From: Prochlorococcus sp. AG-347-J19
GTDB lineage: Bacteria > Cyanobacteriota > Cyanobacteriia > PCC-6307 > Cyanobiaceae
Assembly: GCA_003279015.1 (NCBI GenBank)
Contig: QCBV01000007.1
Coordinates: 1 to 64,000, forward strand
Direction: 5' to 3'
DNA: 64,000 nt
Shown: positions 1 through 64,000 of the stretch, one piece after another
Layout of the letters: every line of letters begins with the position of its first letter
Position numbering within the stretch: position 1 is the first letter of the stretch
Notes under the pieces: model-generated
Told to the model about the DNA's origin: nothing
Database searches by the model: none
The model's input: only the letters and a program-made list of their open reading frames with translations
Program-made: the position numbers and the translations under genes

Positions 1-214
1 CTTCTGACTCTATTGTCTCTTCTTTAACTTCACTTTCTTCTGGTTCCTCTGATTTTTCTTCTGACTCTATTGTCTCTTCATCTTTACTTAAGAGGAACTT
101 TAATAGTTTTTTGAATAATGAGAAACCTTTTTCAACTCTTTTTGGACCTAAAATTGAAAGCAAAATTACTAATATTATGAATATTTCAGGTGAATTTAAA
201 CCTAATAGTTTCAT
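1..214 (-). CDS. TatA/TatB-like (Hcf106/MttA family) protein, 3' end cut off by window edge
   Basis: Partial gene reading leftward from an ATG at 212-214; its C-terminus lies beyond base 1. The first 45 residues resemble a Tat translocase TatA/B subunit: a Ser-Pro-Glu-Ile start, one hydrophobic helix, a Gly-Pro-Lys turn (LGPKRVEKG) and an amphipathic helix (FSLFKKLLKFLLS). In that family the protein helps move folded proteins across the thylakoid or plasma membrane. After it comes a very acidic tail containing a 19-residue repeat (period 57 bases) starting EETIESEE; a second copy begins before the edge. The TatA/B call rests on pattern only; a structural membrane protein with a similar start is possible. 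Confidence 0.6.
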   Translation of the reverse strand, partial: MKLLGLNSPEIFIILVILLSILGPKRVEKGFSLFKKLLKFLLSKDEETIESEEKSEEPEESEVKEETIESE

Positions 215-261
215 AAAATTTCATATTCTATTTATATTTTAGTACATGCTAAAAATTTATT

Positions 262-654
262 CTAATTATTCTCAAAAGTTGGTAAATAGAGTTCCCTATT
301 TGATGCAATTAAACCTTCTTCTTTAAAAAAAATCTCAAGGTCTTTTAGATCATTTATGTCTACAAATTCACCACAATTATCTAGTATATTATTATGGGTG
401 AAATTCCATAAATCAGCCAAATATTCGTCATCATCTGGAAATGCTACAAATTTCAAATATGTATTATTCAAAGCATATTCACTAGCAAAATCAGAATCTA
501 AACCTTCCCTCTTAGCATCACAAAAAACTTTAGCAAATCTTTTGCCTACGGAAGTTTGAGCACTTGATAAATCTAAATTACCCTGAATAGCATTTACATT
601 TATTGGTGCAATAAAAATAATTATTGGAAGAAAAATAGATAATAATATAAACAA
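262..654 (-). CDS. Hypothetical secreted protein, 130 aa
   Basis: Unrecognised. Residues 1-22 form a clear Sec signal peptide (hydrophobic core ending in VNA, cleavage expected before IQG), so the mature protein of about 108 residues should sit in the periplasm or thylakoid lumen. The mature part is mostly helical and acidic, with two cysteines (one in VFCDAKREG, one in DNCGEF) that could form a disulfide. It reads in the same direction as the TatA/B-like gene at the left edge, 47 bases upstream of it. No known domain could be named. Confidence 0.6.
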   Translation of the reverse strand: MFILLSIFLPIIIFIAPINVNAIQGNLDLSSAQTSVGKRFAKVFCDAKREGLDSDFASEYALNNTYLKFVAFPDDDEYLADLWNFTHNNILDNCGEFVDINDLKDLEIFFKEEGLIASNRELYLPTFENN

Positions 655-825
655 GAAAAAATTTCCTTTTTAAATTTCAACTCAACATAAAATAGCAAGA
701 AAAGTAATTAATTAGGCCTATTTTAGTAAAAGCACTTATTATAAATTAAGAAATAAATAGAAAACATAAAATCAGCTCCATATCTGAATTTATAATAAAG
801 AAAGATAAAAAAATTTAAAAATTAT

Positions 826-1827
826 ATGACTTCAAATATAAGGCTAAAAGGAAGGGGAGTTAATAGGATAATTACGAGTAAGATCATGCTATCGCCATTA
901 GCAGGAGTTACAGATAACATTTTTAGACGACTTGTACGTAAATGGGCTCCAAACTCTTTACTTTTTACAGAAATGATAAATGCCACAAGTCTTAAAAAAG
1001 GATATGGCACACATAAAATCAATCAAATAGATTTAGAAGAAGGTCCAATTGGAGTACAAATATTTGATAATAGGCCATATGCTGTTTCTGAAGCTGCGAA
1101 ACAAGCTGAGGACTCTGGAGCTTTCTTAATTGATATAAATATGGGATGTCCAGTAAAAAAAATTGCAAAGAAAGGGGGAGGCAGTGCTTTAATTAAAGAT
1201 CGAAAACTTGCTATAGAATTAGTCAAAAATGTTGTAAAAGCTGTTAGGGTTCCAGTAACAGTAAAAACACGAATCGGATGGGATAGTAAAGAAGAGAATA
1301 TAGAGGATTTCTTATTTAAACTTCAAGATGCGGGAGCAACGATGATCACACTTCATGGAAGAACTAGAAAACAGGGTTTTTCAGGCAAGTCAGATTGGGA
1401 AATGATCGGGAGACTTAAAAAGTTGTTGGAAATTCCAGTAGTTGCTAATGGAGATATCAAAAATCCAGATGACGCTCTTAATTGTTTAAAAAAAACAAAT
1501 GCTGATGGTGTAATGATTGGACGAGGAATTTTAGGATCCCCATGGAAAATAGGAGAAATAGATTATGCCCTTAGAGAAAATCAAAATTTTAAAGAACCAA
1601 ACACAGAAGAAAAACTATATTTAATTATTGAGCATCTTGATGCATTAATAAAAGAAAAAGGAGATCACGGCTTGCTAATTGCAAGGAAACATATCTCATG
1701 GACATGCAAGGACTTTAAAGGAGCATCAAATTTGAGAAATAACTTGGTTAGAGCTGTTGATAAAAATGAAGTTAAAAATTTAATAATTAAAATGATTAAA
1801 ACTTTGAATCATGAAAAAAATAGATAA
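826..1827 (+). CDS. dus: tRNA-dihydrouridine synthase
   Basis: FMN-dependent enzyme that reduces uridine to dihydrouridine in the D-loop of tRNA (COG0042 / NifR3-type family). TIM-barrel signatures are visible: MLSPLAGVTD at 21-30, the catalytic-cysteine motif DINMGCPVKK at about 103-112 (Cys108), LHGRTRKQGFSG near 180, ANGDI near 207 and GVMIGRG near 230. Length (333 aa) is normal for the family. The first 20 residues are not conserved in the family, and Met21 (position 886) is an alternative start. It is followed after 24 bases by a DUF2470 gene on the same strand. Confidence 0.93.
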   Translation: MTSNIRLKGRGVNRIITSKIMLSPLAGVTDNIFRRLVRKWAPNSLLFTEMINATSLKKGYGTHKINQIDLEEGPIGVQIFDNRPYAVSEAAKQAEDSGAFLIDINMGCPVKKIAKKGGGSALIKDRKLAIELVKNVVKAVRVPVTVKTRIGWDSKEENIEDFLFKLQDAGATMITLHGRTRKQGFSGKSDWEMIGRLKKLLEIPVVANGDIKNPDDALNCLKKTNADGVMIGRGILGSPWKIGEIDYALRENQNFKEPNTEEKLYLIIEHLDALIKEKGDHGLLIARKHISWTCKDFKGASNLRNNLVRAVDKNEVKNLIIKMIKTLNHEKNR

Positions 1828-1851
1828 GCTTAAAATAAATTTATTTTTTAA

Positions 1852-2109
1852 ATGAAAATTATTAGTAAAGAAACAAGTAAAAGAGTTTGTGATCACATGA
1901 ACAATGATCACATAGATTCAGTGCACAAATATCTTATTCATTATGGGAAGATATCAAGATTTGAGAATGCTTATATGGAAGAAATTAATAATAGTTATAT
2001 AAAAATCAATTACGATGGCCAATCAGCAATTATCAATTTTAAAAATGAAATATCTGAAGAAGAAATTCATTCAACTTTAGTATCAATGATTAAAGACATT
2101 AAAAAATAA
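1852..2109 (+). CDS. DUF2470 domain protein
   Basis: Small protein of 85 aa that consists almost only of a DUF2470 domain, the C-terminal domain also found in HugZ-type heme-utilisation proteins and plant glutamyl-tRNA reductase-binding proteins. The typical motif is an N-terminal helix followed by DHMNNDHIDS, with His and Asn residues near 14-20, then a beta-rich part. By family analogy it may bind heme or a heme-pathway enzyme, but no substrate can be read from the sequence. It lies 24 bases downstream of the dihydrouridine synthase gene and may be cotranscribed. Confidence 0.75.
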   Translation: MKIISKETSKRVCDHMNNDHIDSVHKYLIHYGKISRFENAYMEEINNSYIKINYDGQSAIINFKNEISEEEIHSTLVSMIKDIKK

Positions 2110-2128
2110 AATAATTTATAAAAAAATT

Positions 2129-2293
2129 TTAATTTTTATTTTCATAGTAATCAGTTATCTTTTTACATTCTTCAAATGAAAGCATGCTTAATCTAGATGT
2201 GGCTTTTATTCTTAGAATTGCACAAACAGCTAATAAATCAGCACTATCAACATTAAGTGCTTCAGAAAGTTCTAGGACCCTAAGACCTTTCAT
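2129..2293 (-). CDS. 54-aa protein resembling the IF-2 N-terminal domain
   Basis: Short gene starting at the ATG at 2291-2293. The translation begins MKGLRVLELSEALNVDSADL and ends in ENKN. The pattern 'R-V-x-E-L-S-x-x-L-N-V-x-S-x-D-L-L' followed by a second helix matches the small helical N-terminal domain of translation initiation factor IF-2 (IF2_N), here as a free-standing protein. Function is unknown; a nucleic-acid or ribosome contact is an inference. Upstream in frame is a TAG with no other usable start. Confidence 0.6.
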   Translation of the reverse strand: MKGLRVLELSEALNVDSADLLAVCAILRIKATSRLSMLSFEECKKITDYYENKN

Positions 2294-2334
2294 TAGTATT
2301 AAAAATCTTTTCTACATTATCAAGAATCTTTAAA

Positions 2335-2571
2335 TCAATGGGCTGCATTTTTCCCTAAACCTGCTACGAATGGAAAAGTTTGTTCATCACCAAATATATC
2401 TTCTACCGAAGAATTAGAAATATTAGTCTTTTTATTATCAGGCTTAATTTCTTCAATTTCATTAGAAATATTATCTTTAATGCTATTTTCAATTTCTTTT
2501 GCTAATAAATTATTCGTATTAGAAAATATTGAAAAAACTAATACACATAAAAACAAAACAATTCTTTTCAT
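2335..2571 (-). CDS. Hypothetical secreted protein, 78 aa
   Basis: Unrecognised. Residues 1-24 are a signal peptide (MKRIVLFLCVLVFSIF, ending LLAKE). The mature part is a low-complexity, Asn/Glu/Lys-rich linker followed by a distinct, better ordered C-terminus (FGDEQTFPFVAGLGKNAAH), which is the most likely functional piece. It lies just upstream of the small IF2_N-like gene on the same strand, 41 bases apart, and may be cotranscribed with it. Confidence 0.6.
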   Translation of the reverse strand: MKRIVLFLCVLVFSIFSNTNNLLAKEIENSIKDNISNEIEEIKPDNKKTNISNSSVEDIFGDEQTFPFVAGLGKNAAH

Positions 2572-2672
2572 AAAAAAAATTTATCTAATACTATTGTTAT
2601 ATGCCAATAGAGTTATTTAGAAAAACTAGGTAATTTTAAAACAAATCTATATAAATCAAAATCAAAAAATAT

Positions 2673-2909
2673 TCATCTTCCCAACTTATTTCTATTTTTA
2701 AATCTAATTAAAAAATAAAAACCTAGTAACAAAAGAATCGCCAAGGAGTACTGATTAAGAAAAACATAAACCATATACACGAGAAAGGGGAATAAGCACG
2801 CCCTCTTGAAATTTAATTTCTGTTCCTTTGACATATTTTTCCAATTTAAATATTCTTCCCATTGAAAAATCTTCTTCATTTTTCTACTTCTATTTTTACG
2901 ATTAAACAT
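2673..2909 (-). CDS. Hypothetical membrane protein, 78 aa
   Basis: Unrecognised. A basic, Trp-containing N-terminal part is followed by two closely spaced hydrophobic helices (about residues 37-51 and 55-68) and a basic tail. Met11 (position 2879, MKKIFQWEEY) is an equally plausible start because the first ten residues are all polar or basic. No domain recognised. Confidence 0.5.
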   Translation of the reverse strand: MFNRKNRSRKMKKIFQWEEYLNWKNMSKEQKLNFKRACLFPFLVYMVYVFLNQYSLAILLLLGFYFLIRFKNRNKLGR

Positions 2910-3014
2910 AGCTTTAGAAATATAGTTTTGATGATTCTTATGTTAATAAACAAAATTAATCTACAATATTAATATAAGTTTTTTCATTGAATAAAAATAT
3001 TTTTTAAATAAAAG

Positions 3015-3434
3015 ATGAACTCAAAACCAGTTTGGAAAATAGAAAAAATTGTTTTACCTCAACATGCAGATCATGCAGGCGTAATGTGGCACGGTAATTA
3101 TTTTAATTGGCTTGAAGAAAGCCGAATAACTGCACTTTCAGAAGTAGGTATAAGTTATTTCGAACTAACTAAAAATGGCTTAGATTTACCTTTAATCAAT
3201 ACTTCAATAAAATATAAATCTCCTTTATTTCTTGGTGAAAAAATAACAATAGAGAGCGAATTCAATATTGAAAAAAGTCCTAGGATTAATATAATTTCAA
3301 AATTTCATAACAAAAAAAATGAAATCTTAACGATTGCTGAAGTCAATTTAGTCTTAATAAATAAACTGAATTTTTCTATAATAAGAAAAAGGCCAGATTT
3401 CTTATCGGAAGCCTTTAGTAAATTAAACGGTTGA
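3015..3434 (+). CDS. Hotdog-fold acyl-CoA thioesterase (possible DHNA-CoA thioesterase)
   Basis: 139-aa single-domain protein of the 4-hydroxybenzoyl-CoA thioesterase family. The signature HADHAGVMWHGNYFNWLEES at 17-36 contains the catalytic Asp19 and the Gly-Val-x-Trp-His turn, followed by a beta-rich region (IKYKSPLFLGEKITIES) typical of the hotdog sheet. Length matches the cyanobacterial enzyme that hydrolyses 1,4-dihydroxy-2-naphthoyl-CoA in phylloquinone synthesis, so that role is likely, but other acyl-CoA substrates cannot be excluded from sequence alone. The gene stands alone, divergent from the preceding membrane-protein gene. Confidence 0.82.
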   Translation: MNSKPVWKIEKIVLPQHADHAGVMWHGNYFNWLEESRITALSEVGISYFELTKNGLDLPLINTSIKYKSPLFLGEKITIESEFNIEKSPRINIISKFHNKKNEILTIAEVNLVLINKLNFSIIRKRPDFLSEAFSKLNG

Positions 3435-3476
3435 AATTATTATCCGCTAATTGAACGATTTATTAATGTATTTATT

Positions 3477-3674
3477 ATGAATATATTTCAAGTTATTGAT
3501 TCTTATCAATATGAAATGGAATCAAGATATCAAGAAAAATCAATGCTCACAAATCTTTTTACAGAGCACAAATTTATAGGATGGTTAGGGTTGTTTGTAG
3601 TATTTTTCTCTATCTTTGCAATTTTTGTTTTTCAATTTCTTGAGTGGGAAAGTAATGACAATAATAAAAGTTAA
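3477..3674 (+). CDS. Hypothetical single-helix membrane protein, 65 aa
   Basis: Unrecognised. An acidic/polar N-terminal segment of about 30 residues is followed by one strong transmembrane helix (about 34-55, FIGWLGLFVVFFSIFAIFVF) and a short acidic tail. It starts 42 bases after the thioesterase gene and may share its transcript. Confidence 0.5.
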   Translation: MNIFQVIDSYQYEMESRYQEKSMLTNLFTEHKFIGWLGLFVVFFSIFAIFVFQFLEWESNDNNKS

Positions 3675-3715
3675 GAAGATTTAGTGCTTATAATTCAACT
3701 GAATGAATTTAAAAA

Positions 3716-3967
3716 ATGGCTATCTACTTAAAAATAACAAACCCTACAGAGGTCGTAAAAAAAAAGACCTCAAAATGGCTTACAGATATTACACCTGAAA
3801 GAATTGATAGAAAATTGGTCGAAGATGAAGTAATAAAAGGCATTATCGAGCAATTAACATTAGAAGGCATAAAAGGAGAAATATCAGCAATTAATGGGCT
3901 TGAAGTATATGAATCTTCAGTAATAACAAAAAATAATTTTGTTATTAGAAAAACAAAAACTTTTTAG
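3716..3967 (+). CDS. Hypothetical soluble protein, 83 aa
   Basis: Unrecognised. A small soluble, Lys- and Glu-rich protein with an expected beta-alpha-beta layout: a short strand (MAIYLKITN), a long middle helix (residues about 30-52, RIDRKLVEDEVIKGIIEQL) and two C-terminal strands. No cysteines, no signal peptide. It is followed after 20 bases by the Mrr-like nuclease gene on the same strand. Confidence 0.55.
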   Translation: MAIYLKITNPTEVVKKKTSKWLTDITPERIDRKLVEDEVIKGIIEQLTLEGIKGEISAINGLEVYESSVITKNNFVIRKTKTF

Positions 3968-3987
3968 ATAGACAATAAAAATCTTTA

Positions 3988-4857
3988 ATGAAATTTTTTT
4001 TTATTTTAATTATTTTTATCATTTTTTTAATTTTTATAATTGTAAGAAATTATCTAATTAAAAAGAAAAAGTTAAAATTAAATAATGCCTTAAATTCCAA
4101 TTTCTTTATTCAAACAATTAATAATTTAATAGACGAGAACAAATACAATTTGTTAGAAGAGAGGATCAGATTAAGGGAAATTGATGCTTACGGTAACGAG
4201 GATTATAAAAAATGGATTGGCAATCCACCTCTTGATGAAAAAGCCATTGAGAAGAATATATTTAATGGATCTAAGCGATTTAAAGAGGGCATACCATACT
4301 TCTGGGAAAAAGTAATTTTAAAAAAATTTGGAAGTATGGAATTATTTTTCGAAAAGTGGAGATCGTATTGTAATGAAAATCCTACTATTGATGATGAGAT
4401 AGTTGGATCTATTAGAAAGCTCGAGACTGAAGATTGGTTTGTTTTCATAGCAAGTCAAATAGAGAAATCATGCTTAAACTTAATAGAAAAAAACTACTCA
4501 AGTAAAAACAAGGGCAACTACAAAAAAGGTATTAGATTTGAAAATCATTGTATGGAAATTCTCAAACAAAATGGCTGGGAAGTAAAAGAAACCCCTAATA
4601 CAGGGGATCAAGGGGTTGACTTAATTGCGTCAATAAATGATTTGAGAATATGTATACAATGCAAAGATCATGAAAAAGCAATTGGAAATAAAGCAGTTCA
4701 GGAAATTTCAGCTGGTAAATTATTTTGGAAAGGTACACATGCAATAATAGTCTCAAAATCCGGCTTTACAAAGTCTGCTCATCAACTAGCAAAATCAAAT
4801 AAAGTGAAACTGATCAATGAATATCAATTAAAAGATTTAGAAAAGTTTATTATCTAA
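3988..4857 (+). CDS. Membrane-anchored restriction endonuclease-like (Mrr_cat) protein
   Basis: The N-terminus (residues 3-20) is a strong membrane helix followed by a run of lysines, so the rest should face the cytoplasm. Residues 180-289 form a PD-(D/E)xK nuclease domain of the Mrr/Tsp45I type: Glu185 in GIRFENHCMEI, the GDQGVDLIA motif with Asp211, and IQCKDH with Gln224 and Lys226. All catalytic residues look intact. The middle (30-175) is unrecognised and helical. Such proteins can act in DNA defence or in DNA turnover at the membrane; no methylase or other restriction gene is nearby. Confidence 0.75.
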   Translation: MKFFFILIIFIIFLIFIIVRNYLIKKKKLKLNNALNSNFFIQTINNLIDENKYNLLEERIRLREIDAYGNEDYKKWIGNPPLDEKAIEKNIFNGSKRFKEGIPYFWEKVILKKFGSMELFFEKWRSYCNENPTIDDEIVGSIRKLETEDWFVFIASQIEKSCLNLIEKNYSSKNKGNYKKGIRFENHCMEILKQNGWEVKETPNTGDQGVDLIASINDLRICIQCKDHEKAIGNKAVQEISAGKLFWKGTHAIIVSKSGFTKSAHQLAKSNKVKLINEYQLKDLEKFII

Positions 4858-4862
4858 ATAGT

Positions 4863-5267
4863 TTATATCAATTGAATTAAGCCCTCTTTATAAAGCAAAA
4901 GTGTTGTAAAAATTCCTGAGGCCCACATTAAACCTCTAGCTATAGGGATATTAAATACATATGCACCAATATATAAAAAACGAAAAATAGGATGAATCAA
5001 TGCTGCAATTATTGCAATATTAGAGTCAGTTAAAGTAATCAAACAAAGAAGACATGCTGGTGCATGTAAGGAAATACTTTCCCAACAATTTTGATGACAC
5101 CAAACTGCTCTTTTTCCAAAAGAAGGTAATTCATCGAATAAAGCCCTTGGAGCAGACATATTTTCAACAGAATATCCCGCCTTAACTCTCCCTATAGTTA
5201 ATGGAATAATGGATAATAAAACAACAACCACTGATAGACAAAGGCTCCAGGCAAAAGCTACTTGCAT
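4863..5267 (-). CDS. MAPEG family membrane protein
   Basis: 134 aa with four hydrophobic helices and the family's loop (GRVKAGYSVENMSAPRA, then the Arg/Trp/His-containing segment GKRAVWCHQNCWES). MAPEG proteins are integral membrane, often glutathione-dependent enzymes; cyanobacterial members of this type (COG3686-like) have no proven substrate. The gene is convergent with the Mrr-like nuclease gene, 5 bases apart. Confidence 0.75.
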   Translation of the reverse strand: MQVAFAWSLCLSVVVVLLSIIPLTIGRVKAGYSVENMSAPRALFDELPSFGKRAVWCHQNCWESISLHAPACLLCLITLTDSNIAIIAALIHPIFRFLYIGAYVFNIPIARGLMWASGIFTTLLLYKEGLIQLI

Positions 5268-5384
5268 ATGATTTAAATAATATTATTAGCTTAATAATTG
5301 AAGCTCGTTATCGTGATAAATGAAAAATCATTACCATAGATAAAACTTTGCAAAAAATGCTGTAATTTATAAAAAAAATCATTT

Positions 5385-5510
5385 ATGGATATTTCAAAGA
5401 TAGTTTTAATTTTTGGCATAAGTTTACTGATATATTTTGCTTTTCTTTTTTTGGGATTTTTTCTTAAGAATAAAAATCTAAAGGCACAGAATCTAAAAAA
5501 AGAAGAATAG
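5385..5510 (+). CDS. 41-aa single-helix membrane protein
   Basis: Short ORF with an ATG at 5385: a hydrophobic helix (IVLIFGISLLIYFAFLFLGF) followed by a basic and then acidic tail ending LKKEE. The charge layout (helix then Lys-rich stretch) is that of a real small membrane protein, and it is more believable than the overlapping minus-strand reading frame. No family recognised. Confidence 0.45.
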   Translation: MDISKIVLIFGISLLIYFAFLFLGFFLKNKNLKAQNLKKEE

Positions 5511-5573
5511 ATTTTTAATGCCACGAAAATTTACTATTTTCTCAATATTTTTATATCTTTTTGAATATATTTC

Positions 5574-5645
5574 ATGGAAATAAAATTTGATCCAAATAAT
5601 AATAAGGAATATTTGAAATTAAATAATACAGTTGCTGGTATATGA
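5574..5645 (+). CDS. Possible 23-codon upstream ORF overlapping the next start (ATGA)
   Basis: Starts at ATG 5574 (MEIKFDPNNNKEY) and ends in TGA at 5643-5645, which overlaps the ATG of the following gene (5642). The stop-start overlap is the form seen in translational coupling. There is no clear ribosome-binding site and the peptide has no recognisable feature, so this is only a candidate. Confidence 0.25.
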   Translation: MEIKFDPNNNKEYLKLNNTVAGI

Positions 5646-5935
5646 AAAAATTTTATAAATTTCTTAAAAGTTTTCTATTTGTATCACTTTGGCTTATTTT
5701 ATCCTCATTTTTAACCCAATATTGGAATACCTTTCATTGGGAATATATTTACTTAAACTTCAGAATTATATTTGATAAAGAATTTTGGTTTGTTTTAGAT
5801 AAAATTCTTTTAGGATTTGATTTTGGTTATTGGTTAGAAGAAGCACTAAAATTCCTAAGTTACGAAATACCTAAAGAATCATTTAAATATCTACCAATTT
5901 ATTTCGTATTAAAGTCTATTTGGATAAAGAATTAA
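5642..5935 (+). CDS. Hypothetical protein, 97 aa, membrane-associated
   Basis: Unrecognised. The N-terminus has a basic start and one hydrophobic helix (about 8-24, FLKSFLFVSLWLILSSFL); the rest is very rich in aromatic residues (Trp, Phe, Tyr) with alternating acidic residues, suggesting interfacial helices on the membrane surface. The ATG overlaps the stop of a 23-codon upstream ORF. Confidence 0.5.
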   Translation: MKKFYKFLKSFLFVSLWLILSSFLTQYWNTFHWEYIYLNFRIIFDKEFWFVLDKILLGFDFGYWLEEALKFLSYEIPKESFKYLPIYFVLKSIWIKN

Positions 5936-5944
5936 TTTATATTT

Positions 5945-6487
5945 TTAATAGATTTTAATAAATTCCTTGAAATTCTTGAATAAAGTCGGTGAATTTATTT
6001 TTCTTAAAACAAATAAAGTTCCTTTATCACCTCTACAGATTCTAAGCTTATTACTTAAATAAGTTATCTCTAACCACCCTAATTGTTCATTATTTATTTC
6101 TTTCATAGCCTTTATATTTTTTCTTCCAAATTTAGGACCAATAACACCAGCATGTGTAAATTTGACCCCAATTTTTTTTTCATTTATGTAATTAAGTCTT
6201 ATTAAAATGCCAGTACCAATAATTGATTTTATTCCTCTAGGTTTAAGTAAATTAAGACCATTTAAATTTAAGGGATCAAGAATTTGAAGGTTATCAATAA
6301 AAGGAGAATATTTTAAAAAAGGGCTATTAGAACTACTCCACCTAAGCTCCCAAACACCCTGCAAATCATTTCTATCTTTGGTAAAGGAAAAATTATGATC
6401 AATTTCAAGTTGTTCGGCAATAGTACGTATACTCTCTGAATTTGGAGATTTAAGAAGTAAATTTAATAAATCATTTTCGATTTCCAT
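5945..6487 (-). CDS. PAP/fibrillin (plastid lipid-associated protein) family
   Basis: 180-aa lipocalin-like protein of the PAP_fibrillin family, whose members bind lipids or quinones at thylakoids and plastoglobule-like bodies. Family hallmarks: LQGVWELRWSSSNSPFLKYS at about 43-62, the strand LQILDPLNLNG, and the C-terminal RICRGDKGTLFVLRK block at about 148-162. No signal peptide. A second family member lies at 8917-9687. It is convergent with the preceding hypothetical gene, 9 bases apart. Confidence 0.8.
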   Translation of the reverse strand: MEIENDLLNLLLKSPNSESIRTIAEQLEIDHNFSFTKDRNDLQGVWELRWSSSNSPFLKYSPFIDNLQILDPLNLNGLNLLKPRGIKSIIGTGILIRLNYINEKKIGVKFTHAGVIGPKFGRKNIKAMKEINNEQLGWLEITYLSNKLRICRGDKGTLFVLRKINSPTLFKNFKEFIKIY

Positions 6488-6568
6488 TTAATAAACGCTG
6501 GAGTATATAGAGCTAAGGATAAATACTTACCTCCATGTGCTATATTCTACCCAGAATATGTTGATTTG

Positions 6569-6853
6569 ATGACAAAGAGCTATTGGCTAAAGAAAATTTC
6601 AATTCCAAATGCTGATTTATTTCTGGAATATATAAGGACAGTATTGCCTTGGATTAAATCTGTGGGTGGAGTAATAGTAAAAAGAGATTTAATACAAGAA
6701 TCAACTTCAAATGAATGGGATGGAGGGCAGCTTGGATTAGTAATTGAATTCGAATCAAAATTTGCTGCTAAAAAAGCATTTTATTCTGAAGTATTTCAGA
6801 AATATCTGCAGTCCAGAGATTTAATGGAACTAGTTACTATAAGTACTCTTTAA
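6569..6853 (+). CDS. DUF1330 family protein
   Basis: 94 aa, ferredoxin-like dimeric alpha-beta barrel of the DUF1330 type: start strand (SYWLKKISIPNADLFLEY), a Gly-Gly turn (SVGGVIVKRD), and the helix after VIEFESKFAAKKAFYSEVF. A TTG immediately upstream (6566) extends the frame by one codon; the ATG at 6569 is the natural start. Function is unknown for this family. Confidence 0.75.
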   Translation: MTKSYWLKKISIPNADLFLEYIRTVLPWIKSVGGVIVKRDLIQESTSNEWDGGQLGLVIEFESKFAAKKAFYSEVFQKYLQSRDLMELVTISTL

Positions 6854-6989
6854 AAAATCAACCAATATCGACCTCATACAAACAACTTATAAGTATTTAT
6901 TACTAATAAATTATTTATGTAATATTTATAACTTCACTAGCAATAGCATATTTTGCAAAATTTAATTGTAAAAGTAATCCGTTAATCAA

Positions 6990-7169
6990 ATGAACTATTC
7001 AACAGAAAAAGATGATTATTTGATGACAACTCCATATACAAAGAAAATTCAGCAAAAATTTGAAAAGGTTAAATCATTTTTAGAGCAAAATGGATTTAAT
7101 CCTTCATCAGAGAGCTTAATGCAAGATATAGTTAGCTCAGAAGAATATATTGCTAAAAATGGCTTATAA
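6990..7169 (+). CDS. Hypothetical protein, 59 aa
   Basis: Short soluble ORF starting MNYSTEKDDYLMTTPYTKKI and ending EEYIAKNGL. It reads as two amphipathic helices (IQQKFEKVKSFLEQNG and SESLMQDIVSSEEYIAK) joined by a short loop. No family recognised; codon use and composition resemble the neighbours. Confidence 0.5.
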   Translation: MNYSTEKDDYLMTTPYTKKIQQKFEKVKSFLEQNGFNPSSESLMQDIVSSEEYIAKNGL

Positions 7170-7173
7170 AATA

Positions 7174-7353
7174 TCAGAATATATTCAGAGTCCTTAAATA
7201 ATAAAAACCGCCTATTAGAAAAGGTAATAATATTCCAATAAATAAAAATATGGATTTCTTGGATTCGCCTTCTGATATGGGGTTAATTTCTGGTTCAATT
7301 GCAAAGCCATTTTGTCTACCACCGCTTTCGGTTGTATAACCTTTTTTATTCAT
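7174..7353 (-). CDS. Ssl1498-type light-harvesting-like small protein
   Basis: 59 aa from the ATG at 7351. The start KGYTTESGGRQNGFAIEPEI matches the N-terminal pattern 'Y-T-T-E-x-G-G-x-x-N-x-F-A-x-E-P' of cyanobacterial Ssl1498-family proteins, which resemble the leader of high-light-inducible proteins. A single membrane helix follows (SIFLFIGILLPFLIGGFYYL) with no chlorophyll-binding Glu-x-x-His motif. A thylakoid location and a link to photosystem assembly are inferred from the family. Confidence 0.65.
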   Translation of the reverse strand: MNKKGYTTESGGRQNGFAIEPEINPISEGESKKSIFLFIGILLPFLIGGFYYLRTLNIF

Positions 7354-7438
7354 AAGAAAAATAATCTATGCAGATTATCTCATGTAAAAACTTATTTAAA
7401 AAAATTTTTTACATTTAGAATTAAACTAATTTTAAAAT

Positions 7439-7573
7439 CTAATAATTGATTTCAATCTGAGATTTCAATTTGGCAGCTTTTTTTAAAAGACCTACAACTT
7501 CCTTACGGCCAGTAGCAAACTCAGCCTTGTTAAGTAATTCGCTATATTTTTTTGTGATTTCTCTATGGTTCAT
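7439..7573 (-). CDS. Small conserved-type helical protein, 44 aa
   Basis: Short gene from the ATG at 7571: MNHREITKKYSELLNKAEFA, then a basic helix (GRKEVVGLLKKAAKLKSQIE). It reads as two amphipathic, Lys-rich helices typical of small cyanobacterial proteins of unknown role. No domain could be named. Confidence 0.5.
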   Translation of the reverse strand: MNHREITKKYSELLNKAEFATGRKEVVGLLKKAAKLKSQIEINY

Positions 7574-7658
7574 TTTGGATATTATCTTCCTAAATTATAA
7601 AGTTACTAAAAAAAGTTTTTGTATAAAAGATATCAAAAAAGATTTTAAGTACCTTTAC

Positions 7659-7961
7659 CTATTTAAACCAACCTTTTTTCTTTGGTTTTATCTCTTCTTT
7701 AATAACTTCTTTTTTTCTCCCAAATAATCCCTTTTTTTGGACTGTTAAATTCTCTTCAACAGGTTTAGGTTTTCTGTTAAATAAGCCTTTTTTAGGTTCT
7801 GTTTTAATTGATTCTTTTTTGTCGGAAATCTTCGTTTTTTTAGGATTTGATTTTGAATTTTTGGGTTTGCTATCTGCAAATAAAGTTTGATACACAAAAA
7901 AACCAAAAACAGCAAAGAAGCCTAATGCCTGTACTAAAGCAGTTCCAAGATTATCAAACAT
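7659..7961 (-). CDS. One-helix membrane protein with a repeated KKGLF motif
   Basis: 100 aa. One N-terminal transmembrane helix (about 6-26), then a strongly basic cytoplasmic tail with three related blocks: PKKGLFNRK, QKKGLFGRK and PKKKGWFK (the C-terminus), separated by Glu/Val-rich spacers. The regular spacing suggests a repeated docking peptide. It abuts the next upstream gene (7962-8147) with no gap between that gene's stop and this ATG, so the two are surely one operon. Function unknown. Confidence 0.6.
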   Translation of the reverse strand: MFDNLGTALVQALGFFAVFGFFVYQTLFADSKPKNSKSNPKKTKISDKKESIKTEPKKGLFNRKPKPVEENLTVQKKGLFGRKKEVIKEEIKPKKKGWFK

Positions 7962-8147
7962 TTAGGCCTCAACTTTGTATAGTGATTCTTTTTCTTTCGC
8001 ATCTATACATTTTTTATCCTCAGACAAGCATTCAATTTCTGCCTTCTTATCAGTATGAGAACTGCAGCCACCTGCATTTACATTAGTTATTGAAAACAAA
8101 GTTAGTACCCCTAAAATTAAGGCGCATGAGGTGTTAATCGGTTTCAT
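7962..8147 (-). CDS. Small secreted Cys-containing protein (GGC type), 61 aa
   Basis: Signal peptide at residues 1-25 (ends NVNA), then a mature peptide starting GGCSSHTDKKAEIECLSEDK with three cysteines in all. Mature size is about 36 residues, expected in the periplasm or lumen. A second protein of the same style (signal peptide, then a Gly-Gly-Cys...His start) is encoded at 21774-21995. Directly followed by the KKGLF-repeat gene. Confidence 0.6.
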   Translation of the reverse strand: MKPINTSCALILGVLTLFSITNVNAGGCSSHTDKKAEIECLSEDKKCIDAKEKESLYKVEA

Positions 8148-8229
8148 GAGTTTTATTTTTATTATGGAAAAATAATTTCGTAATTGCGAAAAATCTTCTC
8201 TTCTGCTGAAAGTATCCCCTTATATATAT

Positions 8230-8409
8230 CTATTTATAGTAATTAACTAAATCGCTAATTAATATTGCTAGTAATGAAAAACCTAAAATGAAAGGTAAAT
8301 AAGGATATTTATTTAAAATTTTGTTTAGTTGATTTTTCGATATTTGCTTTTCCTTTTTCTTTTCTCTAGGTGGTAAGCCTAACTCTTCCCTTCTCTTAGC
8401 TTCTCCCAT
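8230..8409 (-). CDS. DUF2839 family small membrane protein
   Basis: 59 aa from the ATG at 8407. The start MGEAKRREELGLPPREKKK is the hallmark of the cyanobacterial DUF2839 family; a single helix follows near the C-terminus (YLPFILGFSLLAILISDLV). Role unknown. Confidence 0.7.
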   Translation of the reverse strand: MGEAKRREELGLPPREKKKEKQISKNQLNKILNKYPYLPFILGFSLLAILISDLVNYYK

Positions 8410-8536
8410 AATTTTTAAATTATTTATGACTATTCTATATACCTAGTATTAGTAGTGTATTGTTCTAGATTTAAATTATTAACGGTTAATTTAATTTAAA
8501 TTTTGGATATATTAAAAATATATAAAAAAAAATTAC

Positions 8537-8644
8537 ATGATAGAGGTAGTTTGGTCAGTAAATATAATGATTGCAATTCTTATTATTGGTGTTGTCTGGG
8601 TTCTTTATTACATATTTACTTATGATCAAAAATTTACTTCCTAG
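8537..8644 (+). CDS. 35-aa one-helix membrane protein
   Basis: ATG at 8537, stop at 8642-8644; nearly the whole product is one hydrophobic helix (SVNIMIAILIIGVVWVLYYI) with a short polar tail. It is followed 4 bases later by the Nif11-type gene on the same strand. The size and shape are those of small photosystem or cytochrome b6f subunits, but it does not match any I can name. Confidence 0.45.
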   Translation: MIEVVWSVNIMIAILIIGVVWVLYYIFTYDQKFTS

Positions 8645-8648
8645 ATAA

Positions 8649-8831
8649 ATGTCAGAGAAAGATCTAAGTAATTTTCTAAAAAAAATAGAGCAACTTAATC
8701 AAATTGCTGAGCTAATAAAAAATAATCCTAGTAAAAAGTTATCCCTTTCAAAATGCAAGAATCATGATCAAGTAATTAGATTAACCACTGAATGGGGTTT
8801 TGATATTGGTAAAAGGTGGGGAGAATATTAA
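8649..8831 (+). CDS. Nif11-like leader domain protein, 60 aa
   Basis: MSEKDLSNFLKKIEQ at the start and the C-terminal segment HDQVIRLTTEWGFDIGKRW match the two-helix Nif11/nitrile-hydratase-type leader fold used by many cyanobacterial RiPP precursors. There is no Gly-Gly cleavage site and no core peptide after the domain; the protein ends at WGEY. So it is either a free-standing Nif11 protein or a decayed precursor. No lanthipeptide synthetase or peptidase-type exporter is in the window. Confidence 0.65.
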   Translation: MSEKDLSNFLKKIEQLNQIAELIKNNPSKKLSLSKCKNHDQVIRLTTEWGFDIGKRWGEY

Positions 8832-8916
8832 TTGGTTTTATTACCAGCATTAATAAAATTGCCATCAACATCAAATTAAATTCCTAAGATTAATTAGTAT
8901 TTCTTGTATTAGAGTT

Positions 8917-9687
8917 ATGAAAGAAATTGGAGAGATAAAGTCAAATATATATAAAATAGCTGCTGTTACAGATAGAGGGCAAAGATTAAATAAATTAATT
9001 TCTCCTATGTATGAAGAAAAAGCTAATGAAATGGATGAATTGATTGATGCTCTTAAAGACTTTAATTTTGAAATATCAGAAAAATTAATGTCTGGAGAGT
9101 GGGAATTGATTTTTTCTAATGTTGAATTATTTCGAAGTTCTCCTTTCTTCCTTGCTATTGAAAAGGCATTAAATGATGAATTTAAAAGTAATCTTTTTTT
9201 TAAATTACATCAATTGCAAGTAGGATCCTTTGGCATATCAACTATTGGGAGAATTGCTCAAAAGATTGATTTTGAAAAAAAAGAATTTATATCTACTTTT
9301 GATACTACAATATTTGGGCTTACAACGATTCCTATCCTAGGTTGGTTCAAACTATTGCCTACTTTTGGTGGAAGAGTAATAACCCTAGCAAGTGATTTAG
9401 TTTTAAGAAATAATTTACTTGATATGAACTTACAAAAGACAAAAGTCTCCAAAGTTGATGGACTTAATAAGATTCCATTATTTAGTGAATTACTTATGGA
9501 TAGATGGTATCCAGTTAAAGAGGTATGGAATAAGTTACCTTGGAATAAAGAATCTCCAAATTGCCAGGTTTCAATTTTATACTTAGACGATGAAATGAGA
9601 ATTATGCAGGATATGTATGGGTCTATTTTTATTTATATAAGGCCTTCAATTTCCTTGTTGAATTCAAATACAATCTCTAATGATTAA
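8917..9687 (+). CDS. PAP/fibrillin family protein, 256 aa
   Basis: Second PAP/fibrillin protein of the window. Hallmarks: an N-terminal helical part, LMSGEWELIFSNVELFRSSP at about 62-81, a central sheet with GSFGISTIGRIAQKIDF, and the C-terminal strand MRIMQDMYGSIFIYIRP. By family it should act on lipids or quinones at the thylakoid. No signal peptide. Ordinary gene with its own upstream gap; start ATG at 8917 is supported by the helix that begins there. Confidence 0.78.
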   Translation: MKEIGEIKSNIYKIAAVTDRGQRLNKLISPMYEEKANEMDELIDALKDFNFEISEKLMSGEWELIFSNVELFRSSPFFLAIEKALNDEFKSNLFFKLHQLQVGSFGISTIGRIAQKIDFEKKEFISTFDTTIFGLTTIPILGWFKLLPTFGGRVITLASDLVLRNNLLDMNLQKTKVSKVDGLNKIPLFSELLMDRWYPVKEVWNKLPWNKESPNCQVSILYLDDEMRIMQDMYGSIFIYIRPSISLLNSNTISND

Positions 9688-9815
9688 TTAAAACACTGAA
9701 TATTATTTTGTAATTTATAGAAGAAACCATTAAAAATTTATTTTAAAGATTAATTGATAAAAACATCTCACGTCTAAATACAAATAAGTTATGTTCATAA
9801 TAAAAATTTTTTATT

Positions 9816-10130
9816 ATGCTTAGAAAACAAGAAAAAAATTCTGTTGTTAGAGGAATATTCCTAATAGGAGGTTGGGGCTTAGGTCTAGACAGATTCTACG
9901 AAGGTGATAAAAAAGGTGGCTTTTTATCAATCATTGGTTGGAGTATCACATTTTTTAGCTTTATCTTTCTTAAATATTCAGGTTATGAATATGTTGAGGG
10001 TGTGAAAAATTATTCAAATTATTCCCCTAACCCTTTAATAATATTACCTTTATTGGCAGGAGCATATGGTGGCTTTCTAATAATTAAGAAGGCATTTAGA
10101 TTAGCAAAACAATTTGAGAATGCTGAATAA
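9816..10130 (+). CDS. TM2-like domain membrane protein
   Basis: 104 aa with a basic start followed by a TM2-type hairpin: GIFLIGGWGLGLDRFYEGDK contains the Gly-rich first helix and the Asp-Arg-Phe-Tyr turn, then GGFLSIIGWSITFFSF as the second helix. An extra helix follows near 70-90. TM2 proteins are small inner-membrane proteins of unknown function. Confidence 0.65.
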   Translation: MLRKQEKNSVVRGIFLIGGWGLGLDRFYEGDKKGGFLSIIGWSITFFSFIFLKYSGYEYVEGVKNYSNYSPNPLIILPLLAGAYGGFLIIKKAFRLAKQFENAE

Positions 10131-10147
10131 TACTACCAGCAGTTAAT

Positions 10148-10309
10148 TCAAGATAATAATCCAGATCCTTTCAAATAAAATTTAAATAAAAGAATCACTA
10201 AAAGGTTTACTATTGCTAAGGCTACTAAACCATTTCTGTTTTTTACATCTAATTTCTTGACTAAATTAGAAAGATAAACCACTGGATTTTCTGGCTCTTT
10301 ATTATCCAA
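10148..10309 (-). CDS. 53-aa one-helix membrane protein with a TTG start
   Basis: The frame from the TTG at 10307-10309 reads DNKEPENPVVYLSNLVKKLD, then one helix (GLVALAIVNLLVILLFKFYL) and ends GSGLLS. The amphipathic/charged front and clear membrane segment look real, but there is no in-frame ATG; upstream in frame lies a TGA, with a run of eight A on the coding strand in between, so TTG is the only usable start. Confidence 0.45.
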   Translation of the reverse strand: MDNKEPENPVVYLSNLVKKLDVKNRNGLVALAIVNLLVILLFKFYLKGSGLLS

Positions 10310-10405
10310 ATTTTTTTTAAATATTAATTTGACAAGAAAATATCACAGTTTCATTTGAAGAATCAAAATTGTAAAGATGAATATCCATAAAGAAATAAAT
10401 AATTT

Positions 10406-10780
10406 TTAACCCATAATTCCTGCATTTCTTAAAAACGCTTTACCCATATTGCCAATTACAAAAAATAGAGACAGATTTATTAAAAGGATTATTAATAATG
10501 CCAACATTTTATAGTTTGGATTAGTTGAAATTCCATCAAATCCATTATTAAGAAATCTTTTAAAAAGTGATTTGTCAATTTTTGGTTTTTGTAGCTCAGA
10601 ATCAAGTTTTACTTTTTCTTCTAAAGAATCTTGACTACTTGCTTTCTCTAGAAATTCTGTAAATGCTTTAACATTTTCTTCTTTTTTAATCCCCTCATTA
10701 AGATCCTTATTGTCTTCATTCAAATTGGGGGACGACTCGATTGAATTATTTTCTTCAGGATTAAGTTTTGAATCTTCCAA
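10406..10780 (-). CDS. Acidic protein with a C-terminal membrane helix
   Basis: Unrecognised. An acidic, Asn/Glu-rich disordered front (about 90 residues) is followed by a basic stretch (KIDKSLFKRFLNNGF) and one membrane helix (MLALLIILLINLSLFFVIG) near the C-terminus. The frame is open back to an ATG at 10834, but those first 18 codons read through a terminator hairpin and its T-run; a TATACT (-10 like) at about 10800 lies inside them. The TTG at 10778-10780 (product starting LEDSKLNPEENN) is therefore the better start. Confidence 0.5.
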   Translation of the reverse strand: MEDSKLNPEENNSIESSPNLNEDNKDLNEGIKKEENVKAFTEFLEKASSQDSLEEKVKLDSELQKPKIDKSLFKRFLNNGFDGISTNPNYKMLALLIILLINLSLFFVIGNMGKAFLRNAGIMG

Positions 10781-10813
10781 ATTAGTATTAAATGCTAGGA
10801 GTATATCACACCA

Positions 10814-10848
10814 TAAAAAAACCCACTCGATCAATTGAAGAGAGGGTT
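10814..10848 (-). terminator. Rho-independent terminator, minus strand
   Basis: On the minus strand AACCCTCTC and GAGTGGGTT form a stem with one mismatch and an 11-base loop, followed at once by seven T. No protein gene on the minus strand ends just upstream (10849-10958), so it probably ends a small RNA. Confidence 0.6.
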
Positions 10849-10885
10849 AGCTAAGGTTAAAGTTCTTAGATAAATAATAATTTAT
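10814..10885 (-). ncRNA. Candidate small RNA ending in the 10814-10848 terminator
   Basis: Inferred only from an orphan terminator with no gene in front of it. Upstream on the minus strand is an AT-rich stretch with possible -10 boxes (TTATTATTTATCT) near 10885 and a small palindrome TTAGCTAA before the terminator stem. The 5' end is a guess. Confidence 0.3.
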
Positions 10886-10958
10886 TTTAATTAAATTTGC
10901 GGTTGTAGCATAATGAAGTTTTAAATTAGATTATATTCAAGGTGATTTTTTCGTACAT

Positions 10959-11165
10959 ATGTTGGATGCAAATACTAAAAAAGCATGTAAAGATGATCCC
11001 TCAATAAGAGAAATTAAAATTAGAAATATAGAACATGCTATTGAACAAGCAGAATTGATGATAAAAGAATCAAAAATGAGCCAAGAAGAATTAATCTTTT
11101 TAAAAAGAAAAATATCGGACTCAAGACAAGATTTAGAGACACTTTATTTAATGAAAATTCAATGA
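10959..11165 (+). CDS. Hypothetical coiled-coil protein, 68 aa
   Basis: Unrecognised soluble protein, entirely helical and charged (REIKIRNIEHAIEQAELMIK, then SQEELIFLKRKISDSRQDLE), most likely a two-helix coiled-coil hairpin. No cysteine motif except a single Cys10. Confidence 0.5.
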   Translation: MLDANTKKACKDDPSIREIKIRNIEHAIEQAELMIKESKMSQEELIFLKRKISDSRQDLETLYLMKIQ

Positions 11166-11280
11166 ATATAAATTTGTTAATCTTTAAAAGGATTAACTTT
11201 ATACAAAGAAAATTAATTTGTATATTTGAAGACTTATAAAGTTTAAAGGGAATGTAATTATTTGTATAAAGGTTCCAGTT

Positions 11281-11382
11281 ATGTCTAAAAATAATCTATA
11301 TATACCTTTAAAGGTTGTTCCATACATCTTCATTTCAATTACTGCCATAGCAATAACAGCAGCTACATATGTAATTACTTAG
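11281..11382 (+). CDS. 33-aa one-helix membrane protein
   Basis: ATG at 11281: a short polar front (MSKNNLYIPLKVVPYIF), then a hydrophobic helix rich in Ile, Ala and Thr ending at VIT. Size and layout are like small photosystem subunits, but it does not match a subunit I recognise. Confidence 0.45.
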   Translation: MSKNNLYIPLKVVPYIFISITAIAITAATYVIT

Positions 11383-11446
11383 TTCTAGAAGCTATGTAGA
11401 GTTTTTAGATATTAAATAAATTAAAATATTTGTAATAACTAATTGT

Positions 11447-11689
11447 ATGAATAAATTCAAAATAGCAATTTTTACAATATTAATAATCATATTTTCCCTT
11501 ATTGGGATTAAAAAATTAATTTATATAAATCAATTTAAAGATTTAAAAATTAAAGAAGAATCATTTTTAAATGAATCTATGCGTGTTTTAAATGAATGCT
11601 TCGATCTAGAAAATAAAAATAAAAGAACTCTTAATAAATCAATTGAATTAATTGAGTATTGCTTAGAGGAATATGGATATAAAAACTGA
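11447..11689 (+). CDS. Hypothetical membrane-anchored protein, 80 aa
   Basis: Unrecognised. Residues 4-24 form a membrane helix or uncleaved signal (FKIAIFTILIIIFSLIGIKK); the rest is a charged helix pair with two cysteines (ECFDLENK and YCLEEYG). Confidence 0.5.
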   Translation: MNKFKIAIFTILIIIFSLIGIKKLIYINQFKDLKIKEESFLNESMRVLNECFDLENKNKRTLNKSIELIEYCLEEYGYKN

Positions 11690-11816
11690 TTTCAAAACTT
11701 GAATGATAAATTTCCTTAATACTCCACTAATATACAAATGAAAAATTCCCATCAATAATCTTGTTATGTTCCATAATTTTTTATTAATAATATTTTCCTA
11801 ATTTAATTTTTTTAAA

Positions 11817-12224
11817 ATGACTAAAGTTAAATGTTCTTATTTAGGAAATTTAAACTGTGAGGCTATTCATCTACAATCTGGAAGTCTGATTAGAACTGAT
11901 GCACCTTTAGATCACTGCGGTAAAGGTGAAAGTTTTTCCCCGACTGACTTATTAGCAACATCTCTAGGTACTTGCCTGCTAACCATTATGGCAATCAAAG
12001 CTAAATCGAAAGGATTTGATTTGAAAGGTATATATTTAAATATTGAAAAAGTAATGACACAAAATAGCGAGAGGAAGATAAAAGAACTAATAATAGATAT
12101 TTTTATACCAGAGAGCACTTCTAATGAAACTATGGATTTTTTGAAAAAAGCTTCCAAAGAATGTCCAGTTACAAGAAATTTATCTCAAGAAATAGATATT
12201 AAAATTAATTGGCATAATCAATAA
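11817..12224 (+). CDS. OsmC/Ohr family peroxide-reducing protein
   Basis: 135 aa. The two redox cysteines of the family are present: Cys53 in SLGTCLLTIMAIKAK and Cys116 in KECPVTRNL. The block GKGESFSPTDLLATSLGTC is the usual start of the long central helix. OsmC/Ohr proteins are dimeric, thiol-dependent reducers of organic or fatty-acid hydroperoxides in the cytoplasm. A role against photo-oxidative stress is inferred. Stands alone. Confidence 0.85.
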   Translation: MTKVKCSYLGNLNCEAIHLQSGSLIRTDAPLDHCGKGESFSPTDLLATSLGTCLLTIMAIKAKSKGFDLKGIYLNIEKVMTQNSERKIKELIIDIFIPESTSNETMDFLKKASKECPVTRNLSQEIDIKINWHNQ

Positions 12225-12254
12225 ATCTCAACCATAAAAATTACATAAAAAATA

Positions 12255-12380
12255 ATGAAATACTTTATTGGAATAGTCATTCTTTTATTTGGAATATATA
12301 TAATTACAGACTTGGCATTAAAGACTAGGTATACAAGAAAAAGACTTTCAAAAGGAAAAAATAAATCCTATAGATTTTAA
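12255..12380 (+). CDS. 41-aa one-helix membrane protein
   Basis: ATG at 12255: membrane helix at 2-20 (KYFIGIVILLFGIYIITDL) and a strongly basic tail (RYTRKRLSKGKNKSYRF) that should face the cytoplasm. It follows the OsmC gene by 30 bases on the same strand. Confidence 0.45.
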   Translation: MKYFIGIVILLFGIYIITDLALKTRYTRKRLSKGKNKSYRF

Positions 12381-12403
12381 TATTGCAGATTAAGGAAATA
12401 GTT

Positions 12404-12688
12404 TTATTTTTTCACTATTTTTTGGTCAATCAAACTAATCAAAGGGATCATGAAATTCACATTTATTCCAACAGTGCACCATGTATAAATAATAAGAAAA
12501 AATATTTTTATATATAAATTAGGGGGTAAGGTGAAAAATATTTTGAAAAACCCTCCAATGAATAATCCCAATATTCCAATTTGAAAAAGACCTTTGATTA
12601 TCCATTTAAGTCCATATTTTTTAATGTTTAGACAAAACCAGAAAAAAACAAAACTAGATAACAATAAATATAAAAAATTTATGATCAT
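12404..12688 (-). CDS. Hypothetical membrane protein, 94 aa
   Basis: Unrecognised. Three hydrophobic helices (about 4-20, 30-50, 58-85) with a basic cytoplasmic loop (NIKKYGLKWIIKG) and a basic C-terminus. Convergent with the small gene ending at 12380. Confidence 0.5.
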   Translation of the reverse strand: MIINFLYLLLSSFVFFWFCLNIKKYGLKWIIKGLFQIGILGLFIGGFFKIFFTLPPNLYIKIFFLIIYTWCTVGINVNFMIPLISLIDQKIVKK

Positions 12689-12826
12689 CTTTCCAGAGAA
12701 AATCTAATAAATTTGCCATTATCAAGGCATGATGACAATTATTACTTTTTTATCTGCTAAATTTTTTTTAAAATGGAAATGTTATACAAAAAACAATAAA
12801 AACAAATTATTTTTTTACTTTCTATC

Positions 12827-13210
12827 TCAAAACATTTTCGATTTTAGTAAATTAACCCTTTTTTGATTCACTCCCAAATCACTTTCTCCAACTCTTGATT
12901 CTGATCTTATTAATAAGATGTTTGATTCTGGTAGAAAGGATACTTCTAAGTCGTCTACATACTTCATCCATTTACTGGTTGCCTCAGCATGAAGATAATC
13001 GCCATCAATTTCTACAATCTCAGTTCTTGGAGTGTTTTCGATAAATGTTTTAATCTCTTCAAAAGGTTTCTCAATATTGTTTACCTCCCATTCTTCTCGT
13101 ACACAATGAGCAATCTCTACACAAGGTTTTAGTTCTATATGTGAGGCAAATGATGAAGAAGGGAATAAAAAGCTTGAACAAATTAAAATTGCTAAAAAAA
13201 GTATTTGCAT
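12827..13210 (-). CDS. DUF1499 family secreted protein
   Basis: 127 aa with a signal peptide (residues 1-22, ending FASH). The rest fits DUF1499: the start CVEIAHCVREEW, the strand pair ENTPRTEIVEIDGDYLHAEA, and the C-terminal LLIRSESRVGESDLGVNQKR block. Expected in the periplasm or thylakoid lumen. Function of the family is unknown; two cysteines near the front could form a disulfide. Confidence 0.78.
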   Translation of the reverse strand: MQILFLAILICSSFLFPSSSFASHIELKPCVEIAHCVREEWEVNNIEKPFEEIKTFIENTPRTEIVEIDGDYLHAEATSKWMKYVDDLEVSFLPESNILLIRSESRVGESDLGVNQKRVNLLKSKMF

Positions 13211-13340
13211 TTACAGAAGAATTTAACGACTCATAATCTAACGAATTAAATTACTAATTTGTAATGTCGACCTAATTATTTCAGATGAAAGCATATATGT
13301 TTTATATTTATAAATTTATATGTATTTCTAATAATTCCCA

Positions 13341-13373
13341 AAAAAAAAGATCCCTCGAAGAGAGATCTTTTTA
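13341..13373 (-). terminator. Rho-independent terminator of the Yfr2-like RNA
   Basis: AAAAAGATC-CTC pairs with GAG-GATCTTTTT across a GAA loop with one mismatch, followed on the minus strand by nine T. It is nearly symmetrical and could work in both directions. Confidence 0.65.
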
Positions 13374-13440
13374 AAATTGATTTATATCAAGTGTTTCCTT
13401 GTTTCCACTGTAATAAATCAATTCCTCCTACACACAATAC
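13341..13440 (-). ncRNA. Yfr2-family small RNA candidate
   Basis: Minus-strand RNA of about 95 nt. An 11-bp perfect stem (AATTGATTTAT with ATAAATCAATT, 13375-13385 and 13413-13423) closes a loop holding GGAAACAAGGAAACA (13392-13406), the tandem GGAAACA that marks the cyanobacterial Yfr2 family. A terminator (13341-13373) ends it. The 5' leader (GTGTGTAGGAGG) is nearly complementary to the Yfr1 core motif. A TAGTAT -10 box lies just upstream. The Yfr2 assignment rests on motif and fold; the exact 5' end is inferred. Confidence 0.65.
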
Positions 13441-13512
13441 TAATATCACACCTAAATTCAAAATATGTAATGCTTGATAGACCTCTATCTTAACTGTCAC
13501 ATGGTAAAAAAT

Positions 13513-13590
13513 AAAAAAAGTACTCAAACATCGAGGTCGAGTACTTTTAAAGTTATCAGAAAAAAGTGTGTGAGGAGTTTCTGATGTACT
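13513..13590 (-). ncRNA. Small RNA candidate carrying the Yfr1 core motif
   Basis: The minus strand reads ACTCCTCACACAC at 13578-13566, identical over 13 bases to the core of the Yfr1 RNA at 41488-41500. Here the motif sits in the loop of an 8-bp hairpin (ATCAGAAA / TTTCTGAT, 13555-13562 and 13578-13585). A terminator stem (AAAAGTACTC / GAGTACTTTT, 13516-13525 and 13539-13548) with a run of T follows. A TAAATT box at about 13597-13602 could be the -10 element. Length about 75 nt. Confidence 0.55.
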
Positions 13591-13700
13591 TAATTTACTC
13601 CGAAGGCAATTTAAAAGGCTACGGTATATATTACTAATTATTTAAATCTTTCAGAAAAATTGAGCGTTGATAAAAAAAATAATCAAAACATAAAAAATTC

Positions 13701-13835
13701 ATGAAAAGCTTTTACAAAAAAATCATTTTTATTATTTCGGCAATTGCTCTTTTTTCAGTAATAGTTGGTGTTGTCAAATATTCGCTTACTTATATTGAAA
13801 ATAATCCCGAAAAATACTTTCCCACACAAAAGTAA
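13701..13835 (+). CDS. 44-aa membrane-anchored protein
   Basis: ATG at 13701: a basic start, one membrane helix (IIFIISAIALFSVIVGVV) and a short polar tail (YIENNPEKYFPTQK). No family recognised. Confidence 0.45.
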   Translation: MKSFYKKIIFIISAIALFSVIVGVVKYSLTYIENNPEKYFPTQK

Positions 13836-13909
13836 GACAAAAATTAAGTATAAATTCACTTCAAAAAATCTATAAAGTGTCTTAAATATGTTCTACATAG
13901 ACAGCTTGA

Positions 13910-14056
13910 ATGATGAAAATCAAAAATATTTCAGTTCTTAATCAGAATAATATTCATTTAAGTCAATTCAAAAATAAGCATAAATATCAAATACTTGAGA
14001 ATTACTGGAAGAAAAGAAAGAAAGAATGTGAAAAAAATCTTTCAAAATTTTGCTAA
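13910..14056 (+). CDS. Small basic protein, 48 aa
   Basis: Starts at ATG 13910 (a second ATG follows at 13913). The C-terminal part is a very basic helix (LENYWKKRKKECEKNLSKFC) with two cysteines. No signal peptide, no domain recognised. It ends 9 bases before the next gene. Confidence 0.35.
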   Translation: MMKIKNISVLNQNNIHLSQFKNKHKYQILENYWKKRKKECEKNLSKFC

Positions 14057-14065
14057 CCGATAATT

Positions 14066-14314
14066 ATGAATTTTATTTTTTCTTTTTTATTAGCATCTGT
14101 GATGTGGGTACAAGTTCCACAGTGGGAAGCTGACTGGTCAAAATGTGCTGTAGATGTTCCCGATTCATCATGTCACTGGTACGTAGCTGCTCCCGATAAT
14201 ACGTTTGGGGAAGGATTTAATTGGGAAAACGCTCCTTGGTTTGATGCTAATGGATTACAGGATGTAGCTAAAATTGAGAAAGAATCTGTAGTAGAAAAAC
14301 TTCAAAAAAACTAA
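14066..14314 (+). CDS. Hypothetical secreted protein, 82 aa
   Basis: Unrecognised. A short hydrophobic start (MNFIFSFLLASVMWVQVPQW) looks like a signal peptide; the mature part is rich in Trp and Asp with two cysteines (SKCAVDVPDSSCHWYVAAP) that may form a disulfide, and ends in a charged helix. Ordered, well-conserved looking sequence rather than low complexity. Confidence 0.55.
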   Translation: MNFIFSFLLASVMWVQVPQWEADWSKCAVDVPDSSCHWYVAAPDNTFGEGFNWENAPWFDANGLQDVAKIEKESVVEKLQKN

Positions 14315-14397
14315 AGTTTCTATTTCATCAATTAACTTTTAAAAGTATTTAAATCTAGTTGCTTAGTGGTTAACTTTTGATTAATTAAAAAATTTTT

Positions 14398-14544
14398 ATG
14401 CGTTTCAAAGTAAGTCTCAAAAAAAATGGAAAGGAATTTGATGAAGTTGTTATAGCTAATAATAAAAAAGAGGCTATGGAAGTAGCTTTAAAAAATAATC
14501 CTCAAGCTCAAGCATTAAACTCTGATTGGACATTTAAGATTTAA
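14398..14544 (+). CDS. 48-aa small soluble protein
   Basis: ATG at 14398: a strand (MRFKVSLKKNGKEFDEVVIA) followed by a helix (KKEAMEVALKNNPQAQALN) and a final strand, a compact beta-alpha-beta. Similar 'modify-and-count' small proteins are common in picocyanobacteria but I cannot name the family. Its last 11 bases overlap the end of znuB on the other strand. Confidence 0.5.
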   Translation: MRFKVSLKKNGKEFDEVVIANNKKEAMEVALKNNPQAQALNSDWTFKI

Positions 14545-15331
14545 TTATCTGCGAAAGTTTAGGAATCAAAAGAGATGCAACACAAATAACACTAATTGCA
14601 GGTCCAGGCGACAAATTAAAGACTATAGAGAGAATAAACCCTAGAAGTGAGATGCATAATCCAAAAAATGAAGACCTCATCATTGCAATTCTTAAACTAT
14701 GAGCCTTATTTAGCCCTAATAGAGTTGGCGTAGAAAGAAGAGCAATAACAAGAATTACTCCCACTGCTGACATTGAACTAACAATTACTAATGCCGTCGT
14801 AAAACTCAAAGCAAGATTTAATAAAGAAACGTTTATACCACTAGCGGATGCACCTTCTGGATCCAATCCCACATAAACAACCTTTTCATATCCAAAAGTC
14901 ATTAAAAGTATAAATACTAAAAAAGCAATTATTGTTCTAAGTAAATCTCCAAAATTTGCTGTCAATAAATCGCCAAATAATACTGCCTCCAAATCAATCC
15001 TTATTCCGAGTAAAGGGATTATAAGGACCCCAAACCCAAGCATTCCAGCGAGAATAGTATTCATAACTGCTTCATAATTTTCACTTTTTCTATTAGTTAA
15101 ACTTTCCGCAATTACTGCTCCCAGAAGACCACTTATAACACCACCAATTGAGGGGTGAATTCCAAGCGCTAATGCGAGAGCAAGTCCAGGCAAAACACAA
15201 TGAGAGATTAAATTAACTTGTAATAATCTCTTATGAGTGATTAATACAGTTCCCATAGCTGGGCATAAAATCCCGGAGAATATAGTTATTATTAATGGAA
15301 CCAACCACCAGTTGTTATTAATAAAAGACAT
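14534..15331 (-). CDS. znuB: Zinc/metal ABC transporter permease (ZnuB-like)
   Basis: 265-aa inner-membrane permease of the ABC-3 family with seven to eight hydrophobic helices, including HCVLPGLALALALGIHPSIG early and the late Gly/Ser-rich segment (SSMSAVGVILVIALLSTPTL). It would carry Zn(II) delivered by ZnuA, driven by ZnuC. Its gene is separated from znuC by an oppositely oriented Zur-type gene, so it cannot share a simple operon with znuC. Which metal is used is inferred from the neighbouring His-rich ZnuA and Zur boxes. Confidence 0.85.
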   Translation of the reverse strand: MSFINNNWWLVPLIITIFSGILCPAMGTVLITHKRLLQVNLISHCVLPGLALALALGIHPSIGGVISGLLGAVIAESLTNRKSENYEAVMNTILAGMLGFGVLIIPLLGIRIDLEAVLFGDLLTANFGDLLRTIIAFLVFILLMTFGYEKVVYVGLDPEGASASGINVSLLNLALSFTTALVIVSSMSAVGVILVIALLSTPTLLGLNKAHSLRIAMMRSSFFGLCISLLGFILSIVFNLSPGPAISVICVASLLIPKLSQIIKS

Positions 15332-15387
15332 TATTCGAAAGATTCGGTATGATCAAAAATGCGAGGCAAAAAAAGATTTTGGAAACA

Positions 15388-15783
15388 ATGGTAACTAAGT
15401 CTGACATTACCAAAAGACAAGAACAACTTCTTGAAGAACTTAATAAATGCGAGGATGAATTGAGCGGTCAAGAATTGCATAGGCAGTTGATCACAAAAGG
15501 CAAATCTATGGGGTTGACCACTGTTTATAGAAATCTGCAAATCTTGATAAAGCATGGATTAATTCGTTCTAGACATCTCCCAACAGGAGAGGTTCTTTAC
15601 ACTCCCGTAGACAGAGATATTCATCATTTGACCTGCGTTCAATGCGGAGAGACGTCGAAAATGGAAGGTTGTCCTGTTAAAGATATTCATGTCCCTAAAA
15701 AAAATCCAAGAAAGTTTCAACTTTTGTTTCATACACTCGAATATTTCGGCCTTTGCCAAAACTGTTATCAAGCTCAAAATTAA
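15388..15783 (+). CDS. zur: Fur-family regulator, Zur type
   Basis: Fur fold: helix-turn-helix with GLTTVYRNLQILIKHGLIR as the recognition region, then LTCVQCGE and LCQNCYQ as the two Cys-x-x-Cys pairs of a structural zinc site, and His residues around DIHHLTC for regulation. The frame is open from 15349 (13 extra codons), but a TATGAT at 15347-15352 looks like the -10 box of this gene, so the ATG at 15388 (MVTKSDITKRQEQ) is preferred, giving 131 aa. It likely represses the znu genes when zinc is plentiful. Confidence 0.85.
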   Translation: MVTKSDITKRQEQLLEELNKCEDELSGQELHRQLITKGKSMGLTTVYRNLQILIKHGLIRSRHLPTGEVLYTPVDRDIHHLTCVQCGETSKMEGCPVKDIHVPKKNPRKFQLLFHTLEYFGLCQNCYQAQN

Positions 15784-15796
15784 TAAGGAACATTTT

Positions 15797-16567
15797 CTAA
15801 TCACAGAAATTATTTTCCTTTATAGAGCTTATGTTTATCGCATCTAATTTATCTTTTATTTGATCAGGACTACCAACTGCTAAAACACTTTTATCAAGAA
15901 CGATTACTTGATCGTAGTTATTTAGAGACTCACCCCAATCATGACTACTTACTAGCAAAGAAAGTCCCGCATCTGCGAGTTGACGAACAATTTTCAGGAA
16001 GTCCTCTTTTGCGGGGGGATCCAATGCCGCACAAGGTTCATCCAGAAGAAATATTTTTGCAGGGGACATAAGAGTTTTTGCTAATAGAGCTCTTTGTTGC
16101 TGTCCTCCTGAAAGAGAATCGAGTCTTCTATTAGCTAAATTAGCAATTCCTACTCTTTGCATTGTCGCTTCTAATTCACAACATTTATTAATCCAAGAAT
16201 TAGGATATTCTAGAAGAGCCTTGATTTGAAAGGGGTTATTACTTCTTGATTTTGAATACTTTATTTGACCAAGAGATACCAATTTTTCAACTGTAATGGG
16301 AAACTTCCAATTCATAGAACTTCTTTGAGGCATAAGTGCCACTAGAGCTCTAGATCTATATAAATTTTCACCGTCTATTTTTATTTCGCCTTTGTCTGGA
16401 GTATTTTGTCCTTGCAATATCCTCAAAAGAGTGGATTTACCGGCACCATTTGGACCTACTAGCGCTGTTAGAGTTCCAGGTTTAATCTCAACCGATACCT
16501 TATTTAAAGCTGGCTTACTTTTTTCTGTGTATGCAAATGTTAAATTTTCAGCGACTAAAGTAGCCAT
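15797..16567 (-). CDS. znuC: Zinc ABC transporter ATP-binding protein (ZnuC-like)
   Basis: 256 aa. All ABC motifs are visible: Walker A GPNGAGKSTLL near 38-48, Q-loop near LMPQRSS, signature LSGGQQQRALLAKTL, Walker B IFLLDEPCAALD, and the switch His in SSHDWG. It powers metal uptake with ZnuA and ZnuB. Divergent from znuA; the 137-base gap between them holds two Zur-box-like sites. Confidence 0.9.
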   Translation of the reverse strand: MATLVAENLTFAYTEKSKPALNKVSVEIKPGTLTALVGPNGAGKSTLLRILQGQNTPDKGEIKIDGENLYRSRALVALMPQRSSMNWKFPITVEKLVSLGQIKYSKSRSNNPFQIKALLEYPNSWINKCCELEATMQRVGIANLANRRLDSLSGGQQQRALLAKTLMSPAKIFLLDEPCAALDPPAKEDFLKIVRQLADAGLSLLVSSHDWGESLNNYDQVIVLDKSVLAVGSPDQIKDKLDAINISSIKENNFCD

Positions 16568-16618
16568 TAATTAATCTTCATGAAAAAGTCACTTTACAAG
16601 CTTACCAATAATACAAGC

Positions 16619-16633
16619 TGCGTATTATTTTCA
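16619..16633. promoter_or_regulatory. Second Zur-box-like site
   Basis: TGCGTATTATTTTCA matches 10 of the 12 fixed positions of the cyanobacterial 7-1-7 Zur consensus (TGAnAATnATTnTCA). It is closer to znuC and probably controls that side. Confidence 0.5.
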
Positions 16634-16665
16634 TAACATTTGATACCTTTTCTTGCCAAGTGAAA

Positions 16666-16680
16666 TGAAAATGATTATCA
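16666..16680. promoter_or_regulatory. Zur box upstream of znuA
   Basis: TGAAAATGATTATCA is a full match to the 7-1-7 palindrome TGAnAATnATTnTCA used by cyanobacterial Zur. It ends 24 bases before the znuA ATG, a position that would block the promoter. Confidence 0.75.
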
Positions 16681-16704
16681 TTTTTAAGTATTTAATAATT
16701 ATTT

Positions 16705-18246
16705 ATGTCAATTTTTAAAAGACTTTTATCAAATAAAACATGTTCAAGTAAGTCAATTATTAAAAATTCCGTAATCGCTGGAACGATTATATTTTCTGGT
16801 TTTGGGCAGGATGTAATGGCTAAAGGGAAGTCATACGTAGCAGTAGAACCACTAGTTTGTGATTTAGTTAAATCAATTGCGTTGCCATCTGACGAAGTTA
16901 CATGCTTAGTAGATAGAAAACAGGATGTTCATGACTTAAAGATCAATCCAAGACAAGCTCAATTACTAAATAGCGCAGACAAAGTATTCACTCTTGGCAA
17001 AGAAATGACTCCAAGTATGAGAAATTGGGAAAGTAAAAAAAATACTGTTGTTGTAGGTGTTAGTGCAATAGACGTAGATGATCATTCTGATCATGAAGGT
17101 CACGATGACCACTCAGACCATGACGGACATGACGATCATGCTGAACATTCAGCTAAGGTAGATGATCATTCTGATCATGGAGGTCATGATGATCATTCAG
17201 ACCATGGTGGACATGATGATCATGCTGAGGGTGCTTTCGAATGGGCAGGTAAATTCCAGCTTTCTAAGGGTTCATACAAATGGTCATTTGAAAAAGTCGA
17301 TGGCGAATATGCAGATCCTGCAATGAAGATGGTGATTCTCAAATCTAATGACATAGAAGGGTCTGAAGATTTAGCCAAAGAATTATTAGGATCTAAAGAC
17401 TCAATAAGCAGAAAAAATGATGGAACTTTGATAGCAAGTAATAAAGCTTTTGTTCTTAACTTCGATCAAAGAAAAGAAAGTACTGTTTTTAACGTGGATA
17501 TCAAAGAAGATGGTGAATATATATTTTTTACTGAACACATGCCTTTTGAGTTTGAAGCAACTCAACACTTTTTTAAAGACGTTTCAAATAGTGATGTAGA
17601 ACCAATAGCACAAGTTCCAGACGAAGGAGAGGGGCATCATCATCATGACCATGGAGGTCTAGATCCACATGTATGGCATGATCCACATAACATCATAAAA
17701 ATGGGAGATCTTATAAGCAAAAGTTTAAAGAAAGATATTTCAGTTTTTAATAGAGGTGACAGAAAACTAATTAATGAAAGATTCGAAAAAGCTGATTCTC
17801 TCTTAGAAGGCTTAGATAGTTGGATCGTCGAACAAGTAAGCTCTATTCCTGAGGAAAACAGAGTAATTGTCTCTAAACACAAAGCAATGGAATACTACGG
17901 GGATGCATTTGGTTTTGAAACCATTAGTTTACTTGACTTTCTTGGAGACTCCTCAAGCTTAAGGCCAGACAACATAAGTTCTACTTTAAAAATGTTAGAT
18001 GAAGAGAAAGTTCAGGCAATATTTCCTGAACAAATTCCAGCATCTAAGTTATTAAGGAACTTAAGTAGACAAAGTTCAGTTCCTTTAGCTTCTAATCAAA
18101 TATTCGTTGATGGATTGATGATGGATGGTAATACGGTTTCAGTAGCCGTACACAACACTTGTACAATTGTTGATTCATTAGGTGGAAGCTGTGATAAAGA
18201 ATCTGGCTCCAATCTTGAGTCTGAATGGTACAAACTTTCAGATTAA
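16705..18246 (+). CDS. znuA: Zinc-binding ABC transporter substrate protein (ZnuA-like) with His-rich loop and an inserted domain
   Basis: 513 aa, far longer than the usual 300-330. Signal peptide 1-39. The ZnuA fold begins near 43, with a ligand-type His76 (DVHDLKINPRQ). Residues 124-174 are a His/Asp-rich loop of 9-residue repeats (DDHSDHxGH) in two copies of about 28. Residues about 178-293 are an extra domain not found in standard ZnuA, and similar to one in the CobW protein next door. A second His cluster (HHHHDH, 311-316) precedes the canonical GLDPHVWHDP (318-327), followed by the rest of the fold (VSKHKAMEYYG, FPEQIPASK). It collects Zn(II) outside the membrane; the gene follows a full Zur box. 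Confidence 0.9.
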   Translation: MSIFKRLLSNKTCSSKSIIKNSVIAGTIIFSGFGQDVMAKGKSYVAVEPLVCDLVKSIALPSDEVTCLVDRKQDVHDLKINPRQAQLLNSADKVFTLGKEMTPSMRNWESKKNTVVVGVSAIDVDDHSDHEGHDDHSDHDGHDDHAEHSAKVDDHSDHGGHDDHSDHGGHDDHAEGAFEWAGKFQLSKGSYKWSFEKVDGEYADPAMKMVILKSNDIEGSEDLAKELLGSKDSISRKNDGTLIASNKAFVLNFDQRKESTVFNVDIKEDGEYIFFTEHMPFEFEATQHFFKDVSNSDVEPIAQVPDEGEGHHHHDHGGLDPHVWHDPHNIIKMGDLISKSLKKDISVFNRGDRKLINERFEKADSLLEGLDSWIVEQVSSIPEENRVIVSKHKAMEYYGDAFGFETISLLDFLGDSSSLRPDNISSTLKMLDEEKVQAIFPEQIPASKLLRNLSRQSSVPLASNQIFVDGLMMDGNTVSVAVHNTCTIVDSLGGSCDKESGSNLESEWYKLSD

Positions 18247-18323
18247 ATTTTTCTAATAAAAACGGTTTTCATTTCTTATTATTACTATTATTAAACTATT
18301 GTTTATTTGGTAAAAATCATTAA

Positions 18324-19679
18324 ATGAGCATCAAAGATAAAGTTCCAGTTACTATTCTTACTGGATTTCTAGGTTCAGGGAAAACTACTTTACTTAATAG
18401 AATACTAAGTGAAGAGCACGGGAAAAGAATAGCCGTAATTGAGAATGAATACGGTGAAGTAGGGATAGATCAAGGGCTCGTAATAAATGCCGATGAAGAA
18501 GTGTTTGAGATGTCAAACGGGTGCATTTGTTGTACTGTTCGCGGTGATTTAATAAGAGTCCTTGGCAACCTTATGAAAAGAAGAGATAAGTTTGACTATG
18601 TTTTAGTAGAAACGACCGGATTAGCAGATCCTGGGCCAGTCGCACAGACATTTTTCATGGATGAAGAAATAAGTTCTGAATTTACTCTTGATGGAATTGT
18701 AACTTTAGTTGATGCTGCTCATATTGATCAGCAGCTAGGAAGAAGTGATGAAAGTTCAGAACAAGTTGCGTTTGCAGATGTTCTTGTCCTTAATAAAACT
18801 GATTTAGTCTCTGATGATGCACTAGATACTCTTGAATCGAGATTGAGAGATATGAACCGAATGACTCGAATCATTAGAGCCGAGAATGCCCAAGTACCAA
18901 TCGAAACAGTCCTAAATCTAAGTGCATTTGATCTCGATCAAATACTTAAACGCAGACCAACATTTCTTGAACCAGAATATCCTTTTGAATGGACAGGTGT
19001 TTACGACCTTGCTGCAGGTAAATATGAATTAATGCTAGAAGAAGGTCCCGATCCAGAAATGTCATTAGTAGCTTTCGCTAATCAAGGTGAGAGTGAAGAA
19101 GAACTTAAAGATGGTGCTGAATCCTGCGTAAGACTTTATGCAGAAAAAGCTAAAAGAATAGAACCTGGGAATATCATTCCATTTGGAGAACATATAAACC
19201 TTAAATTGGAGGATAAAGGAAATAAATCATTCATATTAAATATCGAAAAAGGATCAAAGATAGGTTTATATACACAGCACACTGCTGAAGAATTCAATAT
19301 GAAAATCATTAAAAGTGAAGACAATAATTCAAAAGAGATCCCATTTAATATTGAAAGATTCTGGCAAGCCGAGCACGAGCACGATGATGAAGTAACGTCC
19401 ATTGCAATTGAACGATTTGGAGATGTTGATCCAGAAAAACTTAATACTTGGTTGGGCAGACTTCTTTCTGAAAAAGGGGTGGATATATTTAGAACTAAAG
19501 GTTTCATTAGCTACTCAGGCAACCCACAGAGAATAGTTTTCCAAGGGGTACATATGTTATTTACAGCGCAACCTGATAAGGAATGGGGTAACGAACCTCG
19601 TAGAAACCAACTTGTTTTTATAGGTAGAAATTTGGACGAGAAAGAGATGAAAGAAGGTTTTGAAAAATGCCTGATATAG
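18324..19679 (+). CDS. CobW-family GTPase / zinc metallochaperone (COG0523)
   Basis: 451 aa. Walker A GFLGSGKTTLL at 14-24, metal-binding Cys67-x-Cys69-Cys70 (GCICCTVRGDL), NKTD at 157-160. The C-terminal CobW_C domain is near 385-435 (IFRTKGFISYSGNPQRIVFQ). Between them, residues about 222-330 hold an extra domain similar to that of ZnuA, and a metal-type segment HEHDD lies at 351-355. COG0523 proteins close to Zur and Znu genes hand zinc to target proteins when zinc is scarce. The gene stop overlaps the start of the next gene by 13 bases. Confidence 0.85.
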   Translation: MSIKDKVPVTILTGFLGSGKTTLLNRILSEEHGKRIAVIENEYGEVGIDQGLVINADEEVFEMSNGCICCTVRGDLIRVLGNLMKRRDKFDYVLVETTGLADPGPVAQTFFMDEEISSEFTLDGIVTLVDAAHIDQQLGRSDESSEQVAFADVLVLNKTDLVSDDALDTLESRLRDMNRMTRIIRAENAQVPIETVLNLSAFDLDQILKRRPTFLEPEYPFEWTGVYDLAAGKYELMLEEGPDPEMSLVAFANQGESEEELKDGAESCVRLYAEKAKRIEPGNIIPFGEHINLKLEDKGNKSFILNIEKGSKIGLYTQHTAEEFNMKIIKSEDNNSKEIPFNIERFWQAEHEHDDEVTSIAIERFGDVDPEKLNTWLGRLLSEKGVDIFRTKGFISYSGNPQRIVFQGVHMLFTAQPDKEWGNEPRRNQLVFIGRNLDEKEMKEGFEKCLI

Positions 19680-20725
19680 AATCATTTAGCCCAAGAGGCA
19701 TGTTCCACGAGGGATGGACAGCTGAAGTTAATGATTATGCCATAGTTTGTGGTTGGGCTACTAAAGGAAAGTTATTCATTGTTGGGGATGTAGCAGGAGG
19801 TATTTTTGCCTTTGAAGGAGATACTGGGAAAATTATTTGGAAAAAAGAAAATACACACTCTGCTGGTCTATTAGCAATGTCCATTCATCCAGAAGGAGAG
19901 ATTTTCGCAACTTCCGGTCAAGATGGAAATATTCAAATATATAATTGTCACGAAGGTAAAGTAATTAAAACTCTCGATCTTGGCAAGGCTTGGGTAGAGC
20001 ATCTTAAGTGGTCAAATGATGGCTTATTTCTTGCAGCAGCTTCTTCAAAAAAAGTATATGTTTTTAATGAAATTGGTGAAGAAAAATGGGTATCAGATGA
20101 TCATCCAAGCACAGTGAGTGCAATAAAATGGTCAAATAATAATGAGCTAGCTACAGCCTGCTACGGGAGAGTAACATTCTTTGACATAGTAAATAATAAA
20201 ACGAATCAAAAGCTCGAGTGGCAAGGATCATTAGTCTCAATGGAATTAAGTCCTGATGGTGATATAGTCGCTTGCGGGAGTCAAGACAATTCAGTTCATT
20301 TTTGGAGAAGATCAACCGGAATGGATGCTGAAATGACAGGATACCCAGGAAAACCTAGTCACCTTTCTTTTGACGATAGTGGAAAATTACTGGCAACTAG
20401 TGGCAGTGAAAGAATTACAGTGTGGAGCTTTATAGGTGACGGTCCCGAGGGAACTATGCCGGGAGAGCTATGGCACCATACCGAACCTATTTCTAGCCTA
20501 GCCTTTTCAAATAAAGGCATGCTTGTAGCTTCCGGATCTAGAGATGGTTCTGTTGTCGCAAGTTTTCTAAAAAAAGACGGTAATGGTGACCCAGTTGGGG
20601 CTGCATTCGCAGGCGATTTAGTGGGTGCACTTTCGTGGAGACCTGATGATTGTGCACTAGCTGCAGTTAACGCAAAAGGTGTAGTAAATGTTTGGAAATT
20701 TAAAGTTCGTACTAATTCTTTTTGA
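19667..20725 (+). CDS. WD40 repeat protein
   Basis: 352 aa made of about seven beta-propeller blades: recurring motifs such as AISGQDGNIQIYN-like ends are visible as SGQDGNIQIYN, CGSQDNSVHFWR, SGSERITVWSF, SGSRDGSVVASF and VNAKGVVNVWKF. It is a soluble scaffold. Its ATG lies 13 bases before the end of the CobW gene in another frame, so the two are cotranscribed and likely coupled; a shared zinc-delivery complex is inferred, with this protein as possible platform or client. Confidence 0.85.
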   Translation: MPDIESFSPRGMFHEGWTAEVNDYAIVCGWATKGKLFIVGDVAGGIFAFEGDTGKIIWKKENTHSAGLLAMSIHPEGEIFATSGQDGNIQIYNCHEGKVIKTLDLGKAWVEHLKWSNDGLFLAAASSKKVYVFNEIGEEKWVSDDHPSTVSAIKWSNNNELATACYGRVTFFDIVNNKTNQKLEWQGSLVSMELSPDGDIVACGSQDNSVHFWRRSTGMDAEMTGYPGKPSHLSFDDSGKLLATSGSERITVWSFIGDGPEGTMPGELWHHTEPISSLAFSNKGMLVASGSRDGSVVASFLKKDGNGDPVGAAFAGDLVGALSWRPDDCALAAVNAKGVVNVWKFKVRTNSF

Positions 20726-20758
20726 AGGAATTTAGGCAGGAAAATAAAATAATTCAAA

Positions 20759-20914
20759 CTACCAATAGTTAGCTTTTAAATGTCTTTCCATACAGATGAC
20801 TTCACAGTCATTATCTATACCTTTTGGGTGAATATCGCAATATGAGAGACATTGAAAATATTCGTCTATAGGATTAGATTGATCAGCTTTACTAACTTCT
20901 TTCGAATGATTCAT
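20759..20914 (-). CDS. Small Cys-rich conserved-type protein, 51 aa
   Basis: ATG at 20912. The core YFQCLSYCDIHPKGIDNDCE followed by VICMERHL has four cysteines in two Cys-x(3)-Cys pairs, a pattern I recognise from cyanobacterial small proteins of unknown role that form a helical hairpin, possibly disulfide-linked or metal-binding. Convergent with the WD40 gene. Confidence 0.6.
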   Translation of the reverse strand: MNHSKEVSKADQSNPIDEYFQCLSYCDIHPKGIDNDCEVICMERHLKANYW

Positions 20915-21065
20915 AAAAGAGTTCCTCAATTATTTAAAATCAAGATAGTCGAATTAAATATCAAAAGAAATAAGCAAAACTTACTAAAAATATCTCAAAA
21001 AAATTAAAGCGATTGATTACCACTTTCGGACATTTTTAATTAAAAAGCAATGCGTATAAAAACGG

Positions 21066-21287
21066 ATTGTCTTTAGAGAATTATTCTCCTAATTTTATAT
21101 TGTTGAGTTCTAGGAGGTCTTTCAAAATGATCGATAGCCTGCCTGAAATTTCGGAATAAACCGAACTAATTAAATTAACTGCTCCAATTATTTTTTATTA
21201 ATGTCTAAGCTTCCTTCTTCTGCATCGTTTAGGTGCCCTCTAAGAAACAAGCTTAATTCTAGAGTTTTTGCCCCAGTTAAAGACAAT
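21066..21287 (+). ncRNA. Structured RNA candidate, possibly 6S RNA
   Basis: A TATAAA box (21055-21060) sits one helical turn before ATTGTCTTTA (21066-21075), whose perfect complement TAAAGACAAT is at 21278-21287. A second arm AGAATTA (21077-21083) pairs with TAATTCT (21254-21260). Inner hairpins include CTCCTA/TAGGAG and TTCGG/CCGAA. A long rod closed by its two ends, about 222 nt and with a promoter at the exact 5' end, is the form of 6S RNA, but no conserved 6S bubble was identified, and no tmRNA or RNase P motif is present. Confidence 0.4.
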
Positions 21288-21385
21288 TAGTTAATTTTGG
21301 TGAGCATTAGCTTAAAAGAAGTTAGCAACAAGGATCCATGATTTAGGTGCGTTAATAACTTCTGTAAAAAATATAAGTAAGAGAT

Positions 21386-21413
21386 AAAAGAGGGCTTAAA
21401 TTAGCCCTCTTTT
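21386..21413 (+). terminator. Strong Rho-independent terminator
   Basis: AAAAGAGGGCT and AGCCCTCTTTT form a perfect stem with a 6-base loop, followed by T's. It is the likely end of any transcript starting near 21066. Nearly symmetric, so it may act on both strands. Confidence 0.7.
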
Positions 21414-21473
21414 TTTAATAAGATGACTTTCTTCTAGTTTTATAGATAATGATTAAAACAATTAAATTTAAAA

Positions 21474-21749
21474 ATGGTTCGATATTATTGCCCATATTGC
21501 AATCCTAAATATCAATTTCAGAAACAATCCTCAAAAGGTAATTTGATTTGTGGATTATGCGGAGAGGGTCTCGTAAAAAAACCATATATTAGGTTAAACC
21601 AGATAATCGCTTTAGTTGCTGCTTCATCATTACTTCTACCGTTGATTTATACCTTTATTTTTTTAATTAAAAATCAAATAAATTCTCCTAATAAAAATTA
21701 TCAAGCAAATGGTACTTTAATGATAATTATCAAAGAAAAAACTTCATAA
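21474..21749 (+). CDS. Zinc-ribbon protein with membrane helix, 91 aa
   Basis: Residues 6-30 form a treble or ribbon zinc site with two Cys pairs (YYCPYCNP and LICGLCGEG). A helix near 44-66 (IIALVAASSLLLPLIYTFIF) anchors it in the membrane, and the tail is basic. Such small ribbons often act in membrane protein assembly; no family could be named. Confidence 0.65.
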   Translation: MVRYYCPYCNPKYQFQKQSSKGNLICGLCGEGLVKKPYIRLNQIIALVAASSLLLPLIYTFIFLIKNQINSPNKNYQANGTLMIIIKEKTS

Positions 21750-21773
21750 AACAATTAAAAAAATCTCAAGAGG

Positions 21774-21995
21774 TCAACCTCTACAAAGTGATTTATTTAA
21801 ACAAGAATTTTTACTTTCAACATTTATTTGATCATCAATATCTTTTAATTTGTTTTTATTAATTATTACTTTAACTTTTTGCCCACAATGTTCTTTGCAA
21901 CCGCCATTAAATAAATTATGTGCATATAAACTGGAACCATTAGTAAGTAATAAAAGAAAAATTATTTTATAAATTTGATTAAAATAAGAATTCAT
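21774..21995 (-). CDS. Small secreted Cys-rich protein (GGC type), 73 aa
   Basis: Signal peptide at 1-24 (ends LYAHN). The mature part starts FNGGCKEHCGQKVKVIINKN and has four cysteines (two near the front, two near the end in NSCLNKSLCRG). Same layout as the protein at 7962-8147. Expected outside the plasma membrane or in the lumen. Convergent with the zinc-ribbon gene. Confidence 0.6.
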   Translation of the reverse strand: MNSYFNQIYKIIFLLLLTNGSSLYAHNLFNGGCKEHCGQKVKVIINKNKLKDIDDQINVESKNSCLNKSLCRG

Positions 21996-22038
21996 TTTTA
22001 TTATGATTTTCCCAGAATTAGTAAATAAATAATATCAG

Positions 22039-22275
22039 TTAATTCCAAGGAGTGTTTATAAGTCCCCAGATATCGAAGAAGAAAAATAAAACTGCAATAA
22101 CAACAAGATCCCATGCTCTTTCTCTAAAAGCCCAAGGCGCAATAAAAACTTCTCCAAGTCCGTGAAGTGCCGCCCCTACTGGTAGATGATCAAGAACCAG
22201 CAAACTGTGAGAGAGGATAAAGAGAAAGCTTGCGAAATATCTAAAAAAAACAAATTGCCAATTACTAGAACTCAT
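22039..22275 (-). CDS. Hypothetical membrane protein, 78 aa
   Basis: Unrecognised. Three hydrophobic segments: VFFRYFASFLFILSHSLLVL, GAALHGLGEVFIAPWAF and LVVIAVLFFFFDIWGLI. Polar His, Asp and Glu residues lie within or near the helices (SHSLLVLDH, LHGLGEVF), which could point to ion or cofactor binding. Conserved-looking rather than random. Confidence 0.55.
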   Translation of the reverse strand: MSSSNWQFVFFRYFASFLFILSHSLLVLDHLPVGAALHGLGEVFIAPWAFRERAWDLVVIAVLFFFFDIWGLINTPWN

Positions 22276-22403
22276 GCCTTTTAGATTTTTAAGAAATATA
22301 CTTCAATGATCAAAATAATGATATAGATCGAGTCAAGAGATATTATTTTTGGTAGCCATAAATACGAATAAAGATATAAAGCTAAAGTAAAAGTTACTAA
22401 ACG

Positions 22404-23846
22404 ATGAAATATATGTTTTCAAGTTATCAGCCTAAAAATAGTTTTGATGAATACTTTAAGGATAATGTTAACTCCGCTAGAGAAATATTGATTCCACTTC
22501 TTTCTTCTTTAGATAATATGGGACTTGAAGAATTAAACAGGAATCATTCTGCAGCAAAAAAATTATTACTAAGACATGGTGCAACTTTTAGATTAAACGA
22601 TACTGGTTTAAAAGGTACTGAGAGAATATTACCTTTTGATCCACTTCCTAGAATAATTAGTAAAGATGATTGGGTAACATTAGAAAAAGGCCTAAAACAA
22701 AGGCTTGAGGCAATTGATTTATTCCTAGATGATATTTACAATTCTCAAAAAATAATAAATGATGGAATAATTCCAAGAGAATTAATAGAGAGTTCAGAAG
22801 GTTGGAGACCTCAGATGATAGGTTTCAAACCCCCACTTAATAAATGGTGTCAAATTTCAGGACTTGATTTAATAAGGGATAGAAAAGGAGATTGGCATGT
22901 TTTAGAAGATAATTTAAGGTGCCCTTCTGGGGTTGCTTATTTTTTAGAAAATAGATTAGTTATGAAAAATATTTTTCCTAACCTTTTCTCAGGAAGAATA
23001 GTAAAACCAATTGATGAATATCCATCATATCTTTTAAAAACGCTTCAAGAACTTGCTGTATGGACTGACACTCCAAAGATAGTTCTACTAACTCCGGGAA
23101 TTTTTAATAGTGCTTATTTTGAACATAGTTATTTAGCCCAAGAAATGGGTATCCAACTAGTTCAAGGTCATGACTTAGTTTGTAATGATGATTATGTATA
23201 TTTAAAAACTACCTCTGGATTAAAAAGAGTAGATGTCATTTACAGGCGAATTGATGATGATTTCTTAGATCCTCTTAATTTTAGAAAAGATTCCTGCCTT
23301 GGTGTTAGCGGATTACTTGATGTTTTTAAGGCAGGTCACGTTGCTTTAGCAAATGCACCTGGGACTGGAATAGCAGATGACAAAATGATTTATTCTTTTG
23401 TTCCAAAAATGATTAAATATTATCTTGATGAAGAAATTATTATTAAAAATGTAGAAACGTATATTTGTCATTATCAAAAGGATCGTGAATATGTTCTAGA
23501 AAATTTATCAAAACTTGTTGTTAAGTCTGTCGCAGAAGCCGGGGGTTATGGAATGTTAATTGGCCCTCACTCAACAACAAGTGAGATAGAAGAATTCGCT
23601 AATAAAATTAAAAATAATCCCAGAAATTTCATAGCACAACCAACATTAGAATTATCTACTGTGCCATCGTTATGTGATGGAGAACTATATCCATGTCATG
23701 TTGATTTAAGACCATATATTTTAAGAGGAAAAGATTCATGGGTTAGCCCAGGCGGACTTACGAGAGTAGCATTAAAAAAAGGATCATTAGTCGTTAATTC
23801 TTCTCAAGGTGGAGGATGCAAAGATACATGGGTTGTAGGTAAATAA
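22404..23846 (+). CDS. Circularly permuted ATP-grasp type 2 protein (COG2308)
   Basis: 480 aa. The family's blocks are present: LRHGATFRLND early, the DGIIPRELIESSEGWRPQMI stretch, EDNLRCPSGVAYFLENR, and the ATP-grasp core with GIADDKMIYSFVP and a Gly-rich loop (SVAEAGGYGMLIGP) towards the end. Such proteins are predicted peptide ligases that join amino acids using ATP. It heads a three-gene set; the next gene starts 1 base after its stop. Confidence 0.88.
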   Translation: MKYMFSSYQPKNSFDEYFKDNVNSAREILIPLLSSLDNMGLEELNRNHSAAKKLLLRHGATFRLNDTGLKGTERILPFDPLPRIISKDDWVTLEKGLKQRLEAIDLFLDDIYNSQKIINDGIIPRELIESSEGWRPQMIGFKPPLNKWCQISGLDLIRDRKGDWHVLEDNLRCPSGVAYFLENRLVMKNIFPNLFSGRIVKPIDEYPSYLLKTLQELAVWTDTPKIVLLTPGIFNSAYFEHSYLAQEMGIQLVQGHDLVCNDDYVYLKTTSGLKRVDVIYRRIDDDFLDPLNFRKDSCLGVSGLLDVFKAGHVALANAPGTGIADDKMIYSFVPKMIKYYLDEEIIIKNVETYICHYQKDREYVLENLSKLVVKSVAEAGGYGMLIGPHSTTSEIEEFANKIKNNPRNFIAQPTLELSTVPSLCDGELYPCHVDLRPYILRGKDSWVSPGGLTRVALKKGSLVVNSSQGGGCKDTWVVGK

Positions 23847-23847
23847 T

Positions 23848-24789
23848 ATGCTTTTAAGTCGTGTAGCAGAATCTCTTTATTGGATCAATCGTTATTTAGA
23901 ACGTGCAGAAAACATATCTCGTTTCGTGGAAGTAAGCGAAGCAATGTCATTAGATTGTCCACCAGGAAGCGCAGAACCTTGGCTTCCATTAATTGATGCT
24001 TCTAGTGACAGAGAATCTTTTGATAAAAGATTCCCAGAGAAAAAACCTGATGACGTTATTAATTTTTTAATAAGAGATCGTTTAAATCCAAATAGCATAA
24101 TTTCTTGCATTCAAATGGCAAGAGAAAATGCAAGACAAATCAGAGATGTCATGACCACAGAAATGTGGGAACAGATTAATATCTTATATTGGAATATGCA
24201 AGAAGGTGAGGCAATATGGAATAAACCAAGACAAGAACAACTAAGTGAAATAAGGAGAGAATGCCAGCTTTTTTATGGAATTACAGATGCCACCCTAAGC
24301 AAAGATCTTGCTTGGAGATTTAGCGTTCTTGGAAGATTAATCGAAAGAGCTGACAAAACATCAAGAATTTTAGATGTTAAATATTATTTACTCCTACCGA
24401 GCTTAGATGAACTTGGAGGAGTTCTTGATGAGCTGCAATGGATTGCACTTCTACGTTCAGCTGGAGCTTATCAAATGTTTAGGAAAGCAGTGCAAAATTC
24501 AATAAAGCCTAATTCAGTTGCGAGATTCCTTTTACTTGATCCAATTTTCCCTAGATCAGTAAGATACTGTCTTGATGGGATAAGCAATACTCTTAAAACA
24601 ATAGATACCTCTACATCTACTGAAAATCCTTCAGAATTAGAGTGCATGAGGGGTTTGCTTAAAGCAAAGTGGAGTTATATCAGAATTGAAGATATAATCA
24701 ATGATGGTTTACATGAGGCAATCGATTCATTGCAAATGGATTTAAATAAATTAAATGATCTCATTCAAGAAAAATATTTTATTAATTAA
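23848..24789 (+). CDS. Alpha-E domain protein (COG2307)
   Basis: 313 aa, all-helical. Family blocks: LSRVAESLYWINRYLERAEN at the front (Met1 is followed by LLSRVAESLYW), ENARQIRDVMTTEMWEQIN in the middle and ILGRLIERADKTSRILDVKY-like SVLGRLIERADKTSRILDVK. Alpha-E proteins always travel with circularly permuted ATP-grasp proteins and probably bind or hold the growing product. One base separates it from the ATP-grasp gene, so they are one operon. Confidence 0.88.
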   Translation: MLLSRVAESLYWINRYLERAENISRFVEVSEAMSLDCPPGSAEPWLPLIDASSDRESFDKRFPEKKPDDVINFLIRDRLNPNSIISCIQMARENARQIRDVMTTEMWEQINILYWNMQEGEAIWNKPRQEQLSEIRRECQLFYGITDATLSKDLAWRFSVLGRLIERADKTSRILDVKYYLLLPSLDELGGVLDELQWIALLRSAGAYQMFRKAVQNSIKPNSVARFLLLDPIFPRSVRYCLDGISNTLKTIDTSTSTENPSELECMRGLLKAKWSYIRIEDIINDGLHEAIDSLQMDLNKLNDLIQEKYFIN

Positions 24790-24800
24790 TAAGTTTATTA

Positions 24801-25658
24801 ATGAGAATTAAATACATTCACAAACTTGAATATAAATACGAAGACCCTGTTCAATTAGGCGAGCATAGATTATGTATAAAGCCAAGGTCAAATGGATTCC
24901 AAAAGCTAAAGAATTTTGAATTAAAAATAACCCCAGAACCAGAAATTATTTATCCATTACTTGCTGCCAGCGGAGAAGAAATTAATAGAATCAGATTCAA
25001 TGGATTAACAGATAATTTAATTATTGAATCAATCAGCGAAGTTGAAACTATTAAACATCCAAACATTATTGATGGAGTTAAAAATAGAGATTTAACATTA
25101 CCTTTTTGTAGAAGCATTATTAACAGAGATCTACAGGGAGCATTAGAAGGATGGATGCCTAATGGACAACACGATCCCTCTGCCGTAGAACTTGCTCAAG
25201 AAGCCTTAGCAGGAAGTATTAATAATGCATTATCATTTACTTACCAGCTAATAGAGATTATTCAAGATCGGGTTAAATATACCAAAAGACATACAGGTCC
25301 AGCATGGCCGGCTAGCAGAACACTTAGAGAACGTATAGGTTCATGCAGAGATTTAGCAATGCTGATGGTTGAAGCTTGCAGGTCTATAGGAATCCCAAGT
25401 AGGTTTGTAAGTGGTTATCATTTTGAAGATCCGTTGCCATCCGAATTAGATTTACATGCTTGGGCTGAATTATATATTCCAGGTGCAGGTTGGAGAGGTT
25501 TTGATCCAAGCGGAAAAGGACTAATAGACGAAAGATATTTAACATTGGTATCCTCTTCCAAATCTAATTTAACCTCTGTAATTACAGGTAACTTTATAGG
25601 GAAAAATAATTTAGAAAATACTTTATCCTGGGAAATCAAACCTCTTAAAATTAAATAA
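24801..25658 (+). CDS. Transglutaminase-like protein (COG1305)
   Basis: 285 aa. The N-terminal beta-rich domain (HKLEYKYEDPVQLGEHRLCI) is followed by the papain-like fold: catalytic Cys in GSCRDLAMLMVEACRSIG, His in DLHAWAELYIPG and Asp in FDPSGKG. It probably cleaves or transfers peptide-like bonds. With the two genes before it (12 bases upstream) it forms the conserved ATP-grasp, alpha-E and transglutaminase set predicted to make a modified peptide or protein tag. Confidence 0.88.
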   Translation: MRIKYIHKLEYKYEDPVQLGEHRLCIKPRSNGFQKLKNFELKITPEPEIIYPLLAASGEEINRIRFNGLTDNLIIESISEVETIKHPNIIDGVKNRDLTLPFCRSIINRDLQGALEGWMPNGQHDPSAVELAQEALAGSINNALSFTYQLIEIIQDRVKYTKRHTGPAWPASRTLRERIGSCRDLAMLMVEACRSIGIPSRFVSGYHFEDPLPSELDLHAWAELYIPGAGWRGFDPSGKGLIDERYLTLVSSSKSNLTSVITGNFIGKNNLENTLSWEIKPLKIK

Positions 25659-25830
25659 AGGTTAATTTTTTAATCTTTTAAAAAAAGCAAAAAGATAATT
25701 AAAATATGTTTCTTTTTTAGTGTTAATTGATACGTTCTTATAGAAATATATCTGTTTTTATTTGTTTAATATTTAAAGAAAATTGAATTCAAGTTTAGAA
25801 ATTCCAGTTATCAAATCAAACAAATCAAAA

Positions 25831-26304
25831 ATGTTTGAATTGATAAGTTATGAAAAATTTCGCGATACAAAAGATGTTAGATTTTTTGATATTAGTGTCA
25901 ATGAATCAAACTATAGAGATCTAGTTATTCATAGTGGGCCTGCAGTTAGTCCACCTAATGATGAGGAATTTAATAATTGGCAATTTTACATACATCACAA
26001 TCAAGAAGATAATCTATTGGCTATCTCTGGGGGAAGAACATTTTTTCTAGTCAATTTTGGCTGGGATTATCCTTTTTATAAAGTTAGATTAGAATCTTGC
26101 GGATATATTCTAAGAATACCTAGAGGAACTTTTCATAGATCAGTATCTGACGAAAACGGTTCCATAGTTTTAAATCAAGCTATAAGAGATAAAAACGGTA
26201 CTGTTGAATCTGAATTCAAAGTTACGAATAGCAAAGATAATAAAAAACTTTTAGATTGTATAACCAATTTAGAACCTAGATTTAAAATTTATAGTGTTAA
26301 ATAA
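25831..26304 (+). CDS. Cupin-like protein
   Basis: The frame is open from a TTG at 25783, but the ATG at 25831 gives a product starting MFELISYEKFRD, 157 aa. A cupin-like core is seen: NWQFYIHHNQEDNLLAISGG, FFLVNFGWDYPF, and GYILRIPRGTFHRSVSDENG with two histidines. A sugar-isomerase or dioxygenase role is possible but unproven. It follows the transglutaminase gene on the same strand after about 170 bases, so it may be separate. Confidence 0.6.
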   Translation: MFELISYEKFRDTKDVRFFDISVNESNYRDLVIHSGPAVSPPNDEEFNNWQFYIHHNQEDNLLAISGGRTFFLVNFGWDYPFYKVRLESCGYILRIPRGTFHRSVSDENGSIVLNQAIRDKNGTVESEFKVTNSKDNKKLLDCITNLEPRFKIYSVK

Positions 26305-26387
26305 TCTTAAAAAGGAGTTCCAAATTTATATATCAATTTTAAAAATTATCTAATTGTTATAAAATAATAATATTCAAATTATTCAGT

Positions 26388-26906
26388 ATGAAATCCTTTA
26401 AATTTTTAAGATATTTTTTATGCATAATTTTTTCTTTCTTAGTTTTATCCTCTCCAGTTTTCGCAGGGGCAAATGTGGCGGTTAAGGGCGAGGGAGATGA
26501 AGTTCCAAGTTATGTGAGATCTAATATTACAGGATATAATTTCCATGGAGAGGATCTTCATTTGTCTTCTATAGCTGGAGCAGTTGCAAGAGACGCAGAT
26601 TTTAGTGACGTTGATTTACATGGGACAACCTTAACCCTATCTGATTTAAAAGGTTCTAATTTAAATGGAATCGACCTTACCGATACTCTTTCTGATCGAG
26701 TTAATTTCCAAAAAACAGATCTTAGAAATGCTGTTTTAATAAATATGATAGCTTCAGGTAGCAGTTTTGCAGGTGCTCAAATAGAAGGAGCAGATTTTTC
26801 TTACGCTATTCTTGACAGCGAAGATCAAAGAAATCTTTGTGAAATTGCTGATGGGATCAATCCAAGAACAGGCGTTTCAACAAGAGAAAGTCTTGAGTGT
26901 AGTTAG
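26388..26906 (+). CDS. Secreted pentapeptide-repeat protein
   Basis: 172 aa. Signal peptide 1-26 (ending SSPVFAG), so the protein is likely in the thylakoid lumen, like TL15/TL17-type lumen proteins. About 12 pentapeptide steps of the form A/N-D/L-L/F-x-x (for example DFSDVDLHGTTLTLSDLKGS, NLNGIDLTDT, NFQKTDLRNAVLINM) build a right-handed beta-helix at about 50-130. C-terminus has two cysteines. Function unknown. Confidence 0.8.
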   Translation: MKSFKFLRYFLCIIFSFLVLSSPVFAGANVAVKGEGDEVPSYVRSNITGYNFHGEDLHLSSIAGAVARDADFSDVDLHGTTLTLSDLKGSNLNGIDLTDTLSDRVNFQKTDLRNAVLINMIASGSSFAGAQIEGADFSYAILDSEDQRNLCEIADGINPRTGVSTRESLECS

Positions 26907-26915
26907 AAATTAAAA

Positions 26916-27269
26916 TTATAAGTAAACTTTCTTTCCATTATTAAATTTATAAATCCTTTGTTCCTCATCTTGGAATATCATTTCACCATTTAATTTGGAT
27001 TTCTTAAATTTTGAAAGCCTTGCTCTATGAATATTAGATTTTCTGTTAATACTATCTTCGTTATCATAACTTCCAATATAGATATTTATATAAGGGTTTG
27101 AAAAGGTTTTTTCTTCCTCTCTTAAAAAAATTCTCTCAATATTTGTTTGAGTACTCTGCAGTTTATTTTTAAATTTGTCTAATTTTAAGTTCTTTGGATT
27201 TTTAGATTTTATTTTTTTGTAGACCAAAAAAATAACTCCAAAAATTAGAAAAACTAAAAATATATTCAT
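26916..27269 (-). CDS. Hypothetical membrane-anchored protein, 117 aa
   Basis: Unrecognised. An N-terminal helix (MNIFLVFLIFGVIFLVYKKI) with a basic follow-up (KSKNPKNLKLDKFKNKLQ), then a charged soluble part ending in a strand-rich unit (GEMIFQDEEQRIYKFNNGKK). Three bases after the next upstream gene ends. Confidence 0.45.
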   Translation of the reverse strand: MNIFLVFLIFGVIFLVYKKIKSKNPKNLKLDKFKNKLQSTQTNIERIFLREEEKTFSNPYINIYIGSYDNEDSINRKSNIHRARLSKFKKSKLNGEMIFQDEEQRIYKFNNGKKVYL

Positions 27270-27272
27270 TAA

Positions 27273-27464
27273 CTATTTAATTTTTATTTTAATATCTACT
27301 CCTAAGTTACTTTTAGTAGTTAATATTTCTTTTTTTAAGATTCCATAAGTAAAAATTCTAGATAAAGTTTTTAAAGATTTAAAAACTAAAAAAACAGTAA
27401 ATAAAAAGAAAATAATAAGGTTTTCTACAAGAATATTTTTATTTTTATTTTCTATGTTGCTCAT
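27273..27464 (-). CDS. Hypothetical one-helix protein, 63 aa
   Basis: Unrecognised. A polar front (MSNIENKNKNILVENLI), one membrane helix (IIFFLFTVFLVFKSL) and a basic, Leu/Ile-rich tail. It sits just 3 bases upstream of the neighbour that ends at 26916 and is probably cotranscribed with it. Confidence 0.4.
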   Translation of the reverse strand: MSNIENKNKNILVENLIIFFLFTVFLVFKSLKTLSRIFTYGILKKEILTTKSNLGVDIKIKIK

Positions 27465-27480
27465 GAAATTGTAAATTCAA

Positions 27481-28350
27481 TTATTTTTCATCATTATTTG
27501 CATATGGGCCGAAAAATTCACTAGCGTCTCTTCCCATTACTTTAGCAAGATTTAAACTTTTATCTATATCCCATTTAGATGCCATTCCATAAAGAATACC
27601 AGCCGCAAAAGAATCACCACATCCATAAGAATCAACCTTTAATTTTTTATTTTTAAGAGCCTCATATCTTCCTCCTGGAAATATTATGCCTCCCTTCTCT
27701 CCCTCCGTTTTAATAGTATATTTGGGTTTTAACGATAAATCAGAAAAAGAAAAAGCTTCCCCGGGATCAAGATTACTGCCTATTAATCCATCTAAAAGGA
27801 CATTTGATTTATTAATTATATTTAAACCCACCCTTGGGGTTGTACACAGTATTGAAGCTGATCTAGCCATTTTAAAAATCTCTGAATCAGATGCGGTAAT
27901 AAAAATTCCGTCCATTTTTTTTAAAATGTTCCATTCTAAATTGTCTTTATGAGTTGGAGCCAACCTTTCTCCTATAACTGTTATTGCTCTTTCACCTTGA
28001 GAGTCAATCAAACTGAAACCTCTTCTGGTTGGTTTATCACGCCAAGCGACATGCAAATTTATTCTCATATTTGAGAGAATCTTGAAACACTTATCTCCAT
28101 AATCATCATTACCTAATGACGTAAAAAAATGAATTTGGTTTAAAGTTAAATCAGAAAGTATTTTCGCGATAATAGAGCCTCCACCAGCTGGATACTCAAG
28201 AGATTCTTTAGAATGAGAAATGACGCCAGGTTTTGGTAATTGATCGACCTTTAAGAAATTAATCCACTCAACATGACCAACAACAGCAAAATTTAAATTT
28301 CCTTTTTTAAATTTATAGTCTTCAACTTTATTATTCTTTTCAACAACCAT
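27481..28350 (-). CDS. PfkB-family carbohydrate/ribokinase-type kinase
   Basis: 289 aa. PfkB blocks: NFAVVGHVEWINFLKVDQLP at the front, PAGGGSIIAKILSDLTL, the phosphate-binding GGxGxxD-like segment, and the C-terminal signature VDSYGCGDSFAAGILYGM with the catalytic Asp of GDSFAAG. Substrate is a sugar or nucleoside; not readable from sequence. Divergent from the DUF2834 gene with a 41-base gap. Confidence 0.85.
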   Translation of the reverse strand: MVVEKNNKVEDYKFKKGNLNFAVVGHVEWINFLKVDQLPKPGVISHSKESLEYPAGGGSIIAKILSDLTLNQIHFFTSLGNDDYGDKCFKILSNMRINLHVAWRDKPTRRGFSLIDSQGERAITVIGERLAPTHKDNLEWNILKKMDGIFITASDSEIFKMARSASILCTTPRVGLNIINKSNVLLDGLIGSNLDPGEAFSFSDLSLKPKYTIKTEGEKGGIIFPGGRYEALKNKKLKVDSYGCGDSFAAGILYGMASKWDIDKSLNLAKVMGRDASEFFGPYANNDEK

Positions 28351-28391
28351 AAGCTTTTAAATACTATTATTAAAAGAAATATTTTTTACAA

Positions 28392-28763
28392 GTGAATTCC
28401 TTTAACATTTTAAAAGATAATAAACAGATCCTATCTTATCTTTACCTTTTTCTATCAATTTTGGGTGCTGTCCTGCCAATGATGGCAAATTTCGAATTTG
28501 CTAGGGAATATGGAAACAACTTTGATATAAATAACTTTATTTCTTTAGCAAATGCAAACCCTGCAGCTCAGTCAATTTCTAGAGACTTATTAGTAGGTGC
28601 AAGTGCTATTTTTATATGGATAGTAAATGAATCAAAAAAACTAAACATGAGGAATATGTGGGTTGTATACATTGGAACTTTTCTTATAGCATTCGCATTC
28701 TCTGCACCTTTTTTCCTATTTTTAAGAGAGAGAAGAATTATTGAATTAGAAAAGATTAATTAA
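28392..28763 (+). CDS. DUF2834 family membrane protein
   Basis: 123 aa from a GTG start at 28392. Three to four helices, with the family's pattern: ILSYLYLFLSILGAVLPMMA, SRDLLVGASAIFIWIVNESK, and FAFSAPFFLFLRERRI at the end. Function unknown. Its stop overlaps the end of the MFS gene by 4 bases (convergent). Confidence 0.8.
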   Translation: MNSFNILKDNKQILSYLYLFLSILGAVLPMMANFEFAREYGNNFDINNFISLANANPAAQSISRDLLVGASAIFIWIVNESKKLNMRNMWVVYIGTFLIAFAFSAPFFLFLRERRIIELEKIN

Positions 28764-29989
28764 AATAATTTCTTAAATAGGATTGCAAAAATTATAAAGC
28801 TAGCAAATGAAATAGATAGCCAGATTACTGAAGCATAACCAAATAGATCTAATATACGTCCCGAGATAAATGGTCCAAAAAAATAACCCATAGCGAAACA
28901 TTGTGATAGCAGAGCAAGTGCAAAACCTTTTTTGTTTGAAGGAGCTATTCTGAAAACGATATCCGTTGATGTGGGGAGAAATGAAGCAGTCCCTAAACTT
29001 ACTAATATCAATGAAATAGAAATTAAATAGACAGCTGGGATATTTAAATAACTAGAAATAAATAATAAAAATGAAGCGAAAGAGAAATTTATCAAACTAA
29101 ATTTCAATCCAAATAATCTCCCTTTTTTTGATATCCAAGATCCAATAGGCCATTGTAAAAACAACAACAAAATTAATTGAATAGAAATTATAAGACTAAT
29201 AATTTCTTTGCTTAATGCATTTCGATATACTCCACCTTTAACAAGATCTAGAGGCAAAGTTACTTGAATCAGAGCTAAAGAGGTAGTTATCAATAAAATA
29301 GATAAAATTATTATTGTTGAATTTTTATTCCATTTCAATTGTCCCTGATTAATTGGATCTACAAATTTTTTTTGGAAATTTTCTAAGTTTCTTTTAATAG
29401 AAGAACTATTTCTAGATATTAAATATGTGATAACTAACATGCAAAATATATCATTAATAAAGATTGATTTAGAATACAAAAAATTTGTCATATAACCTCC
29501 TAAAAATACCCCTAGAAATATTCCTAATGCCTCTGAACTTCTTACAAGAGCATACCCCTTTCGTGTTTCGATATGATGGCAAAAATATGGTACCCCAAAC
29601 TCGGCAGCTGGCCAATATATTCCTGCAGCAGCCCCAACAAGTGATTGTCCAATTATGTACAAAAAAGTATCTCTTGAAAAAATGAGGCATAAGCTAGCGG
29701 CAATACTTATTATTGAAGAAGTAATTATAGGAAATTGTATTTTCCCAGTTTTATTAAGATAATTACCTGTAAAGAGTCTTGTTACGGTTCCAACTATTGC
29801 TGAAATGGTAAATCCTAGGCCAATATCTGTTGCCGATAATCCTTGGTTATTAAAAATAAGTGATGTTAAATAAATAACACCTCCTGCTCCAAATGCAGCA
29901 AAAAATCTTATCTTGGTTATTAACCTCAAATGAAATGGAAATTGAATCCACCAATTTTTGCTAATTTGTAAACTATTTGGACTAATCAC
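28760..29989 (-). CDS. MFS transporter, 409 aa
   Basis: Twelve hydrophobic helices. MFS marks include the loop GNYLNKTGKI near 75-84 and the second-half equivalent IGSWISKKGRLFG. A role in nutrient or drug efflux is likely but the substrate is unknown. The GTG start at 29987-29989 lies only 2 bases from the start of the divergent gene, so one of the two 5' ends may begin further in (TTG at codon 21 is an alternative here). Confidence 0.8.
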   Translation of the reverse strand: MISPNSLQISKNWWIQFPFHLRLITKIRFFAAFGAGGVIYLTSLIFNNQGLSATDIGLGFTISAIVGTVTRLFTGNYLNKTGKIQFPIITSSIISIAASLCLIFSRDTFLYIIGQSLVGAAAGIYWPAAEFGVPYFCHHIETRKGYALVRSSEALGIFLGVFLGGYMTNFLYSKSIFINDIFCMLVITYLISRNSSSIKRNLENFQKKFVDPINQGQLKWNKNSTIIILSILLITTSLALIQVTLPLDLVKGGVYRNALSKEIISLIISIQLILLLFLQWPIGSWISKKGRLFGLKFSLINFSFASFLLFISSYLNIPAVYLISISLILVSLGTASFLPTSTDIVFRIAPSNKKGFALALLSQCFAMGYFFGPFISGRILDLFGYASVIWLSISFASFIIFAILFKKLF

Positions 29990-29991
29990 AA

Positions 29992-31542
29992 GTGAAATAC
30001 ATTTTTATAATTTTTTTTAGTTTTTGTGGTTTATTTTTTAATGATGGTTTAAAGGCTGCTGAAAAGATAAATATTAAGTTTGAAGAGATGGAAATCCCTC
30101 TTACTATAGAACAATTATCAAAATTAGAAAAATACAAAGATGATTCAACAGAATTAATAGATTGGTTAAAAATAAATGGATTTATAAGAGTTTTTGAATT
30201 ATCAAAATTTTTAGAATTTCCAGTTTTCAAAGAAGAGGGATTAAATAGAGAAATATTAAGAAGTTGGATAGGGCGTAAAATTCTTACAGAATTAAGCAAA
30301 AGCATTAAAGTTCCAAATGACAATAATGGAACAGAAATATATAACACTATAGAAAATTTATTAGATCAGAAAAAAGAAGTTTCAACTTTAGAAATCATAA
30401 AGGCATTACCATCAGAAGAAATTTCACTAGATATTGATAATTTAATTTTAATAATTTCATCTTGGAAAAATGAATTATCAATGCAACAAGAACTTTTATC
30501 CAAATTAAATAAACTTGAAAGAACTAACCAAAATGCCTTTATAAATAATGAAAAAAAATCAACTCAAGATCTAATAAAAATTGATAAAAAAATTTATGCT
30601 CCTCACCGAGTGAAACCTTTTGAAATTGAAATATGGAAAAGCATTCAAACAAATGATGCTAAAGAACTAATAATTTTCATGCCTGGACTTGGAGGCGAAA
30701 TTAATAATTTCAAATGGATAGGCAACGAATTGGCTAGAAGAGGTTGGCCAATATTATTCATAGATCATAGAGGGAGTAATTTAGAATCGTTCAAAGAAGT
30801 ACTAGAAGGTAAAGAAACAATCCCAGGAAGTGCAGACTTTTTCTTATATAGAATTAAAGATTTAGATGCTGTATTAAAAGCTCATGAAAATGGAGAATTT
30901 GGTTTGCCTAATAAGTCTTATATTTTAATGGGGCATTCACTTGGTGCTTTAATAGCACTTTTATATGAAGGCAATAAACCTACCGATCAACTAGAAGACA
31001 AATGTGATTCGGCATTAAAAGACTTTGCGGTAACAAATTTATCTAAATTACTTCAATGTCAATTGAGCGAAATACCATTTCCTAAGAAAAATAACACTAA
31101 TAAGGCCAGTGCAATTATAGGTTTTAATTCATTTGGCAGTTTAGTATGGCCAAAAGAAAATAGTACAGGCATTAAGTCACCAACTCTTCTAATAGGTGGT
31201 ACCTATGACCTTATTACACCATTAATAAATGAACAATTTAGAGTTTTTTCTGCTTTAAATAATCCATCAAATAGATTTCTAATTATTGAAGGAGCAAGTC
31301 ATTTCTCTCCAATAAGAATTAATAAAAACTATAAAGAAAATAATGACGTCTTCAAAATAAGTGAATCTTTTATTGGTTTAGAGCCAATATTAGTACAAGA
31401 TTTATCTACGAAATTTATACTTGAATTTTTAAAAAATATTAATGACCAAAAAATCCCATTAGTAGTTAAAAACCAAAGAGATATGGGACTTGATTTCCAT
31501 CTTTTAGATCTTGAAACAATAAAAGAAATTTCCGAAAATTAG
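29992..31542 (+). CDS. DUF1400-type secreted alpha/beta hydrolase, 516 aa
   Basis: GTG start at 29992, signal peptide to about residue 22 (ends GLKAAEK). Residues about 23-190 resemble the cyanobacterial DUF1400 region. The C-terminal hydrolase has the nucleophile elbow GHSLGALIALLYEG (Ser about 316), the oxyanion strand (IIFMPGLGGEI) and a late His in GASHFSPIR. Probably acts on lipid or ester substrates outside the membrane. Confidence 0.78.
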   Translation: MKYIFIIFFSFCGLFFNDGLKAAEKINIKFEEMEIPLTIEQLSKLEKYKDDSTELIDWLKINGFIRVFELSKFLEFPVFKEEGLNREILRSWIGRKILTELSKSIKVPNDNNGTEIYNTIENLLDQKKEVSTLEIIKALPSEEISLDIDNLILIISSWKNELSMQQELLSKLNKLERTNQNAFINNEKKSTQDLIKIDKKIYAPHRVKPFEIEIWKSIQTNDAKELIIFMPGLGGEINNFKWIGNELARRGWPILFIDHRGSNLESFKEVLEGKETIPGSADFFLYRIKDLDAVLKAHENGEFGLPNKSYILMGHSLGALIALLYEGNKPTDQLEDKCDSALKDFAVTNLSKLLQCQLSEIPFPKKNNTNKASAIIGFNSFGSLVWPKENSTGIKSPTLLIGGTYDLITPLINEQFRVFSALNNPSNRFLIIEGASHFSPIRINKNYKENNDVFKISESFIGLEPILVQDLSTKFILEFLKNINDQKIPLVVKNQRDMGLDFHLLDLETIKEISEN

Positions 31543-32561
31543 TACTCTATTCGTGGATCTAAATAAGCGATTAAAATATCCACGAAGAGATTTAAAGAGA
31601 CTATAAGCATAGAGGTAAAAATCACAATTCCTTGAACCAAGGTATAGTCTCTTTGAGAAATAGCTTCATGTAATCTTAAAGCTATACCTGGCCATGAAAA
31701 AGTTACCTCGAACAATAAAGCACCTCCTGCTAATGAGGCCATAGTCAATCCAGAAATAGTGACAATGGGCAATAGAGCATTAGGCAATGCATGGTTTAAA
31801 AATATTTTTTTCCTTGATATCCCTCTACATATAGCAGCATTTACATAATCACTTTTTAATGTCTTATCCAAATTTACTCTTAATGAGCGGCTGAATATCC
31901 CACTTAATAAAAAGCCAAGGGTAATCGAAGGCAGTGCGAGATGATAAAGACTATCTTTCAAAGCAATAATATTATTTGAAAGAATACTATCTAAAACTAG
32001 AAAGCCTGTAATTTGAGGTTGTTGCTGAAATATTGGAAATCTACCTCCAATTGGCGAAATATTAAAAAAGACAGAAAATAATAGTTGCGCTAACATTGCA
32101 CCCCAAAAAGGAGGGATCGCATATGTAGCAATTCCTAATATTCTCGCAATATAATCAGTCTTTTTCCCTCTATTTCTTAAGCCAATTATTCCTAATGGGA
32201 AGCCCATTAGTATGGCACTTAATATTGAAAAGAATCCAAGCTCAAGACTTGCAGGCAATGACTTAATAATAATATTTAGGACTGGCTCTTGGGTACTAAT
32301 AGATTGGCCAAAATCCAAGTGCAATATATTTTTAATATATGAAAAATATTGATTTATCAAAGGTTCATTTAGCCCCAATTTATTTCTTAGGAATTCCCTA
32401 GAAACCTCATCTGCACCAGATCCAAGTATGGCGTCGACAGGATCGCCAGGAGCAATTCTTAATAAAATAAAAACTAATGAAGAAATTATCCATAACATTA
32501 TCGGTATTAATGAAATTTTTAATAACGAATAATTTAGTAGTTTATTTAAATTTCTACTCAT
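31539..32561 (-). CDS. Oligopeptide/dipeptide ABC transporter permease (DppB/OppB type)
   Basis: 340 aa, six helices. Markers: IAPGDPVDAILG loop near 35, GLNEPLINQYFSYIKNILHL, and the cytoplasmic EAA-type loop (DYVNAAICRGISRKKIFLNH ALPNALLPIV), all as in DppB/OppB permeases. The partner substrate-binding gene lies next to it with an 8-base overlap. The usual second permease and ATPase genes are missing here. Confidence 0.87.
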   Translation of the reverse strand: MSRNLNKLLNYSLLKISLIPIMLWIISSLVFILLRIAPGDPVDAILGSGADEVSREFLRNKLGLNEPLINQYFSYIKNILHLDFGQSISTQEPVLNIIIKSLPASLELGFFSILSAILMGFPLGIIGLRNRGKKTDYIARILGIATYAIPPFWGAMLAQLLFSVFFNISPIGGRFPIFQQQPQITGFLVLDSILSNNIIALKDSLYHLALPSITLGFLLSGIFSRSLRVNLDKTLKSDYVNAAICRGISRKKIFLNHALPNALLPIVTISGLTMASLAGGALLFEVTFSWPGIALRLHEAISQRDYTLVQGIVIFTSMLIVSLNLFVDILIAYLDPRIEY

Positions 32562-34125
32562 TAATTAACGTAAGATCACTCAATGAAATTATTCCTGCAC
32601 CATTAAAAATAGGTTTTGATATATTAATCTGAGACCATGCTTTTTGAGAGGATATCCAAATAGGAATATAAGGGATTGAATTTGCAGCTATTTTTTCAAT
32701 TTCAACAAGTTTTTCTAATCTTTTAATTCCACTTTTTTTTTCACTCTCTAGAAATAAACTTTCTACTTTATTAGATCCCCAAAAACTACCGCTGTAAACT
32801 GATTCTCCTTTTTTACATATGCCATCAACTATTTCATTACAACTTAAAAGAGGAGTAAGATAGGCCTCTGGATCTGAATATGCCCCAGTCCAATCGAGAA
32901 GAACTGCCGTATAAATTCCTAAACTTAGATTCTTATAAACTGTTGTAGATTCAACTCCATTGAGTTGAATATCAATACAATCTTTCAAATAACTTTTAAT
33001 TTCTTCTTGCCATGTCAGAGCAATAAGCTTGTCAGCTGGTACATTCGATCTATAAGTAAGGGGTATTTTTAGAATATTTCCATTGCAATAATTTTCTTTT
33101 TGCAATAACCTTCTCGCTTCTGAATAATCATATTTAGGCCACAGTTCTTGATTATCTTTTTTAAATATCGGAGGAATAATTGATCTAGATGGCTTCCTTA
33201 ATCCATAACTTACTTTCTCACTAATCAATTTTCTATTAAGACTTTTTGCCAAAGCCAGTCTTAAATTAATATTACTTAAAGGATAAGAACTAGTTTTAAG
33301 GCTTATAAAACTTAATTCAGTGAAAGGGCTATTACCTTCATTAAACTGTTTATTTTTGCTTAAATTATTTAAACTTTTTCTCTGACTATCATCAATTGAA
33401 TTTGATAAAAGCACGTCAATTTGTTTACTTTTTAAAGCCCCAAAAAGAGATGATGAATTTGAATATCCCACAAAATTAACGCCCTTATTTAAGGGATTAT
33501 CACCCCAATAATTCAAATATGGATCAATTGATTGAACTTCATTAGAAAAACTTGTCAGCACATACTTGCCAGTACCAACGAATTTTTCATTTAGAAACTT
33601 ATCAGAATATTGTTTGTAAAATGTAGGAGATATTGGAGTTAAATTTACTGATGTGAGTAAACCATTTAAAGAACTTGATGGTTTATTCAAATTTATTATG
33701 ACTGAATATTGGCTTGGCGTTTCTATTGATTTAATCTTATTTCCTAAAATATAATTCATAGTTCCAATTCTTTTGAATCTATCAAAGGTAAACTTTATAG
33801 CATTTGAGTTAAATGCAGTTCCATCATGAAAAAAAACATTCTTTCTTAAATTGATAGTTATTTGAAGCCTATCCTTTGAAATAATTGGCATCCCCGAGGC
33901 CAATTCAGGTATTAATTCTCCATTAGAATTTAATTCATATAATGTGTCTCCTAGAGAACTGATTAATTGAATTGCTTTAAGAGTATTTGCTCTGGCTGGA
34001 TCTAAAGATTCAATCTTCCCAGAACTTGCTACTATGATTTTTTTAGATATTCTTTTTGATCCGCAAGAATTCTGTAAAAAAGAAATAAATATAATAAATA
34101 ATGATAAAAGAACTTTTTTTTTCAT
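32554..34125 (-). CDS. ABC transporter substrate-binding protein, family 5 (peptide/nickel type)
   Basis: 523 aa. A hydrophobic export signal ends in a cysteine (FISFLQNSCGSK), so it is likely a lipoprotein, though the lipobox is weak. Family-5 marks: SSGKIESLDPARANTLKAIQ at the front, IIVNLNKPSSSLNGLL, and the peptide-binding fold through PLTYRSNVPADKLIALTWQ. Feeds the permease encoded just downstream. Confidence 0.87.
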   Translation of the reverse strand: MKKKVLLSLFIIFISFLQNSCGSKRISKKIIVASSGKIESLDPARANTLKAIQLISSLGDTLYELNSNGELIPELASGMPIISKDRLQITINLRKNVFFHDGTAFNSNAIKFTFDRFKRIGTMNYILGNKIKSIETPSQYSVIINLNKPSSSLNGLLTSVNLTPISPTFYKQYSDKFLNEKFVGTGKYVLTSFSNEVQSIDPYLNYWGDNPLNKGVNFVGYSNSSSLFGALKSKQIDVLLSNSIDDSQRKSLNNLSKNKQFNEGNSPFTELSFISLKTSSYPLSNINLRLALAKSLNRKLISEKVSYGLRKPSRSIIPPIFKKDNQELWPKYDYSEARRLLQKENYCNGNILKIPLTYRSNVPADKLIALTWQEEIKSYLKDCIDIQLNGVESTTVYKNLSLGIYTAVLLDWTGAYSDPEAYLTPLLSCNEIVDGICKKGESVYSGSFWGSNKVESLFLESEKKSGIKRLEKLVEIEKIAANSIPYIPIWISSQKAWSQINISKPIFNGAGIISLSDLTLINE

Positions 34126-34153
34126 ATTTCTTTGATAAAAATTATTCTGAGGA

Positions 34154-34393
34154 TTATTTTGAACAAAAAATTTGTAAGGTTATTTGATTCATTTCTAAAG
34201 CAAATGTTTTTTTAGAATCACAAGCAAAAGGCCACTCTCTAACCCAACAAATTTTTTTACCTGTATTTAAACCAATTACTTGAAAAGTCTTATTGCTATT
34301 TTTAATTTTTACACAAGCACCTTTGTAAAGGTTTTCAGAACAAAATAAATTATTTTTTTCATTTTTATTATCTATTAGTTTTGAATGCATCAT
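34154..34393 (-). CDS. Hypothetical protein, 79 aa
   Basis: Unrecognised. Beta-rich: the strands GACVKIKNSNKTFQVIG, KKICWVREWPFACD and FALEMNQITL suggest an SH3-like or OB-like small barrel with four cysteines. No signal peptide. Confidence 0.55.
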   Translation of the reverse strand: MMHSKLIDNKNEKNNLFCSENLYKGACVKIKNSNKTFQVIGLNTGKKICWVREWPFACDSKKTFALEMNQITLQIFCSK

Positions 34394-34460
34394 TAAGGTG
34401 CTAAAGAAACACTTACTATCTTCGGTGTAACAAGCTATGAATAAATTTGCAAATTATTTT

Positions 34461-35762
34461 TTAAATACAACTTAATTCACTTGCAATAATTTTTACTTCA
34501 TTAAGCGAATTTATTTCATCTTTCGATTTATCAAAACTTCCATTATTTACCTCATGAGTTATGACAACAATTTCAGCTTTATCCTCAGCTGCATCTAGCT
34601 GAACAATTGATTCGATTGATACATTATTATTTCCAAAAATATCTCCAATCTTTCCTATTACGCCAGGAGTATCAAGACAGATAATTCTAAGGTAATTTTT
34701 TTTATTTATTTGAGAAGGATCAATTATATGACAATTTCTCCAGAAATCAAAAGAAAGTAATGGATCGATTGAATTATTATTTTTTTCTGAGGCAGCATGA
34801 AGATTTAATATATCTGATACTACTGATGCCGCAGTTGGACCACTGCCAGCACCTGGACCATACAACATTATTTCTCCAAGAGGATCAGCCTCTATCAATA
34901 ATGCATTATTAACTCCCATAACTGTTGCTAATGGATGAGATTTTGGAATTAAGGAAGGGCCTACCCAAATATTCAAAGCAAGTGAATCATTACTATTAAT
35001 TTCTTGCCTTTCGGAAAGAGCCAAAAGCTTTATTTCAAATCCTAATTTATTCGCATATTCGATATCCTTTAAATTAATGTTACTAATGCCTTCTGAATGT
35101 ATTTCGTCTCTTTTAATTTTCCCTCCAAATGCGAGTTCACTAAGAATAGAAATCTTATCAGCTGCGTCATGTCCCTCAACATCTGCTGTTGGATCTAACT
35201 CTGCATACCCAAGGTTTTGAGCTAATTTTAATGTTTCCTTATAATCAGCTTTTTCATTTGCCATCTTTGAAAGAATAAAATTTGTTGTGCCATTTATTAT
35301 CCCAACCATTTTTTTTATACTGTTACTTTTTAATGATCTCTTTAAAGGTTCAATTATTGGAATCCCTCCGCAGACTGCAGCTTCTGACATAATATAAACT
35401 CCTTCTTTAGCTGCAGTTTTGTATATTTCTTCTCCATATCTTGCAATGACTGCTTTATTTGCTGTAACAACAGATTTACCTGATTTTAATGATCGCAGAA
35501 TAATATCTTTCGCCAAATCAACCCCTCCCATTACTTCAACAATTACATCTATTGAGGGGTCATTAATTAATACAAATGGATCATCAGTTAATAAATTATT
35601 ATCTAGCTTAATATCCCTTTTTTTACTAAGATTTTTAACTGCAATTTTTGCAATTTCTATTTCTTTTAGAATTGGATGGGAATCAACTTCAGAATTTAAT
35701 ATTTTATGTATCCCTGAACCTACAGTTCCAAAACCTACGATACCAATTTTGCATTTTCTCAT
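34461..35762 (-). CDS. hom: Homoserine dehydrogenase
   Basis: 433 aa. NAD-binding GFGTVGSGI at 9-17, then the catalytic part with NGTTNFILSKM, TADVEGHDAADKISIL and the conserved Lys. The C-terminal ACT domain begins near 348 (IICLDTPGVIGKIGDIFGNN), which in this family gives feedback control by threonine. Catalyses the reduction of aspartate semialdehyde to homoserine, on the way to threonine, methionine and isoleucine. It ends a five-gene run led by chlI. Confidence 0.95.
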   Translation of the reverse strand: MRKCKIGIVGFGTVGSGIHKILNSEVDSHPILKEIEIAKIAVKNLSKKRDIKLDNNLLTDDPFVLINDPSIDVIVEVMGGVDLAKDIILRSLKSGKSVVTANKAVIARYGEEIYKTAAKEGVYIMSEAAVCGGIPIIEPLKRSLKSNSIKKMVGIINGTTNFILSKMANEKADYKETLKLAQNLGYAELDPTADVEGHDAADKISILSELAFGGKIKRDEIHSEGISNINLKDIEYANKLGFEIKLLALSERQEINSNDSLALNIWVGPSLIPKSHPLATVMGVNNALLIEADPLGEIMLYGPGAGSGPTAASVVSDILNLHAASEKNNNSIDPLLSFDFWRNCHIIDPSQINKKNYLRIICLDTPGVIGKIGDIFGNNNVSIESIVQLDAAEDKAEIVVITHEVNNGSFDKSKDEINSLNEVKIIASELSCI

Positions 35763-35805
35763 TTTTATTTCTTTTTACTTTGAGTTTAATTTTATATTAT
35801 TGGGC

Positions 35806-36225
35806 CTACAAAAATTCATTTGCTTGAGACTTCATTTTCAATAAAATGTTTAAAAAACCATTTGATCGTGAAGGGGTTAAGCTTGCTTTTAAACCAGTAT
35901 CTTCTATAAATTTCTTATCTATTTCAACAACTTCATTTGGTGTTAACTCATTTAATCCACTTATTAGAAAGGCCAACAAACCCTTTGTTATAAGAGCATC
36001 AGAATATCCTTCCCAAAATAATTTACCTGCTTTAATAGTTGCCTTAACAAAAACTTCTGAAACGCATCCCTTAACTTTATTTTCTTCAACAAGGATTTCA
36101 CTATCTGGTTCTTTCAATTTTTTTCCTAACCACAAAATATATTCATATTTTCTTTTTGGATCTTCTGATTTCTTCAACTTTTCTACTAATTTTGATAAAT
36201 TATTGTATTTTTCCTGATTTTCCAT
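35806..36225 (-). CDS. sufE: SufE-type sulfur acceptor protein
   Basis: 139 aa. SufE fold with the active-site cysteine in NKVKGCVSEVFVKATIK (about residue 53) and the front helix YEYILWLGKKL. It accepts sulfur from the desulfurase SufS and passes it on for iron-sulfur cluster assembly. Lies 43 bases upstream of hom. Confidence 0.9.
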   Translation of the reverse strand: MENQEKYNNLSKLVEKLKKSEDPKRKYEYILWLGKKLKEPDSEILVEENKVKGCVSEVFVKATIKAGKLFWEGYSDALITKGLLAFLISGLNELTPNEVVEIDKKFIEDTGLKASLTPSRSNGFLNILLKMKSQANEFL

Positions 36226-36264
36226 TTTTTAAAACTATAAATTAATCATTTTATGAATCTTCTA

Positions 36265-36822
36265 TTATACAAATATTTCTTTTTCTGTGATAAAGCCCGA
36301 CAAAGGAATATCCCAATCTGCTCTAGTTAATGGAATCGTACTTACACAATTAGAAGTTAATACTCCAATGCATGGAACATTTCTCCAATCATTATCTCTT
36401 CTTAATTTATCAAAATAACCTCCTCCATAACCTAATCTTGTTAAATTTTTATCAACGGAAAGACATGGTACAAATATCATGCTTATCTGCAAATGACTTA
36501 ATGGGGAAGAGTTATTTGGACTTAGTATCCCCTCAGAATCTTTGGTAAGAGGTTTTTCGTCCCATGGATAAAATAACAACTCTTTTTTATCTTTACATCT
36601 AGGCAAAGCTAAAGTAAATTTTTTCTTGAGACTTCTTATATCAACTTCATTTTTTAGAGGCCAATATATGGCTATATAACCAATATTTTTATATCCCTTA
36701 ACAAATGAATCAATATATAACCTTACATTCTTTTCTACATTTTCTCTTTGTTTAGGAGAAATTCCATCTCTTAGTTTTCTAAACGTATCCCTCTCCAATT
36801 TCTTATTTTCAAAGATCTTCAT
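36265..36822 (-). CDS. 5-formyltetrahydrofolate cyclo-ligase
   Basis: 185 aa. Family marks: LERDTFRKLRDGISPKQREN (basic N-terminus that binds ATP), YWPLKNEVDIRSL, LPRCKDKKELLFYPWD, and the C-terminal LGYGGGYFDKLRRDNDW. Converts 5-formyl-THF to 5,10-methenyl-THF in folate recycling. In the chlI-ruvC-sufE-hom run. Confidence 0.9.
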   Translation of the reverse strand: MKIFENKKLERDTFRKLRDGISPKQRENVEKNVRLYIDSFVKGYKNIGYIAIYWPLKNEVDIRSLKKKFTLALPRCKDKKELLFYPWDEKPLTKDSEGILSPNNSSPLSHLQISMIFVPCLSVDKNLTRLGYGGGYFDKLRRDNDWRNVPCIGVLTSNCVSTIPLTRADWDIPLSGFITEKEIFV

Positions 36823-36834
36823 ATTAAATTTTCA

Positions 36835-37305
36835 CTAAAAGCCATCCTCATTTAGTTTTGTGAGTGCTATAGCCAATGCATCTGCTGAATCATCAGGTTT
36901 TGGAGGTTTGTTAAGTTCTAAGCTATACATTACAGCCTCTAGGACTTCTTTCTTAGATGCCTTACCATACCCAGCAATTGTTAATTTTATCTGAGCAGGT
37001 GAATACTCACTAACATTAATTTTTTTAGAGGCCAATACCATCATAATCACACCTCTTGCCTGCACCACACTAATGGTAGTACTTGACTTGTAAAAGAAAA
37101 ATTTTTCTACTGCCGCTGCAGTTGGGTTCCAATGATTTATTAATTCATTAAGATCTTGGAATATCTCATAAAGTCTATCTTCTTCTTTTTTATCTTTATC
37201 TGTCTCAATAACTCCGCAATCTAATAATATCTTTCTTTCATTTTCTATTTCAATTATTCCATAACCAACTCTAGCTAATCCAGGGTCAATCCCAATTATT
37301 CTCAC
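36835..37305 (-). CDS. ruvC: Crossover junction endodeoxyribonuclease RuvC
   Basis: 156 aa. Catalytic residues are in place: Asp7 in [12 protein letters not shown], Glu in [10 protein letters not shown], and the Asp pair in [13 protein letters not shown]. It cuts Holliday junctions in recombination. Its start is 5 bases after the end of chlI. Confidence 0.93.
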
Positions 37306-37310
37306 TGTTA

Positions 37311-38399
37311 TTAAGCTTCAGCAGACAATTGAAATTTTGAAAGATTTTCTTTTTCATCTAAATCAAATACTTTACAAAAAGCTTGAATAACTCTTTCACC
37401 TGAATCAACTTGTTCTAAGGGATCTTTTCTAAGTCTATGTCTTAAAGAACAAGAAATAACCCTTGCTATATCATCTTCTTGCACTTCGGTTCTGCCCTCA
37501 AATGCTGCAATTGCCCTCGCAGACCTATTTGTAACAATATCTCCACGTAAACCATCCACATCTAGTTCTCCGCAGATTGCAGAAATATTCAATCTTAAGT
37601 CATCGTCCATTTGAACAGAATTTAATATTTCTTGTGCTTTAATAACTTTTTGTTGAAGTTCATCCTGTTGTTTCTCAACACTCAATGAAAACTCATCAGG
37701 ATTATCATCAAAAGAAGTTCTTTGATCAACTACTTGAACTCTTAATTCAGCATCTCTAACTGTCTTAACTTCAACACTCATTCCAAACCTGTCCAATAAT
37801 TGAGGCCTTAATTCACCTTCTTCTGGATTTCCTGAACCAATAAGGACAAATCTCGCAGGATGTCGAACTGAGACTCCCTCCCTTTCAACTGTATTCCATC
37901 CGGAAGCGGCCGAATCTAAAAGTACATCAACTAAATGATCATCAAGTAAATTCACTTCATCAACGTATAGTAAACCCCTATTGGCTTTTGCTAATAGACC
38001 AGGTTCGAATGCCTTAACACCTTCGCTCAAAGCCTTCTCTATATCAATAGTTCCACAAAGCCTATCTTCAGTAGCCCCTAAAGGCAAGTCCACCATAGGT
38101 ACTTGTTTTTGAATACTCTCAAGATTTTCTCCTTGAGTAATTTTTTCCAAAACTTCTTTACTTTGTAAATCAGGATCTACTAGTGAACTATTATATGGAT
38201 CGTCTTTGACAACATCGATTGCAGGCAGCAAATCAGCTAAGGCTCTAATTGTTGTAGACTTCCCAGTCCCTCTATCACCCATAATCATCACTCCTCCAAT
38301 TCTTGGATCAATAACATTTAACAAGAGAGCTAATTTCATTTCTTCTTGACCAATTACTGCTGTAAAAGGAAAAACTCTTCTTTTCTTTGTTGTAGGCAC
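37311..38399 (-). CDS. chlI: Magnesium chelatase ATPase subunit I
   Basis: 362 aa. AAA+ marks: Walker [16 protein letters not shown] near 41-55, the [20 protein letters not shown] block, Walker [14 protein letters not shown], and the C-terminal sensor region ([16 protein letters not shown]). ChlI with ChlD and ChlH inserts Mg into protoporphyrin IX for chlorophyll. It heads the chlI-ruvC-5FCL-sufE-hom run on the minus strand. Confidence 0.96.
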
Positions 38400-38516
38400 A
38401 GTTTTAGTTTTCTTAAATATTCAAATAATCAATAGATGCTACTTCAGAAAATGTTTTTAGTAAATATCCCTATCAAATTAAAACAAGAAGTGAATAATAA
38501 CTAATCAAATTCATGC

Positions 38517-39269
38517 TTACTTAATTTTTTTTGAATTGTTCAAAAACCAGTCTATTTGATGGACAATTCCTCTTAAAACATTTATTTCTTGCATTGATGT
38601 ATTTGCCCTCAAAATAAAATTCTTAAATTTGCTGATTTTTGCCTTGGAGGTATGTTTTAAGAGATATCCAACTCGCAAAAGCATTTCCTCTGTCTCAACA
38701 AATGTATCATGTACTTCTTTCGATGATGCCAAGTTAAAAACTTTTAATTCATTATTAATATTATTTTTTGAAGACTTATTTAATTCATACAAAACTATTG
38801 ATACAGCGTGAGAAAGATTTAATGAAGGATTATTCTGAGAAGTTGGAATATTAAAAGTTTTATTTGCTAGAAGCAATTCACTGTTAGTTAAACCTCTATC
38901 TTCTCTTCCAAATATAATTGCTAAATTATTTATCTTCTTAAAGGATAAAGTCCAATCAAATATATCTTCAGAAGATACAAAAAATGAACCTTTATTTACA
39001 TCAATCCTTCCACAAGATGCCAGAACCAAATCACAATCAAAAATTGCTTTTTGAAGATCATCAAAAACCTTACAATGTTTAAGAAATTTTTGACCTTTAA
39101 GAGCCATTTTTTTTGCTTCTAAAGAAAATATGTCGCATTTAGGAGAAACAATTCTTAATTCATCAACTTCAAAATTACTGCATAATCTAGCAACGCTCCC
39201 TACATTTAAAGGGCCATTTGGTTCAACTAAAATTAACTTTAAATTAGAAAAATTTTTTCCCAAAATCAT
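38517..39269 (-). CDS. SpoU/TrmJ-type RNA 2'-O-methyltransferase
   Basis: 250 aa. SPOUT signatures: VEPNGPLNVGSVARLCSNF at the front, IIFGREDRGLTNSELLLANK, and the C-terminal NLSHAVSIVLYEL with the trefoil knot residues. Best fits the TrmJ-like class that methylates a tRNA nucleotide, but an rRNA target is possible. Its ATG overlaps the TGA of the cytochrome gene (ATGA), so the two are coupled. Confidence 0.87.
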   Translation of the reverse strand: MILGKNFSNLKLILVEPNGPLNVGSVARLCSNFEVDELRIVSPKCDIFSLEAKKMALKGQKFLKHCKVFDDLQKAIFDCDLVLASCGRIDVNKGSFFVSSEDIFDWTLSFKKINNLAIIFGREDRGLTNSELLLANKTFNIPTSQNNPSLNLSHAVSIVLYELNKSSKNNINNELKVFNLASSKEVHDTFVETEEMLLRVGYLLKHTSKAKISKFKNFILRANTSMQEINVLRGIVHQIDWFLNNSKKIK

Positions 39270-39652
39270 TCAAGGCTATGAAGATATTTTAATAAATTGG
39301 ACATATTTACAGGATCAATTTCAAAACTTGGCATAGGAGGAGTCAGGCCTCCAGTAACTTGTTTTATTATCTCTTTATCAGTCAAACGTTGAGTTATTGA
39401 GTGTAAGTCAGGGCCCACTAATCCTCTTGCTGTAATTCCATGACATCCAACACAATTTATCTTAAAAAGAGCATCTCCTTTCTCAGCAGAGCCATTAAGC
39501 TCAAGAGTTTCAATAATATATTTATTATTTTCATGATGATTTACGAAAATTATTGAAAAACAAATCAATAAAACTCCTAATACAACAAAAACAATTTTTA
39601 AGAATTCTCTCTTAAAGTCTCTTTCTGCTGCAGTTGATGAAGATGTTGACAC
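39266..39652 (-). CDS. cytM: Cytochrome cM (c-type, membrane-anchored)
   Basis: 128 aa. One N-terminal helix (about 19-38) anchors it; the heme motif Cys67-Val-Gly-Cys70-His71 follows and Met107 in TPPMPSF is the likely axial ligand. The length and TM anchor fit cyanobacterial cytochrome cM. It carries electrons on the lumen or periplasmic side. Overlaps the methylase start by 4 bases. Confidence 0.82.
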   Translation of the reverse strand: MSTSSSTAAERDFKREFLKIVFVVLGVLLICFSIIFVNHHENNKYIIETLELNGSAEKGDALFKINCVGCHGITARGLVGPDLHSITQRLTDKEIIKQVTGGLTPPMPSFEIDPVNMSNLLKYLHSLE

Positions 39653-39705
39653 AAAAAATAGTCTCTATGTAACAATTGTGAGTAAGAAATTCAAAAAAAG
39701 CAAAA

Positions 39706-39825
39706 ATGATCGAGCCTCTTCTATGTGGAATTGTTTTAGGTTTAGTTCCAATAACTCTTCTTGGATTGTTCGTAAGTGCATGGAATCAATACAGAAGAGG
39801 TTCAGGGATCCTGGACATTGATTAA
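39706..39825 (+). CDS. petG: Cytochrome b6f complex subunit PetG
   Basis: 39-aa one-helix protein starting [20 protein letters not shown], the clear signature of PetG, which is needed to assemble cytochrome b6f. It lies between two minus-strand genes; its last 24 bases overlap the 3' end of rsmD. Too short for a routine ORF screen. Confidence 0.93.
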
Positions 39826-40401
39826 AAATGTTAATCTTGACTGCCCATAATTTCTTATATCTATAGTCTCCCACAAAGTACTTTTTTTAATAAAAAGGTT
39901 AGGAGAATGTTCACAAATAACTATTGAATCTTTTTTTAAAAGTTTACAATTAAATAATTGATTTAAAACTAATTCATAGAAATCTACATCGTACGGAGGA
40001 TCTAGATAAACAAAATCAAATCTTAATTTGTTTAAATCCATATTTTTTGATGATAAGTTTCTCTCATAATTAGGTTTTGTCCATTTCAAAACGTCTTTAC
40101 AAATAACTTCGATATCATTTCTTCTATTTTCTATATTCTCCAAAGAAAGTAAATTTTCTAAGCAAATTTTTGAGTTGTTTTTGTTTTTTTCAATTGCAAT
40201 TATTTTACTTGCCCCGTGATTATAGGCTTCACAAGATATGGCCCCTGTTCCACTAAATAAATCTAACCAGTTACTATTTTCAACTCTTTTGTTCAATATA
40301 TTAAATATGGCCTCTCTTACTCTCAAAGTTGTAGGTCTGGTATAAGAATTATTTGGACTTTGGAGTTTTTTACCACCTATTAATCTTAAGTTAGTCTTCA
40401 T
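39802..40401 (-). CDS. rsmD: 16S rRNA (guanine(966)-N(2))-methyltransferase
   Basis: 199 aa. SAM-binding motif [18 protein letters not shown] near 41-58, catalytic motif [15 protein letters not shown], and the front [16 protein letters not shown] shared by RsmD proteins. Modifies 16S rRNA during ribosome assembly. Follows hisH on the minus strand; its end overlaps petG by 24 bases. Confidence 0.9.
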
Positions 40402-40414
40402 CCCAAAGAATTTA

Positions 40415-41032
40415 TTATTGAATATTACTCAGCCATCTTCTCAAAAGTTTTTCACCGGTTTTTCCAGATTTTTCCGGATGAAATTGACAGGCCAATAAAT
40501 TATCATTCTCAATCATTGCAGTTAATTTTTCAGAGCCATAATCAACCTGAGCTGCAATAATATTAAAGTCATCTGGGATTGCATGATAGGAATGTACAAA
40601 ATAGACCCAATTATTTAATTCTTCAATCCCAAATAAAGTATTTTTTTTTGTAGGTAAAAGTTGGCACCAACCCATGTGTGGGATTCTTTGGTTAACAATA
40701 TTGGGTATTTTTTGTATTTTTCCTTTTAAAATTCCCAGCCCTTGAACTTTTCCTTCATCACTAGATTCAAAAAGGAGTTGGAGACCTAAACATATCCCAA
40801 AAAAGGATTTCCCACTTTTAATCCAATTTTTTAAATCATTTATCAAATCTGTATTTATGAGATTATTCATCGCTGGATCGAATGCTCCTACACCAGGAAG
40901 TATTATCGCCTTACAAAGCTTGGAATCATTAAAGTTTTTAATTAATATAATTTCTTCTCCAAGATTTTCTAGAGATTTTGTTACAGAATGAATATTACCC
41001 ATTCCATAGTCTATTAGGCCAATTTTATGCAA
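40415..41032 (-). CDS. hisH: Imidazole glycerol phosphate synthase subunit HisH
   Basis: 205 aa glutamine amidotransferase class I. Nucleophile Cys in FFGICLGLQLLFESS, then the His-Glu pair in CQFHPEKSGKTG. It supplies ammonia to HisF in histidine synthesis. Placed directly after trxA with 11 bases between. Confidence 0.95.
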   Translation of the reverse strand: MHKIGLIDYGMGNIHSVTKSLENLGEEIILIKNFNDSKLCKAIILPGVGAFDPAMNNLINTDLINDLKNWIKSGKSFFGICLGLQLLFESSDEGKVQGLGILKGKIQKIPNIVNQRIPHMGWCQLLPTKKNTLFGIEELNNWVYFVHSYHAIPDDFNIIAAQVDYGSEKLTAMIENDNLLACQFHPEKSGKTGEKLLRRWLSNIQ

Positions 41033-41043
41033 AGCTTTTAAAT

Positions 41044-41367
41044 TTATAAATGCTTAGTTAAAGTGCTTGAAAGAGTTGCTTTTGGCACAGCACCAACAAC
41101 GGTATCAACCTTTTGACCTCCTTTAAAGATCATTAATGTAGGGATACTTCTAATTCCGTACTGACTGGCTACATTTGGATTTTCATCTGTGTTTAATTTA
41201 AAAACTTTAATTTTCCCTTCAAAGTCTTTTGAGATTTCTTCTACAACTGGAGCGACCATTCTACATGGACCGCACCATGGTGCCCAAAAATCAACCAATA
41301 CTGGTAGATCACTTTGCAGTACATCTTTGTCAAATGAAGAATCAGTTACGGCTGGAGCTGATGACAT
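41044..41367 (-). CDS. trxA: Thioredoxin
   Basis: 107 aa with the redox motif [18 protein letters not shown] at about 28-45, cis-Pro in [11 protein letters not shown], and Asp in the front. m-type-like thioredoxin for light-regulated redox control. The Yfr1 gene and then guaB follow upstream on the same strand. Confidence 0.95.
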
Positions 41368-41458
41368 AATTTAAGTATTCCTTTTTGAAAATTTAGCAGG
41401 CAATTCTTTTAAGTGATGATTTCATTACAGATTAAATAATATAAGTAACAAAATATCT

Positions 41459-41518
41459 AAAAAAAGCCCGATTAATCGGGCGATTTAGTGTGTGAGGAGT
41501 ATGGGGTTTCCCCCATCA
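41459..41518 (-). ncRNA. yfr1: Yfr1 small RNA
   Basis: The minus strand shows the ordered pieces of Yfr1: a GAAA-capped hairpin (ATGGGG...CCCCAT, 41501-41516), the ultraconserved core ACTCCTCACACAC (41488-41500), and a perfect 16-base palindrome GCCCGATTAATCGGGC with T-run as terminator (41459-41481). Its place between trxA and guaB is the known Prochlorococcus position. Yfr1 base-pairs with ribosome-binding sites to repress outer-membrane proteins. The -10 box TATTAT lies at about 41525-41530. Confidence 0.9.
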
Positions 41519-41598
41519 TTTCATAATAACTCCTAATTAGAAAATTTTTCAAATTCAGACATAATACACTAAAGATTAATAATTTTGCTCTAAGTGAA

Positions 41599-42762
41599 CT
41601 ACTTACCCATCCCAAGCTGCTGAGCTTTTTGATAAACCTTACCTTCTGTAAGAAGCGATGGTGCGATAACTATTTCAACTTCTTGCATTTCTTTAATATT
41701 TTTTGCCCCAAGAGTACTCATTGAGGTTCTAATGGCTCCTAATAAGTTATGTGTTCCATCATCAAGCAAGGCAGGGCCTTTAATTATTCTTTCTAAGGAT
41801 CCTGTAGAACCAACTTCAATTCTTGTGCCCCTTGGCAATACTGGACTTGGGGTAGCCATACCCCAGTGAAATCCTTTACCTGGAGCACTTGAGGATTTGG
41901 CTATTGGGGATCCAATCATTACAGCATCTGCTCCACATGCTAAACATTTACAGATATCTCCGCCAGTAACAATTCCTCCATCACCAATAATAGGAATATA
42001 ACGACCAGTTTCTTTAAAGTAATCATTTCTTGCCGCACTACAATCAGCAATTGCAGTTGCTTGAGGGATTCCAATCCCCAATACTCCTCTTGATGTACAT
42101 GCCGCTCCAGGTCCTATCCCAACCATCAATCCTGCAACTCCAGCATCCATGAGAAGTTTTGCAACTTCGTAAGTAACACAATTCCCCGCTACAACTGGGA
42201 CATTCATAGATTGACAGAGATCTTTAATATTTAAGGTTTTCTTACCTTCCATACCAAGATGTTCAGTGGAAACAACTGTTCCTTGAAGAAAAAATAAATC
42301 TATTTTGGAATTATTAAGTATTTCTTTAAAATTAATGGCAGCTTGAGGAGTCCCACTAAAAGCTGCTATACCTCCTCTTTCTTTCACCTCATTAATTCTT
42401 TGTAAAATCAATCCCTCCTTGACCGGTTCACTGTATATTTTCTGCATTAATGGAACAAAATCATTCTTCCCGACTGATGCTATTAGGTTCAATATTTCAT
42501 CAGGGTTTTCATATCGTGTTTGTATGCCCTCCATATTAATAACCCCTAGGGAACCTAATTTTGTGAGCTCTACAGCCGTATTTACATCGACAACACTATC
42601 CATGGCACTCGCGACGATCGGAACTTCTCTTTTGAAATCACCTATTGACCAAGAAGGATCAGTCAAATCGTAATCAAGTGTTCTATTACCAGGGACTAAA
42701 GCTATTTCATCGATGCCATAAGCCCGCCTGACTTTTTTATTTAAACCAAGTTCAATATTCAC
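41599..42762 (-). CDS. guaB: IMP dehydrogenase-family protein (GuaB3 type)
   Basis: 387 aa, lacking the CBS domains of ordinary GuaB. TIM-barrel marks: VASAMDSVVDVNTAVELT, catalytic-Cys loop GPGAACTSRGVLGIG, GGIVTGGDICKCLACGADAV, and the C-terminal STGSLERIIKGPALLDDGTHN. Acts in purine nucleotide interconversion; whether its activity is that of classic IMP dehydrogenase is uncertain for this subgroup. Divergent from gyrA. Confidence 0.85.
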   Translation of the reverse strand: MNIELGLNKKVRRAYGIDEIALVPGNRTLDYDLTDPSWSIGDFKREVPIVASAMDSVVDVNTAVELTKLGSLGVINMEGIQTRYENPDEILNLIASVGKNDFVPLMQKIYSEPVKEGLILQRINEVKERGGIAAFSGTPQAAINFKEILNNSKIDLFFLQGTVVSTEHLGMEGKKTLNIKDLCQSMNVPVVAGNCVTYEVAKLLMDAGVAGLMVGIGPGAACTSRGVLGIGIPQATAIADCSAARNDYFKETGRYIPIIGDGGIVTGGDICKCLACGADAVMIGSPIAKSSSAPGKGFHWGMATPSPVLPRGTRIEVGSTGSLERIIKGPALLDDGTHNLLGAIRTSMSTLGAKNIKEMQEVEIVIAPSLLTEGKVYQKAQQLGMGK

Positions 42763-42941
42763 GGAAGTTTTCTTTTATTCTGATTAAATTAACAACTAAA
42801 GGGGTAATAAGCCAAGGTTTATTCAAAAACAACAGGTTTTATTTTGATTTGTGTGTAAATGTGAGTATTTGGGAATTAAATAAATCTTTTTTTTTATTAA
42901 TTACGACAATCAGCGATTATTATTAAAGAAAGGATTTTTGT

Positions 42942-45539
42942 ATGTCTGATATTTTAGATTCCGATAACTCAGGATTAAGTGAAGATAACGACCGAATTAT
43001 TCAAACTGACCTAAGAAATGAGATGTCTCGTTCATACCTTGAGTATGCAATGAGCGTTATAGTTGGTCGTGCTCTACCAGATGCAAGAGATGGATTAAAA
43101 CCTGTTCACAGAAGAATTCTTTATGCAATGTATGAACTTGGTTTGACTAGCGGTAGACCATACAGAAAATGTGCAAGAGTTGTTGGAGAAGTACTTGGTA
43201 AATACCACCCTCATGGCGATACTGCTGTTTATGATGCTTTGGTTAGGATGGCCCAGGATTTCTCTATGAGGATGCCACTTATAGATGGCCATGGAAACTT
43301 TGGTTCTGTTGATAACGACCCTCCAGCAGCAATGAGATATACAGAATCTCGTTTACAGTCTCTTACGGATGAAAGTTTATTGGAGGATATTGAATCTGAA
43401 ACTGTAGATTTCGCCGATAATTTTGACGGTTCTCAGCAAGAGCCAACAGTTTTACCTGCTAGGATCCCTCAACTACTTCTAAATGGTTCATCTGGAATAG
43501 CAGTAGGAATGGCAACTAATATTCCACCTCATAACTTAGGGGAATTAATTAATGGTCTTAAATCAATAATCAAAAAACCTTCAATTGAAGATAGAGAACT
43601 TTTTGAAATAATTAAGGGTCCTGATTTTCCCACTGGTGGTCAAATCTTAGGCAGAGACGGTATTAGAGAAACTTTCAAAACAGGAAGGGGGTCAATAACC
43701 ATGAGAGGGGTAGCAAATATTGAGCAAATTAAATCCACTGGTAGAGCAGAGAAAGATGCAGTAATAATTACAGAGCTTCCATTTCAAACCAATAAAGCGG
43801 CATTGATAGAAAGAATAGCTGACTTGGTTAATGAAAAAAAATTAGAAGGTATTTCTGATATTAGAGATGAAAGTGATCGAGATGGGATGAGGATTGTTAT
43901 TGAACTAAAAAGAGATGCCTATCCACAAGTAGTTTTAAATAATTTATTTAAGTTAACACCTCTACAAAATAACTTTAGTGCAAATATCCTTGCTTTAGTA
44001 AAAGGAGAGCCCACAACACTTTCACTCAGGAAAATGTTAGACGTTTTTCTAGATTTTAGGGTTGAGACAATAAGGCGAAGAACTGCATTTTTATTAAAAA
44101 AGGCAGAAGAAAGAGATCATATTGTGAAGGGTCTTTTATTAGCCTTAGATGCTATGGATGAGATTATAAATCTAATAAGATCAGCAAAAGATTCAATATC
44201 AGCTCGAGAAAAATTACAAAACGACCATAAATTATCTTCCATACAGGCAGATGCAATTCTACAAATGCAATTAAGAAGATTAACCGCACTTGAAGCAGAT
44301 AAAATCAAAGCGGAACATAATGAGTTAACCCGAAAAATCAACTTATATCAGCAAATTTTAAATAGTAAAGAAAGAATTTTTGAAATTATTCTTGAAGAAC
44401 TAAATAAAATCGATGAAAAATTCTCTTCTCCTAGGAAAACAGAAATATTAGATTTAGGCGGCGGATTAGATGATATTGATCTCATAGCTAATGACAGATC
44501 TGTAGTTCTATTAACTGAAGCAGGTTATTTAAAAAGAATGCCTGTTAATGATTTTGAATCCACCAGTCGTGGCTCAAGGGGTAAAGCTGGAACAAAAACC
44601 AAAGAAGATGATGACGTTAAATTATTTATAAGCTGTAACGATCATGATACTCTTTTGCTTTTCAGTGATAGAGGGGTAGCGTATGCTCTCCCAGCATATA
44701 GGGTTCCTATGAGTAGCAGAACAGCAAAAGGGACTCCATCAGTTCAACTTCTCCCAATTCCAAGAGAAGAAAAAATAACTTCACTAGTTGCTGTGGATTC
44801 ATTTGTTGACGACCGTTATTTATTAATGCTAACCAAAGCTGGCTTTATAAAAAGAACTGCACTTTCTGCTTTCTCAAAAATTCGCTCAAATGGACTAATA
44901 GCAATTAATCTTGAGGATGGAGATGCCCTAACCTGGGTCAGATTATCAAAAGAAGGTGATAGTGTTTTAATTGGATCTAAAACAGGCATGGCGATTCATT
45001 TCAGACTAGATATCAATGAATTAAGACCACTTGGTAGAACAGCAAGAGGTGTTAAATCAATGAACCTGAGAGAAGGAGACAATCTGGTTTCTATGGATGT
45101 TTTAACATCTAATTTGGTTGATCAATTGGCTAAATTTGAGGATATCACAGAAGATCTTGATGATAATGTTGAGGAAAACTCTTCAGATGGTCCATGGGTA
45201 TTAATAGCCAGTGCATTTGGACTAGGAAAGAGAGTACCTGTAGCTCAGTTTAGATTACAAAAAAGAGCAGGAATGGGTTTGAGAGCAATAAAATTTAGAA
45301 TTAAAGATGATCAACTTGTTTGTTTGAAGGTCCTTGGCGAGGGAGAAGAATTACTGCTTGTGACCGAAAAAGGTGTAATAGTAAGAACAAACGCAGATAA
45401 AATATCTCAGCAATCCAGGGCAGCTACAGGAGTAAAATTACAAAGATTAGATGACGGTGATCATTTATCTGAAGTAGTATTGGTACCTCGTGAACAAATA
45501 GAGGAAAAAGACCAACCTAGCTCAGTTGAACAAAATTAA
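42942..45539 (+). CDS. gyrA: DNA gyrase/topoisomerase IV subunit A
   Basis: 865 aa. The breakage domain is intact, with the catalytic Tyr in [15 protein letters not shown], and [17 protein letters not shown] near the DNA gate. The C-terminal half is six repeating blades. The GyrA-box position reads [16 protein letters not shown] rather than the QRRGGKG of textbook gyrase, which may reduce DNA wrapping. Changes DNA supercoiling. Ordinary start, 180 bases from guaB. Confidence 0.9.
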
Positions 45540-45563
45540 AAGCCTTATGGTTAGATAAATAAT

Positions 45564-46775
45564 ATGGAAATACTTGATATTTTAATTTTAGGTTCAGGTC
45601 CTGCAGCATTATGTTTAGCTTCAGAATTAGCCAAGCAGGATCTAAATATTAAGGGAATATCAACAAAATCTCCAAATGAAAGATGGGAGAATACATATGG
45701 TATCTGGGCATCTGAATTAGAAGAATTAGGGTTAGAGTCCTTATTATCTCACCGATGGTGTAAAACAGTTAGTTTTTTTGGAGATGGGAAAAATAAAAAA
45801 GGGGATACTCCGACAGAACACAACTACGATTATGGTTTAATAAATCAAGAAGCCTTCCAAAATGAACTTTTAAAAAAATGTAAAGGGATTGAGTGGTTGA
45901 ATGAAACAGCAAAAGACATTAAAGAAAAAAATAAACTATCTGAGGTAATTTGTTTTTCAGGTCTCAAAATAAAGGCGAGATTAGTTATTGACGCAAGTGG
46001 TCATAAAAGTAATTTTGTAAAAAGACCAGTTCAAAATGAAATCGCTCAACAAGCTGCTTACGGAATTGTAGGTAAATTTACATCACCACCTGTTAATAAG
46101 GAACAATTTGTTCTAATGGATTTTCGCCCAAATCATTTAAACAATGAAGAAAAGTTATCATCTCCTTCCTTTCTTTATGCAATGGATCTTGGCAACGACA
46201 CTTTTTTTGTTGAAGAAACTTCATTAGCTAGTTATCCTGCATTATCCCAAGAAAATCTTAAAAAAAGACTTTATAAAAGACTTAATAATAAGGATATTGA
46301 GGTGAGTGAAATTTTTCATGAAGAGCATTGCCTTTTCCCTATGAATTTACCCCTCCCATTTAAAAAGCAATTTGTCCTTGGTTTCGGAGGGGCTGCAAGT
46401 ATGGTTCATCCTGCATCAGGATACATGGTTGGATCTTTATTAAGAAGGGCTCCACTCCTTGCACAAAAATTAGCAATCTTTTTAAAAGAACCTCATCTCA
46501 GTTCACTAGAGTTAGCTTCAAAAGGTTGGGAAATCCTATGGCCTTACGAGTTAACACAAAGGCATAAACTTTACCAATACGGTTTAAGAAGATTGATGAG
46601 TTTTGACGAGGGTAGATTAAGAAGCTTTTTCTCAAATTTCTTTAGATTATCAACCAATGAATGGGTAGGTTTTCTTACTAATACACTTCCACTTCCAAAA
46701 CTAATTTACGTGATGAGTAAGATGTTTATAAATTCTCCTCTAAAAGTAAAACTAGGAATGCTCAAGTTAAATTAG
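45564..46775 (+). CDS. crtL: Lycopene cyclase (CrtL type)
   Basis: 403 aa. FAD/NAD-binding front ILILGSGPAALCLASELAKQ, the WENTYGIWASELEELG block, GFGGAASMVHPASGYMVG, and the C-terminal amphipathic helices. Turns lycopene into cyclic carotenes. It follows gyrA by 24 bases. Beta versus epsilon specificity cannot be fixed by eye, though the beta type is more likely. Confidence 0.86.
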   Translation: MEILDILILGSGPAALCLASELAKQDLNIKGISTKSPNERWENTYGIWASELEELGLESLLSHRWCKTVSFFGDGKNKKGDTPTEHNYDYGLINQEAFQNELLKKCKGIEWLNETAKDIKEKNKLSEVICFSGLKIKARLVIDASGHKSNFVKRPVQNEIAQQAAYGIVGKFTSPPVNKEQFVLMDFRPNHLNNEEKLSSPSFLYAMDLGNDTFFVEETSLASYPALSQENLKKRLYKRLNNKDIEVSEIFHEEHCLFPMNLPLPFKKQFVLGFGGAASMVHPASGYMVGSLLRRAPLLAQKLAIFLKEPHLSSLELASKGWEILWPYELTQRHKLYQYGLRRLMSFDEGRLRSFFSNFFRLSTNEWVGFLTNTLPLPKLIYVMSKMFINSPLKVKLGMLKLN

Positions 46776-46780
46776 TATTT

Positions 46781-48364
46781 TTATTTTCGCCAATCATTAA
46801 TATTAATATTTGGGAAGAGTTTATCCTCTTCCTCAATATCTTCAAGAAATTTTAAATTAATATTAGAATGATTTTTAATCATTTCAACCAATTTCCAGAA
46901 CCTGAATAAATGTCTTTCTATTCTCTCTTTTGCGAGCTCAGTTGTGGTTCCAGCTCTTAGAATAAAACTCCAATCAGAAGACTCAGAAAGAAGTAGTTCT
47001 CTTGCAGCTTGCTTGAAGAGTCTTAAAGATAAATCATCATTAAAATTTTCAAAGCACAAATCTACAAATGTTGAGCCTGCTTTTGTGATTTCTGGAACTA
47101 TCCATGCATTTGCATCATTAATCCAGTAATTATGGTAACCACCTTGCCCCCAGCTTGATGGCGATGGATCACAAATCTGAAGATTTGGTTTCTTCATTAA
47201 AAATTCTTTTAAATTTGTAAGCTTAATTGAATATTTACTAGAGTTCTTTAGTATATTTTCAATAAAAAAAGGTCCCTCATACCACCAATGACCAAATAAC
47301 TCTGCATCAAATGGAGCTACCAATAAAGGTTTAAAGTAAGAGGATAAAGTCAATTTTTCTAGTTGTTTTGATCTCGCTAAAAGATAGGCATCAGCATGTT
47401 CTGCCGCCTTATTTTTGGCTTCATTTTCAAGATAAAACTCTTTTCCCCCTAAAGAAATGTTTTCATCTGTAATCTTATGAAACTTTAAACCCAAAGGTCT
47501 TTTTGTTGAAATACCCTTCTTTTGGAGCTTTGAGAGAGGTAATTCCCACCCCAAATCTTTATGAAATTCCCTATAGACTTTGTCGCCCGGGAATCCATCC
47601 TTAGCAGACCAAACGGGCAAGGTTGACTCACTATCTCTCCCGAAAAATGCCACTCCTTTTTTCGAGCATATTGGAGCATATACACCATACCTAGGCCTTG
47701 GTGAAGAGTTTAAAATCCCGTGTCCGTCTAAGATTGTATATCTAATTCCTGAATTAAATAGTATTTCATCTAAACCTTCATAATATGCGCATTCAGGTAA
47801 CCAAATACCTAAAGGCTTTGTTTCAAAAATATTTTCATGGCACCTAATGGCTGTATTAATTTGTCCTTTAATAGTTTCAGGATTCTCCCTTAGAATTGGT
47901 AAATATCCATGAGTAGCTGCACAAGTTAGAATATCCAAATTTCCAGAGTTATTTAATAGCCTAAACTGCTCGATCAAATTTCCAGAACAATTTTGCCAAT
48001 AAAGGTATTTATCATTAAGATTTTTCATTAAAAATGCAGAGGCATTTTTTTCTTCTAGTGGCAATTCGCTTAGGAAATCATTCCTTGTTTTAATCCAGCT
48101 TGGGAAAGTTTCTTGAATTTGTTTATTATTTAGCAGTGATAATAATGTTGGAGACAAACTAATAGTAAGTTTTGTATTTTCAGGGTTTTCATTTTTGGAA
48201 GATTCTATTGATTGAAGTAGTGGTATATAACATTCCAGAATCGCCTGAAATAACCAATCCTCTTCTAAAGAGTTTTTTTCATTTTTTCTGACATAAGGTA
48301 GATGAGCATGTAAAACTATCGCTAACTGACCTAAAATATTTTTTTGAGGGTATCGCCCATTCAT
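46781..48364 (-). CDS. GH57 glycoside hydrolase, likely 1,4-alpha-glucan branching enzyme
   Basis: 527 aa. GH57 blocks: AIVLHAHLPYVRKN at the front, the catalytic Glu in LGIWLPECAYYEGLDEILF, and the acid Asp in LLVAPFDAELFGHWWYEGPF. Adds branch points to glycogen-like glucan. Length is close to bacterial GH57 branching enzymes. Convergent with lycopene cyclase. Confidence 0.83.
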   Translation of the reverse strand: MNGRYPQKNILGQLAIVLHAHLPYVRKNEKNSLEEDWLFQAILECYIPLLQSIESSKNENPENTKLTISLSPTLLSLLNNKQIQETFPSWIKTRNDFLSELPLEEKNASAFLMKNLNDKYLYWQNCSGNLIEQFRLLNNSGNLDILTCAATHGYLPILRENPETIKGQINTAIRCHENIFETKPLGIWLPECAYYEGLDEILFNSGIRYTILDGHGILNSSPRPRYGVYAPICSKKGVAFFGRDSESTLPVWSAKDGFPGDKVYREFHKDLGWELPLSKLQKKGISTKRPLGLKFHKITDENISLGGKEFYLENEAKNKAAEHADAYLLARSKQLEKLTLSSYFKPLLVAPFDAELFGHWWYEGPFFIENILKNSSKYSIKLTNLKEFLMKKPNLQICDPSPSSWGQGGYHNYWINDANAWIVPEITKAGSTFVDLCFENFNDDLSLRLFKQAARELLLSESSDWSFILRAGTTTELAKERIERHLFRFWKLVEMIKNHSNINLKFLEDIEEEDKLFPNININDWRK

Positions 48365-48589
48365 ACTTTTTATAATTTATGCCTGAAATTCTATAAAATC
48401 AAAATTAACCTTTTATAAAAGGAGCCTTTGATGCTAAAAGAATACTTTAATAATTTAAGTATTTCATTTTTTTCTTCAGAATTTTAACCAATATTGTTTA
48501 AGTTATAAATTTGCAGCAAAAATTTTTTTTAACTAAATATAGTCAATTTTTTTTAATTAGCTTAATATAAGACTAAATTATTCCATCTT

Positions 48590-50230
48590 ATGTCAAAAGA
48601 TCCTGGAAGAATTTTGATATTTGATACAACTCTTCGAGATGGAGAGCAATCTCCAGGTGCAAGTTTAAATCTTGAAGAAAAGCTTGCCATTGCGCATCAA
48701 TTAGCAAGATTAGGGGTAGATATAATCGAAGCTGGATTCCCCTTTGCAAGTCCTGGAGACTTTAAAGCTGTTAATAAAATTGCGAAGGCTGTAGGCAAAG
48801 AAAATGGACCTATTATATGCGGTTTAGCTAGAGCGTCCAAGGGTGATATAAAAGCATGTTTTGAAGCCGTAAGTCCAGCCCCAAAAAAAAGAATACATAC
48901 TTTTATCGCTACAAGTGATATTCATCTTAAACATAAACTTAAAAAATCCAGAAAAGATGTTCTTCAAATAGTTCCAGAAATGGTTAATTATGCAAAGTCA
49001 TTGGTTGATGATATTGAGTTTTCTTGTGAAGATGCCTCAAGGAGTGATCCTGATTTTTTATACGAAGTGATTCAACTAGCAATTTCTGCAGGAGCGACAA
49101 CAATAAATATCCCTGATACTGTTGGATTTACAACTCCTAGTGAATTTGGCAAATTAGTTGCTGATATAAATAAAAATGTACCAAATGTTAATGAGGCAGT
49201 AATCTCGGTTCATGGTCATAATGATTTAGGTTTAGCAGTTGCTAATTTTCTTGAAGCAGTAAAAAATGGAGCAAGACAACTTGAATGTACGATAAATGGA
49301 ATAGGTGAAAGAGCCGGTAATGCCTCACTAGAAGAATTAGTAATGGCATTGCATGTAAGGAAAAGTTTTTTTAATAATTTTTTCAAAAGAAATCCAGATT
49401 CGCCAACTCCTCTTACAGCCATAAGAACGGAAGAAATAACAAAAACCTCTAGGCTTGTTTCCAACCTAACTGGAATGACTGTTCAACCAAATAAAGCAAT
49501 TGTGGGAGCTAACGCTTTTGCGCATGAGTCAGGCATTCATCAAGATGGAGTCTTAAAAAATAGACTAACTTACGAAATTATCGATGCAAAAACTGTTGGT
49601 TTGAGTGATAACAAAATATCATTAGGGAAACTTAGTGGTAGAAGTGCTGTAAGAGCAAGATTAGAAGAGATGGGATATGACTTGAGTAGGGAAGACTTAA
49701 ATGATGCATTTGCTCGTTTTAAAGATTTAGCTGACAGGAAAAGAGAAATTACTGATAGAGATTTAGAAGCAATTGTTAGTGAACAAGTACAGCTTCCAGA
49801 AGCTAAATTTCAAATAAGTCTTGTACAGGTAAGTTGCGGAAATGCATCTAAACCTACCGCAACTATTACGCTTCTAAACACCGAAGATAATACAGAGGAT
49901 ACTGCGGTATCAATAGGAACTGGACCTGTTGATGCTGTATGCGAGGCTTTAAATAAATTAGCTAAAGTTCCAAATGAATTAATTGAATTTTCTGTAAAGT
50001 CAGTAACTGAAGGTATTGATGCTTTAGGCGAAGTAACAATAAGAATAAGAAGGGATAATAAGATATATTCCGGCCATTCTGCTGACACTGATGTTGTAGT
50101 TGCAGCTGCAAATGCTTACGTTAATGCTCTAAATAGGCTTGTATTTTCTGAGAAAAAAAATTCAATTCATCCACAGTTTGATAATCTAGAAACCTCTGAT
50201 AAAAGATTTCTAACTAATCCTTCAAATTAA
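48590..50230 (+). CDS. leuA: 2-isopropylmalate synthase
   Basis: 546 aa. TIM-barrel start [20 protein letters not shown] (15-ish on), metal-binding [12 protein letters not shown], and the C-terminal regulatory domain (about 420-510) that senses leucine. First committed step of leucine synthesis. It has its own promoter region of 225 bases with a possible leader ORF. Confidence 0.95.
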
Positions 50231-50311
50231 ATTATTTCTTAGGATTATTAAGTATCATTCAAAATAGTCTCTTAGTAATGTAGATTAAGTTAATAGTTAA
50301 AGCAGTAGATA

Positions 50312-50704
50312 ATGAGGGAAAGGTTAATAGGATATTGGGCACTTTCATGGATTGGGTTAATCAGCAATATAGTCGCACTTCCAATTATCGCATTAATAAT
50401 AAGTTATGGGCCTCCACTAAAAGTTGCAAATATAACTCTTGCCATAAGTCTTGGTTGGCCTGCTGCGATCGTTGGAATAGTCTCTTCAGCAGCTCTTTTA
50501 GCAGAGAGAAAATGGGGTGTAACTTTAACTCTAGTATCTCTATCAATGGTAATTTCTGGTATGGGTCCTTATTCAGTGGTAAGGCTCATTACTCTTCAAG
50601 ACATTTTTGGAATTGGTGGGTTTACTCTTTTAACAACATTATTAAGTACTTTAGCTCTTTTATATTGGTGCAATCCAAAGCATCGAAGAAGTATTAGGCT
50701 ATAA
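50312..50704 (+). CDS. Hypothetical membrane protein, 130 aa
   Basis: Unrecognised. Four hydrophobic helices (about 8-30, 41-65, 70-90, 95-120), short loops with Arg/Lys facing the cytoplasm, and a basic C-terminus (CNPKHRRSIRL). Lies between leuA and the HD phosphohydrolase. Convergent with the latter by 8 bases. Confidence 0.55.
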   Translation: MRERLIGYWALSWIGLISNIVALPIIALIISYGPPLKVANITLAISLGWPAAIVGIVSSAALLAERKWGVTLTLVSLSMVISGMGPYSVVRLITLQDIFGIGGFTLLTTLLSTLALLYWCNPKHRRSIRL

Positions 50705-50712
50705 ATTGAAAA

Positions 50713-52185
50713 TTAAGAAAAGGTATTATTCTTGTTTGTTGGATACTGTATTCTTCTATGCCTAATTCTTTTCCACACATTCAAGAATGCTCTTTTTATT
50801 AAAAAAATTTCTCCCTTCGATAAATTACTATCATCTAATTGACCATCTTTTTGACGTGAGTAGATAATTTTAGATATTATTTCCAAAGCTTCCTTATCAG
50901 AAGCATTAATATTCATAGCTCTTAGCGCTGCTTCACATCCATCAGCAAGCATTAAAATAGCAGTTTCTTTTGACTGCGGAATAGGGCCATTGTATCTAAA
51001 ATCATTTTCATTAATCTTGATATTTTTTTCTTTAGCCTTGTGAAAAAAATATCCCATTTTTAAAGTGCCTTGATGTTCCGGGATAAAATCTGCTATTGGC
51101 TTAGGTAATCTATTTTTTCTTGCATATTTTAATCCTTCATCAACATGCGCCTGTAATACCTCTGCACTTTTAATAGGATCATCTATTTCATCATGAGGAT
51201 TTTTTGAACCATTCTGATTTTCGATAAACCAATTAGGAGCATGTAACTTACCAACATCATGATATAAAGCTCCAGTTTTAATTAAATCAATATCACCACC
51301 AATCATTCTTGTTGCTTCTTCTGCTAACCCACATATCAATAAAGTATGTTCAAAAGTACCAGGTGCCTCAAGTGATAATCTTCTAATAAGAGGTTTTTCT
51401 TTATCAGCCAATTCTAGTAATCTAGCTTTAGTTAATAATCCAAATATTGATTCAAAAATAGGGATAAATAAAATAGTAAAAAGCATTACTATTGCCAATA
51501 ACAAGGCATCTGAAAATAAATCGCCGTTAGCAAAAACAAATTCTTCATTATCAATAAGCGATATTTTATCTTTACCTATTAGTATCCATTGACCCAAAAA
51601 TGAACCAATGGGGACAAAAATTGATACTTGAAGTAGCTGAGCTCTGCTTCTTATTTTTCCTCCAAGTACAGATACAACAGATGCACAAACTAATAAAATA
51701 AAAAATAGATTGTTATTAATAGCAAATGCCGGTTCAGGCCAACTAATGCTGGCTATTGATACCCAAGACAAAGCCGTTATACTTCCCATGCCTTGAGCTA
51801 TTATCAAAGCAGGTGGAATTATTAATGATAATGGACTTATTGTTGAAGCTAAGGCCAATTTCGAAGACTGTACCGCCAAAAGAAGGGATATTATAAAGAT
51901 TATCTGTCTTGAAGAAATTGTAGGATTTTCTTTTCTTGAAACTAATATCAAAATCCCTGAACCCACAAGTACCTCAGTAAAGGTCAAAAGCCAAGAAAAA
52001 ATATCTGAGATATTCAAGGGGGATATAAGGAGTAATTTATAAGAAGAAATTATCGAAATTAATATGCATATTAAAAAAATTATGAGATTATCAATTCTTG
52101 AAATTCTTACTGTTTGTTTTATTGGAACTTGACTCCTCCCCCACAGATAAAACAATTTTTTTAAGGCAGTTGTATTGTTTTTCAC
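50713..52185 (-). CDS. Membrane-bound HD-family phosphohydrolase (7TM-HD type)
   Basis: 490 aa. Residues about 30-215 form seven or so membrane helices, followed by a soluble HD domain: ALYHDVGKLHAPNWF (metal His-Asp) and IPEHQGTLKMGYFFHKAK. This layout matches the PgpH/7TMR-HDED class that cuts cyclic di-AMP, but the large outer sensory domain of PgpH is absent. Ligand is not provable from sequence. Confidence 0.8.
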   Translation of the reverse strand: MKNNTTALKKLFYLWGRSQVPIKQTVRISRIDNLIIFLICILISIISSYKLLLISPLNISDIFSWLLTFTEVLVGSGILILVSRKENPTISSRQIIFIISLLLAVQSSKLALASTISPLSLIIPPALIIAQGMGSITALSWVSIASISWPEPAFAINNNLFFILLVCASVVSVLGGKIRSRAQLLQVSIFVPIGSFLGQWILIGKDKISLIDNEEFVFANGDLFSDALLLAIVMLFTILFIPIFESIFGLLTKARLLELADKEKPLIRRLSLEAPGTFEHTLLICGLAEEATRMIGGDIDLIKTGALYHDVGKLHAPNWFIENQNGSKNPHDEIDDPIKSAEVLQAHVDEGLKYARKNRLPKPIADFIPEHQGTLKMGYFFHKAKEKNIKINENDFRYNGPIPQSKETAILMLADGCEAALRAMNINASDKEALEIISKIIYSRQKDGQLDDSNLSKGEIFLIKRAFLNVWKRIRHRRIQYPTNKNNTFS

Positions 52186-52259
52186 AGAATATGAGTAAAT
52201 CTAATTGATTAATTTAAAATTATAGGCATGCTAGGTGTAAAAAGGAGATGTTTTTCTAG

Positions 52260-53156
52260 ATGTCATTAAAATTAGATGGTAAAAAATTATCTTTAGAAAT
52301 TGAGAAAAAATTAAATGACTATATTTTAAATAATAAGAAATTTGCAAAAAGAGCCCCTGGTTTAGCTGTAATAAGAATTGGTGAAGATCCCGCAAGTGGA
52401 GTTTACGTTAATAATAAAGAAAAAGCATGTTTCAGAGTTGGAATAAAAAGCTTTATCTTTCATCTCAAAGATAACGTAGAGCAAAAAGAAGTCGAACAAA
52501 TAATCAACAAATTAAACTTAGACAAAGATATTGATGGAATATTGCTTCAACTACCCATCCCTAAAAAGTTTGATGAGCAAAGACTTATAAGTTACATCAA
52601 CCCTAACAAAGATGTAGATGGATTGAATGAGATAAACATAGGCAAACTTGTGAAAAATGAGCCTGCGATGAGGTCATGTACACCAGCAGGAATTGTAAAC
52701 TTACTAAGGTCCCAAAATATTGCAATTGAAGGAAAGAAAATTGTTGTTATTGGAAGAAGTTTACTAGTTGGGAAACCAATATCTCTTATGATGTTAAACC
52801 TGAATGGGACCGTAACAATGACACACTCTAAAACATCTAATTTAAATAAAATCTGTAAGGACGCTGATATCCTAATTGCTGCGGCAGGGAAACCCAATCT
52901 TGTAGATTCTAGCTTTGTTAAAGAGGGTGCAGTGATTATTGATGTTGGAATACATAGATTAAAAAGTTCTGATAAAAATAAAACCAGATTATGTGGCGAT
53001 GTATTATTAGAAGATGTAATTCCTAAAGTATTTGCTTACACACCTGTGCCAGGAGGTGTTGGACCAATGACCGTAACAATGTTACTGGTAAATACTATTT
53101 TTAGCTGGCAAAAACAATTTGGTCTATCATCAACCCTAAATGACCTTTTGCCATAA
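52260..53156 (+). CDS. folD: Methylenetetrahydrofolate dehydrogenase/cyclohydrolase
   Basis: 298 aa. FolD marks: Lys in [16 protein letters not shown], the [16 protein letters not shown] loop, cofactor-binding [18 protein letters not shown] and [15 protein letters not shown]. Interconverts folate one-carbon units in the cytoplasm. The next gene, crtE, starts 36 bases later and may be cotranscribed. Confidence 0.95.
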
Positions 53157-53192
53157 ATCCTAAGATGAAAAAATTTTTTTTAAAGGTAAAAA

Positions 53193-54095
53193 ATGACTGA
53201 AGTTATAAATAACATTTCGGATTTTGAAAAATATCTTAAAAATTCAAAAAAAGTTGTAGAAGAAGCACTTGATTTCTCCTTAGGTCCTGAAAATCCAGAA
53301 ATACTTAGAGAGTCAATGAGATATTCTCTTTTAGCTGGAGGTAAAAGAATACGTCCAATTTTGTGTTTAGCCTCTTGTTCACTCGCCGGAGGAGAACCTT
53401 CTCTAGCTGTTCCTACGGCGGTAGCGATAGAAATGATACATACAATGTCTTTAATTCATGATGATTTACCCGCAATGGACAATGATGACTTAAGGAGGGG
53501 TAGGCCAACAAACCATAAAGTATATGGGGATGCAATAGCTATTCTCGCAGGTGATGCTTTATTAACTAGAGCCTTCGAAATGGTCTCTTTAAGAAGTCCA
53601 GGAGTTGATCCAACTAGATTATTAAATGTAATCGGTGAACTTTCTTTGGTGGCAGGTGCACCGGGTTTAGTGGGAGGACAAGTTGTTGATTTAGAGTGCG
53701 AAGGCAAAGAAGTCGACCTCAAAACTCTCGAATATATTCATCTTCATAAGACTGGGGCTTTATTAAAGGCTTGCGTAAGAACAGGTGCGATGATCGCAGG
53801 CGCTAATGAAAAACTATTAAAAGCTCTAACAACATATGCAGAGGGAATTGGTTTAGCCTTCCAAATAATAGATGATATTCTTGATTTAACTTCCAGCAGT
53901 GAAAAGCTTGGTAAAACTGCCGGCAAAGATCTTTTAGCTGACAAAACTACGTACCCTAAATTACTCGGAATGGAGGAGTCAAAGAAAAGAGCATTTGATT
54001 TAGTTGAAAAAGCAAAGAATGCAATTGAACCTTGGGGGGCTGATGCAAAGCATTTAATATCATTAGCTGACTTTATTACAAATAGAGACAGATAA
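53193..54095 (+). CDS. crtE: Geranylgeranyl diphosphate synthase
   Basis: 300 aa polyprenyl synthase. First Asp-rich motif [17 protein letters not shown], second [15 protein letters not shown], and Lys in [17 protein letters not shown]. Makes GGPP for chlorophyll phytol, carotenoids and quinones. Short gaps to folD and the following DUF212 gene suggest one unit. Confidence 0.92.
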
Positions 54096-54108
54096 ATAGT
54101 TTTAATTT

Positions 54109-54588
54109 ATGTCTGAGTTTTTTGTCTTTTTTAATAATTCAGTTCTTTTCTGGAGCTTATTATCCTGTTTACTAGCTCAATTTTTTAAAATTGTATTCAA
54201 TTTCTTTTCAACCGGAGAGTTCAGATTTGGAATTATGTTCGAGACTGGTGGTATGCCTTCAAGCCATTCGGCCTTAATAACTGGTGCTGCATCAGGTATA
54301 GGTTATGAATTGGGATTTGATAGTTCAATATTCGCATTATCAGTTGCCATAGCGCTAATAGTTATGTATGACGCTAGTGGTGTTAGAAAATCAGCTGGAA
54401 TTCAAGCTGCAGAAATCAACAAACTATCAAAAAAACTAGACCCTAAATCTGAATTACTTTTAAAAGAAACCCTGGGCCATACAAAAATTGAGGTCATGGT
54501 GGGGAGTTTTTTAGGACCGTTAATTACTTTGCCTGGAATGTTTTTTTTAGGTTCTCCTCTCAAAATATTTAATTTGATAATAAATTAA
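54109..54588 (+). CDS. Divergent PAP2 (DUF212) family membrane protein
   Basis: 159 aa. The phosphatase-like motif SGGMPSSHSALITG-type sequence (FETGGMPSSHSALITGAASG) and MYDASGVRKSAG are typical of DUF212. Several helices. Possibly a lipid-phosphate phosphatase in isoprenoid or lipid metabolism, consistent with its position 13 bases after crtE. Confidence 0.83.
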   Translation: MSEFFVFFNNSVLFWSLLSCLLAQFFKIVFNFFSTGEFRFGIMFETGGMPSSHSALITGAASGIGYELGFDSSIFALSVAIALIVMYDASGVRKSAGIQAAEINKLSKKLDPKSELLLKETLGHTKIEVMVGSFLGPLITLPGMFFLGSPLKIFNLIIN

Positions 54589-55976
54589 GAATCCTTTGAA
54601 AAACTAGTTTGGGTGGCATCTAAAAAGTTTTTTGCGACTTCTGGAGAACTTGGCAAATGTAAGTGAATCCAACTTGCATGTAATTTTTCATCAAAATAGC
54701 CTTCATTTTTATATTCAGTTTCCCAGGATCTAATTTTCCATGGGGCAGATAGTTTCTTCTTATGCTCAGCTTTTCTTAAATCAAGTTCAGATAAATTATT
54801 TTCAATTTCCCAATAATGAAATTCATGTCCTCTAACTGATTGATTTTGTTTAATGATCGGAGTATCTTTTAAACCCTTAATGTATCTGTAACCAACTGTA
54901 AGCTTACTTTTTTTTGCTCCAAAAGGCAGGACGCCACTCATTTTATGATTATTACCATTTTCATCTTTTATAAAGTCTCCTAAAATCATCATCCCTCCGC
55001 ACTCTGCATATATAAATCCATTTTTGCGGAATTTCCTCAATGAATTTAAGCTTTTTATAGAGTTACTTATATGACCAGCATATTTTTCAGGGAACCCCCC
55101 AGGAATAATTAAAGAAGAAGCCTCATTTGGTATTTCTTCATCACCATAAATACTCCATGAAAGCAATGGGATTCCAATTTCACTTAAAAACTCCTTAGTT
55201 TCAGGATATTGAAAATGAAAGATTTTATCTTCTGCAATTGCGATAGGTTTCCTTTTTTCTATTTTAAAATCTTCAAAACTGAGAGATTTAAATATTTTCT
55301 TTTGAGGAGATTTCATGAATTTAATAAGAGAAAATACATCAAGATTTCTTTCGGCAAAATTGGCAAAATATTCAACATCAATTTCTTTACCATTATCCAA
55401 TGGAGATATTAAACCTAAATTAGCTTTGTTTAAAGTTATTTTTGAATCAGATGGTAAAAAACCAAGAATTTCTATATCTTCATTTTTAAAAACTTCTTCG
55501 ATTAATTTTTTATGTCTTTCTGAATTAACGTTGTTAAATATAATTCCTGTTATTGACAACTCATTATCGAAATCTCTAAAACCTCGAACAGTCGCCAAAA
55601 GAGAAGCTACTTGACCTCTAGCATTAAGAATAAAAATTACTGGAGCATTTAAAAGTTTAGAGATATTTGCTGTGCTTGAATAGGTTGTCGAACCTAATCC
55701 ATCAAATAGACCCATTGCTCCTTCAATTAATGAGAATTCATATTTCGAAGAATGTTTAAAAAAACTTTCCTGAACCCATTCCTCACCACTTAAAAAAATA
55801 TCTAAATTCCTGCAAATAGGTTGACCAATTGAACTAAGTTGTTGTTGATCGAGATAATCCGGACCAACCTTGAAAGTTTGTATCTTTATACCTTTTGAGA
55901 ACGCCCAACAAGATATCAAAAGCGATAATGTCGTTTTTCCACTATCAGTTGAAGGAGAAGATATTACACAAGGCAT
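54585..55976 (-). CDS. cobB: Cobyrinic acid a,c-diamide synthase
   Basis: 463 aa. ATP-binding front PSTDSGKTTLSLLISCWAF, then the glutaminase-like domain with Cys in GFIYAECGGMMILGDF and ALRG-HE-type GVLPFGAKKSKLTVGYRYI. Makes the a,c-diamide in cobalamin synthesis. End overlaps the DUF212 stop by 4 bases (convergent); start 3 bases from the end of opcA. Confidence 0.9.
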   Translation of the reverse strand: MPCVISSPSTDSGKTTLSLLISCWAFSKGIKIQTFKVGPDYLDQQQLSSIGQPICRNLDIFLSGEEWVQESFFKHSSKYEFSLIEGAMGLFDGLGSTTYSSTANISKLLNAPVIFILNARGQVASLLATVRGFRDFDNELSITGIIFNNVNSERHKKLIEEVFKNEDIEILGFLPSDSKITLNKANLGLISPLDNGKEIDVEYFANFAERNLDVFSLIKFMKSPQKKIFKSLSFEDFKIEKRKPIAIAEDKIFHFQYPETKEFLSEIGIPLLSWSIYGDEEIPNEASSLIIPGGFPEKYAGHISNSIKSLNSLRKFRKNGFIYAECGGMMILGDFIKDENGNNHKMSGVLPFGAKKSKLTVGYRYIKGLKDTPIIKQNQSVRGHEFHYWEIENNLSELDLRKAEHKKKLSAPWKIRSWETEYKNEGYFDEKLHASWIHLHLPSSPEVAKNFLDATQTSFSKDS

Positions 55977-55979
55977 TTA

Positions 55980-57281
55980 TTAGTTATTAAAACCATTAAA
56001 TATTTGAAGAGCTATTTTAATAGAATTTTCAAAAAGGGGACTTGTATTGCCTCTACTACTTCCCAATAATTTACTAACATCATACTCAGATGTAGAAAAA
56101 GAATTTGGAACAACTTGTTCTATTAATTCCATATTAGCCATTCCGCCTGCTTCAAGTCTCATACACTCCACTGATTCACAACCAAGTATTACACAAGTAT
56201 TATTTTTTTGAACCTCACTAATTTTTGAAATCAACCTCAATCCAATAACTTGTCCTAAATGAATACTTGGATTTCCCAAAGATAAGGGATTAATTGATGC
56301 AGAAATTATTTCGCCATTAATTCTTTCAAACTCTATTTTTATTGTTTCTGTATCCCTTTCAACTTTAAGAAAAGACCAACAAAGTTTATCACTAATCCAT
56401 GAGATCAAAAATAAAGCTTGAATCATATGATCTCCTGCGATATCAATATCAATATCAGTAATGTGATCTAAAATTGGTCTCCTCGAAGGCGGATCAAAAA
56501 TCATTGCCAATGATTCCCTCCAATTTTTCAACCTAACCCAATTCAAATCATTAATAGCTTTATTTGAATTATTTAATTGATCTAAAACTTTTAAACATCT
56601 GTTAGGCGATCCAAGAGCAGTATCAATTATTAACCTAAGACCATAATTAGTAAAATACTCGAAAATTTCGGGCGATTCATCTAAGCTCCCATTCCACCAC
56701 AACCAAGAAGGTAATTCATCAATGGATAATTCATCAATTATTTTTAATCCTTTATGGAATATGGAGGCTGAGTCTCCCCTAATAACAACTAAATCGCCAC
56801 ATATAGGTTGCATAGCTGGAGTATCACTTAATGGACAGTAAGCGGATACAAAAGTTTTGATATCTGAATTTTTATTTAACGTTGGAGCTAAAGTTATTAA
56901 TCTTCTTGGGTTTAATGTACTTATTGATGATTCAAAAAATTGTCCCCTAAAATCTTCAAAGTCTTTATTAGAAAAATCTTCCTTCAACAAATTCAATAAT
57001 TCTTCACTACTAATGGATGTAGTGAGAGGAAGTCCTTGATCTAATATAAATTTTTTTGCAACTTCAATTATCTCTGGACTTAAATTTCCAGTAATTGGTC
57101 CATTTATTAATCCTTTTTGAACCAAACATTGTTCTAGCCAAGCAGGCTGCCAAACCATTAATGAAAAAGTGTTAGCTCCAGTATTATCTTTATCTTCAGA
57201 AATCCATAATTTATTAAGGTAATTAGAAATTTCCTGATAAGGCAGTTCTAATGGAGTTTGGAGTGTTAGTTGAGGTTTCAT
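55980..57281 (-). CDS. opcA: Glucose-6-phosphate dehydrogenase assembly protein OpcA
   Basis: 433 aa. OpcA is the allosteric and redox activator of Zwf. The gene lies 1 base after zwf, the standard cyanobacterial pair, and the sequence has typical OpcA blocks such as FVSAYCPLSDTPAMQPICGD and the two cysteines there. No other family fits. Confidence 0.9.
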   Translation of the reverse strand: MKPQLTLQTPLELPYQEISNYLNKLWISEDKDNTGANTFSLMVWQPAWLEQCLVQKGLINGPITGNLSPEIIEVAKKFILDQGLPLTTSISSEELLNLLKEDFSNKDFEDFRGQFFESSISTLNPRRLITLAPTLNKNSDIKTFVSAYCPLSDTPAMQPICGDLVVIRGDSASIFHKGLKIIDELSIDELPSWLWWNGSLDESPEIFEYFTNYGLRLIIDTALGSPNRCLKVLDQLNNSNKAINDLNWVRLKNWRESLAMIFDPPSRRPILDHITDIDIDIAGDHMIQALFLISWISDKLCWSFLKVERDTETIKIEFERINGEIISASINPLSLGNPSIHLGQVIGLRLISKISEVQKNNTCVILGCESVECMRLEAGGMANMELIEQVVPNSFSTSEYDVSKLLGSSRGNTSPLFENSIKIALQIFNGFNN

Positions 57282-57282
57282 T

Positions 57283-58806
57283 TTAAGGTCTGCGCCAGAA
57301 AATATTATCTTTTGAAAGTAATTGATCAGACTCTGGAGGTCCCCACGTTATAGATTCATAATTATAAATAGGTAACTTCCAAGGAGAATTATCCATCAAT
57401 TCAATTAATGGCGTATAAAGTTTCCAGGCTGCCTCTACTTCATCACTTCTAGTAAATAAGGTTGGGTCAGAAAGCATTGCATCTGCTAATAATCTTACAT
57501 ATCCCTCATCTGAAGGTTCTCCAAATGATTCATCATAGGAAAATTCCATCTCAACAGGTCTCGATTTCATTCCAGAACCAGGAGATTTTACCTCAAATTT
57601 GAAAGTAGCCCCTTCATTTGGCTGAATTCTAAGGATAAGTTGATTTGGAGCAGGATTTATTATTGTTGATTCAAATAAATGAACAGGAACGTCTTTAAAA
57701 GTCAAGACTATTTCTCCAAGTCTTTTAGGAAGTCTTTTCCCTGTTCTCAAATAAAAAGGGACCCCTTGCCAACGCCAGTTATCAACAAAAACTTTTGTCG
57801 CAATATAAGTTTCTGTTGTGCTATTACAATTAACACCATCTTCCTGCCTATATCCTTTGAGTCGATTTGAAATATTTCCTCCCTCACCATATTGACCTCT
57901 TATGCAACAATTCCACGGTTCATTTTCGTCAGCAAGTTTTGAAGCTTGAAGAACCTTAGCTTTTTCATTTCTTATTGCTTCTGGTTCAAACTTTCCAGGA
58001 GGTTCCATAGCAGTAACAGCAAGCATTTGAGTCATATGATTTTGAAGCATATCCCTTAAAGCACCAGAGCTTTCGTAATAACCTGCTCTATCTTCAACAC
58101 CCACTATTTCAGATGAAGTAATTTGTACACTGGAAATATAATTTCTATTCCAGATTGGTTCAAAAATCGTATTAGCAAACCTTAAAACAAGAATATTTTG
58201 AACTGTCTCTTTACCTAAATAATGATCAATCCTATAAATCTGACTTTCTTCAGCACAACTTTGAACAATCTTGTTTAATTTTTTTGCACTTGAATAATCT
58301 CTTCCAAAAGGTTTTTCAATCACTAGACGACTTTTCTTGGGGTCATTTAAAAGGCCAGCTGCTTTAAGAGCTTTACATCCACTTGCATAGAAATTGGGAG
58401 ATACTGATAAATAAAATGTTCTATTCCCATGAGTAGCTTGTGTTTTATCAATTTCATTTAATCTTTTTGAAAGCCTTACAACATCATCACTTTGTTGTAA
58501 GTCAACTGGTTCATAGAAAAGATAATTAGAAAATTGTTCCCACTCCCTTTCTTTACCTAATATTTGATTGCATAGCTTACCTTTCATCTTTTCTCTAAAC
58601 TCATTATCAGTCCAAGGTCTTCTTGCACAACCAACTATTCCAAACTCACTAGGAATTCTTCTTTGCAAAAAGAGTTCAAATAAGGCTGGTATTAATTTTC
58701 TATGAGTAAGATCTCCACTAGCACCAAATATTACTAAGCATTGTGGAGATATGACTCTTTCCTGCCGTAAACCTAATCTTAAAGGATTACTTAGAGTTGA
58801 AGGCAT
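57283..58806 (-). CDS. zwf: Glucose-6-phosphate 1-dehydrogenase
   Basis: 507 aa. Coenzyme motif CLVIFGASGDLTHRKLIPAL, active-site RIDHYLGKETVQNILVLRFA, and the C-terminal sheet with PVHLFES. Enters glucose 6-phosphate into the oxidative pentose phosphate route, supplying NADPH in darkness. First gene of zwf-opcA-cobB. Confidence 0.96.
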   Translation of the reverse strand: MPSTLSNPLRLGLRQERVISPQCLVIFGASGDLTHRKLIPALFELFLQRRIPSEFGIVGCARRPWTDNEFREKMKGKLCNQILGKEREWEQFSNYLFYEPVDLQQSDDVVRLSKRLNEIDKTQATHGNRTFYLSVSPNFYASGCKALKAAGLLNDPKKSRLVIEKPFGRDYSSAKKLNKIVQSCAEESQIYRIDHYLGKETVQNILVLRFANTIFEPIWNRNYISSVQITSSEIVGVEDRAGYYESSGALRDMLQNHMTQMLAVTAMEPPGKFEPEAIRNEKAKVLQASKLADENEPWNCCIRGQYGEGGNISNRLKGYRQEDGVNCNSTTETYIATKVFVDNWRWQGVPFYLRTGKRLPKRLGEIVLTFKDVPVHLFESTIINPAPNQLILRIQPNEGATFKFEVKSPGSGMKSRPVEMEFSYDESFGEPSDEGYVRLLADAMLSDPTLFTRSDEVEAAWKLYTPLIELMDNSPWKLPIYNYESITWGPPESDQLLSKDNIFWRRP

Positions 58807-58916
58807 ATTTTTAGTATTCTTTTTTTAAAATCCTCTTTTTTTCAAAGATTAGCTACATATTGTGTCTAAACCAAAAAGTATTTAGTGGGTGAACCTGAAA
58901 TCTGAATATCAAATAC

Positions 58917-60068
<1,152 letters not shown>

Positions 60069-60225
60069 TTATCAATTTGTAGTTTAATTTGTAGTGATTT
60101 CACAAAAATGGTTACGTTTTGAGATCGGAATAATTAGAAGAAATTATTTTTATTTTTCAGTATTTGTTGTTTTTATCAGTATAGTTACACAGAAATAATT
60201 TTTTATTTGGTTAAAAAATTCATTT

Positions 60226-60768
60226 ATGAATAATTCTCAAGAATCAAAAGATCATTCTAAAAACAATGATTACCAGACAATTGAGCAAACAATGGAAAAA
60301 TTTTCTGGCGGAACAAGAAGACTTGCAGCTCAACTTACAACCTCTGCGAGTTTTGATTCTTTGTGGAATGTTTTAACAGATTATGATCGACTAAATCTTT
60401 ACATACCAAATTTACTTTCAAGTAAAAAAATATATCAAAAGAACAATAATGTTCACCTTAAGCAAGTTGGAGCTCAGGATTTTCTTGGTATGAAATTTTC
60501 AGCTGAAGTAACTATTGATTTATTTGAAGATAAGAAGCTTGGCCTTTTAAAATTCAATCTGATTAAAGGAGATTTCAGGAAATTTGAAGGAAGTTGGAAA
60601 ATTAAAAATATTAAAAATACTTCCAAAAATTCATTAATTTACGATCTCACTGTTCAAGGCTGTCAATGGATGCCTATAGGAATGATAGAGAAAAGATTAA
60701 AAAAAGATCTTTCAGAAAATTTGCTTGCTGTAGATAGGCAAGCAAAATCATCGACAAAATTAGTTTAG
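60226..60768 (+). CDS. SRPBCC/cyclase-type lipid-binding domain protein
   Basis: 180 aa. A helix-grip fold of the polyketide cyclase/dehydrase type: FDSLWNVLTDYDRLNLYIPN in front, a beta-sheet core (GMKFSAEVTIDLFEDKKLG) and a long C-terminal helix. Binds a hydrophobic ligand; the substrate is not known. Convergent with the tRNA gene. Confidence 0.75.
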   Translation: MNNSQESKDHSKNNDYQTIEQTMEKFSGGTRRLAAQLTTSASFDSLWNVLTDYDRLNLYIPNLLSSKKIYQKNNNVHLKQVGAQDFLGMKFSAEVTIDLFEDKKLGLLKFNLIKGDFRKFEGSWKIKNIKNTSKNSLIYDLTVQGCQWMPIGMIEKRLKKDLSENLLAVDRQAKSSTKLV

Positions 60769-60779
60769 AGTTTAGATAA

Positions 60780-60852
60780 TAGCCCCAAGGGGATTCGAAC
60801 CCCTGTCGCCTCCGTGAAAGGGAGGTGTCCTAGGCCTCTAGACGATGGGGCC
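60780..60852 (-). tRNA. trnE: tRNA-Glu (anticodon TTC)
   Basis: 73 nt on the minus strand. D-loop, the anticodon loop CTTTCAC (anticodon TTC) and the T-loop GGTTCGAATCC are all present, and the acceptor arm GGCCCCA pairs with TGGGGCT. It closely follows the bacterial glutamate tRNA. No CCA is encoded. Confidence 0.97.
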
Positions 60853-60893
60853 AGGAAATTAGCATGACAGCTTATTAAAAATTAAGAGTAAGG

Positions 60894-62012
60894 CTAGCCT
60901 TTCGTCAAGTATTGTTGATCTTTATTTTGTCCTTGCCACACAGGAACAGTGAAATGAAAGCAAGAACCTACGCCAACTTCAGATACAACCCATATTCTTC
61001 CTCCATGGACTTGCACTATTCTTCTACATACAGATAGCCCTATCCCAAATCCTGAAGTTCCTTCAGAAGTCTGTGGGAGCCTGACCCTATCAAGAAAAAT
61101 CCTTTTCTGTTCGCTCAAAGGAATACCTGCACCTTTGTCACAAATTGTTATTTCTACCCACTGATTTGTCTTATGAATCATTGTAATTTTTATTGACCCA
61201 GAGTCTTTAGAAAATTTAATAGCATTTTCAATTAAATTTAAAAATACTTGCCTCATTCTTCTTTGATCAGCAAACACACTTGGCAGATCAGATGGGATGT
61301 CTGTATCAATTTCAATATTTCTTAATCTCCAGAACTTTTCTAATTCAAGTATTACTTCAGCACTAATATTACCTAATTCAATTTTTTGAGGATTAAATAA
61401 AGCTTCCCATTTTGTTGTTCCAACCTCTAAAAGATCCTGTGATAAGAGTTCAATCTCTTCTAATCTTCTTTTTATTACCTCTTGCAATTTTGTAATATCT
61501 ATTTGTCCAAGTTTTTGACTTTGGACCGCCAAAGTAGCGGCAGTTAAAGGGGTTCTTAATTCATGCGCGACCATTCTTAATAATCTTTCCTGAGATTCAA
61601 TTCTCTTTGTTAATGTCTCATTCTCTTGTCTTAAAACAAGAAGTTCGTCTTCCAAAAGAAATTCTTTTTGAGTTCTTATCGAATCAATTTTAGAAGGTTG
61701 CAGATTAATACCTAGATTTTTTGTTAAGCCTTCCTGTGTCCATCTTGGTAACCACTTTTGCAACTGAGCAAATATATTACTTCCAGCAAATATTTGTTTG
61801 GGAGCTGGGGAAACTTTTATAAGAGCGGGGATAGCAACTAATCTATGTAATTCGAGTAATTCTGGCTGTTCTGTCGGCTCAGAAATCTGAAGAGATATCT
61901 CAAACTCACAATCATCTGACTCTAAAAAAGCTATCAGAGACTTAATATCATTACTAGAGAGATGATTTCTAGCTGCTACAAGTATTAATTTTAGCTCTTT
62001 TTTATCATTCAA
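60894..62012 (-). CDS. sasA: KaiC-interacting sensor histidine kinase SasA
   Basis: 372 aa. The first 100 residues form a KaiB-like thioredoxin fold ([20 protein letters not shown]); a coiled coil follows; then the kinase: H-box HELRTPLT with phospho-His150, [23 protein letters not shown] and [16 protein letters not shown]. It reads the circadian state of KaiC and passes it to RpaA. Divergent from the next gene. Confidence 0.93.
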
Positions 62013-62118
62013 ATGATTTCCCCAGAAGTGTTGAAAAGCTGTTAATCCTTATAAACACCTTAAGATATTTATTTTTATTCTACAAATAAGCTATGAAATA
62101 AATAAGACTTATTTATAT

Positions 62119-62658
62119 ATGGTTGTTAGTAATCAACAAAAAAATCCAAATTTTGGAGCTAACCCTCCAGAAATTGGTTTAAATAACAATTTAAAAAGAT
62201 GGTTTTCGAGAAATATTGGTTTGTGGAAATCTAATAGAACGTATTTTCTTGATGAAATCCAAAAAACTTATAATTTATGTATGAATTTAAATATACAAGC
62301 TCTTGAAAATAAATCCGAATGGGAATCTCACTATAAATTCACTTGGTATCCAGAAAAAAAATATAATTTCTTTGAAGAGAATCCCCAATATAAAGAACGA
62401 GGTGAAATGAGTGCATTCCTAAAGGGACACCAACTTATGAGGGAAAATTTTTATTTAAGTAATGATGAAGGCATCTCAAATATTAAGCAGGTAGATGAAC
62501 ACGAAATGATTTTTGAATCTTCTTACAAAGATTGGTATATTCTAGAACATACAAGACTAGTGGATTCGGATAAGTATAGATTCAGAGTTATATACTCATG
62601 GAACAAAAACAAGCTAAAAATAGTAGAGAATCATCATGAAATAAAAATTATTAAATAA
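62119..62658 (+). CDS. Hypothetical protein, possible lipocalin-like fold, 179 aa
   Basis: Unrecognised with confidence. The central part has an alternating strand pattern (RNIGLWKSNRTYFLDEIQ, SEWESHYKFTWYPEK, EMIFESSYKDWYILEHTRLV, YRFRVIYSWNKNKLKIV) like a small calycin barrel, as in CpeS-type bilin lyases or DUF3598 proteins, but key family residues could not be confirmed. Confidence 0.55.
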   Translation: MVVSNQQKNPNFGANPPEIGLNNNLKRWFSRNIGLWKSNRTYFLDEIQKTYNLCMNLNIQALENKSEWESHYKFTWYPEKKYNFFEENPQYKERGEMSAFLKGHQLMRENFYLSNDEGISNIKQVDEHEMIFESSYKDWYILEHTRLVDSDKYRFRVIYSWNKNKLKIVENHHEIKIIK

Positions 62659-62689
62659 GTTCTTCTTATCAATTACAGTAAACTTTAAA

Positions 62690-63160
62690 ATGTTATCTTG
62701 TAATAAATTTAGTTATTTAATGGGCATAAATTTTTATTCAAAAAGAATTCTCAATTTGCTTGGTATCAGCCTTATTATACCTTTTACATTTTTTGAGATT
62801 AATCTATTAAATAAAGAAATTAAGGCCGAAAAAAATTTAATTGCTGCAACTGAAAAAGATCTTTTCCTTTATCGACAAATGGGGGCTTCCTATCTATGTA
62901 TAGCTTCAAAAGCTGAAGTAGACTTTAACAAGGGCCTTGGCATTGCCAGTGCTACTTTTGCAAATGTAATAATTGGAAAGCATGGTGGGTCTATTAAAGA
63001 ACTAGGAAATGAAAAACTTGACGAAAAAAGACTATATAATGCAGGCACGTTTCAAATTGTAGGAAGTGCACTTAATATTTGTCCTGAAAGCATTCCTAAA
63101 AACATAAAAAGTGATTATGAAAAAAGGCTTAAAGAACTTGTAAAGAAAAGCAAAAAATAA
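62690..63160 (+). CDS. Hypothetical secreted protein, 156 aa
   Basis: Unrecognised. Residues about 15-45 make a signal peptide or anchor (start could also be Met11, position 62720). The mature part has the ordered block GASYLCIASKAEVDFNKGLG followed by ATFANVIIGKHGGSI and a C-terminal basic helix. Two cysteines (one in YLCIA, one in NICPES). Conserved-looking, no family named. Confidence 0.6.
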   Translation: MLSCNKFSYLMGINFYSKRILNLLGISLIIPFTFFEINLLNKEIKAEKNLIAATEKDLFLYRQMGASYLCIASKAEVDFNKGLGIASATFANVIIGKHGGSIKELGNEKLDEKRLYNAGTFQIVGSALNICPESIPKNIKSDYEKRLKELVKKSKK

Positions 63161-63168
63161 TTTACTAT

Positions 63169-64000
63169 TTATCTGAACATCGAGCTAACAGAACTTTCTT
63201 CATGAATTCTCCAAATAGCTTCTCCCAACATATTTGCGACAGAAAGGACTTTTAGTTGTGGGAAATTATCTTTAAGGAGAATTGGTATGCTGTTAGTCAC
63301 AATAACTTGTTCAAACAAATCTTTAGCACTTAATCTTTCATAAGAGGGTGGAGAGAATACAGCATGAGAGGCACATGCAAATATTCTATTAGCTCCTTCT
63401 TTTTTTAATAAATTGGCTCCAGAACAAATTGTTCCCCCAGTATCTATCATATCGTCAATTAGAATAGCCGTTTTACCTTTAACTTCACCAATAACTGTTA
63501 AACTTTCAGCGATATTATGAGCTGATCTTCTTTTATCAATTATAGCCAAAGGAGCATCATTCATTAATTTTGCAAATGCTCTTGCTCTCGCCACTCCACC
63601 TACATCAGGAGAGACAACTACAACTTCCTCTAGATTTAAACTTTCTAAATAATCAATTAATACAGGTGAACCATATATATGATCACATGGTATATCAAAA
63701 TAACCTTGTATTTGAGCCGAATGTAAATCCATAGCCAGAACTCTATCTACTCCTGATTTCTCGAGTAAATTAGCAGTAAGTTTTGCTGTTATAGACTCTC
63801 TCCCTGAAGTCTTTCTATCTGCCCTTGCATATCCAAAATAAGGAATTACAGCTGTGATTTGCCTGGCTGAGGCCCTTTTGCAAGCATCAACCATAATCAT
63901 AAGTTCCATTAAACTATCGTTTACAGGAGCGCATGTAGGTTGAATTAGGAACACATCACAACCCCTAATAGATTGCTGAATTTGAACATAAAGTTCTCCA
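63169..64000 (-). CDS. prs: Ribose-phosphate pyrophosphokinase, N-terminus cut off by window edge
   Basis: The frame continues past 64000, so the first ~50 residues are missing; an apparent start at 63954 is only an internal GTG. Visible signatures: FLIQPTCAPVNDSLMELMIM, VIPYFGYARADRKTSGRE and the PRPP-binding LIDDMIDTGGTICSGANLL. Makes PRPP for nucleotides, His and Trp synthesis. Convergent with the preceding hypothetical gene. Confidence 0.96.
   Translation of the reverse strand, partial: GELYVQIQQSIRGCDVFLIQPTCAPVNDSLMELMIMVDACKRASARQITAVIPYFGYARADRKTSGRESITAKLTANLLEKSGVDRVLAMDLHSAQIQGYFDIPCDHIYGSPVLIDYLESLNLEEVVVVSPDVGGVARARAFAKLMNDAPLAIIDKRRSAHNIAESLTVIGEVKGKTAILIDDMIDTGGTICSGANLLKKEGANRIFACASHAVFSPPSYERLSAKDLFEQVIVTNSIPILLKDNFPQLKVLSVANMLGEAIWRIHEESSVSSMFR

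Follow-up and report, generated by a model that had tools for sequence, protein, structure and literature searches.

A minus-strand RNA element of Prochlorococcus sp. AG-347-J19 that carries the Yfr1 core is very probably a Yfr10-family member orthologous to MED4 Yfr18

The window analysed here, a 64,000-nt stretch of Prochlorococcus sp. AG-347-J19 DNA, carries two short RNA elements in tandem on its minus strand (Table 1). The upstream element contains a core identical to that of Yfr1; the downstream element, about 75 nt away on the same strand, is the only match in the genome assembly to Cyano-1 (RF01701), which we take to be the Yfr2 family. MED4 has four such matches, and this assignment is supported by the adjacency of three of them to Yfr10-type RNAs; the fourth overlaps the Yfr15 interval, which PMC2518516 lists beside Yfr3. 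Between the terminator-like hairpin of the first element and the start of the second lies a conserved TGTGACARTT box.

Table 1. Features of the tandem RNA locus and of Yfr1 in the window.
Feature	Position	Strand	Basis
Conserved -10-like box TATACC	13623..13628	minus	variant in 81/82 syntenic loci
Yfr10-family sRNA, probable MED4 Yfr18 orthologue; mature RNA with inferred bounds	13512..13585	minus	Rfam, fold, collinear DNA
5' arm of core hairpin, AUCAGAAA; last A is the core's first A	13578..13585	minus	predicted fold; 8 pairs
Core ACUCCUCACACAC, identical to Yfr1 core	13566..13578	minus	exact match; 13-mer exact in 73/82 syntenic loci
3' arm of core hairpin, UUUCUGAU	13555..13562	minus	predicted fold
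Terminator-like hairpin with U run	13513..13548	minus	predicted fold; 12 pairs
Conserved TGTGACAGTTAA box between both RNAs	13490..13501	minus	TGTGACARTT in 82/82 syntenic loci
Yfr2-family RNA (Cyano-1), MED4 Yfr5 orthologue	13370..13437	minus	RF01701, 78.6 bits; collinear DNA
5' anti-motif GUGUGUAGGAG of Yfr2-family RNA; core complement with one bulge	13425..13435	minus	exact in 81/82 syntenic loci
Yfr1, core at 41488-41500	41463..41516	minus	Rfam RF01116, 58 bits; only match in genome assembly

The 13-mer ACTCCTCACACAC occurs exactly on the minus strand at 13566-13578 and, within Yfr1, at 41488-41500. The initial annotation had reported this identity and judged it unlikely to have arisen by chance, and both statements hold: the window contains three near matches to the 13-mer (at most two mismatches) against a shuffle mean of 0.26, and none of 100 window shuffles had three. 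In the genome assembly (1.59 Mb, 96% complete) the inner 10-mer CTCCTCACAC is found at these two sites only, with one occurrence of the same pattern read backwards as a control. The two copies of the core differ in locus and in setting. In Yfr1 the core is single-stranded between two stem-loops, and the RF01116 match in the genome assembly is confined to 41463-41516; the core at 13566-13578 is instead enclosed by the first stem of its own predicted structure.

This predicted structure consists of 8 bp closing a 15-nt loop, followed by a 12-bp stem and a U run, with a minimum free energy of -18.3 kcal/mol (z -4.6; 0 of 200 shuffles equally stable). Twelve of the 13 core bases are placed in the loop; the remaining one, the first A, is paired and ends the 5' arm. 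The element's own hairpin and the enclosure of its core in a closed loop, unlike that of Yfr1, had likewise been noted in the initial annotation. Opening the core is calculated to cost 0.87 kcal/mol, as against 0.00 for Yfr1, a comparison that ignores the number of pairs possible within a closed loop; as modelled, the core is accessible.

A T-run terminator had been proposed, and a 12-bp stem with a U run is indeed predicted, while a simple terminator scan of either strand of 13300-13720 found none. Likewise, the proposed -10-like box is present as TATACC, a variant of which occurs in 81 of the 82 syntenic loci (described below; TATACTGT in 70 of them), as judged with a TATAC-type pattern that was fixed only after the alignment had been viewed; a simple scan of the minus strand of 13300-13720 for sigma-70-type promoters gave no match. 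The bounds first given, 13513-13590, need trimming at one end: the mature RNA would run from about 13585 to 13512, and 13586-13590 would be leader.

Several lines of evidence identify the element. The Yfr10 covariance model (RF02362) matches 13504-13585 of the minus strand with 63.1 bits, against a curated Rfam cut-off of 43; the element carries the Yfr1 motif ACUCCUCACAC, this motif is predicted to lie in a loop atop a stem, and an RF01701 match follows on the same strand, in keeping with the position upstream of a Yfr2 homologue described for high-light strains (PMC6778093). MED4 has three RF02362 matches (346661-346738, 383217-383296 and 972241-972321) and four Yfr2-family copies; the first RF02362 match coincides exactly with the Yfr10 coordinates in PMC2518516, and the other two overlap the Yfr12 and Yfr18 intervals given there. 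By blastn, window positions 8992-19249 are collinear on both sides with the 11 kb around MED4 Yfr18-Yfr5, whereas the 11-kb surroundings of Yfr10 and of Yfr12 match the window at the RNAs alone. Since collinearity extends to the third MED4 locus only, the locus in the window corresponds to Yfr18-Yfr5. A search of window positions 13340-13660 against a phage collection gave no match at E 1e-5.

On the strength of these comparisons, we regard it as very likely that the minus-strand element is an already described sRNA, a Yfr10-family member and the orthologue of MED4 Yfr18; the original observation is correct, yet the RNA is already known, not new. The initial annotation had called it a second sRNA, perhaps a paralogue or competitor of Yfr1. 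Its closeness to the published Yfr10, Yfr12 and Yfr18 upholds the first part, while paralogy by descent is unsupported because the motif alone is common to the element and Yfr1. With Yfr18 of MED4, found in 2008 by Northern blot and 5'RACE (PMC2518516), the element shares a syntenic locus, an identical 13-base core, an equal predicted hairpin and an adjoining Yfr2-family RNA (Yfr5); it differs in local sequence, and the published 5' end lies farther upstream than the conserved box here implies. It resembles Yfr10 (RF02362; PMC6778093), an expressed short RNA that is up in darkness, in its hairpin-loop core, its terminator, its position upstream of Yfr2 and a score over the Rfam cut-off. MED4 Yfr10 itself occupies a different locus, in genomic island 1, and has a different terminator stem.

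For MED4 Yfr18, PMC2518516 gives the interval 972284..972388 (105 nt) and bands of 29 and 76 nt. On these coordinates the RNA would start 67 nt above the hairpin and stop at the first base of the terminator stem, which does not fit the promoter inferred from the conserved box. A 105-nt transcript starting at 13616, about 7 nt below the box, would instead reach the vicinity of the U run (13512), and its 76-nt piece would begin no more than 2 nt from the hairpin start, as in mature Yfr10; for the same placement in MED4, the published Yfr18 coordinates would have to be moved by about 36 nt.

RF02362 matches were found in 123 of 151 genomes of the genus (E <= 0.001), including 50 of 52 of good quality, and were absent from the other 28, two good-quality genomes among them. 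In a wider sample of the family, 8 of 121 genomes had a match, five of these from the genus of the window. We examined 150 RF02362 loci, the strongest among the matches listed; 82 of these, apparently one per genome and including those of the window and of MED4 Yfr18, have flanking proteins in common and are referred to as syntenic. The initial annotation had let its reading depend on conservation of the 13-mer in close relatives, and such conservation is found: all 13 bases are intact in 73 of the 82 syntenic loci, and the first 11 in 80. In a 410-nt alignment of 81 of these loci (L156, cut by a contig end, was left out), mean major-letter identity is 0.991 in the core, 0.991 and 0.998 in the arms, 0.904 in the terminator, 0.874 in the leader and 0.849 in the upstream stretch; it is 0.965 in the -10-like region (13635-13619) and 0.991 in both the TGTGACAGTTAA box and the Yfr2 anti-motif. 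As 18 of 398 13-column windows, the core's own included, match the conservation of the core, it is among the most conserved pieces of the locus, not alone.

Conservation of the fold was assessed in 77 of the 82 syntenic 83-mers, five duplicates having been removed. All cells of the closing stem (8 pairs) are paired, without any double change; six pairs are invariant and two vary on one side. The terminator hairpin has 97.5% of cells paired, with one double change in each of three pairs. Covarying stems around a fixed 13-mer, which the initial annotation had suggested looking for, are therefore not seen within the genus, where the closing stem is almost invariant, although the same stem covaries in sister genera (see below). 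Such near-invariance of the stem suggests that its arms may have an added role in the genus of the window, for example in processing or as a protein site.

What the initial annotation chiefly missed is the downstream Yfr2-family RNA, whose MED4 relative binds Yfr1 and Yfr10. Its anti-motif lies downstream of the core in 81 of the 82 syntenic loci, the 82nd being cut by a contig end. When window 16-mers (about 127,970, folding being restricted to those that contain one of seven 4-mers) were searched for partners of the core, the 5' end of the Yfr5 orthologue ranked third at -16.9 kcal/mol, after the core's own two opposite strands. Full-length duplexes with Yfr5 were not discriminating, mononucleotide-shuffled Yfr5 being as good in 165 of 300 cases for Yfr18 and 145 of 300 for Yfr1, so that the core-level comparison is what supports pairing. 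The tandem order need not imply co-transcription, and the conserved TGTGACAGTTAA box probably serves in upstream control of the Yfr2-family gene. It may be the GntR-family site CGRE1. In MED4, TGTGACAATTAA precedes Yfr2, Yfr4 and Yfr5.

Much of the corresponding network has been described in MED4. The Yfr1 motif is common to Yfr10, Yfr12 and Yfr18, with two changes in Yfr12; pairing of these RNAs with their neighbours Yfr2, Yfr4 and Yfr5 has been proposed, and a 270-nt precursor of Yfr10 and Yfr2 reported (PMC2518516). Yfr2 pulls down Yfr1 and Yfr10 and relieves repression by Yfr1 in E. coli, a host in which ppa is reported to be poorly translated; Yfr10 displays the motif in a hairpin loop, structure conservation among its homologues is very low, and its targets overlap those of Yfr1 but are distinct from them (PMC6778093). 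The ppa footprint is lost in UCCU mutants of Yfr1 and Yfr10, and the same study connects the network with the carbon and nitrogen metabolism of phototrophs that are abundant in the ocean (PMC6778093). Its pull-down baits were Yfr1, Yfr2 and Yfr10, with Yfr18 not among them (PMC6778093).

Taking identity and mechanism together, we assign a probability of roughly 70% to the reading that the element is a Yfr10-family sRNA, the Yfr18 orthologue, which acts in trans and is subject to titration by the Yfr2-family RNA encoded beside it. The Yfr18 orthologue would be transcribed from the minus strand and end at its own terminator hairpin, displaying the Yfr1-type core in the 15-nt loop; CUCCUCACACAC would pair with G+A-rich (AGGAG-like) sites in mRNAs; and the 5' end of the Yfr5 orthologue, the next gene on the same strand, would titrate both the Yfr18 orthologue and Yfr1. 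The basis found here is sequence, predicted fold, synteny, conservation, adjacency and complementarity. By analogy with the Yfr18 transcript, the Yfr10-Yfr2 binding and the Yfr10 targets of MED4, we infer transcription, mRNA targets and titration in this strain. An RNA acting mainly as a decoy, which soaks up Yfr5, frees Yfr1 and has few mRNA targets of its own, seems unlikely, yet in its favour a Yfr2-family RNA follows in tandem in 81 of 82 syntenic loci; moreover, binding of Yfr1 or Yfr10 protects Yfr2 from cutting by RNase E, and very little Yfr2 suffices to block binding of both to ppa (PMC6778093). Against it stands the pull-down with Yfr10 as bait: peaks of 253 mRNAs were enriched, and Yfr1 does not share two thirds of the Yfr10 targets (PMC6778093).

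The notion that the 13-mer arose by chance between genes, where no RNA gene exists, to which the blank promoter scan of the minus strand would lend some colour, is refuted by conservation in 82 syntenic loci and is further opposed by the Rfam match, the z of -4.6 and the known MED4 transcript; we give it practically no weight. Scarcely more credible is that the element belongs to a protein-coding transcript, as a small ORF or as the leader or tail of an mRNA. Short ORFs do overlap it (36 aa at 13474-13584 on the plus strand and 46 aa at 13387-13527 on the minus strand), but the distance from the core to the Yfr2 signature ranges from 161 to 202 in the syntenic loci, with lengths differing by single bases, so that no reading frame is kept, and a divergent ORF (13701-13835, plus strand) lies next to it upstream. 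The analysis confirms an sRNA that had been found from the letters alone, without annotation, and places it in the known Yfr1/Yfr10/Yfr2 network. With a single match each for Yfr1, Yfr10 and Yfr2 in the genome assembly, as against the larger MED4 set, this strain would offer a simpler system for testing the circuit.

Conservation is looser in the 68 non-syntenic copies. Among the 57 whose core was found by pattern, 40 have the exact 13-mer, and so do L059, L062 and L070, giving at least 43 of 68; of the 11 without a core by pattern, L030, L059, L062, L069 and L070 nonetheless contain the exact 10-mer. Cores reading CTCTTCACAC occur with a GTGAAGGA anti-motif in 9 of 9 non-syntenic copies, as against 12 of 33 copies with an intact 11-mer (Fisher p 0.0014, excluding two third-type copies of the 33 and nine of the 57 copies without a readable anti-motif). 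Compensation of the decayed core by the Yfr2 anti-motif was considered and rejected, because it brings no gain in pairing energy (-15.4 or -14.5 vs -17.7 kcal/mol) and common descent of the copies is probable. Altered cores beside a Yfr2-family RNA with the loop signature were also noted in the non-syntenic Yfr10-type copies L072, L125, L127, L143, L144 and L155. Two incomplete genomes (G031 and G124; 51 and 65%) have six RF02362 matches each; the genome of the window has one copy.

In sister genera, 90 places were sampled among the matches listed. Because the hairpin class is partly defined by the presence of a hairpin, sites for covariation analysis were chosen by terminator instead; 49 of 92 sites satisfied the terminator rule, and 37 were left after removal of identical 40-mers. 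The closing stem covaries in these 37 sites, with 16 double-change cells, where shuffling gave 5.3 on average (none of 500 shuffles reached 16), and a covariation score of 0.225 against 0.059 when shuffled (0 of 500) and at most 0.058 for slid partners, the shuffle leaving the relatedness of the sites in place. By contrast, finding three pairs that show double changes, or seven further pair types, was not unusual (195 and 66 of 500 shuffles, respectively), and 23 of the 37 sites have an open outermost pair. In the sister-genus loci L165 and L166, the arms AUCAGAAC/GUUCUGAU and AACAGAAC/GUUCUGUU surround the same 11-mer. A Yfr2 signature lies on the same strand at 90-250 nt in 18 of 56 hairpin-class loci, a class that depends on the hairpin; near Yfr1-type loci of the family sample none was found within 650 nt or up to the end of the fetched stretch (25 of 25). 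None of ten hairpin-type loci scanned reached the RF02362 cut-off. The hairpin-type loci may correspond to Yfr104 of MIT9313.

Whether presenting the Yfr1 core in a hairpin loop is itself a selected device across marine picocyanobacteria is doubtful, though the idea merits mention as a tentative one, with the covarying closing stem around a fixed core in sister genera in its favour: if true, the loop would limit the length of pairing and thereby make targets and Yfr2 affinity differ from those of Yfr1. Hairpin-displayed Yfr1 cores with a common terminator type were observed in L171, L189, L206, L213, L221, L239 and others. In L213, a glutamine-II riboswitch (RF01704, 70.8 bits; 999-1060, minus strand) lies about 300 nt or less from the hairpin-type Yfr1 core.
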